This document shows, in pieces, positions 1 through 64,000 of a stretch of DNA of 64,000 nucleotides. The first letter of the stretch is position 1. Each line of letters begins with the position of its first letter. The DNA is taken from positions 124,001 to 188,000 of the forward strand of contig CANQNW010000002.1 in assembly GCA_947625305.1 (NCBI GenBank). The letters run 5' to 3'. The notes beneath the pieces are model-generated. The model was not told the origin of the DNA, did no database searches, and saw only the letters and a list, made by a program, of their open reading frames with translations. The stretch is from Candidatus Gastranaerophilales bacterium. Lineage in GTDB: Bacteria; Cyanobacteriota; Vampirovibrionia; Gastranaerophilales; Gastranaerophilaceae. The position numbers and the translations under genes were made by a program.

Positions 1-2
1 TC

Positions 3-389
3 TTTTATGCTCCAGTCTTGAAGATTATGAAAGCAAGACAGGATTTTGTCGAACAAAACTACACATCTGCAAATCAAACAAAAGAAGAAACTAAAAAACA
101 AACGGAATATAGAGAATCAGAACTTGAAAAATCCAGAACACTTGCCCGCAATAAAATAGCAGAACATTCTAAAGCCTTAAAAGAAAATCAAGCAAAAAAG
201 CTTGCCGATTATAAAACGGAATTATACTCCGATATCGGTAAACAAAGGGACGAATTAAAACAATCAGCACTTGATGCAAAAGAAACCCTTAAAGATACTG
301 TTGTTGATATAGCAAAAAATATATCCGATAAGCTTTTTGGTTCTTCCGTTACTACGGAAACCATAAATAAATCCAAAATAGAAGAATAA
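3..389 (+). CDS. atpG: F0F1 ATP synthase subunit b-prime (5' partial)
   Basis: Peripheral-stalk subunit of the membrane F0 sector. The reading frame is open to the window edge and continues upstream, so the start is missing. The visible part begins with the end of the membrane-proximal region (FYAPVLKIMKARQDFVEQ), followed by a long charged coiled coil rich in Lys, Glu and Ala, as in b-type stalks. It is followed 3 bases later by a second b-type gene, then delta, alpha and gamma. Two tandem b-type genes (b-prime, b) are typical of cyanobacteria and their relatives. The first in-frame TTG at 18 is not a real start because the homologous region begins earlier. The name atpG follows cyanobacterial usage for b-prime. 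Confidence 0.85.
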   Translation, partial: FYAPVLKIMKARQDFVEQNYTSANQTKEETKKQTEYRESELEKSRTLARNKIAEHSKALKENQAKKLADYKTELYSDIGKQRDELKQSALDAKETLKDTVVDIAKNISDKLFGSSVTTETINKSKIEE

Positions 390-392
390 TTT

Positions 393-893
393 ATGAGTAA
401 CTTATTTCAAACTTTAATACATTCAAATACCATAAACTTTTTAATTGTTTTGTCATTGCTTTTATTTCTTATGTCAAAATTAAAAATCGGGAATAAAATC
501 GATTTAATGCGCAATGAAATAAAAAACTTTGTTGATGAATCAACAAACGAAAAAAATCTTGCGGAAAAAGAATTAGAAAACATAAATAATAAGATTAAAA
601 ACCTTCCGAAAGAAACTCAAGAAATAGAAACAAGCGCTCAAAAAAATATTGAAGGATTTGAAAGAAGAATTGAAAATGAATTAAAAGATAAAATGCTTGA
701 TATTAAAACAAGTTCAGATAGAATTTTAAATCTAGAAATCAAGCAGTTTAAAGCAAAACTGACAGGGCTGTTATCCGAAGCTTCAATAAATCTTGCCAAA
801 AAGAATGCTATAGAACAGCTTGAAAACAACAGAGAACTCCATAATAAATACATTTATGAAGCCATAGATGAAATTGACGGGATTAATTTATGA
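393..893 (+). CDS. atpF: F0F1 ATP synthase subunit b
   Basis: Second peripheral-stalk subunit, 166 aa. One hydrophobic N-terminal helix (about residues 10-28, INFLIVLSLLLFLMSKL) anchors it, and the rest is a charged amphipathic coiled coil. Length matches the b family (about 160-180 aa). It lies 3 bases after b-prime, and its stop overlaps the start of the delta gene by 4 bases (ATGA type), so translation is probably coupled. The sequence itself is poorly conserved, as usual for b subunits; the call rests on topology and position between b-prime and delta. Confidence 0.93.
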   Translation: MSNLFQTLIHSNTINFLIVLSLLLFLMSKLKIGNKIDLMRNEIKNFVDESTNEKNLAEKELENINNKIKNLPKETQEIETSAQKNIEGFERRIENELKDKMLDIKTSSDRILNLEIKQFKAKLTGLLSEASINLAKKNAIEQLENNRELHNKYIYEAIDEIDGINL

Positions 894-1447
894 AAACAGG
901 CGATTTAAAAAATATTAAAATAGCAAGAAAATATGCGGATGCTCTTTATAAATCGGCAAAAGAGGCGGATTTGTGCGAAAAGATATACAATGAAACCCTT
1001 TTCGTTCATGAAACCTTAAAATCAAATAATAATCTGAATGAATTTTTACAAAGTCCTTTAATTAAAAACGATGATAAAAAAGATGTTATAAATAAACTCT
1101 TTACACCTCACACAGATAAACTTTTGGTAAATTTCCTTAATATACTTATTGATGAAGGAAGATTTAATGCCCTTAACGAAATAATTAACAAGTATTCTGA
1201 GATTTATTACAAAGAAAAAAATATAATAAAACCCGTTATAATCTCAGCGGTAGAATTGGATGATAACCAGAAACAAGCCGTTTTAAATAAGCTTGAAACT
1301 AAACTAAAAAAACAAATAGAACCCGAATATATTATAAATAACGATATAATCGGAGGCTTAATAATTGAAATAGACGATAAAACAATAGATTGCAGTATAA
1401 AAACCAAATTTGATAACATGAGAAAAGAATTAGCAAAAGGAAATTAA
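890..1447 (+). CDS. atpH: F1 ATP synthase delta subunit
   Basis: Delta (OSCP-like) subunit of 185 aa that joins the peripheral stalk to the alpha3beta3 head. The N-terminal part shows the family pattern ([14 protein letters not shown], then FLQSPLI) and the C-terminal part shows the conserved [21 protein letters not shown] stretch in the form D-x-x-D-x-S. Length is normal for the family (175-185 aa). It overlaps atpF by 4 bases and is followed 1 base later by atpA, so it belongs to the same operon. Confidence 0.96.
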
Positions 1448-1448
1448 T

Positions 1449-2969
1449 ATGACTACAATAAATCCTGACGAAATTACATCAATAATAAAAGAAAAACTTC
1501 AAAACTACGAAAACAAACTTGAAGTAAAAAATATAGGTGTTGTCCTTGAAGTATCGGACGGCATTTCCAGAATATACGGACTTAGCGACGCAATGAGCTC
1601 CGAACTTGTTGAATTTGAAGACGGAAAAGGAACTCTCGGGATTGTATTAAATCTGGAAGAAGATAATGTCGGTGTAGTTATTTTAGGCGATTATACCCAC
1701 ATAAAAGAAGGTATGACGGTAAAAACAACGGGAAGAATAGCATCAGTTCCCGTCGGTGAAGGACTGCTCGGGAGAATAATTAACCCGACAGGCATGCCTG
1801 TAGACGGCAGAGGGGATATAAATTACACAAAGACAAGAGCAATAGAAAGAGTAGCCCCGGGTATCGTAACGAGAAAATCGGTATGTGAACCATTGCAAAC
1901 GGGTCTAACTGCGATAGACGCATTAACCCCGATAGGCAGAGGGCAGAGAGAACTTATAATCGGCGACCGTCAAACGGGGAAAACCGCCATTGCAATAGAT
2001 ACAATAATAAATCAAAAGGATAAAAACGTAATCTGCATATATGTTGCGATAGGGCAAAAGACTTCAACTGTTGCGCAGTTAGCTAAAACACTTGAAAATT
2101 ACGGAGCAATGGAATACACAATAATAGTATCCGCTCCCGCCAACGAATCTGCACCTGCTCAATATATAGCACCTTTTGCGGGATGTGCCATAGCTGAAGA
2201 ATTTATGGAGGAAGGAAAATCGGTATTAATAATTTATGATGACCTTTCTAAACACGCACAGGCATATCGTGCAATGAGTCTGCTGTTAAAAAGACCGTCA
2301 GGCCGTGAAGCATACCCGGGCGATGTATTTTATCTGCATTCAAGACTGTTAGAAAGAGCATGCAAATTAAATGACGAACTCGGAGGCGGAAGCATAACGG
2401 CATTGCCGATTATTGAAACGCAGGCAGGGGATGTATCCGCATATATTCCGACTAACGTAATATCCATTACTGACGGACAAATTTTCTTAGAATCAAATTT
2501 GTTTAACTCAGGTACAAGACCTGCAATAAACGCAGGTATATCGGTATCTCGTGTAGGCGGTGCCGCTCAAACAAAAGGTATTAAACAAGTTGCAGGCAAA
2601 TTAAGGCTCGATTTGGCTCAATTCAGAGAACTGGAAGCCTTCGCACAATTTGCCAGCGACCTTGATAAAGCAACAAAAGACCAATTAACAAGAGGTCAAA
2701 AACTTACTGAAGTATTAAAACAGCCTCAATACTCACCTTTAACGGTTGCAAATCAAATAAGTATCTTATTTGCGGCTAATGAAGGACTGCTTGATGATGT
2801 TGCTAACGATAAAATTAAGGACTTTAAAACAGGCTGGTTTGATTTCTTTGAATCAAATATGAAAGAATTATCCGATAAATTAAATGCGGGCGATAAACTC
2901 TCTGATGAAGATAAAAAAGCTTTAACGGATAAATTAAATCATTTTAAAACAAACTTTTTTGAAGGCTAA
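1449..2969 (+). CDS. atpA: F1 ATP synthase alpha subunit
   Basis: Non-catalytic nucleotide-binding subunit of the F1 head, 506 aa, full length. The P-loop GDRQTGKT is at residues 172-179, and the alpha signature [17 protein letters not shown] is present near residue 365. The N-terminal beta-barrel ([14 protein letters not shown]) and the C-terminal helical domain are also there. It sits between delta and gamma. No beta or epsilon gene follows gamma, so those must lie elsewhere in the genome, as in Cyanobacteria. Confidence 0.99.
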
Positions 2970-2971
2970 AA

Positions 2972-3892
2972 ATGGCAAATTTAAAAAAAATTAAAACAAG
3001 AATAAATTCAATAATAAGCACCCAGAAGATTACCAGAGCAATGAAAATGGTAGCTTCCGCTAAGGTTAAAAAATTTGAAAACAAAGTAAAAGCATCAAGA
3101 CCCTTTACTTATGAACTTGAAAAAGTCTTTTACAGGCTTCTACATTCAATCCCCGAGGTAGAAGCAGCAGAAACGCATTTTAAAGAGCCTATAAATAATT
3201 ACCCCGTACTGCTTCAGAATAGAGATATTAAAACAGTCGGAATGCTTATTATTACATCAAATAAAGGGCTTTCAGGTGCATTTAATGCCAACCTCGTAAG
3301 ATATACCTTAAAAACCATAAAAGAATACCACGAACAAAATAAAAAATGCGAACTCTTTATTATCGGTCAAAAAGGCTACAACGCACTTAAAAGAGCTATA
3401 GAGGAATACGATTTTAAAATAACGCAGACATATTTAAATTTCAGCGAAACTCCGACCTCATCACAGGCAAGGCTTGCAGCTTCCGATATGGCAAAGGCTT
3501 TTATTAACGGTGATATTGATTCAATGGAAATTATAACAACCCGTTTCAGAAACATGATGTCTTATTCCGTTGAAAAATGGGATATCCTTCCCCTTGATGA
3601 AATTGAAGAAGATTACACTAAAGAAGAATTTTCCGATATGGAAATTGAACCGAATATTTCCGCAATGTTATCGGAAATAGTTCCTCTATTTATATCAAGT
3701 ATAATTTTTCAAGCCATGCTAGAATCTATAGCAAGTGAGTTAGCATCAAGAATGACAGCAATGTCAGCGGCTTGCAACAATGCGGAAGAAATGATTCAAA
3801 AATTAACTGTGGATTACAATAAAGCACGACAAGCAATGATAACTCAGGAAATTACCGAAATAGTCGGCGGAAGTACAGCAATTAATAAGTAA
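2972..3892 (+). CDS. atpC: F1 ATP synthase gamma subunit
   Basis: Central rotor shaft, 306 aa. The N-terminal helix (IKTRINSIISTQKITRAMKM) and the C-terminal helix (SRMTAMSAACNNAEEMI, then NKARQAMITQEITEIVGG) are the two strongly conserved gamma motifs. I see no obvious extra block of the kind that carries the regulatory insertion of photosynthetic cyanobacterial and chloroplast gamma, though this needs an alignment. Its TAA stop shares one base with the ATG of the next gene (TAATG), so the AsmA-like gene is probably translationally coupled to the ATP synthase operon. The symbol atpC follows cyanobacterial usage. Confidence 0.97.
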   Translation: MANLKKIKTRINSIISTQKITRAMKMVASAKVKKFENKVKASRPFTYELEKVFYRLLHSIPEVEAAETHFKEPINNYPVLLQNRDIKTVGMLIITSNKGLSGAFNANLVRYTLKTIKEYHEQNKKCELFIIGQKGYNALKRAIEEYDFKITQTYLNFSETPTSSQARLAASDMAKAFINGDIDSMEIITTRFRNMMSYSVEKWDILPLDEIEEDYTKEEFSDMEIEPNISAMLSEIVPLFISSIIFQAMLESIASELASRMTAMSAACNNAEEMIQKLTVDYNKARQAMITQEITEIVGGSTAINK

Positions 3893-6800
3893 TGAGTAAG
3901 ACTAAAAAAATATTTTTAACTTTATTGACGGGTGCAATATCGCTCAGTGCCTTATACTATGGCGCACTTATTGCAATACCTAATGTTGTCGATTTAAATA
4001 AATATAAAGAGCAGGTGTCAAAACAAATCGAAACTCAAACAGGGTTTAAAGTATCCTGCGAAGATATCTCTTTTATGAAGAGTTTATCCCCTTATTTAAA
4101 GATTAAAATGTATCATACAATAGTTTTATACCCTGATGATGAAATATTTATTAAGCTGAAAAATGCCGATTTAAAAGTTAAGATTTTTCCGCTTATATTT
4201 AAAAAAATAGTTATTAAAGATGCAAAATTAACAAGACCGATAATTAATATAACCCTCTATAAAGATTTAACCACCTCGCTTGAAAAATATATTAATGCTC
4301 AAAAACCTGTTTTGGCGGGAAATTATTTCTTAAACAGCATTATATCGGATACCTTGTGCGAAAATTATAAAATTAAATTCAATGATGAATCAATTAATAA
4401 AACCTTTTATCTTGAAGGTAATGAATTAATTTTAAAAGATTTAAAATTAAACGATAAAGCACACCTCGTTTTAAAAGGGGCTTTATATGAGAATAAAACC
4501 GAATACTTAAAATATGATTTGGATATAATTTCAACATTAATGGCTGAGAAAAAGAAATTTGCTTTTTCTCCGTTTAAAGCAATATATGACTCTGATATCA
4601 AAGGCGAAATAACGGGTGTTTTAAAATATGAAAAAAACAACTTAATCGGAAATATCAGTATAAATAATTTATCCCTAAAAGCTGAAGATACAATACTTTC
4701 AAACAATAAAGCAACCGTTATATTTAAGGGCGAAGAAGCTCAAATAAAATCGGAGCTTCATACTTCTAAAACCGATATAGCAAAACTTGAAGGGAAATAT
4801 AACTACGGCAGAAAAAAATATATAGAACTAAACGCAAACGCAAAAAATGTAAATTTGAAAAACCTTTATAAATTAGTATCAGAAGTATCAAAAGGTTTAA
4901 ATATCCCGAATAAATATAACGGTATCAATATAACAGGCTTAGCAAATGCAGATTTTTCAATAAGTTCTGATTTTAAAAAGCTTAAATCATCAGGAACTTG
5001 CGAAATTAAAAATACAAAAATAACATACGAAAAACTGCCATATAATCTAGAAAATATAAATGCTAACATTAATTTTGCAAATAATAATGTTAATATAGAA
5101 AATGCCTCGTTAAAAGTAAATACAACCCCAATCAAATTAACGGGGAAAATAGATGAACATGTTAATGCCGATTTAACGGCAACATCCGAAAATCTGGACT
5201 TAAAAACAGTAACGTCTATATTTCTAAAAGATAAAGAAATTCCCGTTAATATAGTAAAAGGCAAATTGGATTTTACCTCTCAAATAACGGGGAATATAGA
5301 AAAAACCTTAAATGCAATAAATGTTATAACAATAAAAGATTTAAAAATAACCGATAAAAAAACAAATATACCGATTACCTCGGCGAAAACAATTATTAAT
5401 GCGGATTTAACAAAAACTAAATATAACGGTGTAATAAAATTAGAGAATTTAAAAACAATATACGATAAAAAACAAATTGAATCCCCTGAATTTATCGTTA
5501 CATTTAACGAAAAGGATATAAAAATCTCTGAAAATCAAATAAAAATAATAAATTCTCCGATACAAATAAAAGGGGAAATAAAAAATTATCAAACAGAGCC
5601 TAAAATTAATGCGGAATTTTCAGGGAAATTATCTTCTTTTGATGTTGAAAAATTTGTATCTGAATATATAAAACAGCCTCATAAAGCGGTAGGGAACCTG
5701 CCTGTTTCGGGTTCTATAACAACTCAAGGGAATAATACCCGCCTTAAAATGCAGTTATCTGCAGATAAAAATAACTATTTATCCTATACTGTTATAGGGG
5801 AATTATTAAATAAGCCGTCCGTTATTACATTTGACGGGGAATTACAAGATAAAACCCTTACAATAAAAGAGTTATCATTAAAAGAAAATACTCAATCAAA
5901 ACAAAATAATATAAATAAAATAATAAATATATCGGGGCAGGTTATAAACCCCTCTGAGCCGGTATTAAAGAACTTAAGAGTTCAAATACCAAATACGATA
6001 ACAGCCTCATCAAACTTCTTTGGAGGAGAAGATTTCTCGCTGAATGCCGATTTAACCTTGAATAATTCTATAAATAACCCATCAGTAAGCGGAAACGCAA
6101 AAATATTTTATTACAATATAAAAAAATATCTGACATCAATAAAAAATGCTGATATCAGTTTATCTCCGCAGAATATAAGGATAATCGCACCCGACATTCA
6201 AATAAATACATCAAAAATAAATCTGATAGCGGATATTGCACCTAAAATTAAAAATAATCTCATAATAAATAATGCTCAGTTAAACTGCTCAAATTTAGAT
6301 TTAAATTCGCTTTATCCTATTTTTGAGAAAAATTCTGCTACCTTATCAAATCAAATGCCGACAGTAAAAAAAGGAACGGCAACAATAAATAATTTTCGGG
6401 TAATTGATTTAAAAGCAAAAGATATAAGTAATGATTTTACGATTGATAAGAATATATTAAGCATAAAAAATATATCAGGCAGGGCATACGGCGGAAGTAT
6501 ATCGGGAAATATAAATCTGGATATACCTCATAGTCATCTTGAAATTATGCTTAACGGTAAAAATATATCAATGAATGAATCACTTTATGATTTATGCAAA
6601 TTAAGCGACAATATATCAGGAATGGCAGACTTTAATTCTAATTTGTCATTATTAATCGGAGAATATAATTCCGTAATAAAATCATTAAACGGGAAAGTTG
6701 ATTTTAAATCCGTAAACGGAAGAATGGGAACACTTGGGAAATTTGAACACTATTTGTATGCTCAAAATATTTTATACCACGGACTTTTAAATACAACATT

Positions 6801-7314
6801 AAACAGAATAGCCGCTGCGCTTGAAAAAGATAATACGGCGCACTATAAATATTCTGAAGGCGGAGTTCTGTTCCAAAACGGATATATGATATCCAACGGA
6901 ATTAAAACAACAGGCAAGGATATGAGCCTTTATGTAACAGGCAGACACAATCTTTTATCAAATCAGACAAATTTAGATATTTACGGCAGAATATCGGATG
7001 AAATTAAAAATAAACTCGGTCAGTTCGGGAATGTATCAATATCTGATTTACTTTCTTCCCCTTCAAAAAAAAGAAACGATATATTAATAGTAAATAAAGA
7101 AATAATAGAAAAAATCCCCGATTTATACAATGGTGCAGGCGGAAAAACAAATACATTTAAAGTTAACATTTTCGGCGACATAAATTCCGTTAATGCTATT
7201 AACTCTTTTGTATGGATACTGCCGAAAGAAGAACCTCAGCAGACAGTTGAACAAAAACAAGAGCAAGAAGAAAAACTCCCTGATTTTTCGGATTTACAAA
7301 CCGAAAGTCTTTAG
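3892..7314 (+). CDS. AsmA-like envelope protein
   Basis: A 1140-aa protein with one N-terminal transmembrane segment (about residues 7-30) followed by an AsmA-type N-terminal domain (VDLNKYKEQVSKQIETQTGF is the typical start). A very long beta-rich repetitive region follows, then a C-terminal AsmA-like segment around residues 930-1040 (GMADFNSNL, then LNGKVDFKSVNGRMG). Known AsmA-family proteins (AsmA, YhdP, TamB) are inner-membrane-anchored periplasmic proteins linked to lipid transport to, or homeostasis of, the outer membrane. The Glu/Gln-rich C-terminal tail looks disordered. It starts inside the gamma stop codon and converges on the symporter gene with a 4-base overlap (TTAG). The exact subfamily cannot be told by eye. 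Confidence 0.8.
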   Translation: MSKTKKIFLTLLTGAISLSALYYGALIAIPNVVDLNKYKEQVSKQIETQTGFKVSCEDISFMKSLSPYLKIKMYHTIVLYPDDEIFIKLKNADLKVKIFPLIFKKIVIKDAKLTRPIINITLYKDLTTSLEKYINAQKPVLAGNYFLNSIISDTLCENYKIKFNDESINKTFYLEGNELILKDLKLNDKAHLVLKGALYENKTEYLKYDLDIISTLMAEKKKFAFSPFKAIYDSDIKGEITGVLKYEKNNLIGNISINNLSLKAEDTILSNNKATVIFKGEEAQIKSELHTSKTDIAKLEGKYNYGRKKYIELNANAKNVNLKNLYKLVSEVSKGLNIPNKYNGINITGLANADFSISSDFKKLKSSGTCEIKNTKITYEKLPYNLENINANINFANNNVNIENASLKVNTTPIKLTGKIDEHVNADLTATSENLDLKTVTSIFLKDKEIPVNIVKGKLDFTSQITGNIEKTLNAINVITIKDLKITDKKTNIPITSAKTIINADLTKTKYNGVIKLENLKTIYDKKQIESPEFIVTFNEKDIKISENQIKIINSPIQIKGEIKNYQTEPKINAEFSGKLSSFDVEKFVSEYIKQPHKAVGNLPVSGSITTQGNNTRLKMQLSADKNNYLSYTVIGELLNKPSVITFDGELQDKTLTIKELSLKENTQSKQNNINKIINISGQVINPSEPVLKNLRVQIPNTITASSNFFGGEDFSLNADLTLNNSINNPSVSGNAKIFYYNIKKYLTSIKNADISLSPQNIRIIAPDIQINTSKINLIADIAPKIKNNLIINNAQLNCSNLDLNSLYPIFEKNSATLSNQMPTVKKGTATINNFRVIDLKAKDISNDFTIDKNILSIKNISGRAYGGSISGNINLDIPHSHLEIMLNGKNISMNESLYDLCKLSDNISGMADFNSNLSLLIGEYNSVIKSLNGKVDFKSVNGRMGTLGKFEHYLYAQNILYHGLLNTTLNRIAAALEKDNTAHYKYSEGGVLFQNGYMISNGIKTTGKDMSLYVTGRHNLLSNQTNLDIYGRISDEIKNKLGQFGNVSISDLLSSPSKKRNDILIVNKEIIEKIPDLYNGAGGKTNTFKVNIFGDINSVNAINSFVWILPKEEPQQTVEQKQEQEEKLPDFSDLQTESL

Positions 7315-8657
7315 TTTTCTATATTTTCCCCGACTCCGCAATTAGAATGTTCTTCAATATTAATTTGAGGCATAATTTCATCATTTATTATGTAATTGGA
7401 TTTTTTATTTTTAATAAACTGTTTATTAAATTCTTCCATTTTGGAATAATTAAATTCGTTTTCCCACTTAGCAATAACCATAGTGGCAATACAGTTTCCT
7501 ATAAGATTAACAGTAGTTCTGCCCATATCAAGTATTTGATCAATACCAAGCAATATAGCTACCCCGATAATAGGATAACCAAACCCCGAAAGAGTACCCG
7601 CCAAAACAACAAGAGCAATCCTAGGTACACCCGCTATGCCTTTACTTGTAAGCATTAAAGTACCCATAATAAATAATAATTGAAGCGGTTCAAGATTAAT
7701 CCCTACAATTTGAAGCGAGAATAACATTGCAAGTGCTAAATATAATGTTGAGCCGTCAAGATTAAAAGTATAGCCTGTAGGCATAACAAATCCGACTATA
7801 TTTTTAGATGCTCCGAAACTTTCCATAACTTTCATTGCATGCGGAAGTGCCGCCTCTGATGTTGAAGTTGTAAAAGCCAATAATGCAGGTTCTCTAATTG
7901 CACGAAGAACTGAAAAAACAGAAACTCCAACTATTCTGCAAGCGATGTTTAATATTACAATTAAAAATAAAATCAATGCAAAATAAAGTGAGCCTATAAT
8001 TTTAGCATAGTTTACCATAACTCCCAAACCGCTTTCAGCGATTGTATAGGATATTGCTCCAAAAACACCTATGGGCGCAAAATTCATAACAAGATGAGTA
8101 AATTTAAACATTATCTCAGAAAGCGAAGAAACCCAATTAAGTACGGGTTTTGCCTTTTCGCCCGCAGCACAGATAGCGAGTGCAAAGAATATTGAAAAGA
8201 CTACAATCTGCAATAAATTACCGTCAGCCATGGATTTTATAATGCTGTTAGGCACAATATTTACAAAAATATCAGATACTGATGAATGAACATTCTGAGA
8301 TGCCATAACAGACACTTTATCAATCATATTTTGAGAAACAACTCCCAAGGAAAATCCTGCGCCGGGTTTAAAAATAAGCCCGACAGAAAGCCCTATAACA
8401 AGCGCAAATGAAGTTGCCGCCGCAAAATATGTAAATGTTTTTACACCGAGTTTACCAAGCGCCTTAATATTACCGTGTGCGGCAATTCCCGTAACCACAA
8501 CAGAAAACAGTAACGGTGCTATAATCATTTTTATCATATTAAGAAAAATTTGTGCTAAAGGGTGCATTTTAGAGCCGATTTCAGGATACTTCCATCCTAC
8601 CAAAGTTCCCAGCACTAAACTTAAAAAGATATATATTGTTAATCTTGATGTTTTCAT
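7311..8657 (-). CDS. Dicarboxylate/amino-acid:cation symporter (DAACS family)
   Basis: Membrane transporter of 448 aa in the GltP/DctA family, which takes up glutamate, aspartate or C4-dicarboxylates with Na+ or H+. Family landmarks are the N-terminal helices (LGTLVGWKYPEIG; MIKMIIAPLLFSVVVTGI), the serine-rich re-entrant hairpin (FTTSTSEAALPHAM, about residues 265-280), the VMPTGYTFNLDGSTLY motif and the C-terminal hairpin (TSKGIAGVPRIALVVL). Substrate cannot be settled from sequence. A good ribosome site (AAAGG) precedes the ATG. It lies downstream of the PBP-A-like gene on the same strand but has its own extended -10 element. Confidence 0.93.
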   Translation of the reverse strand: MKTSRLTIYIFLSLVLGTLVGWKYPEIGSKMHPLAQIFLNMIKMIIAPLLFSVVVTGIAAHGNIKALGKLGVKTFTYFAAATSFALVIGLSVGLIFKPGAGFSLGVVSQNMIDKVSVMASQNVHSSVSDIFVNIVPNSIIKSMADGNLLQIVVFSIFFALAICAAGEKAKPVLNWVSSLSEIMFKFTHLVMNFAPIGVFGAISYTIAESGLGVMVNYAKIIGSLYFALILFLIVILNIACRIVGVSVFSVLRAIREPALLAFTTSTSEAALPHAMKVMESFGASKNIVGFVMPTGYTFNLDGSTLYLALAMLFSLQIVGINLEPLQLLFIMGTLMLTSKGIAGVPRIALVVLAGTLSGFGYPIIGVAILLGIDQILDMGRTTVNLIGNCIATMVIAKWENEFNYSKMEEFNKQFIKNKKSNYIINDEIMPQINIEEHSNCGVGENIEN

Positions 8658-8676
8658 TTAAATTGTACCTTTAACA

Positions 8677-8685
8677 ATTATATCA
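8677..8685 (-). promoter_or_regulatory. Extended -10 element for the symporter gene
   Basis: On the minus strand TGATATAAT (TG-n-TATAAT) lies about 20 bases before the symporter ATG. No convincing -35 hexamer stands at 16-18 bp. Predicted by eye only. Confidence 0.4.
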
Positions 8686-8749
8686 AAAAAATTGCAAGAA
8701 TATTTTTTTTGACAGATTTTTATTTTTTATTATGAAAAATGATACAAAA

Positions 8750-9907
8750 CTACATAGAAATATTGTTATAAATTAACTTAGAGGCCTCAACAATAAATTC
8801 TTTTCCTTTAGGACTGTTATAAGGACGCATTGCAAGGATTACAACGATATATTTTTTGCCGTTTACGGTTCTCACTATGCCTGCATCACCGAGCATATAA
8901 CCGATATCACCTGTTTTATGGAGTAAAATAGCCTCAGAAGGAAGTCCTGCCTGAAGTAATCTGTTATTTTTAACATGAGAAAGATATTCTGCAATATGCC
9001 TTTTTGAATCCTGCGAAATAATATTTGTAGTATCTATATTATAAAGCATTTTACCAAGTTCTCTTGCAGTTGTAGTGTTTGTTCCGTCTAAATCAGGGAG
9101 CCAGTTATTAATTCTGGTATTAACAAGTCCCCAAGACCTAACCGCTTTATTAACTGAAGGCATTCCGCCCATTTTTGCCATTATCATATTAGTTGATGAA
9201 TTATCGGAATTTTCTATCATAATTTTAGCCAAATAATCCATACTATGAGCTATTCCGCCTTGTGAATACTGTAATTTCCCTGACCCCGGAGCCCTGTAAT
9301 AATCTTCTAAAACCATAGTATCATTTAAAGAGAACTTACCCTGTTCGATTTCTCTGAACATTTCTATTAAAACGGGCAGTTTAATTATACTTGCGGCAGG
9401 ATACACTACATTTGCATTTATATCAACATAGGTTCCGGAGTTATACTCCCAAACATAAACAGCAGGCTGTATAGATTTATAATTTTGTGCAAGTTCAATT
9501 AATCTGTTTTTTAATCCGTTTCTTTGCGAGATTTCCTTTATATTTACCATTAACGGATTTTTATATACGGTATCTTTTACTATATACTTACCTAAGAACA
9601 AATCTTTATATAAATATTCATAAGTAGGATACAACAGCTTTTGATAGTCTACTCTAAGCATATTTTTAGGATTTTGCGGAAATACATCCGCAACAAAAGT
9701 TTTATATGAATAAGGGAAAATGTAAAATAACATAAAAAAGAAAATTGCAAAAAGTATAATATTTTTTATCTTTTTGGCTTTATTTTTCTTTTTCTTTACA
9801 ACTTTTTTTATGGGTTTAACTTTTCTGTAAGGAGAATTTTTAAAATAGTACTGCTCGTATGCGGCAGTATACATATCAATATTTTCTCTGTATTTTGGTT
9901 CCGGCAA
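8750..9907 (-). CDS. PBP-A-like serine hydrolase (class A beta-lactamase fold)
   Basis: A 385-aa protein with a basic N-terminal stretch, one transmembrane segment (about residues 50-66) and a periplasmic class A beta-lactamase-like domain (about 130-385). The catalytic motifs are present: S173-I-I-K176 (SxxK), S234-D-N236 (SDN) and K331-T-G (KTG). The omega-loop, which in true class A enzymes reads W-E-P-E-L-N, reads W269-L-P-D-L-D here, so the deacylating Glu166 is Leu. That substitution is characteristic of cyanobacterial PBP-A (Thermosynechococcus), a DD-peptidase/penicillin-binding protein. It is therefore more likely an envelope peptidoglycan enzyme or slow penicillin binder than a resistance enzyme. 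Translation starts at TTG behind a strong GGAGGAG site. Confidence 0.88.
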   Translation of the reverse strand: MPEPKYRENIDMYTAAYEQYYFKNSPYRKVKPIKKVVKKKKNKAKKIKNIILFAIFFFMLFYIFPYSYKTFVADVFPQNPKNMLRVDYQKLLYPTYEYLYKDLFLGKYIVKDTVYKNPLMVNIKEISQRNGLKNRLIELAQNYKSIQPAVYVWEYNSGTYVDINANVVYPAASIIKLPVLIEMFREIEQGKFSLNDTMVLEDYYRAPGSGKLQYSQGGIAHSMDYLAKIMIENSDNSSTNMIMAKMGGMPSVNKAVRSWGLVNTRINNWLPDLDGTNTTTARELGKMLYNIDTTNIISQDSKRHIAEYLSHVKNNRLLQAGLPSEAILLHKTGDIGYMLGDAGIVRTVNGKKYIVVILAMRPYNSPKGKEFIVEASKLIYNNISM

Positions 9908-9924
9908 TTTCTCCTCCTGCTAAT

Positions 9925-9954
9925 ATTATATTATATATTTAAAAAACCTCGCAA
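9925..9954 (-). promoter_or_regulatory. Sigma-70-type promoter for the PBP-A-like gene
   Basis: On the minus strand TTGCGA (9954-9949) and TATAAT (9930-9925) are separated by 18 bp, just upstream of the GGAGGAG ribosome site. Predicted by eye. Confidence 0.45.
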
Positions 9955-9996
9955 TTATGTTAACTTATGCAACAAATTGATGAGTAATTAAATACT

Positions 9997-10024
9997 TTGA
10001 AAATTTAAATAAATTTGCTAAAAT
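9997..10024 (+). promoter_or_regulatory. Sigma-70-type promoter for the GGDEF gene
   Basis: TTGAAA (9997-10002), a 16-bp spacer and TAAAAT (10019-10024) lie 25 bases before the ATG at 10050, which also has an AAAGGG ribosome site. It is divergent from the PBP-A-like promoter. Predicted by eye. Confidence 0.5.
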
Positions 10025-10049
10025 AATAACAAACAGAAAGGGTTAATTA

Positions 10050-10928
10050 ATGAGCAACATAATAATTTATTCGGACGGAAACACTTCGGCAATTGAAAAA
10101 ATCTGCAGAGAATATACTGATTTTGATGTAAGAATAATGAATATTGATGAAGTAAGAGATGCGGAAAAATATAATCCTGCAATTATGATACTCGATATAC
10201 CGATGAATAAATTAAAAGAAATATCAATGGTAACAAAATTTCCCGTTCCCGTACTTGCTGTTGTGGATGAAATTCCCCAATCGGTAACGGTCAGAGGCGA
10301 AGCATTCGATTACATAATTAATCCGATTAACGAATATGAATTTAAAGTTAAATTTAGAAATTTAACAAAAATAAAAGATTTAAACGATAAAATAAATAAT
10401 ATTTCTACAACCGATGATTTAACGGGACTTCATAACCGTAAATTTTTATTGGAACGTTTAGAATCTGAAATGTCAAGAGCAAAAAGATATAATTCACAAC
10501 TATCCTGCATCTTATTTGATTTAGACTATTTCAAAACAGTCAATGACATGTACGGATATGAATGGGGTGATGTACTTTTAAAGAAAATAGCGGAAATGTT
10601 ATTAAATCTGGCAAGAAAAGAAGATGTTGTAACCCGCTACGGTGATGAAGAATTTATGGTTGTACTGCCTGATACAAGTGAAGAAAACGCATTTATTTTT
10701 GCGGAAAGATTTAGACGGGATGTAGAGAAAATGACATTTATTCCCGCAGGCGAAGATGAAAAACATCCTGTCAGAATATCAGGCGGAATCGCTTCATTCC
10801 CTCATCTAGAGGAAGTTGAAGAAAATGCAAACTCATTAATAAGATACGCAGAACACGCATTATATAATGCAAAAAAACGAGGAAAAAACAGAATTATATT
10901 ATTTTCTCAAGTAAATCTGGATTACTAA
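10050..10928 (+). CDS. Pseudoreceiver-GGDEF domain protein
   Basis: A 292-aa signalling protein. Residues 1-100 resemble a response-regulator receiver: the acceptor-type D49 is present (MILDIPM), but the conserved switch Lys is Asn (NP instead of KP, about residue 91) and the Thr position is Val, so phosphorylation is doubtful. Residues 120-285 form a GGDEF (diguanylate cyclase) domain with DLTGLHNR and DLDYFKTVND. The signature loop reads G198-D-E-E-F202 instead of GG(D/E)EF. An RxxD inhibitory-site motif (R189-K-E-D192) is kept. It may be a weak cyclase or a c-di-GMP/GTP-binding effector. Its stop is 1 base before the first radical SAM gene, suggesting one transcript. Confidence 0.85.
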   Translation: MSNIIIYSDGNTSAIEKICREYTDFDVRIMNIDEVRDAEKYNPAIMILDIPMNKLKEISMVTKFPVPVLAVVDEIPQSVTVRGEAFDYIINPINEYEFKVKFRNLTKIKDLNDKINNISTTDDLTGLHNRKFLLERLESEMSRAKRYNSQLSCILFDLDYFKTVNDMYGYEWGDVLLKKIAEMLLNLARKEDVVTRYGDEEFMVVLPDTSEENAFIFAERFRRDVEKMTFIPAGEDEKHPVRISGGIASFPHLEEVEENANSLIRYAEHALYNAKKRGKNRIILFSQVNLDY

Positions 10929-10929
10929 A

Positions 10930-11904
10930 ATGACAATATCACCTGATAAAAAACCCTCTTCATTTTCCTACAATAATACCCTAAGATGTCAATCAAGATG
11001 TATTACTTGTAACAGCTGGAGAACTCCTGCCGAGGAAATGGAAAAGGAAATGACACTTGATGAGTGGAAGAAGGTTTTGACAAATATTCATAATTGGGTT
11101 GGGAATTATCAATTTATAATATCGGGCGGAGAACCTTTTGTAAGAGATGATATTTTTGAAATTGCCGAATATGCAAGCAGTATGGGAGACACCGTAAACG
11201 TAGTAACAAACGGGCTTGCCGTTCCAAATATGTTAGATAAGGTGTTAAATTCCGCATTTACCAATATTACATTTTCGCTTAATGCCGTTCAAAATCCTAA
11301 AATTCACAATACATCAAGGGGAAGAGATGATGCATTTAAAAGAACAATGTATGCAATCCAAAATCTTAATTATATGAATAAGCATAAAACCGGACATAAA
11401 TGGAAAAACATATTCTTATCAACCGTTGTAATGCCCTCTAATTTAGACGAAATTAAACCCGTTGCGGAATTTTGCAAAATCGAAGGAATTGGTGTCAGTT
11501 TTCAGCTTATGGATAACGGAGATGCCTTTTTTACTGAAATTGATTCAAAAAATCAGATATACGAAACAACCATAAAAGCTAAAGCACTTAATGCCATTGA
11601 CGAAATGATTGAATTAAAAAAAGAAGGATATCCTATTTGCAATGGTTTTAACCAATTAAATGCATTTAAAGTTTTAATTGATACACCGGAGGAAGTACAA
11701 AATATACAATGTCTTGTAGGAGATAACAATTTTGCAATAGATCCGTACGGAAATTGCAGAATATGTTTTTTCTTAGATCCGATTGGCAATTTAAAAGAAA
11801 GTCTGCCTCAAGATTTATGGTACAGTGAAAAAGCAGAAGAAGTAAGAAAAAAAATACTTGAATGTACTATGAACTGCAGGCTGTTAAATTGCAATTTTAA
11901 ATAG
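10930..11904 (+). CDS. Radical SAM protein with SPASM-like C-terminus
   Basis: A 324-aa radical S-adenosylmethionine enzyme. The 4Fe-4S motif CxxxCxxC is C20-QSR-C24-IT-C27, followed by the SAM-contacting ISGGEPF motif near residue 64. The C-terminal part carries further cysteines (CLVGDNNFAIDPYGNCRICF, then CTMNCRLLNC), a SPASM/twitch-like layout that usually binds auxiliary clusters. Such enzymes often modify peptides or carbohydrates, but no substrate is visible here and no precursor peptide gene was recognised nearby. It follows the GGDEF gene by 1 base and precedes a second radical SAM gene by 8 bases. Confidence 0.85.
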   Translation: MTISPDKKPSSFSYNNTLRCQSRCITCNSWRTPAEEMEKEMTLDEWKKVLTNIHNWVGNYQFIISGGEPFVRDDIFEIAEYASSMGDTVNVVTNGLAVPNMLDKVLNSAFTNITFSLNAVQNPKIHNTSRGRDDAFKRTMYAIQNLNYMNKHKTGHKWKNIFLSTVVMPSNLDEIKPVAEFCKIEGIGVSFQLMDNGDAFFTEIDSKNQIYETTIKAKALNAIDEMIELKKEGYPICNGFNQLNAFKVLIDTPEEVQNIQCLVGDNNFAIDPYGNCRICFFLDPIGNLKESLPQDLWYSEKAEEVRKKILECTMNCRLLNCNFK

Positions 11905-11912
11905 GGATAAAC

Positions 11913-12908
11913 ATGTCAGAAGTAATTACAAAAAAATACATAAGTTGTAAATGGCTGGAATCAGGAGTATGTTTTGATAACGGAGTATACGGGTCAAATG
12001 TTAAACTCTGCTGTTATATGAGCGCCCCCGGCGGCGGTAATGTAATGATATTTGAAGATTATCACGGGGAAAAGATAAACTGGGATAAATTTTTTGAAAT
12101 AAAACAAAAATATAGAGAAATCCAGCAAAACGGTGACACAGTTGAAGGCTGCAGGGGCTGCGTATTTCTTGAAGAAAAAGATTGGCCTCAGGAAAACTAT
12201 ATTGACAGTATAATATTTGATCACTTTACAAAATGCAATTGCAGATGCTCATATTGTTATACGGAAGAAGATAAAAAGAAATATCAAACACTTAAAACCT
12301 ATAATATTTATCCGATTATAAAAGAAATGTTTGATAAAAAAATAATAAGAAAAGGTTTGGAGGATAAAGGCGGCATTGGTTTTGGAGGCGGAGAGCCCAC
12401 AATTCTGCCTGAATTTGACAAATTAATGGAATTGTTTTTAAAAAACGGATTTTCAAATATAAGAATTCCCTCCTCAGGTATTAAATTTTCAAAATCAATA
12501 GAAAAAGGTATTTCAACAGGACAGGTTTCCGTAAATATTTCAATAGACAGTTCTTCAAGAGAAACATATAAAAGAATAAAGCAAATTGATAAATATGATA
12601 CAGTTTGCAAAAACCTTATAAGATATGCCAAAGCACAAAAGAATTCATACAATGTAATTAGTAAATATATTATCATTCCAAATATAAATGACACAAAAGA
12701 AGAAATTGATAATTGGCTCAAGTTCAATAAAGAACATAATATCGGCATTATTGTAATAGATATTGAAAACAGCTGGCTTACAAAATACAGGAATGAAAAA
12801 CCTGATGAAAAAATTGTAGATTTAATTAAATATGTTATAAAAATGTCTAAAGAATTGAATTTCTATAGACTTGAAATTTGCGACAGAGCAAAATATCTGT
12901 TAAATTAA
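11913..12908 (+). CDS. Radical SAM protein with N-terminal cysteine-rich extension
   Basis: A 331-aa radical SAM enzyme. The cluster motif is C108-NCR-C112-SY-C115 and the GGGEP motif lies near residue 155. Upstream of the core is an unusual cysteine-rich region with C12, C20, C33, C34, C80 and C83, which looks like a SPASM-type auxiliary cluster domain placed before rather than after the barrel. The sequence differs from its neighbour, so this is not a simple tandem duplicate. An AGGGAT ribosome site precedes the ATG. Substrate unknown. Its end overlaps the convergent GNAT-like gene by 4 bases. Confidence 0.83.
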   Translation: MSEVITKKYISCKWLESGVCFDNGVYGSNVKLCCYMSAPGGGNVMIFEDYHGEKINWDKFFEIKQKYREIQQNGDTVEGCRGCVFLEEKDWPQENYIDSIIFDHFTKCNCRCSYCYTEEDKKKYQTLKTYNIYPIIKEMFDKKIIRKGLEDKGGIGFGGGEPTILPEFDKLMELFLKNGFSNIRIPSSGIKFSKSIEKGISTGQVSVNISIDSSSRETYKRIKQIDKYDTVCKNLIRYAKAQKNSYNVISKYIIIPNINDTKEEIDNWLKFNKEHNIGIIVIDIENSWLTKYRNEKPDEKIVDLIKYVIKMSKELNFYRLEICDRAKYLLN

Positions 12909-13900
12909 ACCTCAAAACCACTGAATACTATTGCACTGTTCATTAAAGATGATTCCTGCTTTATATTTTTAAAGAAATCTCTCACTAATATTGCATTATT
13001 TTGCAAAAGTTCAAATCTGTTATCTTTAAAGAAGTTTTCCAACTGTTCGCCCGAGTTAAGGTATTTTCTGTTTTTAACATAAAGTTTAAAATTTTTGTTT
13101 CTTTTTGTTATTTTTTTAACTGCAAAGGATAAAATCATAGGGAACATATCGGCATAACCTTGAGAAATAACATAATCAAAAATATAATTTTTATTATCAA
13201 AAGTTAAGATTTTTATAACGGCTTTAATATTTTTAGAGTCATTATCTTCTACAATATATTTAAAACTTGTATCTGAATGAAGTCCTTGCGCAAACTTATC
13301 GTATAATTCCTCTTTTTCTCTTGAAAGCGAGTATTTATAAAGAGAATTAATATTTTCATTATAAAAATCAATACATCTTTTTGCATCTGAATTTTTAAAA
13401 TTTTTAAATTGAGATTCATCAATATTTTCCGTTAAAAAATTAATATTGGAAACAGACCAAAAAGACTCTGTAGAACAAAATCTAAATCCGCACCCTTTAA
13501 CAAATAAATCAATCATTTCATTTTGATTATCATTAACGGATACACTAAAAGTATCAACACCTCTTGCACCAAATTTTGCTATTATGTATTCGATTAGCTG
13601 TTTGCCTTCTTCATGGGAGTTTTTATCCAGAAAAAGTCTTTTTATCTGCCATTTATATGGATTGCCCCATATAGCTTTTACGGTAACCAAACCTTTTAGG
13701 TTGTTATTATTATCAGATACAACATAAGTCTCGGGGAACTTTCTAAAATGAACGCTGTAGAATAAATTCTGCAAATAAGTAATAGGAACAGAGCCTAAAA
13801 ATAACCGTCTATAGTTTAAAATATTATCAGAACAAACTACGGACATTAACTTTTTAATATTAATCAAATCACCAAAACCGATTTTTTTAATCTTAGCCAT
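12905..13900 (-). CDS. Putative GNAT-family acetyltransferase
   Basis: A 331-aa soluble protein. Residues about 1-160 follow the GNAT plan: N-terminal helices, a beta strand with YVVSDNNNNLKGLVTV, an IKRLFLD strand and a later VSVNDNQNEMIDLFVKGCGF helix-strand of the kind that follows the acetyl-CoA site. The second half may be another degenerate GNAT-like repeat. No strong acetyl-CoA P-loop (RxxGxG/A) is visible, so activity is uncertain. It has a GGAG ribosome site. It converges on the second radical SAM gene, so shared function is only a guess. Confidence 0.6.
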   Translation of the reverse strand: MAKIKKIGFGDLINIKKLMSVVCSDNILNYRRLFLGSVPITYLQNLFYSVHFRKFPETYVVSDNNNNLKGLVTVKAIWGNPYKWQIKRLFLDKNSHEEGKQLIEYIIAKFGARGVDTFSVSVNDNQNEMIDLFVKGCGFRFCSTESFWSVSNINFLTENIDESQFKNFKNSDAKRCIDFYNENINSLYKYSLSREKEELYDKFAQGLHSDTSFKYIVEDNDSKNIKAVIKILTFDNKNYIFDYVISQGYADMFPMILSFAVKKITKRNKNFKLYVKNRKYLNSGEQLENFFKDNRFELLQNNAILVRDFFKNIKQESSLMNSAIVFSGFEV

Positions 13901-13984
13901 ATATAAACTCCATTATTATGATATCTTTTTTTTGAATTATGTTCAAGAATGATATTGGAAAAATTAAAAAAAAATTAATATCTG

Positions 13985-14012
13985 TTGAGAATAAAAATTG
14001 ATAATTTATAAT
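13985..14012 (+). promoter_or_regulatory. Sigma-70-type promoter for the grpE operon
   Basis: TTGAGA (13985-13990), a 16-bp spacer and TATAAT (14007-14012) predict a start of transcription near 14019. That excludes an upstream in-frame TTG at 13998 as the grpE start. No CIRCE-type inverted repeat (TTAGCACTC/GAGTGCTAA) is present in the gap 13901-14039. Confidence 0.6.
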
Positions 14013-14039
14013 ATTAAAAGGGAAAGAATCAGAGGAAAT

Positions 14040-14687
14040 ATGAAAAAATTTTTTGAAAATAAATTAAATAAAAATAACCCTTTTATAAACAGTAACGGAG
14101 AAAATAAAGAAACTATGACCGAGGAAAATAAAGAACAAGAAACGATTGAAGAAATAAAAGAAGAAACAGAACCAAAAGAAAACGAACAAGAAACTATTGA
14201 AGAAACAGTTTCCGATGAAACAAATTCCGAAGAAGATATTACAAACAAATTAAAATCAGATTTTGAAAATTTAAATAATCAATATATAAGACTTGCCGCT
14301 GATTTTGACAATTACAGAAAAAGACAAGCGCAGGAAAGGGAAGCGCTTTTAAAGTACGGTGCGCAAGAATGTATGAAAAAAGTTATTGAAGTCGTTGATA
14401 ACTTTGACAGAGCATTAACCTCGGTAGAAAAAATAGATAACATTGATAAAATGAAAGAAACATTTTATATTTTAAATAAACAATTAACAGACTCTTTAGA
14501 GAAACTTGGTCTGGAACAAATCAAAAGTACCGGAGAAAAATTCAACCCGAATTTACATGAAGCCGTAATGCAGACACCAACGGATGAATACGAAGAAGAA
14601 ACAATTATAAATGAACTTCAAAAAGGATATAAACTCGGCGAAAAAGTGCTTCGCCCCGCTATGGTAAATGTAGCTGTAAAACAATAA
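14040..14687 (+). CDS. grpE: Nucleotide exchange factor GrpE
   Basis: Cytosolic co-chaperone that releases ADP from DnaK; 215 aa from the ATG at 14040. The N-terminal third is acidic and low in complexity (runs of Glu, Lys, Thr). The coiled coil follows, with the conserved AADFDNYRKRQAQER stretch. The C-terminal beta domain has the family signature (FNPNLHEAVMQ, then GYKLGEKVLRPAMVNVA). An AGAGGA ribosome site sits before the chosen ATG. The next gene is dnaJ; dnaK, often found between them, is absent here. Confidence 0.96.
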   Translation: MKKFFENKLNKNNPFINSNGENKETMTEENKEQETIEEIKEETEPKENEQETIEETVSDETNSEEDITNKLKSDFENLNNQYIRLAADFDNYRKRQAQEREALLKYGAQECMKKVIEVVDNFDRALTSVEKIDNIDKMKETFYILNKQLTDSLEKLGLEQIKSTGEKFNPNLHEAVMQTPTDEYEEETIINELQKGYKLGEKVLRPAMVNVAVKQ

Positions 14688-14713
14688 TATATTAGTTGAA
14701 AGATTAGAAGAAA

Positions 14714-15844
14714 ATGAGTGATTTTTACGAGATATTAGGGATAGATAAAAACGCAACAAAAGATGAAATAAAATCGGCATTCAGAAAAAAAGCAAGACAG
14801 TATCATCCTGATGTAAATAAAGCCCCCGATGCCGAGGAAAAATTTAAAGAACTCGGCAGGGCATACGAAACATTAATGGATGATAATAAAAGGGCAACAT
14901 ATGACCGCTACGGCGAAGACGGATTAAAAAATGCGGGATTTAATACCTCAGGGCCCTTTGATGCGGGATTTGGCGATTTAAACGAAATTTTTGAAAGTTT
15001 TTTCGGCGGATTAGGCGGTTTCGGATTTTCTCAAAGGAGTGCTAATCCTAATGCACCTCAAAATGGGGCAGATTTAAGGTTAAATTTAGAAATCAGTTTT
15101 GAAGAGGCTGTATTTGGAGTAAAAAAAGAAGTTAAAATAACTCACCTTGAAACTTGCGATGAATGCGGTGGTACAGGCGCTCAAAAAGGCAGTAAACCCG
15201 AAATATGCCCAATCTGCGGAGGTACAGGGCAGGTTCAACAGGTGGCACAAACACCTTTAGGCAGTTTCAGACAAATAACAACCTGTCCTACTTGTAACGG
15301 TAAAGGGCAGATAAATAAAAATCCTTGTCCAAAATGTAAAGGCGACGGCAGAATAGAAGTTGAGCGCACATTAAATATTAATATCCCTGCAGGTGTTGAT
15401 AACGGTTCAAGAATAGGACTGTCGAATGAAGGCAATTGCGGTAAAAACGGCGGTAAACCGGGTGATTTAATAGTAGTATTATATGTAAAAGACCATAAAG
15501 AATTTAAACGGGACGGAGTTGATATATATTCTGCCGTTGAAATTACATTCCCGCAGGCAGCTTTAGGGGGAACTGTTGAAGTAAATACTCTTGACGGTAA
15601 AAAAGAATTAACAATTCCCGCAGGTGTTGAACAGGATAAAATACTACAATTAAAAGGTATAGGAGTGCCATACTTAGGCAATTCACAAAGGAGAGGAAAT
15701 CATAACTTTGTTGTTAAAATTAAAACACCTCAAAACCTTAGCGCAGAAGAAAAACAATTATATTCAAAACTTAATGAAATTAATTGTAACAAAAAGACTT
15801 CTTCTAAATTCATTGATAAAATGAAAAATGTACTCCATAATTAA
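14714..15844 (+). CDS. dnaJ: Chaperone DnaJ
   Basis: Full-length type I Hsp40 co-chaperone, 376 aa, that delivers clients to DnaK and stimulates its ATPase. It has a J domain with H31-P-D33, a Gly/Phe-rich linker (about residues 75-110), four CxxCxGxG zinc-finger repeats (CDECGGTG, CPICGGTG, CPTCNGKG, CPKCKGDG; about residues 145-215) and the C-terminal client-binding domains. It lies 26 bases after grpE on the same strand. Confidence 0.98.
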   Translation: MSDFYEILGIDKNATKDEIKSAFRKKARQYHPDVNKAPDAEEKFKELGRAYETLMDDNKRATYDRYGEDGLKNAGFNTSGPFDAGFGDLNEIFESFFGGLGGFGFSQRSANPNAPQNGADLRLNLEISFEEAVFGVKKEVKITHLETCDECGGTGAQKGSKPEICPICGGTGQVQQVAQTPLGSFRQITTCPTCNGKGQINKNPCPKCKGDGRIEVERTLNINIPAGVDNGSRIGLSNEGNCGKNGGKPGDLIVVLYVKDHKEFKRDGVDIYSAVEITFPQAALGGTVEVNTLDGKKELTIPAGVEQDKILQLKGIGVPYLGNSQRRGNHNFVVKIKTPQNLSAEEKQLYSKLNEINCNKKTSSKFIDKMKNVLHN

Positions 15845-15855
15845 ATAGGATAAGT

Positions 15856-17466
15856 ATGAAAATAAAAGCATTAATAATAAGTTTAATATTATTCTTTATG
15901 ATTTCTGTAACTGCGAAGGCAAGCGAACTTCCAAAAGAAGTCAGAGATTATTTAACAACTCAAAAAAATATACCTTCAATAAGATATGACGGAGTTATTA
16001 AATACAATAATGATATAATGTATCTTCCAATATTTCCCGCTAACCCCGTTAAAGTTGATAAGCTGGAAATAGTTAAAACCTACCCCGAAAAGCAAAATAT
16101 AAACAATTTTCCTGATATGGTGCTTTTTAACAATAATTTCGGAATGCTAAAAATAGTAAAAACAGACAGTGATAGGGTAACAATAAAAGATATTCCCGAC
16201 ATGCCTGCGGAAATTAAAACAGGACTTCTTCCTCAAGATATAATGGTTCCCCACGGGCTTGTACTGCCTGAAACCCTAGCAGGAATTTTAGGCGACGTTC
16301 AAGTACCTTTAGTCGGAAGTGCAAGAACTACAACCTTTGTTACTGGAAAAAAATCAGCCCCGCTCCCGAACGGAAAGAAAACCACTGTATCAAAGAAATA
16401 TAATATACCCGCAGATTTAAAAAACAAACTGTTTTTTGTAAATAATTTTCAAACGGAATATCTGGAAGTTTTTTCTTCAACGGTTACAGAACCGTTATAT
16501 TCATTAAAGACATCAGGTGTTATGAAAGATGTTAAGCCAGCATTAAACGGTAAATACTTAATTATAGCTACGAATAACAAGAAAAATATTGATATAGTTG
16601 ATGTTAAAGGTGAATATATTATAAAGCATATAGATTTAACTGCAATTCCATCTGAAATAGCAGTGGATGAAACAAATAAGAAAGCATACATTGCAAGCAT
16701 TGAAGATGAATCACTAACGGTTATAGATTTAGAAACGCTTAAAATAACCGAAAAAATACAATTGGTAGGCTCGCCTCATCGCCTTTCTTTATCTCCCGAT
16801 TGCACAGAAATTGCTTATACGGATATTAAAACTTCAAATATTTATATATTAGATTTAATCCATGAATACGAAAATAAACTTATAACAAACTACCCTAATA
16901 TAACAAAAATGATATTAAAAAATAATGTAATTTATCTTATTGCAAGAACAAAACCGCAATTGAGAGTTGTTTATTTTGACCTGCTTCAAGATACCAAAAT
17001 TGCAAAAACAAAACGTGATAAACAAAGAGAGGCTCTTCAAAGACAGGAAAATAAATCTGAAGTTTCAATTGTGACGGAAGATATAATGAACGATTATGAA
17101 AAAAATAAAGATGATGAACTTGCAAATATGAAAATGTATTCAACAAGCATAAAAGATTTCCCCGTAGGACAAAAACCCGTAGATATGATTAATATAAACG
17201 ATAAAATATATGTACTTTGTGCCGGAGATAATTCAATATATTCATATAAAATGACGGACGACAGTATAATAAGTACAAAACTCCCTATGGATGGATTTTC
17301 AAAGGCTTTAACACCTGTACCCAATTCAAACCTTGCAATAGTAACAAATATGTCAGATTATAAATATGCGGTTTATGACACGGAAAAGAATAAAGCGCTT
17401 GATATTTTACCAGTCAGTGAATACATAAATATGATAACAATTCTGGAAAGACCAAATGGAAACTAA
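15856..17466 (+). CDS. Secreted YncE-like beta-propeller protein
   Basis: A 536-aa exported protein. Residues 1-22 form a signal peptide ending in AKA-S. From about residue 190 onward there are repeating blades of the YncE/40-residue type (for example LIIATNNKKNIDIVDVKG, IAVDETNKKAYIASIEDE, LSLSPDCTEIAYTDI), which predict a beta-propeller. A charged insert around residues 385-425 interrupts it. No catalytic motif is visible. The AATAGGA region gives a ribosome site. Its end overlaps the methyltransferase gene by 11 bases, so it is part of the grpE-to-recN run. Confidence 0.72.
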   Translation: MKIKALIISLILFFMISVTAKASELPKEVRDYLTTQKNIPSIRYDGVIKYNNDIMYLPIFPANPVKVDKLEIVKTYPEKQNINNFPDMVLFNNNFGMLKIVKTDSDRVTIKDIPDMPAEIKTGLLPQDIMVPHGLVLPETLAGILGDVQVPLVGSARTTTFVTGKKSAPLPNGKKTTVSKKYNIPADLKNKLFFVNNFQTEYLEVFSSTVTEPLYSLKTSGVMKDVKPALNGKYLIIATNNKKNIDIVDVKGEYIIKHIDLTAIPSEIAVDETNKKAYIASIEDESLTVIDLETLKITEKIQLVGSPHRLSLSPDCTEIAYTDIKTSNIYILDLIHEYENKLITNYPNITKMILKNNVIYLIARTKPQLRVVYFDLLQDTKIAKTKRDKQREALQRQENKSEVSIVTEDIMNDYEKNKDDELANMKMYSTSIKDFPVGQKPVDMININDKIYVLCAGDNSIYSYKMTDDSIISTKLPMDGFSKALTPVPNSNLAIVTNMSDYKYAVYDTEKNKALDILPVSEYINMITILERPNGN

Positions 17467-18025
17467 AACGGCAGAATTACTTGAAAAACTTGAAAAGACA
17501 TCTGATGAATTCTGGAATGTATCACATCAAACCGGCAATTTTATTAATATGCTTATAAAAATAAAAAATGCCCAAAACGTACTTGAACTTGGTACTTCAA
17601 ACGGTTATTCGGGGCTATGGATAGCGGATGCGCTAAAAGTAACAGGCGGGCATCTTACTACAATCGAATTTTGGGAAAAGAGGCAGTGTCTTGCCAGAGA
17701 ATATTTTAAAGAATGCGGTTTTACAGATCTTGCTACATTTAAAATCGGGCAGGCTTATGATGTTATAAAAGATGAAATAAAAGAAGAATTTGATTTTGTC
17801 TTTATTGACGCAAATAAGCAGGAATATTTAAGTTTTTTTGAAGTTATTCATCCCATATTAAAGCGGGGCGGGATAATTCTTGCAGATAATATAACCTCGC
17901 ATGCTAAAAAGGTTAAACCGTTTGTAGAAGCTATTTCATCACATAAAGATTATCAGGTGCAAATACTTGATTTACCTGACGGACTTTTAACGGCATATAA
18001 AAAACAGGAGAAACATAATGGTTAA
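17456..18025 (+). CDS. SAM-dependent O-methyltransferase
   Basis: A 189-aa class I methyltransferase of the caffeoyl-CoA/catechol O-methyltransferase-like group (Methyltransf_3/24 type). Motif I is VLELGTSNGYSGLWIA (about residues 39-54), the acidic end of strand 2 is TTIEFWEKR, and the metal/substrate region is DFVFIDANKQEYLSFF, followed by GGIILADN. Small proteins of this type methylate catechol-like substrates; the natural substrate here is unknown. It overlaps the propeller gene by 11 bases and nadK by 8 bases. Confidence 0.86.
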   Translation: METKTAELLEKLEKTSDEFWNVSHQTGNFINMLIKIKNAQNVLELGTSNGYSGLWIADALKVTGGHLTTIEFWEKRQCLAREYFKECGFTDLATFKIGQAYDVIKDEIKEEFDFVFIDANKQEYLSFFEVIHPILKRGGIILADNITSHAKKVKPFVEAISSHKDYQVQILDLPDGLLTAYKKQEKHNG

Positions 18026-18860
18026 ATCTGTATACGGCGACACAATAGATTTATCAAATGTTGGTATATTTTTTAATAAAGATAATCAAAAAGCCGAATA
18101 TACCGCTCAAAATCTAAAAAAAATTCTCTCGGAAAAAGAAATTGAATCGCAAATATTAACAACAAACAATTTTAATAAAGACATAACATTCGCATTTGTT
18201 TTAGGCGGGGACGGAACTATATTAAAAACAGCCAGATATTTTTCTAAATTTGAAGTTCCGATACTCGGAATTAACTTAGGCAGATTAGGCTTTCTTTCTC
18301 AGGCAAAATCAACTCAAATAGAAGAAGCCGTTGATTTCCTTTTAAAAGGCTGTTTTAAAGTAGAAGACAGAATGATGCTGACTTCTCTTAACGGGAAAAT
18401 GAACGCATTAAACGATATAGTAATAAAAGGCGACGGATTTTCACGAACATCAAGATTATATGTTCATATAAACGATAACATCGTATGCGATTATTTAGCG
18501 GACGGAATAATAATATCAACCCCGACAGGCTCAACTGCATACACACTTTCAGCCGGCGGGCCGATTTTATCACCGATACTTGAAGCTATAGTGGTTGTTC
18601 CCATCTGCCCGCATACAATGAGTGCAAGACCTATTGTTATACCGTCTGATGAAGTTATAAAAGTTACATCAAGCCAAAATAAACCGCTTTTAAAAATATC
18701 AGCAGACGGGCAGGAAACTTATGACCTCGGAATAAATGACGATATTGAAATTAAAAAAAGCCAATATAAAGCTAAACTTATATTATTAAATTTGGAAAAA
18801 AATTCATTCTACTCCGTATTAAAAGAAAAACTTCACTGGGGACTTTCTTGGAAAGGCTAA
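18018..18860 (+). CDS. nadK: NAD kinase
   Basis: Cytosolic ATP/polyphosphate-NAD kinase that makes NADP, 280 aa. The diagnostic GGDGTILKTAR motif (about residues 59-69), the GRLGFL strand, the conserved NDIVIKG region and the DGIIISTPTGSTAYTLSAGGP block are all present. Length is normal. It overlaps the methyltransferase gene by 8 bases and is followed 1 base later by recN; nadK-recN adjacency is common in bacteria and supports both calls. Confidence 0.97.
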   Translation: MVKSVYGDTIDLSNVGIFFNKDNQKAEYTAQNLKKILSEKEIESQILTTNNFNKDITFAFVLGGDGTILKTARYFSKFEVPILGINLGRLGFLSQAKSTQIEEAVDFLLKGCFKVEDRMMLTSLNGKMNALNDIVIKGDGFSRTSRLYVHINDNIVCDYLADGIIISTPTGSTAYTLSAGGPILSPILEAIVVVPICPHTMSARPIVIPSDEVIKVTSSQNKPLLKISADGQETYDLGINDDIEIKKSQYKAKLILLNLEKNSFYSVLKEKLHWGLSWKG

Positions 18861-18861
18861 A

Positions 18862-20514
18862 ATGATTAAATCCGTTTCGGTTAAAAATTTTATACTTATT
18901 GATGAAATTACCCTTGAATTTGATAAAGGGTTTAATGTTTTTACGGGTGAAACGGGAGCGGGTAAAAGTATTATAATAGGTGCTATTGATACTGTGCTCG
19001 GGGCTAAAGCAAGTAAAGAAGTTATAAAATCAGGTTCCGATAAAGCCATAATCGAACTTACCATTGAGTTAAACGATGATTTTGACAAAACAATATTAAT
19101 AAATAACGGTATTGAAACCGAAACCGGCGAACTTATAATATCAAGAGAAATAACTCCTTTGCAATCCCGTTCAAGAATTAACGGGGTTATGGTAACCTTG
19201 GATTTTATTAAAGAAATAAGGGAAAATCTGCTTGATATACATACTCAGCATCAAAATTATAACTATCTTCAGCCTAAAAATCATATAATTCTTTTGGATA
19301 ATTTTGCCCTAAAACCGCACAGGGATAATGTTGAACTCTATAAAACAAATTATCAAAAATATTTAGAGTTATCAAAAAAACTTGAAAATATGATAAAAGA
19401 AACAGAAGGAATTAAACAGCAGGAGGATTTTCTTAAATTTCAAATTAAAGAAATTGAAGACAGCAAAATTGAAGATGTAAATGAATGCGAGATTTTAAAT
19501 AAAGAACTTGATATTTTATCAAACATTGAAAAATTAAAAGAACTTTCATATTCTGCATATCAAGCCTTAAACGGCGACAGAGAAAATATACTGGATGCAT
19601 TAGGAATTGTAAAAGCAAATATTTCAAAACTTGCCTCAACGGATGAGAGCATTAACCCTATTGAAGAAGATTTTATTAATGCCTATGAAACCTTAAAAGA
19701 AATATCCTCAGCTCTTCGTAATTACTCGGAATCAAAAGAAAACGATAATGAAAGAATGGACTATATAGGTGAAAGGCTCAGCCACTTAGACAAAATTAAG
19801 CGAAAATACGGAAATACATTAGAGGATGTTTTAAATACCTACGATAAGCTTTCAAATGAACTAAATTCAATAGAGATATCTCAAGATGAAATAATAAATA
19901 CCGAAAAAGAAATAAAAGAATTAAAATTATCCTTGGACGAATTATCAAATACAATAAGCAAAGCAAGAAAAGAACTGGCAAAAGTATTATCTGAAGCCGT
20001 AACAAAAGAACTAGAAAAACTTGAACTGCCTAAATCAAGATTTGAAATATCGGTTGAACCATCTATAATGAACGAAAACGGGATTGATAAAGTTGAATTT
20101 TTAATATCCACCAATGTTTCGGAAGATATAAAGCCTCTTGCAAAAACGGCCTCGGGCGGTGAAATATCAAGAGTAATGCTCGCAATAAAATCAATTTTTG
20201 CGCAAGCGGATAAAACAAATACCGTTATATTTGATGAAATAGATACGGGGATATCAGGTAAAGCATCGCAAGCGGTAGCGGATGAAATTTCAGACCTTTC
20301 AAAATCACATCAAATAATACTTATAACTCACCAGCCCATCATTGCAGCTAAAGCTTCAACCCATTTTTATGTAAAAAAAGAACAAACCGATACTACAAAA
20401 GTAACGGTTTATAACTTAAAAGATGAAAACAGGGTAAAAGCAATCGCCCTGCTTGCCGCAGGCGAAATTAATGAAGATTCCACGGCATTTGCTAAAAATT
20501 TGCTGGGAGTTTAA
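18862..20514 (+). CDS. recN: DNA repair protein RecN
   Basis: SMC-like ATPase for double-strand-break repair, 550 aa. It has an N-terminal Walker A (G29-ETGAGKS36), a long central coiled coil (about residues 150-370), the ABC signature ASGGEISRVMLAIK (about 428-441), and Walker B with D-loop (VIFDEIDTGISGKA). The C-terminus has the usual SKSHQIILITHQP stretch. It follows nadK by 1 base. Confidence 0.97.
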   Translation: MIKSVSVKNFILIDEITLEFDKGFNVFTGETGAGKSIIIGAIDTVLGAKASKEVIKSGSDKAIIELTIELNDDFDKTILINNGIETETGELIISREITPLQSRSRINGVMVTLDFIKEIRENLLDIHTQHQNYNYLQPKNHIILLDNFALKPHRDNVELYKTNYQKYLELSKKLENMIKETEGIKQQEDFLKFQIKEIEDSKIEDVNECEILNKELDILSNIEKLKELSYSAYQALNGDRENILDALGIVKANISKLASTDESINPIEEDFINAYETLKEISSALRNYSESKENDNERMDYIGERLSHLDKIKRKYGNTLEDVLNTYDKLSNELNSIEISQDEIINTEKEIKELKLSLDELSNTISKARKELAKVLSEAVTKELEKLELPKSRFEISVEPSIMNENGIDKVEFLISTNVSEDIKPLAKTASGGEISRVMLAIKSIFAQADKTNTVIFDEIDTGISGKASQAVADEISDLSKSHQIILITHQPIIAAKASTHFYVKKEQTDTTKVTVYNLKDENRVKAIALLAAGEINEDSTAFAKNLLGV

Positions 20515-20529
20515 TCGCAGGAGAGAATA

Positions 20530-21408
20530 TTGTCTAGTTATAAGTTATATAGCGGAAATTGTTTGGATATTATTAAAGAAATTCCTGATAATTCAATAGA
20601 TTTAATTGTTACCGACCCGCCGTATTTTATAGACGGGATGGGAGATGACTGGAACGATAATACTTTAAATAAAAAATCAAAAAAAGCAGGAGTTATAGGT
20701 GGTCTGCCTGTTGGTATGAAGTTTGATCCCGAGCAGGGTAAAAGGCTATATAATTTTATGCTCCCGATAGTTAAAGAATATTATAGAATATTAAAACCGG
20801 GGGCATTTTGCATTGTATTTTCTCAAGCCCGTTTGTATCACAGGTTAGCCTCCGCTCTTGATGACTGCGGATTTGAATTAAGAGATATGCTCTGCTGGAA
20901 ATATGAGGGGCAGGCTAAAGCATTTTCTCAAGACCATTTTATAAAGAAAAGAAAAGATTTAACCGAAAAAGAAAAAGAAGATATCATTAAAAGTATGGAG
21001 GGCAGAAAAACACCCCAGTTAAAACCTCAAATAGAACCTATGGCGCTGGCTCAAAAGCCGAAAGAAGGCACTTTCGTTGATAATTGGATTAAATATAAAA
21101 CAGGGCTTATGAATGCTAATGAGACTTTGGATGGGATGTTCCCCGGTAATGTAATAGAAATATCTAAGAGAGAAAGACTTCAGGAAGAAGATTTTAAAAT
21201 TGAACATTTAACCGTAAAACCCGTTAAATTGATTGACCATTTAATTAAACTGTATACTCTTGAAGGTCAGACGGTATTAGACAGCTTTTGCGGAAGCGGT
21301 TCCCATGGAGTTGCGGCATTAAAATGCAAAAGAAAATTTATCGGTATCGAAATTGAAAAAAAATATTATGATATCGCTTTAAAAAGACTTCAAAAAATAC
21401 AATTTTAA
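20530..21408 (+). CDS. Orphan DNA methyltransferase (N6-adenine/N4-cytosine, beta-class order)
   Basis: A 292-aa DNA amino-methyltransferase. The catalytic motif D29-P-P-Y32 lies near the N-terminus and the SAM-binding FxGxG motif (LDSFCGSGSHG, about residues 250-260) near the C-terminus, the order of the beta class (DpnA/HinfI-like, PF01555). The middle (about 60-210) is the target-recognition region. Translation starts at TTG (20530) after a CAGGAGAG ribosome site. No restriction endonuclease gene lies nearby, so it is an orphan enzyme, possibly regulatory. It is the last gene of the grpE run. Confidence 0.9.
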   Translation: MSSYKLYSGNCLDIIKEIPDNSIDLIVTDPPYFIDGMGDDWNDNTLNKKSKKAGVIGGLPVGMKFDPEQGKRLYNFMLPIVKEYYRILKPGAFCIVFSQARLYHRLASALDDCGFELRDMLCWKYEGQAKAFSQDHFIKKRKDLTEKEKEDIIKSMEGRKTPQLKPQIEPMALAQKPKEGTFVDNWIKYKTGLMNANETLDGMFPGNVIEISKRERLQEEDFKIEHLTVKPVKLIDHLIKLYTLEGQTVLDSFCGSGSHGVAALKCKRKFIGIEIEKKYYDIALKRLQKIQF

Positions 21409-21647
21409 GCCATATAGTTAATTTTACCGTCATTTAAAAGGTTTTGAGGACTTCTTATTGTTTTAGCCACTTCGTCAATTGAACCTTTTACATTTATAGC
21501 TGAGCCGTCATTAAAATGAACGGAGGAATTTTCCTGTCCCTGCTCAATATATGTCACGTTCTTTGGGTTAATATATGCAGGGTTTACGGAATAAGCCGAC
21601 TTCACCTGTACTTGTCCGCTTGATACATTAGCAGTAAAATTAATCAT
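21405..21647 (-). CDS. Small hypothetical protein, FlbD-like pattern
   Basis: An 80-aa protein on the minus strand. The chosen ATG at 21647 has an AAGGAG site 8 bases upstream, better than an in-frame GTG at 21656. The core VNPAYINPKNVTYIEQ, then SVHFNDGSAINVKGSIDEVAKTI, resembles small beta proteins of the FlbD/SwrD kind (N-P-x-x-I, then F-x-D-G, then V-x-x-S-x-D-E-V), but the match is weak and by eye. It ends 4 bases inside the methyltransferase gene, tail to tail. Confidence 0.6.
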   Translation of the reverse strand: MINFTANVSSGQVQVKSAYSVNPAYINPKNVTYIEQGQENSSVHFNDGSAINVKGSIDEVAKTIRSPQNLLNDGKINYMA

Positions 21648-21773
21648 TACACACACTCCTTATCTTTTTCTTTATTTTAATATAAAATCTGCAAAATTTC
21701 CAACTGATTTTATCTAATAGGCTAATTCAAATTTTGTTCTTGTTTGATAAAGTACTTGAAAACGGAGAACACT

Positions 21774-22775
21774 ATGAATAACTTTATTTTTTACGAAATA
21801 AAAGAATATGAAAAAACATTTTTTGAACAGGAACTTTATGATAAATTTAATCTTGAATTTAAAGAAGAAGAACTAACTCCCGAAAGCGATCTGAATTTCA
21901 GAGAAGAAAATGCCGAAATAATCTCTGTTTTTACAGGTTCAAGACTTACAAAAGAAACTCTTTTAAAATTTCAGGATTTAAAATTAATCCTTACCCGTTC
22001 TGTCGGTTACAGTCATATTGATACCGAATACTGTAATGAAAAAAATATAATAGTTGCAAATACTCCTCATTACGGTGATTACACGGTTGCGGAATATACC
22101 TTCGGACTATTATTAAATCTTGTAAGAAGAATTTGCTACGGGGAAAGCGAACTTAAAATGGGCGATATGTACCCAGAAACTTTTGGCATGGAACTTTTTG
22201 ATAAAACCATAGGAATAATCGGAACAGGCTCTATCGGCTCAAAATCAGTAAAAATAGCAAAGGGTTTTTCCATGAATGTTATCTGCTTTGATGTTTATCA
22301 TAACATTGAATTAGAGAAAGAATTTAACATTAAATATGTTGACTTGGATACTTTATGCAAATTATCCGATATTATACTGCTTCATGCCCCGTTAACTACA
22401 ACTTCGTACCATTTAATTGATAAAAACAAAATTGCGCTTATGAAAGATAATGCGGTTATAATTAATACCGCAAGAGGAGAACTCATTGATACTGAAGCAT
22501 TATATGATGCTCTATTAGACGGGAAGTTAAGAGGTGCGGGGCTTGATGTACTTGAGTTTGAAGAAACAATTTCAAATAAACGGCCCGGAGAAAACATCAA
22601 TTTAAAAAATCTGCGAACCTCTTTAATAAATAATAAACTTTTAAATTTACCCAACGTTATAGCAACTCCGCATATAGCCTACGATACAAAAGAAGCGGTA
22701 CAAAGAATATTAAATATGACAATGGATAACTTAAACCAATATTTAAAAGGCGAAATAATTACACATAAAATTTGA
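21774..22775 (+). CDS. D-isomer-specific 2-hydroxyacid dehydrogenase (D-lactate dehydrogenase-like)
   Basis: A cytosolic NAD-dependent oxidoreductase of 333 aa. The Rossmann motif GIIGTGSIGSKSVKIAKGF lies near residues 143-161. The catalytic residues are in INTARGELIDTEAL (Arg), LDVLEFEE (Glu) and ATPHIAYDTKEA (His). The layout suits D-lactate dehydrogenase, which would regenerate NAD+ in fermentation, but other 2-hydroxyacids are possible. The ATG at 21774 is chosen over an in-frame TTG at 21744 because of the GGAG site 6 bases before it. Confidence 0.9.
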   Translation: MNNFIFYEIKEYEKTFFEQELYDKFNLEFKEEELTPESDLNFREENAEIISVFTGSRLTKETLLKFQDLKLILTRSVGYSHIDTEYCNEKNIIVANTPHYGDYTVAEYTFGLLLNLVRRICYGESELKMGDMYPETFGMELFDKTIGIIGTGSIGSKSVKIAKGFSMNVICFDVYHNIELEKEFNIKYVDLDTLCKLSDIILLHAPLTTTSYHLIDKNKIALMKDNAVIINTARGELIDTEALYDALLDGKLRGAGLDVLEFEETISNKRPGENINLKNLRTSLINNKLLNLPNVIATPHIAYDTKEAVQRILNMTMDNLNQYLKGEIITHKI

Positions 22776-22784
22776 CAAAAAAAA

Positions 22785-22817
22785 TGCAAGTTTAAATGTA
22801 AGATTTAAGAACTTGCA
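22785..22817. repeat. Inverted repeat downstream of the dehydrogenase gene
   Basis: TGCAAGTT (22785-22792) and AACTTGCA (22810-22817) form a perfect 8-bp stem; AT pairs extend it with a small bulge. No T-run follows, so it may be an operator or RNA hairpin rather than a terminator. It lies in the 241-base gap before asd. Confidence 0.5.
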
Positions 22818-22883
22818 ATATTTACACTAGCCGAAACATTAATAACAAAATTATTATACAACAATTTTCCATGTCCGTAAAGC

Positions 22884-22910
22884 GATTGAAAGATAATTTT
22901 TCAATTTTTA
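22884..22910 (+). terminator. Weak AT-rich terminator-like hairpin
   Basis: ATTGAAA, a 7-base loop and TTTCAAT, followed by TTTTTA, in the gap between the dehydrogenase and asd. The stem is AT-only apart from one G-C pair, so strength is doubtful. It would end the dehydrogenase transcript. Confidence 0.35.
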
Positions 22911-23016
22911 TTAAAAAAGTTAATATAATTTTACATGATAAAAAAATACGGTTAAAAGCCTTGTTTTATTGTTTAATTTATCAGATAATTTCAATATAAA
23001 TAGAGAGGTAGAGAAT

Positions 23017-24033
23017 ATGAGAAAGCCTGTAATAGGAGTGCTTGGCGCAACAGGGGTTGTCGGAAGGCACATTTTAGAAATACTTGAAGAAAATAACGTT
23101 GTATATGAGGATATAAAATTTTTAGCCAGCAAAAAAAGTGCGGGTAAAACAATACAATTTAAAGGTAAAGATTATACGGTTATAGAAGCAACTCCCGAGG
23201 CTTTTGAGGGAATAAATATAGTATTAGCATCAGCAGGCGGTTCAACAAGTTTAGCTTTGGCAAAAGAAGCAGTTAAACGAGGTGCTGTCTATATTGATAA
23301 CTCCAGTGCTTTCAGGATGGAAAAAGATGTTCCGCTTGTTATTGCAGGTGTTAATGATGAAGATATCAGAACTCATAAAGGAATAATAGCAAATCCGAAC
23401 TGTTCTACTTCTCAATTAATGCTTGTATTAAAGCCGTTACACGACTATGCCGGTATAAAAAGAATGATAGTAAGCACATATCAATCAGTATCAGGTGCAG
23501 GACTAGCCGCTATTAACGAGCTTAAAGAAAATACAATTGCAGTTAACAATAAACAGCCTTTTGAAAATAAGGTATTTAAAAAGCCCATAGCTTATAATTG
23601 TATTCCGCAAATAGATGTATTCTGCGATAACGGCTACACAAAAGAAGAAATGAAAGTAACAAACGAAACAAGAAAAATTCTTCACTTAAACCCGGATACT
23701 CCGATTTCTTGTACGGCAGTAAGAGTTCCTGTATTTGTAGGGCATTCTGAAGCGGTAACGGTGGAATTTGAAAAAGAATTATCACCCGATAAAGCAAGGA
23801 AAATATTAGAACATGCCTGGGGTGTAAAAGTTATTGACGACCCCGAAAATTACGAATTTCCTACAGCAATAATGGCAGCGGGAACAAATCCCGTATATGT
23901 GGGCAGAATCAGAAAAGATATAGCATTTGATAACGCAATAACATTTTGGTGCGTAGCTGATAATTTAAGAATAGGAGCAGCATTAAATACCGTAAGAATT
24001 GCCGAAAAAGTTATTGAAATGCAGGTATTTTAA
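23017..24033 (+). CDS. asd: Aspartate-semialdehyde dehydrogenase
   Basis: Converts aspartyl phosphate to aspartate semialdehyde for diaminopimelate, lysine, threonine and methionine. It has 338 aa from the ATG at 23017 (GAGG site upstream; an in-frame TTG at 22969 has none). The NADP-binding GVLGATGVVGRHIL is at residues 7-20, the catalytic Cys is C129 in ANPNCSTSQ, and the C-terminal part has the family's RKDIAFDNAITFWCVADNLRIGAA block. dapA follows 11 bases later, so asd-dapA form an operon feeding peptidoglycan diaminopimelate. Confidence 0.97.
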   Translation: MRKPVIGVLGATGVVGRHILEILEENNVVYEDIKFLASKKSAGKTIQFKGKDYTVIEATPEAFEGINIVLASAGGSTSLALAKEAVKRGAVYIDNSSAFRMEKDVPLVIAGVNDEDIRTHKGIIANPNCSTSQLMLVLKPLHDYAGIKRMIVSTYQSVSGAGLAAINELKENTIAVNNKQPFENKVFKKPIAYNCIPQIDVFCDNGYTKEEMKVTNETRKILHLNPDTPISCTAVRVPVFVGHSEAVTVEFEKELSPDKARKILEHAWGVKVIDDPENYEFPTAIMAAGTNPVYVGRIRKDIAFDNAITFWCVADNLRIGAALNTVRIAEKVIEMQVF

Positions 24034-24044
24034 GGAGGAAGAAT

Positions 24045-24929
24045 ATGAGATATAATGCGGGCGAACTTATAACTGCAATGATTACTCCTTTTAAAGAGGA
24101 TTTAACCGTTGATTATAATGCACTTGAAAGATTGGTCAATCATCTTATAAATACAGGCTCAGATGCCATTTTAGTGGCGGGAACGACAGGCGAAACTCCT
24201 ACTTTATCACACGAAGAAGAAACGGAAATTTTCAAATTTGTTAAGAAAACGGTAAATGGCAGAGTAAAACTGATAATGGGGGCAGGTTCCAATTCAACTA
24301 AAACGGCTGTTGAATCTTCACTTAAAGCAAAAGATTTAGGCGCTGATGCCATTCTAACGGTTGTTCCGTATTATAATAAACCTTCTCAAAAAGGTATGTA
24401 TGAACACTTTTCGGCAATCGCAAAAGCCGTTGATTTACCTGTTATTTTATACAACATCCCCGGCAGGACAGGGGTTAATATGCAGCCTGTAACAATTGCA
24501 AAGCTTGCAAAAGATTATAAAAACATAGTCGCAGTAAAACAAAGTAATTCGGATTTAGACTTAATCAGCGACATAAAATCACTTTGCCCCGAGGATTTTA
24601 CAATATATTCAGGAGATGACAGCTTAACACTTCCTATGATGTCCTTAGGCGCATACGGGGTTATTAGTGTTGCATCTCACATCGCAGGTAAAAAACTTAA
24701 AGATATGATTTCTTTATTTAAATCAGGTAAAAACCAGGAGGCTCTTAAACTTCATCTCGAACTTTATCCTCTTTTCAGAAAACTGTTTATGGCGCCAAAT
24801 CCCGTTCCGGTTAAAGCCGCATTAAATCATCTGGGGCTTATTAATGATTTTGTAAGAAGTCCGTTAGTTACATTAGATGACGAAGAAAAAAATGAATTAT
24901 TTGCAATAATTGATAAATATTCGTTATAA
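24045..24929 (+). CDS. dapA: 4-hydroxy-tetrahydrodipicolinate synthase
   Basis: Condenses pyruvate with aspartate semialdehyde, the first committed step to diaminopimelate and lysine. It is a TIM barrel of 294 aa. The Schiff-base lysine is K165 (IVAVKQSNSD), the catalytic Tyr is Y136 (ILYNIPGRTG), and the GTTGETPTLSHEE substrate loop is at about residues 46-58. A strong AAGGAGG ribosome site precedes the ATG. The product of the neighbouring asd is its substrate. Confidence 0.98.
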   Translation: MRYNAGELITAMITPFKEDLTVDYNALERLVNHLINTGSDAILVAGTTGETPTLSHEEETEIFKFVKKTVNGRVKLIMGAGSNSTKTAVESSLKAKDLGADAILTVVPYYNKPSQKGMYEHFSAIAKAVDLPVILYNIPGRTGVNMQPVTIAKLAKDYKNIVAVKQSNSDLDLISDIKSLCPEDFTIYSGDDSLTLPMMSLGAYGVISVASHIAGKKLKDMISLFKSGKNQEALKLHLELYPLFRKLFMAPNPVPVKAALNHLGLINDFVRSPLVTLDDEEKNELFAIIDKYSL

Positions 24930-24949
24930 TTTTCTTAAGAGGATAATAG

Positions 24950-25696
24950 TTGTTTAAATTCTTTGATAAGAAAATAAAATCCCATAAAAAAGGTAATACA
25001 ATGTCAGAAACACTTATAGCTCTGACAATAGTCGGGGTTGTTTTTACCATTTCTATGGGGACAATGGTCGCTGATGTTAACAGAAACCAAACAGTTGAAA
25101 GACTAAAAAAAATATATGCATCATTGGCTGATACGTTTAATGCCTCCTCAATAATAAACGGAAATCCTAAATATTGGAATATTTCTGATGGCTTAAGTGA
25201 TTATAATTCTTATGAGTTTTTTACTTCTTATTTAAAACCCTCATTAGTAATTTTACGTGATTGTAAAACCTCCACGCAAGAAGATTGTAATTATATCTTT
25301 AAAGAAATGGACGGCACTGAAAAATCATTAAATGATTCTTGGGCAAGATTCTACCTTAATGACGGCACTTTTGTTGCTCTACAAACAAACGGCAATGATA
25401 AATATAAAGTTATATATTTTTATGTAGATATAAACGGTAAAAAAAGATTAAATGTAGTAGCAAGAGATATTTTTATCTTTGAATATTGGATTGAAAATGC
25501 TGAACACCCTGAATATGAAGGTAAATTATTACCTTTTGGGCATCAATATTCAAGAGAACAATTAATATCTGCCGATGATAAAAATAATTGCAATGTTAAA
25601 ACAAACGGCAACTATTGTTCTGCTTTAATAATGAAGGATAACTGGCAGATACTTCAAGGCTATCCATGGGCACAAGCTAGATATGTAGTTAAATAG
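24950..25696 (+). CDS. Type IV pilin-like protein
   Basis: A 248-aa protein with a prepilin-type N-terminus. A short basic leader (KSHKKG) is followed by NTMSETLIALTIVGVVF, with cleavage expected after Gly and the conserved Glu at position +5, then a hydrophobic helix. The remaining 200 residues are a soluble domain with two Cys pairs (DCKTSTQEDC; CNVKTNGNYC). It is a pseudopilin or minor pilin of a type IV pilus/type II secretion-like system; no other pilus gene is in the window. The start is TTG at 24950 with AGAGGA upstream. It follows dapA by 20 bases and ends 2 bases from the convergent 880-aa gene. Confidence 0.8.
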   Translation: MFKFFDKKIKSHKKGNTMSETLIALTIVGVVFTISMGTMVADVNRNQTVERLKKIYASLADTFNASSIINGNPKYWNISDGLSDYNSYEFFTSYLKPSLVILRDCKTSTQEDCNYIFKEMDGTEKSLNDSWARFYLNDGTFVALQTNGNDKYKVIYFYVDINGKKRLNVVARDIFIFEYWIENAEHPEYEGKLLPFGHQYSREQLISADDKNNCNVKTNGNYCSALIMKDNWQILQGYPWAQARYVVK

Positions 25697-25698
25697 TT

Positions 25699-28341
25699 CT
25701 ATTTTATACTATTAAATACTTTTTCTATTGCTGCAAGTTCATCTTTCATATTATTTGAACATACACCCGCATTAATTAATGCTTCAATTAAATCCGTAAG
25801 TTTATATGTAAATTCACTGGTACCATCGCCTCCGCTCTTATGTGAAATTTCATGAAGCCAAGTTGCAAGCAGTTCATAGAAATCAGCCGTATCTAAATAT
25901 GTTTTGTCCACCCAATGTCCGTTATAGGTTCGGCTACCGCCCGGATTCGAATCAATAATAGCTTCACCAAGTGTATTGGACGACACTTCATTTTTTCTGT
26001 CAAATATATATTTAGGTTTGGATATATCTTCAGCGGATATTAACTCCAGATAACTAAGCTGTGTTTTAATTTGTCTATATATCTCACCATTCTCATTGCC
26101 TATATATGAATTTAAAATATTTGCAATTGCATTAATCTCTTTTAACGAAAGTAATGAAATATTAGCAATTTTTTCATCTAAGTACTCAACTAATTCTTTA
26201 GTAAACTGTTCTAATTTTTTATCATCTAAAAAGATTGTATTATAACCTTTAGCAAAATCTGCATCGTCCATTTCTTTTAAAGCTGACATAACATCATTCT
26301 TTATATATCCGGCAGATGTATTGATTTTATCTTTTATTTTTGGATATATAATTTTTAATTTTCTTTTAAAAGAAGTTTGAACAGATTCTTGAATAACACG
26401 TACTGCCTCATCAAGCAATTTTATTTTCTTTATTTCATTTTCATTCGGCTTTATAGGGGTATGAGAAGATGTTTTCCGCTTAACCTCAACAAGATTATCC
26501 ATCCCTACATTATCCAGTTTCAAAAAGGCAGGGACTATTGTATATCCTTTATTTATTATTGATTTTTTTACTGCAGCATCCATATATTCAAAATCTTTAC
26601 ATATTTTCATTTCACCAAAATCAATAGCTAAATTTCGTTTACTTGCAGCATCGCATAATCCGTTTATAAATGCAGTAATTGCATAATTTTCCTTACTTGT
26701 CGAATCCGTAATACTGCCCCAATGTTGTTTTGTTTTTAATATTGCATCAATAAGTTCTTCATCAGACATATCCATAGAAAAATATTTAGTTAAATTATAT
26801 ATATCATCTTTATTATATAAAAGTCTGTCTCGACCGCCGGTTGAAAATTCTTCACCTGTAACTTCTTTATACTTTTGGGGATCAGGTTTTCTTTTAAAAA
26901 TTAAATTAATACCTTCAACCCCATTAGCCCAGCATTCATCTTTTCCGTATTCAAATCTTTGTGTCAGGTATAAATTACCTTTTTCTTCATTATCCAATAT
27001 TTTAAAAGCAAAATCTTTACTGTTATAATCCAGTTTTTCAAAATCCGCATTATTTGAATGTTCAAAATAGTTTAATGATTCAATCATTGCTTCAACTAAA
27101 TCTTTATCTTTTGTCTCAAATTCAATATAGTTACCTTCTATATTTTCAGATGTTTTATTAAGAGTTCTCATAATTGAATTGTTTTCTTGATTAAAAGACA
27201 ATTTCCAATCAGAAGAAGCAAAAGTTACTTTATCTGATTTTCCTTGTCCCAATAAACTTGCAACTACAATTCTTGAACCTTCGCCAAATCCGCCTGCATT
27301 GTATGGACTTTCCTCAAGTTTATTACCCGACCCGAGTTCAAGTAATGATTTACAATCATAAAACGCATTGCCGGAAATCCTTACTTTATATCCGTTTTCA
27401 CTTTGTTTTACCGAAAAACCCACACCGTCTAATGTATGATTATTGGCATCATAAAAGTTTTGCATTATATCTCTTGCTATTTTATTATTTGACCAGTTTG
27501 TTCTTTTGCCATATGCAATGTTCATTCCTATCGGAATATTCTCGCCTAACTGTCTCAATGATTCTTCAAGATTTTCTATAGAAAATTTCTTCTTTTGATT
27601 TTCATCAACCGAAACTTTTTTTAAGGGTATATTTATATCTTCATTCCTGACAAATTTATCTGATAAATTTTTTACAAAAGCTTCTTCGCTTTTTTCTGTC
27701 AAATCTCTTGAACAATCTTTATAAGGAAACATTTTTTTATAATTTTTTTTTGAAGTTTGTATACTTTGCGGCGGGGTTTCAGAATCATAATTTAATTTAG
27801 TATTGCTTATTAAATTGTTATAATATGACATCCTTTCTTCTTCGTTTTTTCCCGTAGACTTGCCTGCATTATATGTTAAAATACCGCCTGCTAATAATGC
27901 GGATAATTTCACAACTTTATTATTCAGTTTTGAAACTGTTTCTGACTGTTGTGCAATTTTTTGCCCCGCATCTGTTACAGATGTTTTTATATTTCCAAAT
28001 TCATTTTTTAATCCTGTTATTTCCGTTGATAATTTAGATAATTCTTTTGTTATTTGTTTTGAACCCTTACTCGAAATTTTATAACTTATAAGTACTGATA
28101 AAGGAATTGCTGCCAATGGAACTACAATAGGCGCAATTGTTTTTGCTGTTTTTATAAATTTTTCCTTTTTGCTTAAAACAGGAGTAACTTCCGGATATAC
28201 CTTATAAATATTCTCAGAGGTTTCCGCTTTTTGTGTTACAGTTTCTTTATTATTAATTTTCTCCTGATTATTTTTATTTTGAGAATTTGTATTATTTGGA
28301 AGCTGAGGGGTAGTAAACTCTGAAAATACATTACTGCTCAT
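25699..28341 (-). CDS. Large protein with GHKL ATPase-like region and C-terminal HExxH motif
   Basis: An 880-aa protein of unknown function. The N-terminus is low-complexity and Asn-rich, with a hydrophobic segment at about 69-89 and a second at 143-158 around a coiled coil. Residues 285-360 resemble a GHKL (Hsp90/MutL-type) ATP-binding fold. The N-box is D291-IMQ-N295-FY-D298-A. A G2-like glycine loop AGGFGEGSRI is at 349-358, preceded by LLELGSGNK. The G1 aspartate motif is degenerate (SGNAF). Near the end is H830-EIS-H834-KSGGDGTSEF, a zinc-metalloprotease-type HExxH. It has an AGGAGC ribosome site. No family was recognised; both domain calls are by motif only. Confidence 0.7.
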   Translation of the reverse strand: MSSNVFSEFTTPQLPNNTNSQNKNNQEKINNKETVTQKAETSENIYKVYPEVTPVLSKKEKFIKTAKTIAPIVVPLAAIPLSVLISYKISSKGSKQITKELSKLSTEITGLKNEFGNIKTSVTDAGQKIAQQSETVSKLNNKVVKLSALLAGGILTYNAGKSTGKNEEERMSYYNNLISNTKLNYDSETPPQSIQTSKKNYKKMFPYKDCSRDLTEKSEEAFVKNLSDKFVRNEDINIPLKKVSVDENQKKKFSIENLEESLRQLGENIPIGMNIAYGKRTNWSNNKIARDIMQNFYDANNHTLDGVGFSVKQSENGYKVRISGNAFYDCKSLLELGSGNKLEESPYNAGGFGEGSRIVVASLLGQGKSDKVTFASSDWKLSFNQENNSIMRTLNKTSENIEGNYIEFETKDKDLVEAMIESLNYFEHSNNADFEKLDYNSKDFAFKILDNEEKGNLYLTQRFEYGKDECWANGVEGINLIFKRKPDPQKYKEVTGEEFSTGGRDRLLYNKDDIYNLTKYFSMDMSDEELIDAILKTKQHWGSITDSTSKENYAITAFINGLCDAASKRNLAIDFGEMKICKDFEYMDAAVKKSIINKGYTIVPAFLKLDNVGMDNLVEVKRKTSSHTPIKPNENEIKKIKLLDEAVRVIQESVQTSFKRKLKIIYPKIKDKINTSAGYIKNDVMSALKEMDDADFAKGYNTIFLDDKKLEQFTKELVEYLDEKIANISLLSLKEINAIANILNSYIGNENGEIYRQIKTQLSYLELISAEDISKPKYIFDRKNEVSSNTLGEAIIDSNPGGSRTYNGHWVDKTYLDTADFYELLATWLHEISHKSGGDGTSEFTYKLTDLIEALINAGVCSNNMKDELAAIEKVFNSIK

Positions 28342-28376
28342 ATAATTTGCTCCTAATTTTGCCTATATATATATAA

Positions 28377-28388
28377 GTTAAATTTAAC
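28377..28388. promoter_or_regulatory. 12-bp palindrome in the promoter region of the 880-aa gene
   Basis: GTTAAATTTAAC is a perfect palindrome about 40 bases upstream of the start of the minus-strand 880-aa gene, in the region where its promoter should lie. It could be an operator; in such AT-rich DNA it could also be chance. Confidence 0.25.
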
Positions 28389-28440
28389 AAATTAATTGAC
28401 AGTAATAATTTTAAATATTAATAAAATTTAATTTTTTTTA

Positions 28441-29262
28441 CTAATTTACCAGATGAAAAATTTCATTACAAATTGAAAAGATTTCTTCAGCCTGTTTAAA
28501 ATTAATCATATTTGCGCCGTCGCATAAAGCAGAATCAGGATTAGGATGAACCTCAAAAAATAAGCCGTTTACTCCTGCAGCTGCAGCAGCCTTAGCCAGT
28601 ACGGGAACAAACTTCCTTTCTCCAGAGGAACTTTCTCCGCAGCCTCCGGGTAATTGCACACTATGCGTTGCATCAAATATAACAGGATAACCCATTTCCT
28701 GTATTATCGGTATAGCCCTCATATCTGAAACAAGATTATTATACCCGAACGTTACACCTCTATCAGTAATGGTAATTTTATTATTGCCCGATTCAACAAC
28801 TTTATTTGCAATAGATTTCATTTGTTGAGGAGCCAAAAACTGCCCCTTTTTAATATTTATTATTTTCCCTGTTTTAGCGGCAGCTACAAGTAAATCCGTC
28901 TGTCTGCATAAAAAAGCGGGAATTTGGATAATATCTGCCACTTCTGCTGCCACAGGCGCTTCTGAGGGATTATGAATATCCGTTACTATCGGCAAATCAA
29001 ATTCTTTTTTTACTTCAGATAAAAGTTCAAGTCCTTTTTCTATCCCTAAACCTCGATACGAATTAAGAGAACTGCGGTTTGCCTTATCGTATGAAGCTTT
29101 AAATACATAATTAATATCTAATTTTTGCGTTAATGCTTTTAAATATTCAGCCGTTTTAAAAAGAATTTCTTTTGATTCAATGGCGCAAGGTCCCGCTAAT
29201 ATTGTTAATTTATCTTTTCCTATTATAAAATCTTTTAATTCTATGGATTTTACATTTATCAT
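28441..29262 (-). CDS. kdsA: 3-deoxy-8-phosphooctulonate synthase (Kdo-8-P synthase)
   Basis: Condenses phosphoenolpyruvate with arabinose 5-phosphate to make Kdo-8-P for the lipopolysaccharide core; 273 aa. Family motifs include LAGPCAIES (about residues 21-29), FKASYDKANRSS, TDIHNPSEA, IPAFLCRQTDLL, FDATHSVQLPGG and FFEVHPNPDSALCDGAN. It has an AAGGAG site before the ATG. This is direct evidence for an outer membrane with Kdo-containing LPS or its remnant. The neighbouring island carries other possible surface-polysaccharide genes. Confidence 0.97.
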   Translation of the reverse strand: MINVKSIELKDFIIGKDKLTILAGPCAIESKEILFKTAEYLKALTQKLDINYVFKASYDKANRSSLNSYRGLGIEKGLELLSEVKKEFDLPIVTDIHNPSEAPVAAEVADIIQIPAFLCRQTDLLVAAAKTGKIINIKKGQFLAPQQMKSIANKVVESGNNKITITDRGVTFGYNNLVSDMRAIPIIQEMGYPVIFDATHSVQLPGGCGESSSGERKFVPVLAKAAAAAGVNGLFFEVHPNPDSALCDGANMINFKQAEEIFSICNEIFHLVN

Positions 29263-29380
29263 ATATAACTCCTTCAGGACTTGCTCCTTTCAAATTATAA
29301 CAAAAAATTCAATTTTATTAAAAGAATTGATTATATAAAACTATTAATTTATTATTAATTCTTGAAATAAGAGTATAACT

Positions 29381-30235
29381 ATGTATAAATTAATAACTTT
29401 TATATTAATAAGAATTTTATCAAACCCTTTGGCTAATGTATTTCAGAAAAAATTGGCGGAAGAAAATTCTTCTTTTACCGTTAATTTTTGGGGTTATATA
29501 ATTTTAACAATTTTTTGTATTCCATTTATTCCTAATATTAGTACTTCTTACTATACAATTGAATTTTGGATTTATGTCTTTTTAGCAGGATTTTTATGTG
29601 CTTTAGGTAATGCATGTCTTATTAAAGCAATTAGTATCGGGGAATTATCCGTTATAGGGCCTGTTAATTCATATAAATGTATCATTGGGCTTATTTCTTC
29701 AATGATTTTATTGAAGGAATTCCCTTCCTTCCTAGGTTTAATCGGTATGTTTCTCATAATTTACGGCAGTAAATTTATGTTCCAAAACACTAAAGAAGGT
29801 TTTTCTTTTAAACTTTTTAAGAGAAAAGATATTCAATTACGACTTCTTGCCCTCCTTCTTACAGGAATTGAAGCTTCTATGCTGAAAAAAATTATTCTTT
29901 TATCTTCAGTTAAAACCTGTTTCATATATTGGTGTATATCAGGCGCATTTTGGGCTTTGATATTTATATTACTCGGCAGGAAAAAACTTTTATTAAATTC
30001 TAAAAATAATATACTTTTGTGCTCCATTTTAGCTTGCTGTCTTGGGCTTATGCAATATTCGACAAATTATGTGTTCAAATACTTAAATGTCGGTTATTCG
30101 CTCGCTTTATTTCAAATTTCTTCCGTATTTACAGTTATTTTTGGTGTTAAATTATTTAAAGAACGGCATTTTCTTATTAAACTTACAGGCTGTTTAATAA
30201 TGATTATAGGTGCTTGCTTAATAATATTAAATTAG
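29381..30235 (+). CDS. EamA-family (DMT) transporter
   Basis: A 284-aa membrane protein with about 10 hydrophobic helices in two similar halves, the drug/metabolite transporter (EamA) plan. Each half ends in a short tail such as VFGVKLFKERHFLIKLTGCLIMIIGA, typical of this family (E-x-x-x-x-x-x-x-x-G). Substrate unknown; family members export amino acids and metabolites or flip undecaprenyl-linked sugars. The last 195 bases are duplicated at 31730-31924 (see repeat entries). The ribosome site is weak. Confidence 0.85.
   Translation: MYKLITFILIRILSNPLANVFQKKLAEENSSFTVNFWGYIILTIFCIPFIPNISTSYYTIEFWIYVFLAGFLCALGNACLIKAISIGELSVIGPVNSYKCIIGLISSMILLKEFPSFLGLIGMFLIIYGSKFMFQNTKEGFSFKLFKRKDIQLRLLALLLTGIEASMLKKIILLSSVKTCFIYWCISGAFWALIFILLGRKKLLLNSKNNILLCSILACCLGLMQYSTNYVFKYLNVGYSLALFQISSVFTVIFGVKLFKERHFLIKLTGCLIMIIGACLIILN
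30036..30230 (+). repeat. 195-bp direct repeat, copy 1 (3' end of EamA gene)
   Basis: This segment matches 31730-31924 with 3 mismatches by eye (a T/C, then T/G and G/T two bases apart). It encodes the last two helices of the EamA protein. The AAA/DUF4143 gene lies between the two copies. A short inverted CTTGTAC (30236-30242) / GTACAAG (31929-31935) pair lies just beyond both copies. Confidence 0.95.
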
Positions 30236-30262
30236 CTTGTACTTTTTTTTATTTAATATTCA

Positions 30263-31486
30263 TTACTCCCAAAGATTGTTCATTGGAATGGCAAACATAT
30301 TTTCTCCAAAAGAAACAACATGTTCTCCGGTATATAAAACTATACCGGTAAAAGATTTATTTTTTGCTAAATTTTCTCTAAACCATTTTAAATGTTTAAA
30401 TTGGTCTTTTGTTACCGATGAACCTGATTTTACTTCAATTCCATATATATTGCTTTCATTATCTTGTATTATAAAATCTATCTCTCGTTTTTCTCTATCC
30501 CTGTAATGATAAAGTTCATATTGATTATTTTGTAATTCCACTAATGCAATCAACTGATTATAAACAAAAGTTTCAAAAATTTTTCCTGATTTATCAGTAT
30601 CCAATAATAAATCTTGTGCCTTCCAGTTTAATAAAGCTGCCATTAAACCTGTATCCGTTATAAAATACTTACTTTGTTTATTTACTCTCTCATAATCCGT
30701 TTTAAGCCACGGGTGAAGTTTATCTGTTAAATAAGTATTTTCTAATACTCCCAGGTAGCTATCCAAGGTCTGATTTGCTATTCCCATAGAAGAAGTGATT
30801 TTAGATTTGTCTATAAACTTTGAAGAATATGATGCAATTATAGCAGTAAGTTCCTTTAAGCTATCTTGTCTTTTTATGTTTGCAATATCTTTTAAATCGT
30901 ATTCAATTATTGTATCAATATAATCTTTATACCAAGAAACTCTATCTGATTGTTTTCTATAGCTCAAAGGTTCCGGAAATCCGCCTTTAAAAATGATTTC
31001 AGAAATTTTTTCTTTGTTATATCCGCTATTATTTACAAAATCTTGATTTTTTAACCTGTTTAAAAAATTTGGTTTTTTTCTTAATATTTCACCCGTTGTA
31101 AGAACTCTTAAACGTATCTTTTTTACACGACCTGCAAGCGATTCTTTTATTGTAGGCAAGGTCTGAATATTAACGGAACCCGTTAGCAGATACTGTCCGT
31201 ATCTTGTATTTTCATCAACAGCTTTTTTAATTGCGGTAATGAGTTGTGGAACACGTTGAACTTCATCTATAATCATTGTTCCTTTTGATAATTCAATAAA
31301 GCCTTGTGGGTCATTTTCAGCTGCTTGTAATAATGTTGTATCGTCTAAGGTTCTGTATATTGACTGCTTGTTTATCAGGGTTTTTGAAGTAGTTGTTTTT
31401 CCGCATTGTCTTGAACCCGATAAAATAACTGCCCGTCTTGTTTTTAATGCCAATTTAATATTTGTTTCCTGCCATCTTTTATACAT
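30263..31486 (-). CDS. AAA ATPase with C-terminal DUF4143 domain
   Basis: A 407-aa predicted ATPase of the AAA_14/DUF4143 group, common in bacteria and of unknown function. Walker A is GSRQCGKT (residues 24-31) and Walker B is TMIIDEVQRVP (about 76-86), followed by the sensor-like LLTGSVN. The C-terminal domain includes the PD-(D/E)xK-like REIDFIIQ, then IYGIEVKSG. The ATG at 31486 is preferred over an in-frame upstream ATG at 31531 because it follows GGGAGGG. It is a lone minus-strand gene between the two copies of a duplicated EamA gene end, and its promoter is covered by four spaced repeats. Confidence 0.88.
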   Translation of the reverse strand: MYKRWQETNIKLALKTRRAVILSGSRQCGKTTTSKTLINKQSIYRTLDDTTLLQAAENDPQGFIELSKGTMIIDEVQRVPQLITAIKKAVDENTRYGQYLLTGSVNIQTLPTIKESLAGRVKKIRLRVLTTGEILRKKPNFLNRLKNQDFVNNSGYNKEKISEIIFKGGFPEPLSYRKQSDRVSWYKDYIDTIIEYDLKDIANIKRQDSLKELTAIIASYSSKFIDKSKITSSMGIANQTLDSYLGVLENTYLTDKLHPWLKTDYERVNKQSKYFITDTGLMAALLNWKAQDLLLDTDKSGKIFETFVYNQLIALVELQNNQYELYHYRDREKREIDFIIQDNESNIYGIEVKSGSSVTKDQFKHLKWFRENLAKNKSFTGIVLYTGEHVVSFGENMFAIPMNNLWE

Positions 31487-31503
31487 TAATACCCTCCCTC
31501 GTG

Positions 31504-31595
31504 CGCAAAAATTAAAATTAAAAATCCGCAAAAATTAAAGTTTACATCTCGCAATTATTGTAATACAAAACCCGCAAAAATGCAACTTTATTCCT
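31504..31595 (-). repeat. Four 23-bp-spaced iteron-like repeats
   Basis: CGCAAAAATT-type units start at 31504, 31527, 31550 and 31573, exactly 23 bp apart. The first two share the longer core CGCAAAAATTAAA; the third is CGCAATTATT and the fourth CGCAAAAATG. On the gene strand each reads TTTTTGCG or similar. They lie 18-110 bases upstream of the AAA/DUF4143 start and overlap its predicted promoter, so they look like operator or protein-binding iterons. Confidence 0.8.
31557..31585 (-). promoter_or_regulatory. Sigma-70-type promoter for the AAA/DUF4143 gene
   Basis: On the minus strand TTGCAT (31585-31580), a 17-bp spacer and TACAAT (31562-31557). It lies within the array of 23-bp-spaced repeats, with repeat cores inside the spacer and directly after the -10. 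Confidence 0.5.
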
Positions 31596-31677
31596 CATAA
31601 ATATATTCTAATTCATTTTTATACCAAAAAACTATGTACATATTAGACTGTATCGTTCTATGTCATAAGAAGCAGAT

Positions 31678-31950
31678 ATGTTCCAACCTAACATACTTGC
31701 TAAAACTAATATATTATTATTTTTGGCAGGCTGTCTTGGGCTTATGCAATATTCGACAAATTATGTGTTCAAATACTTAAACGTCGGTTATGCTCTCGCT
31801 TTATTTCAAATTTCTTCCGTATTTACAGTTATTTTTGGTGTTAAATTATTTAAAGAACGGCATTTTCTTATTAAACTTACAGGCTGTTTAATAATGATTA
31901 TAGGTGCTTGCTTAATAATATTAATTAAGTACAAGTTTTTTAGACCTTAA
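31678..31950 (+). pseudogene. Truncated EamA transporter fragment
   Basis: An open frame of 90 codons whose residues 18-84 repeat the C-terminal two helices of the EamA protein at 29381-30235 almost exactly (one visible change, Ser to Ala, in the shared part). The first eight helices are missing. The leading residues do not match copy 1 well, apart from a short NILL-x-x-LA-x-CLG similarity. It cannot form a complete transporter. It is best read as the remnant of a duplication or of an integration event that displaced the original gene end. No strong ribosome site. Confidence 0.85.
31730..31924 (+). repeat. 195-bp direct repeat, copy 2
   Basis: Near-identical to 30036-30230 (3 mismatches by eye). 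The homology starts abruptly at GCTGTCTTGGG and ends at AATATTAA. Copies 1 and 2 bracket the 1.5-kb segment with the AAA/DUF4143 gene. Confidence 0.95.
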
Positions 31951-32716
31951 AACTTACTTCTTTCCTCAGGAGTTAACCATTTTTTTGTACCGTTTTCTAT
32001 AAGATAACGTGTTTGTTCAGGCCCTATATTAAATATTGCATCCAATACAGATAAATAAGGAACAAAAACATCGCTGTGAATTTGAGAATATGAAACCGGT
32101 TCATAGTTCTGAAAGATTACATTGTATTTTTTAAAATCAAAATTATCTTCTTTCATATAATCATATGACCCAAACGCACTTAAATACCTTGAAGCTCCCG
32201 CCCACTCAAGAAGTTCCATTACTCTTTCTGATCTTACGGAAGTCGATTTATATTTTTTTGTAAAATCAGAACTTAATAAAAAATTACCGTTTATTCCTAA
32301 AATATTTATTAATTCCTTGATTAAAGCAATATTTAAATCTGACAAGTATTTATAATCTTGATAAATAACATTTTCTATCCTGCCCAATATACGGCTATTT
32401 ATGTTTTTATCCGCCGTATGGGGGGGGGGGATTTCTTATAATTATATTCAAGCTTTCTTATTAGTTTATTCTTCCATTGATTATCAGAGAATATTAATAC
32501 TTCATTTAATTTTAACCCAAAACACTTAGATTTTTGTACAGGAACATTATAATAATCAACTTGACCTTTATTCACAAACAATTTATTTCTTGTATGATGA
32601 GATTGAACTGAATATTGGAAATCATCCAAGAAAATAAATTTATCACTTTTTAAAATAAGTTCAAAAAAACCCTGCCAGGGTAAAAATGTTGGCTGCATCA
32701 TTGCTATATCAGGCAT
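31947..32716 (-). pseudogene. WbqC-like family gene, frame broken at a G tract (possible phase-variable gene)
   Basis: WbqC-like proteins are found in O-antigen and surface-polysaccharide loci. The 5' part (32716 down to 32399) encodes 105 residues with the family opening MMQPTFLPWQGFFELILKSD, FLDDFQYS and NYKKSP. It then runs into an 11-C tract (minus strand) at 32430-32420 and stops at a TAA soon after. The rest of the protein (146 codons, down to 31947; KYLSDLNIALIKELI, GSYDYM, LSVLDAIFNIG) continues in another frame. Gain of one C or loss of two would join both parts into a normal-length protein of about 256 aa. It is either phase-off, decayed or a homopolymer sequencing error. The end overlaps the convergent EamA fragment by 4 bases. 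Confidence 0.85.
32420..32430. repeat. Homopolymer of 11 G (C on the coding strand)
   Basis: Eleven consecutive G on the plus strand, the only such GC homopolymer seen in this AT-rich window. It sits inside the WbqC-like reading frame just after the conserved NYKKSP region. Confidence 0.95.
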
Positions 32717-32850
32717 TTTTTAATACTTCCGTATAATTCTAATTTTTATAAATTAATTATACAACAAAATTGTATATGTTAATATATTAAAATTTTGCAG
32801 GAGTACAATCTACCAACTCAATCTACTTACTTAATATAACTTAGTTTTAA

Positions 32851-32976
32851 ACCGGCTATGCCGGCATGTCTTGAAATTCCTTTCGCTCGAGCCTGTCTCT
32901 CCTGCACTTTCGTTGTCGTCGTTTCGGCTCTCGCTACCCGAATTCCATTCGTACGGAATTTCGCGTCTTACAAGAA
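32851..32976. other. GC-richer structured intergenic element
   Basis: In the 283-base gap between the WbqC-like gene and tRNA-Asn lies a block with clearly higher GC than its surroundings. It contains the stem CCGGC-TAT-GCCGG (32852-32864), the 10-bp palindrome ATGCCGGCAT (32858-32867), an AATTCC/GGAATT hairpin (32941-32946 and 32955-32960) and the distant pair GAAATTCC (32873-32880) / GGAATTTC (32955-32962). No coding gene with a start signal is seen. It could be an interspersed repeat, a structured RNA or a mobile remnant. The remaining 32717-32850 is AT-rich and shows nothing. Confidence 0.5.
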
Positions 32977-32999
32977 AAAATTAATCTTAAAATGATAAA

Positions 33000-33071
<72 letters not shown>

Positions 33072-33176
33072 ATATCTGTTTCTATAATACCTAAAAATAT
33101 TTTAATTGTAAAGCATTTAATTCAAATTTAAATATGGTCACAGTGTGGATATAAATCCGGCAAGTTGCCAAAAAAC

Positions 33177-33249
<73 letters not shown>

Positions 33250-33286
33250 TTATAAATTTATTATAAACTAAAAATATTTTTTCTCA

Positions 33287-36082
33287 TTACTTATTTCTAA
33301 AATAATCCAGATAATTTATTGAACCTTTAGTGTTATTTGAATTCAATAGTGCCGTTTTGCTCTCAGATGCCGTTGAATTTACTGTTTTATCCTTTGGCAG
33401 CCGGTCTTTTAACGGTTTTTTACCTGTAAGTAATCTCATAAATTTAAAATATTTTCCTGCCAGCCCTTTTCTGTTTTCATTTTTTTCATCTATTTCCTGA
33501 AGCTGTTCGTATGTTTTCCTTCTTACAGGCATACCGATTGATTTTCTGGTTATTATTTCCGTTGTTAATGTATTAGGTGCTACAACCATTGCCATACCGA
33601 GCAGTGAACTGTTATAAAGTGATTTAAATGTTGAATTGAAGAGGTTTATAAACATTGATTGATAGAATAATGCACTTAATCTTTGTATTATTCTTTCATT
33701 TGCTTTTTCTTTTGCCTGATCTTTGTTTTCGCCGTTCGATTTTATCATTACCATATTGTAATTATCGGCAACTAAAAATGCTGATGTTACAAGAGATGAT
33801 GCAACTTTAGAGAGCATCGCTATATCTGTATTTTTATTGCTGGATTGCGATACTTCGTTAAATGATTTTTCCACTGCATCTGTTATATATCTTTTTAATT
33901 TTAATTTTGCTTCATTTATTTTTTCGGGATTATTAGGATTTCCATTAATTACTTTCTGCAGTTTTCTTGTTTTATCCTGAAATTTTTCCATTGCACCTGC
34001 AAAAATATCTTGATTTATCTTACTATGTTTTGCCGAAACCTCCCCAAATAATTCTTTGGAAACTTTATCAATAGTTTTTTCAAATCCGTTCAATTTATTA
34101 TTTTTTGCCATTTCTTTTTCTACAATTTTATTTATAGGAAAGGTTATTAGGGATTTTACAATATTAAACGGTTTCTTTAAAATTCCAAATATGAATTTGA
34201 ACGGTTCTATTACAAAATCTACAAACGGTTTAATTTTTGTATCTATTTTAACAGGTACTTCTTTTGCATTATTTTTTATACCTTCCGATATCTTTTCTGC
34301 TATTTGTTTTAATTTTTCTTCAGAAGTATCTAATTGATTTTTAAGTAATAACTCTGTAATTTTGTTTGTTAATTTAGAATAATTTTTTTCTTCAATTGCC
34401 GAAATATTTTGTTTTACTGCTGTTTTAACAAGTTTATTTATTAAAGACTGATTATTTTCATTAATATCTATCCCTAACTTAAGCATATCCGATTTTAATG
34501 AGTTTATAATTTCCGGGATTTTTGCCTCAGAAAATGAATCTTTGTATATTTTTATAATTCCATCAGCAGTAGTTTTTGCATATTTTTCTTTTATTAATTC
34601 ATGTCCTTCTACAATTTCACTAACTCCAACATCTTTAAGAGTATTAATAACCTCTTTATATTTATTTTCCGACATTTCAAAATCTTTAAATGCTAATTTA
34701 TTGTATATATTATTTTTTAGGTAATCCCAGCCGTTTTTTACTCCTTTTACTAATTTTGAATTTTTTGTAAGCGAACTGTTTTTAAGAAAACTAAATACAA
34801 ACCCTGCTCCGATTAATACTGCAATTGCTTTTTTTAGTGTCTGCATATTTATTAATGCTTTTTTTGTTTCTTTTTTATTATTGGGTTTTTCGGTATTGGT
34901 ATCTGTACTATTTTGAGGAATTTTATTTGAAAATTCTAAAAACTCACTAAATAAAGATTTATCTTCTGTTTTTGGCTTTGTAATATTACTTGCGAGGGTT
35001 TCCGGTTTTTCTGCCGGTTGCGCAGGTAATTTAGTATTTTTATGTTTTTTATTATACTTCTTTGCCTGTTCCTTCGACAAAAACAATACAGGTTTTCCTA
35101 AACTTAACCTTGAGATTATCTCCGTTACCAAAACTATTAAAGCACCCATAACGGGAACAAATGCGGGATTGGTGTTAACTTTTTTTGTAAATGCTCCAAA
35201 TATTATCAATTGTGCATATGCCGTAAGTAATACTCTTGATATCTCTTGTTTCTGCCTTTGTTTAGCCTCATGAGTTGACATTTCTTTAGTATCACCGCAC
35301 AAGACAGATAAATTATATGCATCATTTGCTAAAAATAAGACGGGAATTAGTCCTGAAACTATTCTGTTTAACGGTCTTTCAAATGCCGTATTAAAATTAC
35401 CCGTATTTTTATCAAAAAATTTATTGCTGATTTTATACAAATTAGATTTTATATATTCTGAAGTTTCTTTAATAAGTTTTTGGCTTTCTGGCGATTTATC
35501 ACTGCCATTCAGTATACTTATTAATTTTTTATAATCGATATTTTTTTCTTTTGCAAAGTCCTTAACAACCTGCTGAGTTCTATCATACATTCCTTTTATA
35601 ATACTTGTCTTTTGATCAAGTTCGTTTATTTTTCTCGGAATTCTTAATAAAGGTTTTCTGTATAATTTATCTGCATTTTTTTGTATTATCGGGACTTTTT
35701 TAAATAAAGATATCTTTTTTAATACCCAGCTTGCAATGTCAAGAGGCAGTGTAATAAACGGGAAAAGGACATTCTCAAGTAACGATGCCCCCGGGTTTTT
35801 AGATTTAATTGATGTAATACCTTTTTCTAAATCAAATCTTGCAGTAGATTTAATTATATTTTCATTCCCCAGTTTAGCAATTTTTTTGCCAATTCTTGGC
35901 GCAATATCCCCGTAATGCTGAGAAAATATATTCATTATACTTTCATCGGCTTTTGAAATTATTGTATCAGGAACTCCTTTAAAAGTCGGATTTGAGTGAG
36001 GATGAGTGTTCAAAGAATTTTTAAATTCCTGTTTCTTCCTTTTTTCAGATATATTTACCAGCCTGCGGGCTGAAATTTTCAT
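33287..36082 (-). CDS. Large membrane protein with internal duplication
   Basis: A 931-aa protein of unknown function. It has several hydrophobic segments (about 103-122, 243-257, 283-296, 305-322, 417-435, 640-660 and 755-830) separated by Lys-rich soluble parts. Two regions are clearly related: about 242-332 (LANDAYNLSVL, then TEIISRLSLGKPV) and 762-853 (VADNYNMVMI, then TEIITRKSIGMPV), so the protein was built by duplication of a membrane module. The N-terminus has MKISAR and, at 31-36, NPTFKG. It has an AAGGA site before the ATG. Two tRNA genes follow on the same strand. Confidence 0.75.
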   Translation of the reverse strand: MKISARRLVNISEKRKKQEFKNSLNTHPHSNPTFKGVPDTIISKADESIMNIFSQHYGDIAPRIGKKIAKLGNENIIKSTARFDLEKGITSIKSKNPGASLLENVLFPFITLPLDIASWVLKKISLFKKVPIIQKNADKLYRKPLLRIPRKINELDQKTSIIKGMYDRTQQVVKDFAKEKNIDYKKLISILNGSDKSPESQKLIKETSEYIKSNLYKISNKFFDKNTGNFNTAFERPLNRIVSGLIPVLFLANDAYNLSVLCGDTKEMSTHEAKQRQKQEISRVLLTAYAQLIIFGAFTKKVNTNPAFVPVMGALIVLVTEIISRLSLGKPVLFLSKEQAKKYNKKHKNTKLPAQPAEKPETLASNITKPKTEDKSLFSEFLEFSNKIPQNSTDTNTEKPNNKKETKKALINMQTLKKAIAVLIGAGFVFSFLKNSSLTKNSKLVKGVKNGWDYLKNNIYNKLAFKDFEMSENKYKEVINTLKDVGVSEIVEGHELIKEKYAKTTADGIIKIYKDSFSEAKIPEIINSLKSDMLKLGIDINENNQSLINKLVKTAVKQNISAIEEKNYSKLTNKITELLLKNQLDTSEEKLKQIAEKISEGIKNNAKEVPVKIDTKIKPFVDFVIEPFKFIFGILKKPFNIVKSLITFPINKIVEKEMAKNNKLNGFEKTIDKVSKELFGEVSAKHSKINQDIFAGAMEKFQDKTRKLQKVINGNPNNPEKINEAKLKLKRYITDAVEKSFNEVSQSSNKNTDIAMLSKVASSLVTSAFLVADNYNMVMIKSNGENKDQAKEKANERIIQRLSALFYQSMFINLFNSTFKSLYNSSLLGMAMVVAPNTLTTEIITRKSIGMPVRRKTYEQLQEIDEKNENRKGLAGKYFKFMRLLTGKKPLKDRLPKDKTVNSTASESKTALLNSNNTKGSINYLDYFRNK

Positions 36083-36121
36083 CTCAATTCCTTTTTGTTA
36101 TACACTCAATCCAAATATGAT

Positions 36122-36143
36122 AAAAATCTTAAAAGATTTTTTT
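36122..36143 (-). terminator. Rho-independent terminator of the phosphoesterase gene
   Basis: A perfect 9-bp stem, AAAAATCTT and AAGATTTTT with a 2-base loop, flanked by A and T runs. It sits between the phosphoesterase stop (36173) and the start of the 931-aa gene. Confidence 0.6.
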
Positions 36144-36172
36144 GCCATGTTTGTATTAAAAATTAACATTAA

Positions 36173-36925
36173 TTATTCGGGATATCTTGATGTGGCATGT
36201 ATCAGCATTTTAGCTAATTTGTCAGCCCCGTCAAATCCTCGTTTTCTTATTAATTCAGCAGATTTTTCAACATTATATTTTACAAACTTATGTTTTATTG
36301 TATATGTCGTTTTTTCTTCATCAATATCCATAATCACATAGCATGAATCAGGACTTTCGCTGAACGGTCGTCCTACACTTCCCGCATTTATTACGGTTTG
36401 TTCCGTATTTGTCTGGTATCCGCATGGTTTATGAGTATGCCCGCAGAATATTACATCCGCATTCGTACCTTTTATCATTTCCTCCACTTCGTTTAACGGC
36501 ATATCAGGATATATATTTTCATTATTCTTTCTCGGAGAACCATGCACCAGCAGTATTTTTATTCCAAATAAATTTATTTCCTCCTGTTCTTTTAAGTTCT
36601 TTAGAAATTCTTTATCTTTATCACTTAATATTTTGCTGTCTGCAAGATATGCACTTCCCATTACCGCATTTGTATTTACAACCTGATTATATGTGTCAAA
36701 CGAAAAGACGGAAAGCATTTTATCGGTATTACCCTGTATTATTTTAAAATCATCGGACTTCATAAGGTCTTTAACTTTGTTTAAGGTTTCAATAGGCTCG
36801 GGGCCCGCCATTACAATATCCCCGAGGCAAAATATTTTAGAACAATCCTCTGATTTAATATCTTCTAAAACCCCGTTCAGTGCTTCAAGATTTCCGTGTA
36901 TATCTGATATTACAGCAATTTTCAT
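36173..36925 (-). CDS. Calcineurin-like metallophosphoesterase (YfcE/MJ0936-like)
   Basis: A 250-aa cytosolic phosphodiesterase. The five metal-binding blocks are present in order: D8-x-HGN (SDIHGN), GDIVMAGP, GNTDKM, VHGSPRKN and CGHTHKPCG. Small family members hydrolyse phosphodiester model substrates; the true substrate is unknown. It has a GGGGAT ribosome site. It is divergent from ispG with 50 bases between starts. Confidence 0.9.
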   Translation of the reverse strand: MKIAVISDIHGNLEALNGVLEDIKSEDCSKIFCLGDIVMAGPEPIETLNKVKDLMKSDDFKIIQGNTDKMLSVFSFDTYNQVVNTNAVMGSAYLADSKILSDKDKEFLKNLKEQEEINLFGIKILLVHGSPRKNNENIYPDMPLNEVEEMIKGTNADVIFCGHTHKPCGYQTNTEQTVINAGSVGRPFSESPDSCYVIMDIDEEKTTYTIKHKFVKYNVEKSAELIRKRGFDGADKLAKMLIHATSRYPE

Positions 36926-36975
36926 TTCTTATCCCCAATTGTTATGATAATATTATTTTAACAGGAATAAAAAGC

Positions 36976-38031
36976 ATGATAAAAAGAAGAAAATCTAAAC
37001 AAATTCAAATCGGAAATGTAAAAATAGGCGGAGATGCACCGATTAGTGTTCAATCAATGACCAATACAGATACAAGAGATATTAATTCAACATTAAGACA
37101 AATTAACGAATTAAAAGACCAAGGATGTGAATTAATAAGACTTGCCATCTTAAACCCTGATGCGGCTGAGGCAATAAAAGAAATTAAAAAATCCTCGCCT
37201 TTGCCTTTAATTGCGGATATACATTTTGATTACAGACTTGCAATAAAATGTATTGAAAACGGAATTGATGCATTAAGGATTAACCCCGGTAATATCGGGA
37301 AAGAAGAACACACTAAAAAGGTTGTTAATCTTGCGAAAATTAATAATGTACCTATAAGAATAGGAATTAACGGAGGCTCGCTTGAAAAAGAATTTGCAAT
37401 GCTCGATATTCCGCTTGCGGAAAAAATGGTTAAAAGTGCATTAAGACATATTCAAATTTTAGAAGATAACAATTTTGATAAAATTAAAATTTCTTTAAAA
37501 TCAAGCGACGTTATGACCACTATTGAAGCTTACAGATTAATGGCTGAAAAAGTTGATTATCCGCTCCACTTGGGAGTTACGGAAGCCGGTACATATACGG
37601 GCGGAATTGTTAAATCAGCTGTAGGACTGGGTACACTTTTGGCTGAAGGAATAGGCGATACAATAAGAGTTTCCCTGACAGATTCTCCTATAGAAGAAGT
37701 TAAAGCAGGTTATATGATACTTAAATCTTTAGGATTAAGGCAAAGAGGAATAAATTTCATTTCATGCCCCACCTGCGGAAGAACACAAATTGATTTAATA
37801 AATCTTGCTAAAGAAGTTGAAAAACGACTGGAAAATTTTGAAAAACCCTTAACTATAGCGGTAATGGGATGTGCGGTAAACGGCCCCGGTGAAGCGAAAC
37901 ATGCCGATTACGGTATAGCGGGCGGTATAAATGAAGGTTATATTTTTAAAAAGGGTGAAATAATAAAAAGACTTCCCGAAGATAAACTTTTAGATGAATT
38001 TATAAATATCATCCAAACAGAGAATATTTAA
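36976..38031 (+). CDS. ispG: 4-hydroxy-3-methylbut-2-enyl diphosphate synthase
   Basis: [4Fe-4S] enzyme of the methylerythritol phosphate isoprenoid pathway, 351 aa from the ATG at 36976 (AGGA upstream). It is a TIM-barrel domain plus a C-terminal cluster domain. Cluster ligands are C264 and C267 (SCPTCGRTQ) and C299 (MGCAVNGPGEA), with E306 as the fourth ligand. It has no central insertion, so it is the short bacterial two-domain form. The frame is open upstream to 36880 but has no good start there. ispH, the next step, is at 56582-57430. Confidence 0.98.
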   Translation: MIKRRKSKQIQIGNVKIGGDAPISVQSMTNTDTRDINSTLRQINELKDQGCELIRLAILNPDAAEAIKEIKKSSPLPLIADIHFDYRLAIKCIENGIDALRINPGNIGKEEHTKKVVNLAKINNVPIRIGINGGSLEKEFAMLDIPLAEKMVKSALRHIQILEDNNFDKIKISLKSSDVMTTIEAYRLMAEKVDYPLHLGVTEAGTYTGGIVKSAVGLGTLLAEGIGDTIRVSLTDSPIEEVKAGYMILKSLGLRQRGINFISCPTCGRTQIDLINLAKEVEKRLENFEKPLTIAVMGCAVNGPGEAKHADYGIAGGINEGYIFKKGEIIKRLPEDKLLDEFINIIQTENI

Positions 38032-38087
38032 ATATTGCAATATCAAAAAAAATAATATATCATGTTATTAAAAAGGGGATTTATTCT

Positions 38088-38381
38088 ATGAAAAAGATAG
38101 CAGTAATATTTTCTATGATGTTAATCGCACAATCGGCAAATGCTTTTGTTGATTCACAATATATGAAAACAGAACAGTTCTTAACAAATGTCGGATATTC
38201 AGCTGAAAATGCAAAAATAATTAGTGTAACTTCAGATAATCCGTATAGAGAACCGAGTATTAACAATGATAAAAATATTGCAAGAAGATTATATCATTAC
38301 CTTGTCCCCGGGCAAGGCGGCGACTTGGATTTCTATAATCACAGCGGTGATTTTGACGGCTGGAGTTGGAAAGATTACTAA
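38088..38381 (+). CDS. Small secreted hypothetical protein
   Basis: A 97-aa protein with a clear signal peptide (MKKIAVIFSMMLIAQSANA, cleavage after ANA). The mature part of about 78 residues is polar and aromatic-rich at its end (DLDFYNHSGDFDGWSWKDY). AAGGGG ribosome site. No family recognised. It has its own terminator, so it is a single-gene unit. Confidence 0.8.
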   Translation: MKKIAVIFSMMLIAQSANAFVDSQYMKTEQFLTNVGYSAENAKIISVTSDNPYREPSINNDKNIARRLYHYLVPGQGGDLDFYNHSGDFDGWSWKDY

Positions 38382-38399
38382 AAAGAATTTTTACTCAAC

Positions 38400-38431
38400 A
38401 AAAAGAGGATACAAATTGTATCTTCTTTTTG
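38400..38431 (+). terminator. Rho-independent terminator
   Basis: AAGAGGATAC, loop AAATT, then GTATCTTCTTTTT: a stem with one mismatch and a T tract, 20 bases after the small secreted protein gene. Confidence 0.8.
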
Positions 38432-38454
38432 TTTATAGATAAATATGATATTAT
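38426..38454 (+). promoter_or_regulatory. Possible leaderless promoter of the TPR-lipoprotein-like gene
   Basis: TATTAT (38449-38454) ends exactly 6 bases before the ATG at 38461; a weak TTTTTG lies 17 bp upstream. There is no Shine-Dalgarno sequence. It overlaps the preceding terminator. Confidence 0.35.
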
Positions 38455-38460
38455 TAATCT

Positions 38461-39138
38461 ATGAAAAATTTATATTTAAAATCTATTGCAGTTTTATTAA
38501 CATTTTCTTTTATATGCACACAAGCATATGCAGGTAATATATCAAAGGCTCAAAATCTTTTAAAAAAAGCAAAAATGACTTCCGTAAAAGAAGAAAGCTA
38601 TGAATATATAAATGATGCAAGAATATTACTTGAAGAAGAATACAAAAATCATCCTTCTAACATAGAAGTACTTTTGGGATTATCTAAAACATTCCAATTA
38701 ATCGGTGACAGAAAAGAAGCAAAATTATACGTTGTAAAAGCATATAATTTAAAACCGGAAGACCCGAAAATTCAAAGAGAAATGGGCAATTTCTTTTACA
38801 GTTTTCAGGAATATTCAACAGCTATTGAATACTATAAGCTGGCTTTGGCATCAGGATTATTAAGGGATTATGAAACAAACTTGCAAACTGCAAAATGTTT
38901 TGAAAAATTGGGGGATTTGGAAAATGCAGAATTATATTATAAAATCTGCAATCACGTAAACCCTAAAGGTCGTGAAGCAATGAATAAAGTTAATGAATAT
39001 GAATCAATCAAACATCCTGATAACTCGCAAGAACTTGATAATGCAAAATATAAATATTTATTTAAAAGCAAAAAACCTTCCGCAGAAGAACAACTTCAAA
39101 CAGAAACTGACGAAATAATTAAACAGTTGTCTAATTAA
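38461..39138 (+). CDS. Secreted TPR-repeat protein
   Basis: A 225-aa exported protein. The signal peptide is residues 1-24 (ending AYAG). The mature part has about four tetratricopeptide-like helical repeats, for example PSNIEVLLGLSKTFQLIGDR, PEDPKIQREMGNFFYSFQEY and RDYETNLQTAKCFEKLGDL. TPRs mediate protein contacts; partner unknown. No ribosome site is visible and a -10-like TATTAT lies 6 bases before the ATG. Its end overlaps the convergent ychF by 4 bases. Confidence 0.82.
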   Translation: MKNLYLKSIAVLLTFSFICTQAYAGNISKAQNLLKKAKMTSVKEESYEYINDARILLEEEYKNHPSNIEVLLGLSKTFQLIGDRKEAKLYVVKAYNLKPEDPKIQREMGNFFYSFQEYSTAIEYYKLALASGLLRDYETNLQTAKCFEKLGDLENAELYYKICNHVNPKGREAMNKVNEYESIKHPDNSQELDNAKYKYLFKSKKPSAEEQLQTETDEIIKQLSN

Positions 39139-40232
39139 ACATTAAATCTGAAATGTACAATATCTCCGTCTTGGATAATATAGTCTTTACCTTCAAGTCT
39201 TGTCAGTCCTTTATCTCTTGCTGCAGCATAAGAGCCTGAATTAACAAAGTCATCATAACCCGTAACTTCTGCCCTGATAAATCCTTTTTCAAAATCAGTA
39301 TGAATAACACCAGCAGCCTTTGGGGCTTTAGAACCTGATTTTACAGTCCAAGCATGTACTTCTTTTTCTCCGGCTGTTATAAAAGTAGTTAAATCAAGCA
39401 ATTTATATACTGATTTAATCATTCTTTCAATTCCTGAACTTGTTACCCCGAGGTCAGACAGATATGCCTTTGCCTCATCATCTGATAAATCAACAAGTTC
39501 TGCCTCTATTTTTGCAGAGATAACAACGACATCCGCATTATGTTTAGATGCGTATTCTCTAACTTTATCTACATATGCGTTTCCTTTAGCTAAATCTGTT
39601 TCACTAACATTAGCTGCATATATTACGGGTTTTATACACATTAATTGAGATGTTCTGGCAAATTCCAGTTCATCGCCTTCAAAATGGTCCTCTAAGTTTA
39701 TAAACATGGCATCAGATAACAGTTCGTTTAATTTAGACAGAACCTTATATTCCAAATTTGCCTGTTTATCACCGCTTTTTACTTGTTTTGTAAGTCTTTC
39801 AAGTCTTTTTTCAATAGATGCCATATCAGCAAGCGCAAGTTCAGTATTTATAGTTTCGATATCATCAATAGGATTAATTTTCCCTGCCACGTGTATTGTA
39901 TTTTCATCATCAAAACACCTTACAACCTGAATTATTGCATCAACTTCTCTTATATTATGAAGAAACTGGTTGCCAAGCCCTTCACCTTTGCTTGCGCCTT
40001 TTACAAGTCCTGCAATATCAACAAATTCAATTGTAGTTGGTATTACCACATCAGTTTTAACAAGTTTTTTTAATACTTGAAGTCTTTCATCGGGAACATT
40101 TACAACTCCCACATTAGGCTCAATAGTACAAAACGGATAATTTTCGCTCTGCGCATTCTTTGATGACGTGAGTGCATTAAATAATGTTGACTTGCCTACA
40201 TTCGGCAGTCCTACTATACCTGCTCTTAACAT
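39135..40232 (-). CDS. ychF: Redox-regulated ATPase/GTPase YchF
   Basis: A universally conserved Obg-family P-loop protein of 365 aa that prefers ATP and binds ribosomes; linked to translation and stress response. It has the G1 motif GLPNVGKS near residues 8-15, G3 DIAGLVKGAS, the long coiled-coil insert (about 125-210) and the C-terminal TGS domain ending IIQDGDIVHFRFNV. AAGGGA ribosome site. Confidence 0.98.
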   Translation of the reverse strand: MLRAGIVGLPNVGKSTLFNALTSSKNAQSENYPFCTIEPNVGVVNVPDERLQVLKKLVKTDVVIPTTIEFVDIAGLVKGASKGEGLGNQFLHNIREVDAIIQVVRCFDDENTIHVAGKINPIDDIETINTELALADMASIEKRLERLTKQVKSGDKQANLEYKVLSKLNELLSDAMFINLEDHFEGDELEFARTSQLMCIKPVIYAANVSETDLAKGNAYVDKVREYASKHNADVVVISAKIEAELVDLSDDEAKAYLSDLGVTSSGIERMIKSVYKLLDLTTFITAGEKEVHAWTVKSGSKAPKAAGVIHTDFEKGFIRAEVTGYDDFVNSGSYAAARDKGLTRLEGKDYIIQDGDIVHFRFNV

Positions 40233-40289
40233 AAATATTCCCTTTCAATATAAAAAAAGAATATTATAAAAATATCTTCTAATCAAGAA

Positions 40290-41078
40290 TTAACCTTTTA
40301 TTGCGCAATCTTGAGTTAATTTTATTTCAAATTGAGTTCCCGCAGGAAGCGATAACTTTGAACCTTTTGTAAATATTGCAATAACGGGTGATGCAACAAA
40401 ATTTACCGTATATACAACAGTCCCGATTGCAAAAGGAACTACGGATAAAATATTTACAACAGGCACGGGCCACATTACCATAGCTGCATTATGCATTGCG
40501 CCATAGACTTTTCTCCCGGGTGTTAACGACTTGGATACATTATGCCAGTACCTTCTTTTTCCTTTTATATTGTTTAAAAACACCTTTTTGCTGTTTGCCA
40601 AGCTTACCTTTGTATTAATTTTAGACATTATTCCGTTAAAATAAATTTCATCAATACAAAGTTCTATTAATCCGCCGTTACCTGTTATTTGAGGACCGTG
40701 GCTGTCTGTTATTCTTCCTTTAAAAACAGTACCGGATGGAATAATTGCACCTTCTTTTGTCGTAAATCCGTTCCTTGCAGTAAATGTAACAATACTTCCT
40801 TTTGTACTTCTGTCTGAAATACCATAGTTAAGATTTAATGCAACTTTTGTTCCGCTCTTTAAATTATATGTTTTACCAGTCGGATTATATTTTTGATGCG
40901 CAGGTACAAATGTATCTTCAGAAACCGTAGGAACTGTATTTGGCAATGGAGGCAGTTCATTTTCCTCAACATTATAGCTTTTTCTTATATCGGCATCAAT
41001 TGAAGAATCAAATTCAACTGCAAAAACACAAGTATTTGTAAATATTAATAATAAAAATAGGGTTAATATCTTTTTCAT
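40290..41078 (-). CDS. Secreted hypothetical protein
   Basis: A 262-aa exported protein. The signal peptide is residues 1-20 (ending VFA). A beta-rich middle (about 65-155; LKSGTKVALNLNYGISD, IIPSGTVFKGRITDS) resembles envelope proteins that carry a bag-of-strands domain, followed by a hydrophobic stretch (about 195-235) and a final strand region. Function unknown. There is no clear ribosome site; a TAAAAT element ends 6 bases before the ATG. Confidence 0.7.
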   Translation of the reverse strand: MKKILTLFLLLIFTNTCVFAVEFDSSIDADIRKSYNVEENELPPLPNTVPTVSEDTFVPAHQKYNPTGKTYNLKSGTKVALNLNYGISDRSTKGSIVTFTARNGFTTKEGAIIPSGTVFKGRITDSHGPQITGNGGLIELCIDEIYFNGIMSKINTKVSLANSKKVFLNNIKGKRRYWHNVSKSLTPGRKVYGAMHNAAMVMWPVPVVNILSVVPFAIGTVVYTVNFVASPVIAIFTKGSKLSLPAGTQFEIKLTQDCAIKG

Positions 41079-41128
41079 ATTTTTATTTTAATATTAAATA
41101 TTATTTTTTTACTCGGTTAAATGAGTGA

Positions 41129-42895
41129 TTATTTCTCGGGTTCTTCAAATTTTTGAATTTGAGTTTCAAGTCCCGTCCAGATTTTATCATATTCTTCTTT
41201 AACTACATTTTGAATAGAACCTGATTGTCTATATTTTTTATACAATTTATCGGCCGTATCACCAAAAACACCGAGTATTGCACCTGAAACGAGCGAGAAC
41301 ATTAAGTTTTTAGCACCCGAGAACATTTTTGTCGTACCGTATACAAATGTAGCAAATGTACCTACTAAAGGTATACAGGTCGTTAATGTTGCTGAAATTC
41401 TTTCATCTTTATTATCTGCTTTTGATATTGCAAATGCGCCTGCACCTATAGGGAATAATACGGATAACACATCCGTCGGTGCCGACCCTACTTTTAATTC
41501 TGCCTGTTTAAGAAAATATTGTCCCATTTCAAGTTCTGTTGCTTTTTCAAGATTTTTTGTTATTTTTTTTGACATTTTTGAAAACTGTTTAAAACTTTTA
41601 TCCGAAAGAATTTTTGAACTGTTTAACCCCTTTAATATTGTCATTACTTCTTCTAATGCGCCTTTTGAATTACCGTTAGCGGATAAAACAGTGTCCATTG
41701 CCTCTTTTAGAATTTGTTTTATACTTTTAAGTTCATCAGTCGAATAATTTTTTTCCGATACCCCTTTAAAGATATCTTTTATTATTAAGGTTATTTCTTC
41801 AGAAACTTTTTTTCTTGCCTTTGTTTCATTTCCGCCGGAACATTTTTTAAATATTTCTAATTTCTGCTTTAAAAGTTTAATTTTTTCCATTGATACTTTA
41901 TCTTCCGGATTAATTACATCCAATAGAGCATTTATATTGCCTTTAATGCTGTCTGAAATAGTATCAATATTATTAGTCAATTCTTTTTTAGCGGATAATA
42001 TCTGCTTGCTTAAAGTTTTTTGAGCTTCTTTCGATAAATCCTCCGTTGCATATGATTTATAATTAGCCCTTTTAAATAATCCCTTATTTTTGAAAAATCT
42101 TTGTTCTATCTTTTTTGGTAAATCCTCCAAGAGTTTTGAGCGGACTTTATCCCTTTTAACTCTGGCTCCGAGGCTGAAATTCTTATCATAAACGGCATCC
42201 AGTTTTTGAGTTTGTTTTTCTAATATATCTATCCATTCGCCGAGAGTTTTTGTTACATCTTTAATTTTTATTTTTTGCGCCTTTGTATTTGCATCTAAAG
42301 CCTTTAAATCTTGTATTTTATACTCTTTTAAAAGCGATGAAAAATCTTTTAATTTTACTTCGGATTTATTATATTGCTTACCCAAAGTTTTATCTACAAT
42401 ACTTTTAAATCCCGAAGTTATTTTTTCACAGAATTTTTTTGTTACTTTATTAGTTTTACACAACTTATCAAAAAAGCTGTCTTTAATTGCAGTAAAATTA
42501 GACGCTGACTCCATTACATCAACAGCTTTTTTTGTACCTTTTTTAGAATAATATTTAGTTTTTGCAGCAAAGTTTTTTGGTGAATTTAAATTGGCATTTT
42601 TAATATCGTTTGATAATTTTTTGCTTAAAAGAGAAATCTTTGAACCATGCATACCCTTTGCAAGAATCATACCGATTATTCCTGCAGTTAATATGGTAGA
42701 CGCTATGGTTGAACCGAATAATAATTTTTTTCTTTTGCTTTTATGAGTTGAAATTTCTAAATTATTTTTATCCTTCCGGTCTGCAGTAACAGGTGGATTT
42801 GTATATAATAATTTTTTTTCAGGGAAATTTTTCTCCAGCTGATAGCTTGGAAATTCACTGAAAATATTATTATTTATGGAAAAATTATTATTCAT
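41129..42895 (-). CDS. Coiled-coil membrane protein, lineage-type hypothetical
   Basis: A 588-aa protein of unknown function. The Asn-rich N-terminus contains IFSEFPSYQL, a motif shared with the 880-aa protein at 25699-28341 (VFSEFTTPQL). A transmembrane helix follows at about 61-84, then a long Lys-rich alpha-helical region (about 90-470) and a second hydrophobic part near 485-560 (VLSVLFPIGAGAFAIS; FVYGTTKMFS; VSGAILGVFGDTA). It starts 5 bases after the 87-aa gene, so the two are co-transcribed. No catalytic motif seen. Confidence 0.7.
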   Translation of the reverse strand: MNNNFSINNNIFSEFPSYQLEKNFPEKKLLYTNPPVTADRKDKNNLEISTHKSKRKKLLFGSTIASTILTAGIIGMILAKGMHGSKISLLSKKLSNDIKNANLNSPKNFAAKTKYYSKKGTKKAVDVMESASNFTAIKDSFFDKLCKTNKVTKKFCEKITSGFKSIVDKTLGKQYNKSEVKLKDFSSLLKEYKIQDLKALDANTKAQKIKIKDVTKTLGEWIDILEKQTQKLDAVYDKNFSLGARVKRDKVRSKLLEDLPKKIEQRFFKNKGLFKRANYKSYATEDLSKEAQKTLSKQILSAKKELTNNIDTISDSIKGNINALLDVINPEDKVSMEKIKLLKQKLEIFKKCSGGNETKARKKVSEEITLIIKDIFKGVSEKNYSTDELKSIKQILKEAMDTVLSANGNSKGALEEVMTILKGLNSSKILSDKSFKQFSKMSKKITKNLEKATELEMGQYFLKQAELKVGSAPTDVLSVLFPIGAGAFAISKADNKDERISATLTTCIPLVGTFATFVYGTTKMFSGAKNLMFSLVSGAILGVFGDTADKLYKKYRQSGSIQNVVKEEYDKIWTGLETQIQKFEEPEK

Positions 42896-42900
42896 TTTAA

Positions 42901-43164
42901 TTATTTCTTAGGTATATATTTAAGGAAAAAATCCATACCCTTTTTAAATAAGTTAGCAATTGCCGTACGGCCTTTAAAAAGCGCAATACCCGCAACAGCC
43001 ACTCCGCCTGCAGTTACCAATGCTTTTGTAAAAGTATCCTTTTTAGCACCCATATCGGATTTTGCTATAGGACTGTTCGGATTTGTGTAATTTTCAGTTC
43101 TGGACTGCAAATAATTGCTTCCGTATGATGATTGATAATTACTGTAAAATATATTATTCCACAT
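42901..43164 (-). CDS. Small membrane protein
   Basis: An 87-aa protein with an N-terminal Asn/Tyr/Ser-rich soluble part and one hydrophobic helix (about 47-65, ALVTAGGVAVAGIALF), then a basic end (FFLKYIPKK). AAGGAG site before the ATG. It is the first gene of a two-gene unit with the 588-aa protein, which has a similar layout (Asn-rich head, then membrane helix). Function unknown. Confidence 0.72.
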   Translation of the reverse strand: MWNNIFYSNYQSSYGSNYLQSRTENYTNPNSPIAKSDMGAKKDTFTKALVTAGGVAVAGIALFKGRTAIANLFKKGMDFFLKYIPKK

Positions 43165-43355
43165 AGCATACTCCTTTACCTTATATATTTAAAAACAAAT
43201 TTTACGTAAAAATTGCCTTACTTTTTATTTTTATTTATTTATTTTTACAATTATTTTCATAATGAAAACTTTACTCCAAATGCTGTATTTTTCGCTAAAA
43301 ACCTTCCTTTTTTTCAAGTTTTATCGGATGATATAATATAGAGGAATAAGTTTTA

Positions 43356-44996
43356 ATGTTCAAAGAAAAAACTGATTTAAACCTGATGGCTCAAAATTTT
43401 ATGGAAGAAGCAAGACTCTGCCATGAAAAATACCTTATTAAAGGCAATCGTAATGATTTAGATAATGCGGTTGACAATTATATTGATGCCATAAAATATA
43501 ATCCTAATATTCCTGAAGCTTACTACAGGCTTGCCACATTACTTTGGGATAAAGGAGAAATAAATCTTTCCTGTGCGATTGAACAATGTAAATCAGCAAT
43601 AAATTTATCTCCTGAAAATCCTAATGCAAGGATTTACACGGCATATTTTCTTGAGCAGGCAAAAAATTATGAAGAGGCAGAAAAAGAATTTAAAGAGGCT
43701 ATAAAATTAAGTAATTTTAAATCGGCAAGACCAAGATTATCTTTAGCTTCTATGTATATTGATAAAATGCATGATACAAATATCAATGCAAAAGATATAT
43801 CTATGTCGTTATACTATATGTTATCAGGCAGTTTAAGCATAGCATTCGATTTACCCTCTATTAAAATGTTATATAAAAATATTAAAAAAAGCAGTACTTT
43901 ATTATTTTATGACATACTGGGCAATATTTTTGAAAAAACAAAAAACTATTCCTTAGCTGTTAAAGCATATGACCATGCAGCCGGTTCAACAGGCAGAGAA
44001 GAACTCTACTATACAAAAATCGGTGATATTAATATAAAAAATGAAGAAATCCAAACAGCCAGAATTTCTTATATGAAAGCTTTAGAAGCAAATCCTTATA
44101 ATAAAGATTTACTTTTAAAACTTGCAACTTTAACACAAATATATTTTGAAGAAGATTTAAATACTGCTATTGACTGCTATTCTAAGCTGTTAGAACAGGG
44201 TGAAGATAAGCCCGAAATATATTATGAACTCGGTCATCTTTATCTTAAAAAAGAAGATTTTATAAATTCAATAAATGCTTTTAAACTTGCCATTGAAAGA
44301 GATTGTGAAAATCCTTTTTATCATAATGCGTTAGCTTATGCTTTAGTCAGAGCGGAACAATTTGAAGATGCTTGCGAACACTATAAATTTGCAATAGATA
44401 AAAATCCCGACCCCGAATGGACATCAATAGTATGTCAGGCACTGGCATCACTTTATCATAAAGTTTATGATGATATTGATTCGGCTATGGATTTACTTCA
44501 GACAGCGATTATGCTTGATAAAAATAATGATGAGGCATTTCAGGAACTGGGCGACATTTATACTGAATGCGAAGATATTGACAGTGCCATAAAATCATAT
44601 TGCGAGTCAATAAAAATTAATCCGAAAAATGCACAAGTGTATAATAAATGTGCAATGGCGCTATGGCAGAAAGATTATCTTGAAGAAGCAATAATTGCAT
44701 ATCATAAGGCAATCGGAATAAATCCCGATTACTACAATGCCTACAACAATTTAGGGGTTATTTATTTAGACGGAATATTTAACTTAAAAGAAGCTAAAAA
44801 ATTATTTGAAACTGCAATATCAATTAAACCTGATTATGTAATGGCTCACTTTAACTTAGGTAGAGCATACGAAAAAGCAGGCAAAAAAATTGAAGCTGCA
44901 AAATATTATCAAAAGGCTCTTGAATTAAATGATATTGAAACAGAGATGGATTCAGAGGAAATAAGAAACAAGTTATATTCTTTATTTGAAGTTTAA
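43356..44996 (+). CDS. TPR-repeat protein
   Basis: A 546-aa soluble protein made almost wholly of tetratricopeptide repeats (at least ten by eye), for example AVDNYIDAIKYNPNIPEAYYRLATLLWDK written in part as NPNIPEAYYRLATLLW, KPEIYYELGHLYLKKEDF, NDEAFQELGDIYTECEDI and NPDYYNAYNNLGVIYLDG. No signal peptide and no catalytic domain. Such proteins act as scaffolds; partner unknown. AGAGGA lies about 10 bases before the ATG. Confidence 0.88.
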   Translation: MFKEKTDLNLMAQNFMEEARLCHEKYLIKGNRNDLDNAVDNYIDAIKYNPNIPEAYYRLATLLWDKGEINLSCAIEQCKSAINLSPENPNARIYTAYFLEQAKNYEEAEKEFKEAIKLSNFKSARPRLSLASMYIDKMHDTNINAKDISMSLYYMLSGSLSIAFDLPSIKMLYKNIKKSSTLLFYDILGNIFEKTKNYSLAVKAYDHAAGSTGREELYYTKIGDINIKNEEIQTARISYMKALEANPYNKDLLLKLATLTQIYFEEDLNTAIDCYSKLLEQGEDKPEIYYELGHLYLKKEDFINSINAFKLAIERDCENPFYHNALAYALVRAEQFEDACEHYKFAIDKNPDPEWTSIVCQALASLYHKVYDDIDSAMDLLQTAIMLDKNNDEAFQELGDIYTECEDIDSAIKSYCESIKINPKNAQVYNKCAMALWQKDYLEEAIIAYHKAIGINPDYYNAYNNLGVIYLDGIFNLKEAKKLFETAISIKPDYVMAHFNLGRAYEKAGKKIEAAKYYQKALELNDIETEMDSEEIRNKLYSLFEV

Positions 44997-45020
44997 TAAA
45001 CTGTTTAAATCACAATTTTA

Positions 45021-45686
45021 TTAATAATCATAATGATCTTTTTTATTTAAATATTCTCTTATTACATTTAAAGAGGATTGAATAATCCTTGTAATTCTTG
45101 AAGAAGAAAGCCCAACCTGCTCTGCAATTTCTTTTACCTGCATATTACGGTAGAAACGATATTCAATGATAATTCTTTCTTTTTGAGGCAATTTTGCAAT
45201 AGCCTCTCTAATAACTCTTCCAAGTTCGGAGATTTCGGCCTTTTCATCCGGCAAGGCAGAAGGGTCTTTAATAAAATCAAACGGAGAATCATTATCTGAT
45301 GCCGCTGCCGCTAAGCTGTCTATTGATAAAATAGTTTCATAAATAGCTTCTCTTACTTTTCCGGGAGTAATTCCGTTTTCTTCATTACCCTCATCACCCG
45401 ATAATTCGGTTTCTTCGTCTTTATCAACATTTGAATGTTTTAACGAATACCATTTATATCTGTTTCTTAACTCATTTCTTATAGCCCATCTGACTGCCGT
45501 TGAAATGTAGGCATTATTATATCTTGCAAGTTGTTCTTCGGTTTTATCTTTTATCATTACCTGAATAGCAATAATACCGATACTTACAAGTTCATCATAA
45601 TCCACCATATGGGATGGAATTCTCTTATGTTCTACCTTTGCTACCTTTTCGATTATTTCAATATAATCTTGTATTTTTGCCTGCAT
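45021..45686 (-). CDS. Sigma-70-family factor, FliA/sigma-28-like
   Basis: A 221-aa alternative sigma factor. Region 2 spans about 15-80 (DYDELVSIGIIAIQ, then AYISTAVRWAIRNELRNRYKW; core binding and -10 recognition). The middle is acidic and divergent (about 88-130). Region 4 is at the C-terminus (LPQKERIIIEYRFYRNMQVK, then EIAEQVGLSSSRITRI, a helix-turn-helix like that of FliA/WhiG). It lies 12 bases after flhB on the same strand, which supports a flagellar or secretion role, but other sporulation- or stress-type roles are possible. Confidence 0.85.
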   Translation of the reverse strand: MQAKIQDYIEIIEKVAKVEHKRIPSHMVDYDELVSIGIIAIQVMIKDKTEEQLARYNNAYISTAVRWAIRNELRNRYKWYSLKHSNVDKDEETELSGDEGNEENGITPGKVREAIYETILSIDSLAAAASDNDSPFDFIKDPSALPDEKAEISELGRVIREAIAKLPQKERIIIEYRFYRNMQVKEIAEQVGLSSSRITRIIQSSLNVIREYLNKKDHYDY

Positions 45687-45698
45687 ACTCTTATTCTA

Positions 45699-46784
45699 TT
45701 ATCTTTTATTATACATATTACTACCTTTTTGCGCATTTCGCAAATTGTATACAAAAATCAAAATTTCAGCTACAGCTTTATATAATTCGGGAGGAATTGT
45801 TGCATTAATTTCAACCATTCTAAATATTGCTCTTGCGACAGGCGGGTTTTCTATAACAGGAATAGAATGTTCCTTTGCAATTTCAATGATTTTTTTAGCG
45901 AAAAGTTCCGTACCTTTTGCCAATAATACCGGTGATTCCATCTTTTGAGCATCATATTTCAGTGCGCAGGCAATGTGTGTAGGGTTTGACACAACAAAAT
46001 CAGCATCAGGCACGGCATCCATCATTTTTTGCTGCAGCATTTGCTGTCTTCTCTGTCTTAATGCAGCTTTTACATGCGGGTCGCCTTCAGAGTTTTTATA
46101 TTCATCTTTTACTTCTTTAAAAGACATTTTTTGATCCTGCAAAAATTTCCATCTTACCATTCCGTAGTCAGCGGCTGCTATTATGAGAAATGCAATCCCT
46201 GCTTTTATTACGAAGTCTATAATTAAAGAACCGAATTCATTTATTATTGCAAAACTGTTTTCTATGGCAACAAGCCCGATTATGGTTTCAAGATGGGCTT
46301 TATATACCATCCACCCTATAACACCTAATAATACAACTTTTATAATGTTTTTTACCAATTCAAATAATGTTTTTGGAGACATTATATTTTTAAAATATTT
46401 TGCAGGATTTAATTTATCAAGTTTTGGTTCTAACGGTTTTGTCGTAACTAACGGCCCTACCTGAATAAAATCACCTACTATGGCAATAAAAGCGGATACT
46501 ATTAATATAGGGCCGATTATTAATAATGTAGGAACTAATATTGATACTGCAAGATGAGTATAACCTATATCCTCCAAATGTTTATCGGGGATTTTATCAT
46601 ATAAATATACAAATAATATTGAAATTTGATTCCAAATAAAGGGAGATAATTTTACAATTACAAGAAACATAACAAGAAGCGCCAATGCAGTTGAAAAATC
46701 TTTGGACTTTACAACCTGTCCTTCTTTTCTTGCCCTTTGAAGCTTTTGCTGGCTTGCTTCAAATTGTTTATTCTCGTCACCCAT
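45699..46784 (-). CDS. flhB: Flagellar/type III export switch protein FlhB
   Basis: Inner-membrane component of the flagellar type III export gate that switches substrate specificity, 361 aa. It starts with the usual cytosolic Q-x-K-L-x-x-A-R-K-E-G-Q-V-x-K-S-K-D pattern, has four membrane segments and a cytosolic domain with the self-cleavage motif N-P-T-H (VVSNPTHIACAL, about residues 270-281). The final part ENPPVARAIFRMVEINATIP is typical. No other flagellar gene is in the window. It lies 16 bases after apt and 12 before the sigma gene. Confidence 0.95.
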   Translation of the reverse strand: MGDENKQFEASQQKLQRARKEGQVVKSKDFSTALALLVMFLVIVKLSPFIWNQISILFVYLYDKIPDKHLEDIGYTHLAVSILVPTLLIIGPILIVSAFIAIVGDFIQVGPLVTTKPLEPKLDKLNPAKYFKNIMSPKTLFELVKNIIKVVLLGVIGWMVYKAHLETIIGLVAIENSFAIINEFGSLIIDFVIKAGIAFLIIAAADYGMVRWKFLQDQKMSFKEVKDEYKNSEGDPHVKAALRQRRQQMLQQKMMDAVPDADFVVSNPTHIACALKYDAQKMESPVLLAKGTELFAKKIIEIAKEHSIPVIENPPVARAIFRMVEINATIPPELYKAVAEILIFVYNLRNAQKGSNMYNKR

Positions 46785-46800
46785 CTATTTTTAACCGATT

Positions 46801-47331
46801 TTAATATTCCACCATTGATATAACTTCAATACCGTCAGGCAGTTTTTTTCTTCCTTCAAGTTCTTTTAACTCTACAATAAATGCGGCAGCTTTTACATCA
46901 GCACCTGCTTTTTTCAGCAATTTACAAGCAGCAGATACCGTTCCGCCTGTTGCAAGTAAATCATCAATAACTATAACTTTTTTGCCTGCCTCTATTGCAT
47001 CTTTATGTATTTCCAGTTTATCTGTACCGTATTCAAGAGCATATTCTTCACTTATTGTTTCTGCAGGCAGTTTCCCTGGTTTTCTTATTAATATACATCC
47101 TGCATTTATGTTATATGCCAGTGCACTTCCGAATATAAATCCTCGTGATTCAACTACAGCAACATAATCAATTCCTTTGTTTTTAAATTTATCAGAAAGA
47201 AAATCTATCATTGCTTTTAGGGCTTCTTTATCTTTTACGGCAGTTGTTATATCTCTAAAGATTATTCCTTTTACGGGAAAATCTTTTATACTTCTTATTT
47301 TTTCTTTTACTAACTCAACAGAGTTCATCAT
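46801..47331 (-). CDS. apt: Adenine phosphoribosyltransferase
   Basis: Purine salvage enzyme making AMP from adenine and PRPP, 176 aa. The PRPP-binding motif VIVIDDLLATGGT (about residues 119-131), the PVKGIIFRDIT N-terminal block and the ESRGFIFGSALAY hood region are present. Two ATGs stand side by side; the second (47328) has the better distance to AAGGAG. It belongs to a maf-apt-flhB-sigma run. Confidence 0.96.
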   Translation of the reverse strand: MMNSVELVKEKIRSIKDFPVKGIIFRDITTAVKDKEALKAMIDFLSDKFKNKGIDYVAVVESRGFIFGSALAYNINAGCILIRKPGKLPAETISEEYALEYGTDKLEIHKDAIEAGKKVIVIDDLLATGGTVSAACKLLKKAGADVKAAAFIVELKELEGRKKLPDGIEVISMVEY

Positions 47332-47364
47332 TCTCTCCTTCTTAACTCCTATTTTTATTTTACA

Positions 47365-47943
47365 CTAAACTCGTTCTTTTGTAATTTCATTCAGCATTTC
47401 TTTTAACATTTTCGTAGGAAGCCCGACTATATTATTATATTCGCCTTTTATTCCCTTAATAAAGCCATCGGGCAGTTCCTGTATTCCGTAGGCACCTGCT
47501 TTATCATAAGGTTTTTTGGTATTTATATAATTTTTTATTTCTTCATCAGGTATGTTATTAAATGTAACTTCGCTTGTTTGAGATTTAATAATTTTTTCTT
47601 TTTTTTCAACATCAATTATGCATACACCGGTAACTACTTTATGGGTTTTACCGTTTAATTCGGAGAGCATTCTATATGCATCATTATAATCTTTAGGTTT
47701 ACCTAATACTTCATCGCCGAGAATAACTACAGTATCGGCACTTATTATAATTTCCGAATTATGAACATTGTGCAAAACGGATAATCCTTTTTTTTCAGCT
47801 ATATCTTCAATTAATTTATATGAAAACTTTTTTCCGAATATATTTTCATCAAATGACGGGCGAACAACTTCAAAAACAATCCCCATTTCTTTTAACAGCG
47901 CTAATCTTCTCGGTGATGATGATGCCAGTATTATTTTTTTCAT
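47365..47943 (-). CDS. maf: Maf-family nucleotide pyrophosphatase
   Basis: House-cleaning dTTP/UTP (or related) pyrophosphatase of 192 aa. Family motifs: ASSSPRRLALLKEMG at residues 6-20, SADTVVILGDEVLGKP (about 69-84) and KPYDKAGAYGIQE (about 144-156). AAAGGA ribosome site. It is the first gene of the run that continues with apt, flhB and the sigma factor; a strong hairpin upstream separates it from the small gene at 48031. Confidence 0.95.
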   Translation of the reverse strand: MKKIILASSSPRRLALLKEMGIVFEVVRPSFDENIFGKKFSYKLIEDIAEKKGLSVLHNVHNSEIIISADTVVILGDEVLGKPKDYNDAYRMLSELNGKTHKVVTGVCIIDVEKKEKIIKSQTSEVTFNNIPDEEIKNYINTKKPYDKAGAYGIQELPDGFIKGIKGEYNNIVGLPTKMLKEMLNEITKERV

Positions 47944-47962
47944 GCTAAATCCTTTAAATACG

Positions 47963-48003
47963 AAAAAAGACTAACTATATTTTAAATAAAAGTCAGTCTT
48001 TTT
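47963..48003 (-). terminator. Rho-independent terminator of the 84-aa gene
   Basis: AAAAAAGACTAACT and AGTCAGTCTTTTT form a 13-bp stem with one mismatch; A and T runs on both sides. On the minus strand it follows the 84-aa gene and precedes maf. Confidence 0.75.
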
Positions 48004-48030
48004 GTAAAACTTGATTTAATTTTATTTACA

Positions 48031-48285
48031 TTAAACACTTCTTCTTTTTGGAGGATTAAATCTTAATCTTAAATAAACTACGGATTTAGATGTAACTCCG
48101 CTGCATAAATCTTTTAACTTACTGTTCATTTCAATCATACTTCTTTGCATCATTGCATAATCATTCATTGCCGATAGCATTTTTTGTGAATCTACCAACT
48201 TCGTAGTTTCAGGATTATCCATTTTTAGTTTAGAATATTTTCTAACTAATTCTTTATCAATTCTATCTTTTGCTCCAATAGTCAT
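48031..48285 (-). CDS. Small hypothetical protein
   Basis: An 84-aa basic, helical protein (KDRIDKELVRKYSKL, then Met-rich SAMNDYAMMQRSMIEMNSKL) ending in an Arg/Pro/Lys tail (RLRFNPPKRRSV). GGGAAGG ribosome site and its own terminator support a real gene. No family recognised. Confidence 0.65.
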   Translation of the reverse strand: MTIGAKDRIDKELVRKYSKLKMDNPETTKLVDSQKMLSAMNDYAMMQRSMIEMNSKLKDLCSGVTSKSVVYLRLRFNPPKRRSV

Positions 48286-48394
48286 TTATAAACCTTCCCT
48301 CGTTTATATTTTCCCCGTTGTATATTAATAAAAAAATTTTTTATAAGGAAATTGCTTTTTTAAATTACATTATTACAAATTGTTAACAATAAAT

Positions 48395-49516
48395 TTAAAA
48401 CCCTATAAGACTGGGAAGTTCGGTAAATTCAAGATTTTGCGCTTCCGCTACACCTATATTTGTTAATTTACCTCTATAAGTATTTACACCACGGGCAAGT
48501 GAAGAATCTTTTTTAATCGCATCTTCAAGCCCCAAATTAGCTATATTTAATAAATATTTTATAGTTTCGTTTGTAAGAGCAATTGTAGATGTTCTGGCTA
48601 CACTGCCAGGAATATTCGCTACACTGTAGTGTATAACTCCGTATTTTTCAAAAGAAGGATTATCAATAGTTGTAATTCTATCTATTGTTTCCACTATTCC
48701 ACCCTGGTCAATAGAAACATCAACAATAACAGAGCCTTTTTTCATGCTCTTTACCATTTCTTCGGTAATTATAGAAGGTGCTTTATGTCCCGGGATTAAA
48801 ACTGCCCCGATTAAAGCATCGGTATCTTTTATTAATTTCTTTAATACCGCTTCATTAGAAACATATGTTTTAACTTTTGAACCGAACATATTATCTACTG
48901 TTCTTAATTTATCCGTATTTACATCTGCAATGCTTACATCAGCGCCCATTCCGACTGCAATTTTAACGGCATTAATACCAACCGTTCCCGCACCAACAAT
49001 AAGAATTTTTCCCGCAGGCACTCCTGCTATTCCGCCAAGCAGAATTCCCGCACCCCCGTTTCTGTTTTCAAGCAGATTTGCAGCAATTTGAACAGACATT
49101 TTCCCTGCAACTTCACTCATCGGAATTAACAAAGGAAGAGTTCCGTCACTTTTTTGTATTGTTTCATATGCAATAGAAGTTACTTTTCTTGTCAATAATT
49201 CCTGTGTTAAAGTTTTTTCAACGGCAAGATGCAGATATGTAAATAATATTTGATTTTTCTTTAAAAATTTATACTCGGAGGGCTGCGGTTCTTTTACTTT
49301 TACTATTATTTCAGCATTATTATATATTTCTTCAGCACCATCGCAGATAACAGCACCCGATTTTTTATATTCTTCATCAGTAAATCCGCTTCCCAGACCT
49401 GCATTTTTCTCTATACTGACAGTGTGTCCTTTTTTTACAAGTAATTTAACACCTTCTGGAGTAATTGCAACTCTGTCTTCTTTTACCTTTAACTCTTTTG
49501 GAACTCCGATTTTCAT
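48395..49516 (-). CDS. ald: Alanine dehydrogenase
   Basis: NAD-dependent reversible deamination of L-alanine to pyruvate and ammonia, 373 aa. The N-terminal domain begins MKIGVPKELKVKEDRVAITP, the substrate/catalytic region has SEVAGKMSVQIAA, the NAD motif is VGAGTVGINAVKIAVGMGADV (quoted in part as VGAGTVGINAV, about 175), and VDVSIDQGGIVET is typical. AAAGGA ribosome site. It probably shares a transcript with pyrF upstream (2-base gap). Confidence 0.97.
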   Translation of the reverse strand: MKIGVPKELKVKEDRVAITPEGVKLLVKKGHTVSIEKNAGLGSGFTDEEYKKSGAVICDGAEEIYNNAEIIVKVKEPQPSEYKFLKKNQILFTYLHLAVEKTLTQELLTRKVTSIAYETIQKSDGTLPLLIPMSEVAGKMSVQIAANLLENRNGGAGILLGGIAGVPAGKILIVGAGTVGINAVKIAVGMGADVSIADVNTDKLRTVDNMFGSKVKTYVSNEAVLKKLIKDTDALIGAVLIPGHKAPSIITEEMVKSMKKGSVIVDVSIDQGGIVETIDRITTIDNPSFEKYGVIHYSVANIPGSVARTSTIALTNETIKYLLNIANLGLEDAIKKDSSLARGVNTYRGKLTNIGVAEAQNLEFTELPSLIGF

Positions 49517-49518
49517 TG

Positions 49519-50274
49519 TTATTCCTTTACTTCTTTAAGTGCCTCATCAATTTCTGCAATTATCATTTTTGCGGCAACAACGGGATCTTGTGCATGAGTA
49601 ATAGGTCTTCCTATTATCATATAATCAGCACCCGCTTTTATTGCATCGGAAGGCGATACAATTCTTATTTGATCGTTTACTATTGCCCAAGTAGGTCTTA
49701 CCGCAGGACATACTACCAAAAAGTCTTTACCTAACTCTTTTTTTATCTGAGCCGCATCCGTATCGGGCGCAACTACACCATGTATACCTGACTCTTTTGC
49801 AACTTTCGCCAGTTTTAATACATATGCGGATATATTCATATCCACACCAAGTTCATTGGTTAATGTCTTTTGCCCAAAACTTGATAACAATGTAACTGCA
49901 AGAATCATAGGAGGTTCAATATTATTTTTTCTAGCATAATCACTGCAGGCTTCAAGTGTATTAATCATCATCTTTGAGCCGCCTGTTGCACTGATATTAA
50001 AGAAATCCACTCCCCGTTTTAAAAGATTAATACTTGTTTGGGCGATAGTATTTGGTATATCTTGAAATTTACCGTCAAAATATACTTTTCCGCCGTGTTC
50101 TTTTATAACTTCAACAGACTTAAATCCGCAGGCCGTAAATAATTGCAGACCGACTTTAAAATAACCTACGTAATCTTTTAACAAGTCCACATATTTTATT
50201 ACTTCATCTATTGTGTCAAAATCAAGTGCCAGAATTATTCTGTCTTTTGCTAAAATTGGTTTTCGCTGTTCCAT
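49519..50274 (-). CDS. pyrF: Orotidine 5'-phosphate decarboxylase
   Basis: Last step of UMP synthesis, 251 aa from the ATG at 50274 (AGGA 5 bases upstream; the frame extends to 50313 without a good start). The catalytic D-x-K-x-x-D array is in FDGKFQDIPNT, followed by the phosphate-binding GADYMIIGRPIT near the end. It is the subgroup 1 type (LALDFDTIDEVIKYV start). It lies 2 bases before ald. Confidence 0.96.
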   Translation of the reverse strand: MEQRKPILAKDRIILALDFDTIDEVIKYVDLLKDYVGYFKVGLQLFTACGFKSVEVIKEHGGKVYFDGKFQDIPNTIAQTSINLLKRGVDFFNISATGGSKMMINTLEACSDYARKNNIEPPMILAVTLLSSFGQKTLTNELGVDMNISAYVLKLAKVAKESGIHGVVAPDTDAAQIKKELGKDFLVVCPAVRPTWAIVNDQIRIVSPSDAIKAGADYMIIGRPITHAQDPVVAAKMIIAEIDEALKEVKE

Positions 50275-50372
50275 TTTTATCCTAAAATAAAATTTTCCAG
50301 TAAATAATAACACTATTGATTTAAGTTATCAATAGTTTTATTACTTATTTTTACTTAATTATCGGAAAAAAA

Positions 50373-50735
50373 TTAGTACCCTCTTGAGGTAACGATATCC
50401 AATAATTCACCTTCTGCCATTAGAGCAAATTCATGAGCTTGAGTTTCTGTCATACCTTCTTTTATTTTATCTTGGTATATGCTTTCATATAAATCATCAC
50501 ATGCTTCAAGTAATGCAGGATTACCTTTTGCAAGTGCTACTGCATCATCCACACTTTTTGTAATATCTGTGCCTTTTGCACTTTTTACCTGTGAACGGCC
50601 TAAAACTCCGGGGTCTTGTACAACTGACCTTGCAGCAGTTTCAGCCTCGGGAATATTTGATACTTCTTTTATATGTTTTACCCGATTGTTTTCAGGGTTA
50701 TATCCAAATCCGGGAATATTATTTATTTCTGTCAT
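50373..50735 (-). CDS. Hypothetical protein
   Basis: A 120-aa soluble protein, start chosen at 50735 because of GGAGAG upstream. Residues 1-60 are polar and probably disordered (INNIPGFGYNPENNR); residues 60-115 are helical (VDDAVALAKGNPALLEACDDLYESI, quoted in part as AKGNPALLEACDDLYE). No family recognised. The 282-base gap upstream (50736-51017) is AT-rich and holds only the promoter of the next gene. Confidence 0.65.
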   Translation of the reverse strand: MTEINNIPGFGYNPENNRVKHIKEVSNIPEAETAARSVVQDPGVLGRSQVKSAKGTDITKSVDDAVALAKGNPALLEACDDLYESIYQDKIKEGMTETQAHEFALMAEGELLDIVTSRGY

Positions 50736-50982
50736 TTTTCTCTCCGTGTTTATTTCTTTCGCATTATGTTTTAAACCGCAGTACAAAAATTTTTTGCTAG
50801 TCTTTTTTTAAAATATATACTATTTTTTAATTTTTAATTTTTTATTTTACCTTATATGTATTAATTTTATTGAGTTTTAGCCTTTTAAAATTCAACTTTA
50901 CATTTCTTAATATTGTATATATTTTTTAGCTATTATTTATCTAAATTAAGTAAATGTCAAATAATATTATATATTTGAATGA

Positions 50983-51011
50983 TTGAATTAATTTGAAAAT
51001 TAAGTCACAAT
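50983..51011 (+). promoter_or_regulatory. Possible leaderless promoter of the outer-membrane protein gene
   Basis: TTGAAT (50983-50988), 17-bp spacer, CACAAT (51006-51011), then 6 bases to the ATG at 51018. No Shine-Dalgarno sequence is present. Confidence 0.35.
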
Positions 51012-51017
51012 TACATT

Positions 51018-52076
51018 ATGAAAAAGATTACCTGCTCAATTATAATATATTTACTATTTTCATTATCGGGAGTATGTAAAAACATTGAAAATCCTGATAA
51101 TTTTACTGATTTAGGAAGATATACGGAAACTTTTGAATTAAATGAATGTGATAATGAAATCACAACTAAAGAAGATGATGAACAATTTGAACAAGAAGCT
51201 ATAATTGATATTGCTAAAAGGTATGAGGAAAATGCGGTCGAATTAAAACTTGATGATATTGATGAAGAAAACATAAGCAATGTTAATAGCGAAAGGTTAT
51301 TTAAATTAAGAGTTAACGAAACCCAATACAATATTGAACAAAATATTAAAAACGAAAATATGATATGGGACGGTTCAAAGGCATTTTCTCAAGCATTTAT
51401 AAATAATTCAAGACACATGGCGCCTATTCCCTCTGTTATTAATTCACAAAATATAGAAGCAAAAGTATCGCCTTCATTATCGGCTAAACTCGGGCAAACT
51501 TATCTTTTTGATTCGTTTGATAGTTCTGTTTTATTTGTAAGAAGCAATGAATCTACATATAATACGGGTTCTGTAATATCCTACAAAGGTGACGGTTTAA
51601 ATATTGCATTGGGCTCTTTTTCATCATCATATAATAATGCCTCATCAGGCGGGGCGGTTATAAAATCTAATCCGCTTTTACTTCCTAATAATTGCGGAAG
51701 TTTTGCTATTGGAAGTGCTTTATTTTCAAATGAAGGTCAGGAATTTGACAAAACAACGGGCGGAATTTTTACGGAATACAAATATAAACGATTAAAACTA
51801 AATGCTCAAGCAGGGCAGATCAGATATTCTAACTCTGCCAATCCTGAAACAAGTTTATATTTTATCCCCGAATTAAGACTTACAGACTCAATTTATGTAA
51901 AAACACGTTTTATAAGAAACGTTACGCAAAACACCATGCAGGACGAAATGGCGCTTACATACAAACCAAAAAACAGCAAAAATAATCTTGAATTTGAAAT
52001 TAACGCATCTAATCAATACGACCAAAATTCAACTATCAAACAAAGATTAAAACTTACCACATCATTTAGAATTTAA
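51018..52076 (+). CDS. Predicted outer-membrane beta-barrel protein
   Basis: A 352-aa exported protein. The signal peptide is about residues 1-20. An acidic linker (about 25-110) is followed by a region of alternating short beta strands with Gly/Ser turns (about 150-352; SVISYKGDGLNIALGSF, LKLNAQAGQIRYS, YVKTRFIRNVTQ), ending in the strand LKLTTSFRI. This looks like a small outer-membrane barrel with an N-terminal extension. No family recognised. No ribosome site is visible. Confidence 0.68.
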   Translation: MKKITCSIIIYLLFSLSGVCKNIENPDNFTDLGRYTETFELNECDNEITTKEDDEQFEQEAIIDIAKRYEENAVELKLDDIDEENISNVNSERLFKLRVNETQYNIEQNIKNENMIWDGSKAFSQAFINNSRHMAPIPSVINSQNIEAKVSPSLSAKLGQTYLFDSFDSSVLFVRSNESTYNTGSVISYKGDGLNIALGSFSSSYNNASSGGAVIKSNPLLLPNNCGSFAIGSALFSNEGQEFDKTTGGIFTEYKYKRLKLNAQAGQIRYSNSANPETSLYFIPELRLTDSIYVKTRFIRNVTQNTMQDEMALTYKPKNSKNNLEFEINASNQYDQNSTIKQRLKLTTSFRI

Positions 52077-52095
52077 TTTAAATTTGTGACATAAT
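52066..52095 (+). promoter_or_regulatory. Possible leaderless promoter of uvrA
   Basis: TTAGAA (52066-52071), 18-bp spacer, CATAAT (52090-52095), then 6 bases to the uvrA ATG. No Shine-Dalgarno sequence. The -35 lies in the end of the preceding gene. Confidence 0.35.
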
Positions 52096-52101
52096 AATGT
52101 T

Positions 52102-54939
52102 ATGAACGACAAAATTATAATAAGAAAAGCAAATCAGCATAATTTAAAAAATGTAAGTTTAGAACTTCCAAAAAATGAACTTATAGTATTCACGGGCATT
52201 TCGGGTTCAGGCAAAAGTTCACTTGCTTTTGATACTATTTTTGCGGAGGGTCAAAGACGATATGTAGAAAGTCTTTCAAACTATGCAAGGCAATTTTTGG
52301 GACAGCTTGATAAACCGGACGTAGAAAGTATTGAAGGGCTTTCTCCCGCTATTTCAATTGACCAAAAATCAACCAGCAATAACCCCCGATCAACGGTCGG
52401 AACGGTTACCGAAATATATGATTATTTAAGACTATTATTTGCAAGAATAGGTACACCTCACTGCCCCGAGTGCGGATGCGAGATTGCGCCTCAATCCATT
52501 GATGAAATTGTTGATAAAATATATCAACTGCCTGAAGGCACTAAAATTCAACTGCTTGCCCCTGTTGTCAGAGGAAAAAAAGGTGAATTTATTAACCTTT
52601 TTGAAGAATTAAAACAAGAAGGATTTGTAAGAGTAAGAGTGGATGGGCAAATTTATAATCTTGACGAGGATGAAATTGAATTAAATAAAACTCAAAAACA
52701 TACAATAGAGGTGGTTGTTGACAGGCTTGTTATAAAAGAAAGCGCTAAATCAAGATTAACCGATAGCGCCCAGATTGCACTTCAAAAAGCAGACGGGCTT
52801 TTATTTGTTGATGTTGTAGGCGGAAATGAAATGATTTTCAGCGAAAAACTGGCATGCCCGAATTGTAATTTAAGTTTTGAAGAACTTGCACCGAGGATAT
52901 TCAGTTTTAATAATCCGTACGGAGCATGTCCCGCTTGTTCGGGGCTTGGAGCGCATTATGAAATGGACCCTGATTTATTAATTCCCGATAAATCAAAATC
53001 TCTAAGGCAAGGGGCTATATACCCTTGGGCGAAGACTGGCAATCCTTATTATCTTGATGTTTTAAAATCCGTTTGCGAGCATTTCGGAATTGATATGGAT
53101 ATGCCGTTTGATAATCTTTCCATTGACCATCAAAATATTATCCTTTTCGGAAGCGGAAGAGAATTAATAAAAATGCGCTATAAAGAGTTTGGCGGTACAA
53201 GATACATTACCCAGACAAGACCGTTTATGGGTGTAATTCCTTATTTTATGCACAAATATGAGGATTCTAATTCCGATGAAGTAAGAGATTATATTCAGGA
53301 ATATATGTCGCAAATTCCTTGCAGTGTGTGCGGTGGTGCAAGATTAAAACCTTTTTCGCTTGCCGTTACGATTATGGGGAAAAATATTTATGAAGTCTGC
53401 CTCATGTCGATTAAAGAATGTTATAAATTCTTTTCCGATTTATATCTTGAACTTGATGATTATAAGCTTCAAATTGCAAAACAAATTCTGGAGGAAATAC
53501 AAGCAAGACTTAAATTTATGCTTGATGTCGGATTAAGTTATTTAAATCTTGCCAGAATGTCAGGAACACTTTCAGGTGGCGAGGCGCAGAGAATAAGACT
53601 GGCTACGCAGATAGGGAGCGGATTATCGGGAGTATTATATGTACTTGATGAACCATCCATAGGACTTCACCAATACAATAATGATATGTTAATCAAAACA
53701 CTTTTAAAGCTTAGAAATCTCGGAAACACATTAATTGTCGTAGAACACGATGAAGATACAATAAGAAGTGCCGACCATATAGTAGATATCGGGCTTTATG
53801 CAGGGGTTAAGGGCGGGAAAATTATAGCCCAAGGTACTCTTGAAGATATCATAAAATCTAAAAAATCACTGACAGGTCAATATCTGAGCGGAGAAAAGTC
53901 TATTCCGATACCTAAAAAAAGACGGGAGGGAAGCGGAAAATATTTAGTCGTAAAAAATGCTCATAAGAACAATTTGAAAAATATTGACGTGACTATTCCG
54001 CTTGGGAAAGTAATCGCATTAACGGGAATTTCGGGAAGCGGAAAATCAACATTAATGAACGATATAATTTATCAATATTCAATTCATAAATTAAATAAAA
54101 ATAAACCAAAACCCCAAGGAGTAGACTTTATTGAAGGATTTGAAAATATTGATAAAGTCATTTGTATTGACCAATCACCTATAGGAAGAACTCCAAGGTC
54201 AAACCCTGCAACCTATACGGATGTATTTACACATATTAGAGAACTTTTTGCAAAAACACCCGAAGCAAAAATGAGAGGTTATAGTGCGGGCAGATTCAGC
54301 TTTAACGTAAAAGGCGGAAGATGTGAAGCTTGCAAGGGCGATGGTGTTACAAAGATAGAAATGAACTTTTTATCGGATGTTTATGTAAAATGTAATGTCT
54401 GCAAAGGTCAAAGGTACAACAGAGAAACTCTTGAAGTTAAGTATGGCGGCAAAAATATCTCTGAAGTTCTTGATATGACTATAGCTGAGGCATTAGAATT
54501 TTTTGAAAATATCCCAAAAATAAAATCAAGACTTCAAACTTTAAATGATGTCGGTTTAGGCTATATGAAACTGGGGCAGAGTTCTACAACACTCTCGGGC
54601 GGTGAAGCTCAAAGAATTAAACTGGCGAGCGAACTTAATAAAAGAGCAACGGGCAAGACACTTTATCTTTTAGATGAGCCGACAGTCGGACTTCACTGGT
54701 ATGATTTGGATAAACTTATTAAAATAATTAATAAACTCGCTGATAACGGCAATACAATATTAATTATTGAACATAATCTTGATTTAATTAAAACAGCAGA
54801 CCATATTATTGATTTAGGCCCTCAAGGCGGAGATGAAGGCGGAACTATTGTAGCGGAAGGCACTCCTGAAGAAGTGGCGCAATGTAAAAAATCTTTTACA
54901 GGGTTGTATTTGAAAAAAATTCTTAATCATAATAAATAA
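52102..54939 (+). CDS. uvrA: Excinuclease ABC subunit A
   Basis: Damage-recognition ATPase of nucleotide excision repair, 945 aa, full length. It has two ABC modules, with Walker [15 protein letters not shown] (about 33-46) and [13 protein letters not shown] (about 645-657) and signatures [12 protein letters not shown] and [12 protein letters not shown]. Zinc-binding cysteines are in [22 protein letters not shown] and [15 protein letters not shown]. No ribosome site before the ATG; a strong hairpin terminator follows directly. Confidence 0.99.
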
Positions 54940-54970
54940 GGAGTTTGCAATTTATTACAAACTCCTTTAT
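54938..54970. terminator. Bidirectional rho-independent terminator
   Basis: AAGGAGTTTG and CAAACTCCTT form a perfect 10-bp stem around a 10-base loop, with A-rich and T-rich flanks. It sits between convergent uvrA and the 119-aa gene and can serve both. Confidence 0.9.
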
Positions 54971-54988
54971 ATATTTTATGTTATTTTA

Positions 54989-55348
54989 TTATTCTACTAT
55001 ACCTTTAATAGCTGTTACTTCAACATCTGCAGTTCTTACGGGTGCTTTTTTAGCATTATGTTTATCAATAGCCTTACCGATTAACCCGCCGATTGTACGA
55101 CCGATTAACATACCTGCAAGAATTACAGCTGCGGGAATTGCAAATTTAACTCCCTTTACAATAGGTTGTGAAATAACTTTACCGCTTGCTTCAAGTTGTT
55201 TTACGGTATTTTCAATGCCGTTTATAAAAATATCTTTTCTGTTTTTAATTATATATCCGCTTCCTGCACCAAGACCGACAAAAGAGCCTATTCTTCTGCC
55301 TTTGTTTCTTGCTGTATGCGGTTGATTATTAATTGCTGAAACTTTCAT
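54989..55348 (-). CDS. Small glycine-zipper-like membrane protein
   Basis: A 119-aa protein. After a polar head (MKVSAINNQ, similar to the start of the 931-aa protein, MKISAR) come two Gly-rich hydrophobic segments (about 22-36, GSFVGLGAGSGYIIK; about 70-90, PAAVILAGMLIGRTIGGLIG), which resemble glycine-zipper membrane proteins. AAAGGA ribosome site. Function unknown. Confidence 0.7.
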   Translation of the reverse strand: MKVSAINNQPHTARNKGRRIGSFVGLGAGSGYIIKNRKDIFINGIENTVKQLEASGKVISQPIVKGVKFAIPAAVILAGMLIGRTIGGLIGKAIDKHNAKKAPVRTADVEVTAIKGIVE

Positions 55349-55447
55349 ATATTTTCCTTTTTTATTCTTTCTGAACTTATTAAATCATGTACATGATTTT
55401 TTTTGCCATCTGAAATATTGTATTTTAATATTTTGTAATAAAATTAG

Positions 55448-55466
55448 CGGGCTGTAAAACAGCCCG
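55448..55466 (-). terminator. Rho-independent terminator after rpsA
   Basis: CGGGCTGT, a 3-base loop and ACAGCCCG make a perfect 8-bp GC-rich stem 19 bases after the rpsA stop; on the minus strand CTAATTTTATT follows. Confidence 0.75.
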
Positions 55467-55484
55467 ATAATAAAAAATAATTTA

Positions 55485-56564
55485 TTATTTTTGAATATCT
55501 TTTACGCTTAATGCAATTCTGTGTTCTTGAGGTGTGAATTTCTTAATTAAAACTTCAACTTCATCACCTACATTATAAATGTTAAACGGATTTGCATTAG
55601 CAGGTTCCATTTCGGCAGAAGGCAATAAAGCTTCAACTCCGGGGTAAATATTAATAAATGCACCGAAAGAAGTTACTTTATTAACGGTACCTTTTATAAC
55701 CTGACCTTCTTTAAATTCATTTTCAATGGATTCCCAAGGATTTTCACCCATTCTCTTTAAACTCAAGCTGATTCTTTTCATATCCGTATCGATTTTTAAG
55801 ATTTTAACTTCAAGTTCCTGACCTAAAGAAATTACATCTGAAGGATGTTTAATTCTCTGCCAAGAGATTTCAGAGATAGGAAGAAGACCGTCAACTCCGT
55901 TAATATCGATAAATCCGCCAAAATCAGCAATTCTGACTACTTTACCTTTTACAACAGAACCTACTTCAAGGTTTGCAATTATTTCATCTACAACTTGTTC
56001 TCTTTGTTCAGCTACAGCTTGTCTTTGAGATAATATTAATTTATTTCTCTTAGGATCAGCTTCTAAAACTTTTACTTCAATATCCTGACCGATTAAACCG
56101 TCAAAAGGAGCGCCTGTTCTTAATTGGCTTGCAGGTACAAATCCTCTTAAATCTGATATTTCAACAATAACTCCGCCTCTTACTACTAAAACAACTTTTG
56201 CTGTTATTGTTTCATTATTGTATTTAACATTTTGAAGTTCCTGCCAAGCTTTTGCGCAAGATAATTTTCTTAAGGACAGCATAATTCTGTCATTTTCGTC
56301 ATCGCCTTCATCTTTTAATATGTAAAATTCTTTTACATCATTAATAGTAATATAATCGGAATAATCTCTGTCATTTACCTGATTATTGGTAATTTCTTTA
56401 TTGGGAAGGAATGCCTCTGTTTTAGCGCCTATATCAACCAAAAAACCGTCATTTTCCTGTTTAATTACAATTCCTTTTACAACATCAGCTACAGAAAATT
56501 TATAGTTGTAGCTTTCTTCCAATAATTTGACGAATTCGTCTTGTTCATTCATTGTTTTTGTCAT
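55485..56564 (-). CDS. rpsA: S1 RNA-binding protein (30S ribosomal protein S1-like)
   Basis: A 359-aa protein made of four S1 OB-fold repeats: about 25-90 (VVKGIVIKQENDGFLVDIGA), 108-175, 196-265 (GSVVKGKVVRIADFGGFIDI) and 282-352 (GQVIKGTVNKVTSFGAFINI). Shorter than the six-repeat E. coli S1, similar to S1 of Cyanobacteria and Firmicutes. It helps mRNA bind the 30S subunit. AAAGGA ribosome site. It lies 17 bases after ispH; ispH-rpsA linkage, even fusion, is known in several phyla. Confidence 0.93.
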   Translation of the reverse strand: MTKTMNEQDEFVKLLEESYNYKFSVADVVKGIVIKQENDGFLVDIGAKTEAFLPNKEITNNQVNDRDYSDYITINDVKEFYILKDEGDDENDRIMLSLRKLSCAKAWQELQNVKYNNETITAKVVLVVRGGVIVEISDLRGFVPASQLRTGAPFDGLIGQDIEVKVLEADPKRNKLILSQRQAVAEQREQVVDEIIANLEVGSVVKGKVVRIADFGGFIDINGVDGLLPISEISWQRIKHPSDVISLGQELEVKILKIDTDMKRISLSLKRMGENPWESIENEFKEGQVIKGTVNKVTSFGAFINIYPGVEALLPSAEMEPANANPFNIYNVGDEVEVLIKKFTPQEHRIALSVKDIQK

Positions 56565-56581
56565 TTTTAATATGTCCTTTC

Positions 56582-57430
56582 TTAAATTTTTTCTAATTCT
56601 GTTATAACTTCTTTTATGATATTTTCGGGGGTGGAAGCACCTGCCGTAACCCCTATATTTTCAATATTTTTTATATCATTATGATATTGTTTTAAATCAT
56701 CTGCCGTTTCTATATGAATTGTTTTTGTAATTGCAGATAATATTTCAGCCAAATGAGTTGTATTAGCGCTTTTTTTACTGCCTACGACAACCATTAAATC
56801 AGAGGTTTTAGCCAGCTCTTTTGCTTCTCTTTGGCGCATTGAAGTTGATTTACATATTGTATTAAATACTTTAAGTTCACTTGCAATGGGGAGCAGGGCA
56901 GTTACAATCTCTTGGAGCAGTTCAGGCTTTTGTGTGGTTTGAATTACCACTCCCGCTTTTTTATGTTCTTTTATTTTATCCGTAATTAAATTCAGTGCAT
57001 TTATATCAGGGATTACATATACATTTTTAGAATACATTTCTGCATTAGCTTTTATGGCAATAACTTCAGGATGTTCCGGCTTGCCTAAAATTAATACAAG
57101 AAAATCCTCCTGTGCCAGCTGAACAGCTTTTTGCTGAACTTTTTTAACGTCAAGGCAGGTCAAATCAACAACTTCAAAGCCTTTATCTTCAATTTCTTTA
57201 ATTTTTTGAGGCGCCATACCGTGACTTCTCACAATGCAAATGCCCGTTTCATTATCAGGCAATTCATCTACGGTTTTTATACCTAATTCTTCAAGTTCTT
57301 TAATAACATGAGAATTATGTATAAGTTCGCCTAATACCCATACCTTTTTAGATGCATTTTCAATCTTTATTTTTTTAGTTGTTTCGACCGCTCTTTTAAC
57401 TCCGTAGCAAAATCCTGCACCTTGAGCCAA
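56582..57430 (-). CDS. ispH: 4-hydroxy-3-methylbut-2-enyl diphosphate reductase
   Basis: Last step of the methylerythritol phosphate pathway, a [4Fe-4S] reductase giving IPP and DMAPP; 282 aa as read from TTG 57430. The three cluster cysteines lie in GFCYGVKRA (C8), VDLTCLDVKKVQ and FNTICKSTSMRQ. Substrate histidines lie in ELIHNSH, VRSHGMAP and the E-H pair in GKPEHPE. The start is odd: the residues before TTG fit the usual N-terminus, but the matching start codon is ATA. An upstream in-frame ATG (MEV) is cut off by TAG. No ribosome site suits TTG. Confidence 0.93.
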   Translation of the reverse strand: MAQGAGFCYGVKRAVETTKKIKIENASKKVWVLGELIHNSHVIKELEELGIKTVDELPDNETGICIVRSHGMAPQKIKEIEDKGFEVVDLTCLDVKKVQQKAVQLAQEDFLVLILGKPEHPEVIAIKANAEMYSKNVYVIPDINALNLITDKIKEHKKAGVVIQTTQKPELLQEIVTALLPIASELKVFNTICKSTSMRQREAKELAKTSDLMVVVGSKKSANTTHLAEILSAITKTIHIETADDLKQYHNDIKNIENIGVTAGASTPENIIKEVITELEKI

Positions 57431-57504
57431 TTTTATATTTTTTTTCAGTGTCCTAAACTTCCATTCTTTAGACTAGCAAAAAGTTTCCTTTCCGCAGTAA
57501 TTTT

Positions 57505-57533
57505 TTTATATCATGAACATTTTTTATTTGCAA
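57505..57533 (-). promoter_or_regulatory. Sigma-70-type promoter for ispH-rpsA
   Basis: On the minus strand TTGCAA (57533-57528), 17-bp spacer and TATAAA (57510-57505) preceded by TGA (extended -10). It lies in the 114-base gap between the MBOAT stop and ispH. Confidence 0.5.
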
Positions 57534-57544
57534 TTCGAGTATAT

Positions 57545-58963
57545 TTAAAATTGGAAATATAAAAATTCAGACACCTTATTCATTGATGAAACGGATAATA
57601 CAAACAAAAGAATTGTTACTATAAAATATATTTTAGAAGGTTTAAACTTTTCAACCCATTCCATTGAATTTTTCATAAAGAAACTCATTATTATACAGCC
57701 TGCGAATAAAAATAAGCTTAATTTTATATTTCCGTTTTCAAATGTAAATCTTAATTTATTAATTACAAGCGGATTTATACCGTTTAATCCAATCAGTGAT
57801 TTTAAAAGTTCTATTGCTCTATGAATAGAAGGCGCACGGAAAAACATCCATGTAAAATTTAAAAATATAAATGTTATAAATATTGCCAAATATTTATTCA
57901 TATTAATATTTAATTTTTTCCATAAGCGGTTAACGCAAGCTCCAAGTCCGTGCAGAACACCCCAAATAATAAATGTCCAATTGGCGCCGTGCCAAATTCC
58001 GCCGATTAAAAATGTTACGAACAGATTTCTGTATGTTTTAAATTCTCCTATTCTATTCCCTCCAAGCGGGATATATATATAATTTTTCAAAAATCTGGAT
58101 AGTGTCATATGCCATCTTCTCCAAAATTCTTGTATATTTTGTGATTTATACGGTGAATTAAAGTTAACGGGCAAGGCAATATTAAACAATAAAGCTATTC
58201 CTAGTGCCATATCACAATATCCCGAAAAATCAAAATATAATTGGAATGAATAACTTAAACAGCCTACCCATGCCTCAAAAAAGTCAGGTGTTGCTACAGA
58301 ATCAAATATTCCGATAACAAACGGAGATAAAAAATCTGCAATAAGCACTTTTTTAAACAAGCCGATTGATATTAAAAATAACCCTTTTGAAATGTTTTTA
58401 TGATTTATAATTTTTTTTCTTATATCCGCAAATTGAGGCATCATTTCACTATGATGAAGTATCGGTCCGGCTATTAAATGAGGGAAAAAAGTTACGAAAA
58501 GCCCGTAATTCAGAAAATCATATTCGCTTACTTCTTTTCTGTATGCATCAACAAGATACGCAATCTGCGTAAATGTAAAAAAACTTATCCCTAAAGGAAG
58601 CATTATTTTTAATGTATCAAATCCGCTGTGAAAAACCGCATTTATATTATTAATAAGGAAATCAAAATATTTATAATAACTCAAAAGCCCTATATTTCCG
58701 ATTAATCCTATCATTAATACCAATTTTCTGTTAATTTTCAAGGCGGAAGGATGTGATAATGTATATCCGACCGTATAATTAAACACCATTGAAATTAAAA
58801 TCAGCGGAAGGTAGTTTATATTCCAGTATGAATAAAAAATTAATGATGCTACGGTTAACCAGCCTATTCCCAATTTAATTAATCTTTTTTTATTTAAGTA
58901 GAAATAAATAAAAAATGTTATCGGTAAAAATATAAATAAAAATTCAAATGAATTAAACAGCAT
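57545..58963 (-). CDS. MBOAT-family O-acyltransferase (AlgI-like)
   Basis: A 472-aa inner-membrane acyltransferase with about 11 membrane segments. The start LFNSFEFLFIFLPITFFIYF, the middle PLGISFFTFTQIAYLVDAYR and NIQEFWRRWHMTLSRFLKNY and the catalytic-His region GGIWHGANWTFIIWG are the AlgI/PatA hallmarks. Such enzymes pass acetyl groups through the membrane for O-acetylation of alginate, peptidoglycan or other polysaccharides. The SGNH-like gene upstream (18-base gap) is the probable partner. GGGAG ribosome site. Confidence 0.95.
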   Translation of the reverse strand: MLFNSFEFLFIFLPITFFIYFYLNKKRLIKLGIGWLTVASLIFYSYWNINYLPLILISMVFNYTVGYTLSHPSALKINRKLVLMIGLIGNIGLLSYYKYFDFLINNINAVFHSGFDTLKIMLPLGISFFTFTQIAYLVDAYRKEVSEYDFLNYGLFVTFFPHLIAGPILHHSEMMPQFADIRKKIINHKNISKGLFLISIGLFKKVLIADFLSPFVIGIFDSVATPDFFEAWVGCLSYSFQLYFDFSGYCDMALGIALLFNIALPVNFNSPYKSQNIQEFWRRWHMTLSRFLKNYIYIPLGGNRIGEFKTYRNLFVTFLIGGIWHGANWTFIIWGVLHGLGACVNRLWKKLNINMNKYLAIFITFIFLNFTWMFFRAPSIHRAIELLKSLIGLNGINPLVINKLRFTFENGNIKLSLFLFAGCIIMSFFMKNSMEWVEKFKPSKIYFIVTILLFVLSVSSMNKVSEFLYFQF

Positions 58964-58981
58964 TCTTTATCAAACTCCCTT

Positions 58982-60094
58982 TTAATCCCCTGTTATTTTG
59001 TCAACCCATTCAATAATATCGGGATTATTTTTTATATAATTCTTCAGTTTAATCTTATCTTCATTTATATGAGTTTTTACATTCTCTTTAGTAAGAACCT
59101 TACCGTAATTGTTATTCCCCGTTAAACCCTCAAGTATTATATTACCTAAAGTTGAAGTCGCATGTGAAGATTCAAAAAAGTATTTCATATCAGGATTTAT
59201 TTTTTCTTCATTATAAATATCAGGGTATTGAAAATCATATATTTCTCCGATATCGGTTAAGGCAGTTTTCCACTTTTCATACTCTTTTTCGCAAAGTTTA
59301 TTTATGAGATATAAATCTGTAATATGTGAAGGCATAATAAAAAATCTTATATTTATATTATGTTTTTCGCATAATTGTTTTAACTCTTTTAAAATTTCGA
59401 TGTTGCCATAGTCAAAATCATATGAACTGTAATATCCTTTATATTCTCTCAAAGATGCTGCAAATACATTTTCTATTTCTTCATTATGAAAAATATGTTT
59501 AGTCCCGTCTGAATTAAACATTCTTTTTTCAATACCGAGAATATTCTTTACTATAGTCCAAATACTGTCACCTGTAGATTTTATAGATAATAATGAAAAT
59601 CCGAGCTCGTTCGGAGTAATATTTTTAACTTCTTTTATCTTATATCTGACATCTTTATTAGTATCGGTTCTATCCTTATCAAACAAAATAAAATCAACCC
59701 CGACATATATATTCTTAATTTCAGGGTGAATAAGTATGGTTTCTTTAAAGCTGTCCAGATATTCATATACAATCATTCCGCCCATTGCCATATTTTCGGC
59801 ATTTTTACCTGTTATTTCCTTGTAATAATACTTATTCAAAGCTAAATCGGCTCTTGATGTACCCAAAAATATTGCATCCAGTTTTCTTCTGTCAAGCTTC
59901 AAACCTATAAATTTTGTATATCTTTCTTGAATTTTAGCTTCCGGCTTTAATAAATTTATATGAAACCAATTATTATTAAATATATTGTACGGATTTACAG
60001 CATAGTTTACTGCACATAAAACAAATATAATAATAAGCAGTATTTTAAGAAATTTAGTATTAAATTTTTTATAATTTTTGTAATTTAATTTCAT
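58982..60094 (-). CDS. Membrane-anchored SGNH-like protein, putative O-acetylation partner (AlgJ/AlgX-like role)
   Basis: A 370-aa protein from ATG 60094 (an in-frame TTG at 60154 is also possible; neither has a strong ribosome site). One N-terminal membrane helix (about 15-34) leads to a periplasmic domain with SGNH-type blocks: AIFLGTSRADLAL (Ser nucleophile block), an Asn/Gly block near MAMGGMIVYE, and a C-terminal S-S-H-A-T (FFESSHATSTLGN) that fits the Asp/His block. With the MBOAT gene 18 bases downstream it probably transfers acetyl groups to an envelope or extracellular polysaccharide. Sequence is far from characterised AlgJ/AlgX, so the role is inferred from context. Confidence 0.72.
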   Translation of the reverse strand: MKLNYKNYKKFNTKFLKILLIIIFVLCAVNYAVNPYNIFNNNWFHINLLKPEAKIQERYTKFIGLKLDRRKLDAIFLGTSRADLALNKYYYKEITGKNAENMAMGGMIVYEYLDSFKETILIHPEIKNIYVGVDFILFDKDRTDTNKDVRYKIKEVKNITPNELGFSLLSIKSTGDSIWTIVKNILGIEKRMFNSDGTKHIFHNEEIENVFAASLREYKGYYSSYDFDYGNIEILKELKQLCEKHNINIRFFIMPSHITDLYLINKLCEKEYEKWKTALTDIGEIYDFQYPDIYNEEKINPDMKYFFESSHATSTLGNIILEGLTGNNNYGKVLTKENVKTHINEDKIKLKNYIKNNPDIIEWVDKITGD

Positions 60095-60165
60095 AACCCG
60101 TAAATTAGATTTAAAATATAAAATTTTTATATCATCAATATTTTTTACGTGCAATGGTATTTTTA

Positions 60166-60194
60166 TTTACACTTTTTTTAAAAAAAAGTATAAT
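60166..60194 (+). promoter_or_regulatory. Sigma-70-type promoter for lemA
   Basis: TTTACA (60166-60171), a 17-bp spacer and a perfect TATAAT (60189-60194), 39 bases before the lemA ATG, which has an AGAGGTAAAG ribosome site. Confidence 0.6.
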
Positions 60195-60233
60195 TTAATT
60201 AAATTTATTACAAATCAACAGAGGTAAAGAAAT

Positions 60234-60782
60234 ATGACATTAATTATTATCGGTATTATTATTGCTATTGTTTTAATATGGTTAATTTCCGCATATAATA
60301 AAGGGATTATCCTTAGGAATTATGTTAAAGAAGCATTCTCCACAATGGATGTTTATTTGAAAAAACGTTGGGATTTAATTCCGAATTTAATAGAAACCGT
60401 TAAAGGATATGCCCAGCACGAAAAAGAAGTTTTTAATCAGGTTACTGAACTTAGAAGTGCAAATTACGGCGGTTTAAATAATAACCAAAAAATTGATATT
60501 AACCAAAAACTTGATATAGGTATTGCAAAATTACTTGCCGTAGCTGAAAATTATCCCGATTTAAAAGCTAATGAAAGTTTTAATAATTTAATGGGTGAAC
60601 TATCTTCTATTGAAAACGAAATTGCAAATTCAAGAAAATACTATAACGGAACTGTTAGAGAACTAAATACATACACGGAAGTATTTCCTTCTAACATTGT
60701 TTGCGGAATTTTCGGTATAAAACAGGAAAAACTGTTTGAAATTAATGAAACAGAAAGACAAAACGTAAAGGTTCAATTTTAA
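60234..60782 (+). CDS. lemA: LemA family protein
   Basis: A 182-aa membrane-anchored protein with an N-terminal helix (about 2-21), then the LemA signature (YNKGIILRNYVKEAFSTMDV, KKRWDLIPNLIETVKGYA) and the later NSRKYYNGTVRELNT, then FPSNIVCGIFG. LemA proteins are widespread, of uncertain role, and often paired with DUF2207 or TPM-domain proteins. Here the next gene, overlapping by 1 base, is DUF2207, which supports a joint membrane function. Confidence 0.96.
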   Translation: MTLIIIGIIIAIVLIWLISAYNKGIILRNYVKEAFSTMDVYLKKRWDLIPNLIETVKGYAQHEKEVFNQVTELRSANYGGLNNNQKIDINQKLDIGIAKLLAVAENYPDLKANESFNNLMGELSSIENEIANSRKYYNGTVRELNTYTEVFPSNIVCGIFGIKQEKLFEINETERQNVKVQF

Positions 60783-62602
60783 TGAAAAAGTTTATATTAA
60801 TTTTAACGGCATTTGTAATTAATTTTATTTTAATAAATTTAGCAAATGCCGAAAATTTTGTTATTAATAACTACTCCGTAAAAATGGATGTAAAAGAAAA
60901 TAGAACTATTGATATATTTGAAGAAATAAATGTATTTTTTACGGCTAATTCACACGGAATATATAGAATTATTCCTTTAAAAAATAAAATAGTAAGGGAA
61001 AACGGCACAAAAAATACGGAATTTGCCAAAATTACTAATGTATCAGCTTCACAGCTTGTATCAAAAAGAGTAGAGAATAACAGATTAAATATAAAAATGG
61101 GCGACCCGTTTTATTTCGCTCCCGAAAATCAAACATATACCATAAAATACAACTATGATATGGGAAGGGACAGAGTAAAAAATGCCGATGAATTTTATTT
61201 TAATATTATAGGTACCGACTGGGATACAACCATTTCAAAAGTATATTTTTCAATAACACTTCCAAATGGATTTGATTCATCAAAAGTCGGATTTTCAATG
61301 GGAAGAAACGGGATTTCGGGTTATAATCCCGATGATTTAAAATTTAAAATTACCGGTAATACAATAAAAGGTTATACAACAAGATACCTTAACCCGCATG
61401 AAGGATTGACCGTAAGAATAGAATTACCTGAAAATTATTTTACAAAACAGTCAGGAATTGAAGATTATATAATTTTAACGGCTTTATTATTAACTATATT
61501 TCCTGTTATATTATGGGCATTATACGGAAGAGATGACCCCGTAACACCTGTTGTTACTTTTAATCCGCCGGAGAATAAAAACAGCGCCGAAATAGAAGTT
61601 GAATATAAAGGAACTTCTACAAATAAAGGTATTACATCCCTTATTTTCTACCTCGCAAGCAAAGGATATTTGGAAATAGAAGATAACGATATAGGATACA
61701 CAATAAAGAAAATAAAAGAATATGACGGCAAAAAATCAATTGAAAAAGCATTAATGGAGGCACTCTTTAAGGAAGGAAGTACAACTGTTTCACAAATAGA
61801 ACTTGAAACAAGTTCACGATACAAATTATATTGTAATAAAATTCAAAGCAGTTTAAATAAAATCAGAAATTATATATTTGAAAAAAATTCCTGCAGTTTT
61901 CAAAAGCTGGCGATTATTTTTATTTCAATTATCGGACTTGGTTTATTGTTTTTATATACACTGGGCGATTATTCATTTAAATTATTTACGGACGGATTTG
62001 CATTTTTAATAATATTCCCTGTAATTGCAATAATTATATTTAGTATTTCCTTAGTAAGTAATCAGCAAAAGAATATGGGATTTATAACAATATGGTCATT
62101 AGGTTTTGGCGGGATTCCCGCTGTGATGTTATTTACCTCCGCAGAAAATATTGAGGGGAATTATCCTGTATTATTAACAGAATTAGCCTGCATAATAGTA
62201 AGTATAATCTGTCTTATTAATATGCCAAAAAGAAATACAAAAGGAAGAATGCTCCTTGGGGAAATTTTAGGATTTAAAAAGTTTTTGGAAGTATCAGAGA
62301 AACCCAGGCTTATTGCACTAATAAATGAAAATCCCAATTATGTAAGTGAAGTTCTACCCTTTGCATATATATTAGATGTAGCGGATAACCTGATAGACTG
62401 CATAGAAAATTATGAAGAATATAAACCATACTGGTACAAAGGAAGATTTAACAGAGAACATTTTCACTCCATAGCAAGCAGTGTTAATACGGCTTCCGCA
62501 CCTCCAAGTCCATCCTCATCAAGTCATCACGGAAGTCATGGACATTCAGGCGGAGGACACTCGGGCGGCGGTCACGGCGGCGGGGGCGGAGGCTCTTGGT
62601 AA
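60782..62602 (+). CDS. DUF2207 membrane protein with Gly/His-rich tail
   Basis: A 606-aa predicted membrane protein of the DUF2207 family. Signal peptide about 1-22 (ending ANA-E), an extracytoplasmic beta domain (about 25-220; YSVKMDVKENRTIDIFEEINVFF in part as NRTIDIFEEI, then SHGIYRIIP), a membrane helix (about 229-247), a cytosolic domain with winged-helix-like SLIFYLASKGYLEIED, and further helices (about 375-480). The C-terminal 35 residues are Ser, then His and Gly runs (SHHGSHGHSGGGHSGGGH), typical of the family's Gly-rich end and possibly metal-binding. It overlaps lemA by 1 base. Confidence 0.93.
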   Translation: MKKFILILTAFVINFILINLANAENFVINNYSVKMDVKENRTIDIFEEINVFFTANSHGIYRIIPLKNKIVRENGTKNTEFAKITNVSASQLVSKRVENNRLNIKMGDPFYFAPENQTYTIKYNYDMGRDRVKNADEFYFNIIGTDWDTTISKVYFSITLPNGFDSSKVGFSMGRNGISGYNPDDLKFKITGNTIKGYTTRYLNPHEGLTVRIELPENYFTKQSGIEDYIILTALLLTIFPVILWALYGRDDPVTPVVTFNPPENKNSAEIEVEYKGTSTNKGITSLIFYLASKGYLEIEDNDIGYTIKKIKEYDGKKSIEKALMEALFKEGSTTVSQIELETSSRYKLYCNKIQSSLNKIRNYIFEKNSCSFQKLAIIFISIIGLGLLFLYTLGDYSFKLFTDGFAFLIIFPVIAIIIFSISLVSNQQKNMGFITIWSLGFGGIPAVMLFTSAENIEGNYPVLLTELACIIVSIICLINMPKRNTKGRMLLGEILGFKKFLEVSEKPRLIALINENPNYVSEVLPFAYILDVADNLIDCIENYEEYKPYWYKGRFNREHFHSIASSVNTASAPPSPSSSSHHGSHGHSGGGHSGGGHGGGGGGSW

Positions 62603-62618
62603 AATTTATAAAAAAAAT

Positions 62619-62644
62619 GAGAGAGGTTTTACCTCTCTTTTTTT
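62619..62644 (+). terminator. Rho-independent terminator after DUF2207
   Basis: GAGAGGT, 3-base loop and ACCTCTC form a perfect 7-bp stem followed by a run of seven T, 17 bases after the stop codon. Confidence 0.92.
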
Positions 62645-62654
62645 GAGTTATACT
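62627..62654 (+). promoter_or_regulatory. Possible promoter for hydG
   Basis: TTTTAC (62627-62632), 16-bp spacer and TATACT (62649-62654), 24 bases before the hydG ATG. It overlaps the preceding terminator. Weak, by eye. Confidence 0.3.
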
Positions 62655-62678
62655 AATATTTAGAAAAAGGCACGAAAT

Positions 62679-64000
62679 ATGTATAATCCAAAATCCACTA
62701 AAGCTGAAGAATTTATTAATAACGAAGAAATTTTAAACTCAATCAAATATGCTGAAAATAACAGTAATAATATCGAAGTTATAAATCAAATTATTGAAAA
62801 AGCAAAACAGAAAAAAGGTTTAACCCACAAAGAAGCAGCCGTATTACTTTTAACAACAGATAAAGAAAAAATTAATGAAATCTATAATCTGGCAAAAGAA
62901 ATAAAAGAAGAATATTACGGAAACAGAATAGTTCTTTTTGCACCGCTATACTTATCAAATTATTGCATAAACGGCTGTACATACTGCCCGTATCACGCAA
63001 AAAATAAACATATCCCCCGCAAAAAAATGACGCAGGAGGAAATAAGAAATGAGGTCATTGCACTTCAGGATATGGGGCATAAAAGGTTAGCCATAGAATC
63101 AGGAGAAGACCCCGTTAATAATCCTATTGAATATATTCTTGAGTCAATAAAAACAATTTATTCAATAAAACATAAAAATGGAGCAATCCGCAGAGTTAAT
63201 GTTAATATAGCTGCAACAACCGTTGAAAACTATAGAAAACTGCACGAGGCGGGAATTGGCACTTATATATTATTTCAAGAAACCTATAATAAAGAAAGCT
63301 ACGAAAAACTGCACCCCACAGGCCCTAAACATAACTATGCCTACCACACGGAAGCCATGGATAGAGCCATGCAGGGAGGCATTGATGATGTGGGCTTAGG
63401 TGTATTATTCGGACTTGAAGACTACCGATATGAATTAATTGCGCTTTTAATGCACGCAGAACATTTAGAAACCCTCTACGGCATAGGGCCTCATACAATT
63501 AGTGTTCCGAGAATAAGGCGGGCAGATGATATAGACCCTGCTTCATTTTCTAATGCAATAGATGATGAAACATTTAAAAAACTTGTTGCCGTAATAAGAA
63601 TAGCTGTCCCATATACGGGCATGATTGTTTCAACAAGAGAAAACAAAGAATGCAGAAAAGCCGTTTTAGAACTTGGTATTTCTCAAATATCGGGCGGTTC
63701 TAAAACCAGTGTGGGAGGTTATTATAAGCCCGAAAAAGAAGATGAAGACTCCAGTCAGTTTGAAGTTAATGATAACAGAACTCTTGATGAAGTTGTAAAT
63801 TGGCTTATGGAACTTAATTATCTTCCGAGTTTCTGCACAGCCTGCTACGGGTCAGGCAGAACAGGCGACAGATTTATGTCCATCTGTAAAAATCTTCAAA
63901 TTCATAACTTCTGTCTGCCAAACGCAATAATGACTTTGAAAGAATACTTAGTTGATTATGCCTCCGACATTACTAAACAAACGGGCGAAAAACTTATTTT
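62679..64000 (+). CDS. hydG: [FeFe]-hydrogenase maturase HydG (3' partial)
   Basis: Radical SAM tyrosine lyase that makes the CO and CN ligands of the hydrogenase H-cluster. 440 codons are visible and the gene runs off the window; HydG is about 470 aa. The N-terminal cluster motif is NYCINGCTYCPYH (CxxxCxxC, about residues 93-103). The C-terminal auxiliary-cluster motif is CTACYGSGRTGDRFM, then NFCLPNA (CxxC and a distant Cys), which separates HydG from the thiamine enzyme ThiH. An AAGG site precedes the ATG. It implies an [FeFe] hydrogenase and hydrogen-evolving fermentation elsewhere in the genome. Confidence 0.96.
   Translation, partial: MYNPKSTKAEEFINNEEILNSIKYAENNSNNIEVINQIIEKAKQKKGLTHKEAAVLLLTTDKEKINEIYNLAKEIKEEYYGNRIVLFAPLYLSNYCINGCTYCPYHAKNKHIPRKKMTQEEIRNEVIALQDMGHKRLAIESGEDPVNNPIEYILESIKTIYSIKHKNGAIRRVNVNIAATTVENYRKLHEAGIGTYILFQETYNKESYEKLHPTGPKHNYAYHTEAMDRAMQGGIDDVGLGVLFGLEDYRYELIALLMHAEHLETLYGIGPHTISVPRIRRADDIDPASFSNAIDDETFKKLVAVIRIAVPYTGMIVSTRENKECRKAVLELGISQISGGSKTSVGGYYKPEKEDEDSSQFEVNDNRTLDEVVNWLMELNYLPSFCTACYGSGRTGDRFMSICKNLQIHNFCLPNAIMTLKEYLVDYASDITKQTGEKLI

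Follow-up and report, generated by a model that had tools for sequence, protein, structure and literature searches.

Hsp90, MutL, GyrB and MORC are GHKL ATPases, and the protein described here, termed GHKL-zincin, shares with them a Bergerat fold, an N-box Asn, a G2 loop and a lid Lys. It differs in lacking the G1 Asp, in having Asp in place of the catalytic Glu and in carrying a protease fused behind the GHKL domain. The uncharacterized phage GHKL proteins of phrog_6077 (Pseudomonas phage Ab19 gp34 and the Vibrio phage VPMS1 "HATPase") present the same order of motifs, W...R(E/D)xxQN, GxxGEGxK and RDR, and the G1 Asp is likewise missing; these proteins are, however, ~350–370 aa in length, retain the canonical Glu in the N-box and have no zincin domain. 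T4 RIIA-type proteins have an N-terminal GHKL domain and a variable C-terminal part (PMC7824862), an arrangement that GHKL-zincin resembles and to which it shows fold matches, but they carry no zinc protease and the sequence profile matched only one member (E 0.006 over 20 residues). On the protease side, the Wss1/SPRTN (WLM/SprT-like) DNA-protein-crosslink proteases provide the best structural match and weak WLM profile matches. By contrast with these enzymes, the third ligand of GHKL-zincin is apparently an Asp five residues past the second His, not a His, and the protease is joined to a GHKL domain with no DNA-binding region recognized. FtsH is a membrane-anchored chain in which a nucleotide-binding domain precedes an HExxH zinc protease, but it is an AAA+ hexameric motor, whereas GHKL-zincin has a GHKL fold; no AAA match was obtained for the protein in Pfam or NCBIfam. 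Energy- or ligand-controlled proteases are not known to us to use switches other than AAA+ or STAND.

The GHKL and zincin domains are each of a known kind, and it is probably their union in one chain that is new. This combination was absent from Pfam, NCBIfam, PHROGs and PADLOC, the open literature searched held no relevant paper on the union of GHKL with a zincin or metallopeptidase, and neither the protein nor its profile drew an informative match from Pfam, NCBIfam, PADLOC or PDB sequences. The statement in the original prediction that no described family joins a GHKL ATPase to a zinc protease thus held within the profile libraries and open literature searched.

The gene was identified in a window of 64,000 nucleotides, this being the whole stretch of DNA analyzed, from the genome (1.97 Mb in 26 contigs) of a gut bacterium of the Gastranaerophilales, relatives of the cyanobacteria. 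Its features are collected in Table 1. The motifs first noted (N-box R290-N295-D298, GGFGEG at residues 350–355 and H830-E-I-S-H834) were all found at the positions given in the original prediction. The claim of two N-terminal hydrophobic segments held only in part: hydropathy analysis revealed one clear transmembrane (TM) stretch, with a mean Kyte-Doolittle value of 2.12, and a two-TM topology was rejected because the second patch, at residues ~145–160, lay below the hydropathy threshold.

Table 1. Features of the GHKL-zincin gene and its product (window coordinates)
Feature	Position	Strand	Basis or remark
Whole gene, GHKL-zincin protein of 880 aa	25699..28341 (stop included)	-	ATG start; homologues
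AGGAG, ribosome-binding-like (plausible Shine-Dalgarno) site	28350..28354	-	8 nt upstream of ATG; sequence
Residues 1-170: lysine-rich tail, TM helix, coiled-coil-like linker	27832..28341	-	Common with GT5-type glycosyltransferase
TM helix, residues 68-86	28084..28140	-	Hydropathy; one TM in most single-module relatives
Predicted Bergerat/GHKL domain, residues ~262-432	27046..27558	-	AF2 model; VIA Z 11.2 to Hsp90
N-box RDIMQNFYDA, residues 290-299	27445..27474	-	Asp291 at GHKL catalytic Glu position; module conservation
G1-like ISGNA, residues 322-326	27364..27378	-	Ile322 at usual Asp position
G2 loop GGFGEGSR, residues 350-357	27271..27294	-	Module conservation
RDR motif, residues 504-506	26824..26832	-	Also in phage relatives
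Helical insertion, residues ~660-767	26041..26364	-	~850-880-aa forms only
Predicted zincin protease domain, residues 617-880, helical insertion inside	25702..26493	-	AF2 model; VIA match Wss1
HEISHKSGGD, residues 830-839	25825..25854	-	Zinc-binding/catalytic motif; Asp839 candidate third ligand

Two AF2 models were used, each built on an alignment of only six sequences: one of residues 255–880 (m91d83a6bb234; pLDDT 77.6, pTM 0.53) and one of residues 617–880 (m54b3403f89e7; pLDDT 84, pTM 0.80). Alignment of the larger model with VIA-align gave matches to Hsp90 N-domains with a Z score of 11.2 (158 aligned residues, rmsd 3.2 Å), and its Foldseek matches included Hsp90, TRAP1, GyrB, MutL and MORC. 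In a viral structure library, RIIA proteins accounted for many of the named matches. Given that a Bergerat fold (Hsp90, GyrB, MutL, MORC) was found for the 250–480 region, the fold check did not refute the GHKL assignment. The protein satisfies the GHKL criteria of a Bergerat α/β sandwich (AF2, VIA and Foldseek), an N-box Asn and a G2 GxxGxG; it fails those of a catalytic N-box Glu and a G1 DxGxG motif. The absence of the catalytic Glu weakens the label "ATPase" but not the assignment of the fold.

Conservation was assessed over 56 unique homologous modules, with residues counted only where the relevant column was present. W283, R290, D291, Q294 and N295 were found in 54/54 modules and G350, G353, E354 and G355 in 55/55, and the lid Lys341 was present in 52 of the 56. 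HExxH was intact in 48/56 modules, and D839 and F844 were each present in every one of these (48/48). Even in modules with identities as low as 22–37%, N295, the G2 loop, HExxH and D839 stayed conserved. The conserved N-box, G2 loop and HEISH are therefore not chance occurrences, and the near-invariance of N295, the G2 loop and H830/E831/H834 leaves the proposed motifs unrefuted. Column 322, which we take to be that of the Hsp90 G1 Asp on the basis of a gap-free alignment back from the conserved Gly337, is occupied by Ile or Val in all 55 modules, and the first Gly of the G1 motif is retained in 54/56. At the position of the N-box catalytic Glu, Asp291 was observed throughout (54/54); all zincin-fused sequences have this substitution, those of G087 and of the Akkermansia-labelled MAGs among them. 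Thus, the lost G1 Asp and the Asp-for-Glu N-box, which had been noted in the single protein, held as family-wide traits and are not the result of decay.

With the G1 Asp and the catalytic Glu both missing, ATP binding cannot be taken for granted, and binding and hydrolysis are inferred only. One alternative is that the GHKL part binds no nucleotide and serves solely as a structural dimerization scaffold for the protease, for which the loss of the G1 Asp (55/55) and the replacement of the catalytic Glu by Asp (54/54) may be cited. Against this, N295, Lys341 and the G2 loop vary little or not at all, tandem copies with a dead protease included (see below), and a mere scaffold would not need them; the alternative is therefore considered unlikely. 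In the reading preferred here, the GHKL domain would be a slow or non-hydrolyzing sensor, perhaps not for plain ATP, rather than an ATP-burning unfoldase, since across the family Asp replaces the hydrolytic Glu, and Ile or Val the adenine-contacting Asp. Nucleotide binding without hydrolysis, raised as an option in the original prediction, is favored in this inferred form. That the pocket is kept without two supposedly essential acidic residues makes the question of what such GHKL domains bind a testable one.

For residues 617–880, the best VIA match was Wss1 (5xbv; Z 8.7, 108 aligned residues, 3.2 Å), followed by selecase, Grifola Lys-endopeptidase, jannalysin, Acel_2062, AsaP1 and a DNA-protein-crosslink protease; the remainder of the top 14 rows were mostly other zincins. 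Families missing from the VIA-align listing are not thereby excluded. Foldseek with the protease domain alone gave no significant match, the best (E 0.64) being a selecase, which is a zincin. In the smaller model, H830/E831/H834 lie on a helix (model residues 205–220), and HExxH is followed by G-x-D, with the Asp present in all intact copies. Given its location on a helix of the predicted zincin fold and its conservation together with the downstream Asp, the HExxH motif likewise survived the check made on it. Asp839 may serve as the third zinc ligand, although this is inferred from its invariance without any zinc geometry; the His that fills this role in WLM/SprT-like proteins is missing, Asp occupying that conserved position. 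The WLM profile gave weak matches in 2 of 22 members (best E 0.014, below the curated cut-off). Matches from the WLM family search were restricted to the HExxH motif and were discarded. Although predicted by model, both domain assignments are very probably right, and there is little doubt that fold and fusion are well supported.

The GHKL half has relatives in phage. Using E values up to 1, 19/22 module sequences matched phrog_6077 (best E 3e-12), and these matches were confined to the GHKL part. The window protein itself gave no phrog_6077 match, but the family profile did: hhalign comparison of the module profile with phrog_6077 gave a value of 97% (E 5e-11) over 298 columns (module columns 28–381). 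This homology, which is shown, spans the whole GHKL domain plus the RDR region. The motifs W...RELLQN..D, GEGYK and LERDRQTV occur in the phage proteins, in which the G1 Asp is missing and no zincin follows. The window protein does not conform to the domain content of phrog_6077 (GHKL and RDR with nothing after), since it adds a TM segment and the zincin. Given the phage-type kinship of the GHKL half and the lack of a zincin in the phage proteins, the protease appears to have been added to a GHKL protein of the phage type. No match was obtained when phages and plasmids were searched by tblastn with the window protein, and the module of a giant relative gave no phage match; a distant relative (L034) recovered phage GHKL proteins and no plasmid match. 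Scans of viral contigs for relatives returned a single contig. GHKL-zincin ties an uncharacterized phage GHKL family to a patchy gene of gut Gastranaerophilales.

Homologues were present in 50/98 near genomes when matches to the N-terminal region alone were counted, and the module profile detected the GHKL-zincin module in 35/292 genomes of the phylum. Further homologues were found in two named Gastranaerophilales MAGs and two Akkermansia-labelled MAGs; genome searches centered on Verrucomicrobiota and Hydrogenedentes yielded no additional copies. In one Akkermansia-labelled MAG, an AbiEii gene (type IV toxin-antitoxin) stands just before the start of the GHKL-zincin ORF (L034:2801-5733). In a Hydrogenedentes MAG, only a truncated GHKL N-terminal stub ending in a stop is present (L036:2524-2682), beside a large ORF that is in part P-loop helicase-like.

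Three architectures were distinguished. Architecture A (~850–880 aa) comprises TM, linker, GHKL, helical insertion and zincin, and its members (the window protein, G012, G303, L032 and L033) form a clade with 100/100 support. Architecture B (~700–760 aa) comprises TM, GHKL and zincin. Architecture C (roughly 1200 to 4366 aa) ends in two tandem modules, of which the first has an intact HExxH and the second lacks HExxH yet keeps all GHKL residues. Retention of the second GHKL domain beside a dead protease would fit GHKL domains working in pairs. Giant tandem-module proteins are encoded at L043:2357-12277, L045:3269-10486 and L038:3-12137; two have an EF-hand-like N terminus, and a further HExxH site occurs in those of L043 and L038. 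A tyrosine-integrase gene precedes two of the giants, and one giant is located on an IMG/VR contig in the vicinity of a phage tail-sheath gene.

The site between dapA-DUF6613 and kdsA is empty in 17 congeners, in which DUF6613 and kdsA are adjacent with ≤20 bp between frames. In the window, a type A gene lies between DUF6613 and kdsA on the minus strand, and in genome G016 a type B gene lies there on the plus strand. Repeated gain at this one locus is among the results that are shown, and the two different versions represent two independent gains. GHKL-zincin genes have thus inserted more than once at the DUF6613/kdsA junction. The DUF6613 protein of the window (24950-25696, plus strand) is type-IV-pilin-like, and its gene is convergent with the target gene across a 2-bp gap. 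Elsewhere, GHKL-zincin genes neighbor genes such as der, metG, a bioD-like gene, rpoB and pdxJ. No constant gene partner was found among the inspected neighborhoods, the Gastranaerophilales copies standing alone, and none of 14 neighborhoods inspected was a defense island. GHKL-zincin is therefore likely a standalone, laterally moving accessory gene of patchy distribution.

These data bear on two alternatives. The first is a membrane-anchored quality-control or housekeeping protease, FtsH- or HtpX-like, in which GHKL replaces the AAA+ ring. The membrane anchor, the zinc-protease fold and the housekeeping neighbors (der, metG, bioD-like, kdsA and rpoB) are in its favor; against it, the module occurs in only 35/292 genomes and most congeners lack an insertion at the locus, whereas housekeeping proteases are less dispensable. 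GHKL domains, moreover, form no threading rings. This alternative is regarded as unlikely. The second, which remains possible, is a phage-defense effector of the abortive-infection type, in which GHKL would sense infection and the protease cleave a host or phage protein. It is supported by the kinship of the GHKL half with phage GHKL proteins, structural similarity to RIIA exclusion proteins, the patchy distribution with repeated gain, the AbiEii gene just before the Akkermansia-labelled copy and the integrase gene before two giants. Against it, 0/14 inspected neighborhoods were defense islands, the Gastranaerophilales copies are alone, and PADLOC-DB gave no match for the window protein and only stray single-member matches. 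With no constant partner, defense island or convincing PADLOC match, any role in phage defense is only weakly supported.

Residues 1–170 recur in one protein of ~900 aa that nearly all genomes of the genus encode. In the genome of the window, this protein has starch-synthase-type GT5 and GT1 glycosyltransferase domains. A ~900-aa GT5 starch-synthase-like protein with the target's N-terminal TM/coiled-coil module is also encoded at L037:2270-4975 (minus strand; G000:C11). Enzymes of the GT5 class use cytosolic sugar nucleotides. Because an unrelated GT5 enzyme has the same membrane segment, a cytosolic location rather than export is inferred, and the large C-terminal part of GHKL-zincin would face the cytosol; this orientation is not shown. 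An N-terminal NxxFxGK motif putatively common to Gastranaerophilales proteins did not convince by count (9/236 ORFs; 6 versus 2 in the internal control). A secreted or injected effector or toxin, with the N-terminal part as export signal, might be suggested by the low-complexity N terminus, the giant multidomain relatives with EF-hand-like repeats and the giant near a phage tail-sheath gene. However, the TM segment common with the GT5 glycosyltransferase points to an anchored cytosolic enzyme, no secretion or immunity gene was recognized nearby, and no toxin-family match was found in Pfam, NCBIfam or PADLOC. This explanation is thus very unlikely, and the "toxin/effector-like" suggestion of the original prediction has no specific support.

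The preferred reading, for and against which the evidence is evenly poised, is that of a protease tethered to the cytosolic face of the membrane and gated when a ligand drives dimerization of the GHKL domains, with gating, ligand and substrate inferred. Here, the chain would cross the membrane once and carry a GHKL domain that binds a ligand, with the zincin metalloprotease behind it. By analogy with other GHKL proteins, the lid would shut on binding of a nucleotide or similar ligand and two GHKL domains would come together, and this pairing would form or expose the protease site. As a guess, its likeliest use would be to cut, only during stress or phage attack, a target in the cytosol or near the membrane. 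Ligand, dimerization, proteolysis, target and orientation are all inferred in the absence of biochemistry, and the "ATP-gated protease" first proposed likewise remains an inference. A bolder reading, toward which the balance does not quite tip, is that these proteins form a class of regulated proteases not described before: on binding of a nucleotide-like ligand, GHKL closure and pairing would switch on a membrane-tethered zincin without need of fast hydrolysis. If true, protease control by a GHKL switch would be a new principle.

Two further ORFs of the window lie on the minus strand. At 30263-31531, near the target gene, an AAA_14/DUF4143 ATPase is encoded, another accessory-type gene. The ORF at 33287-36082 encodes 931 aa without a Pfam match and has 31% identity over 260 aa to a neighbor of the L033 homologue.
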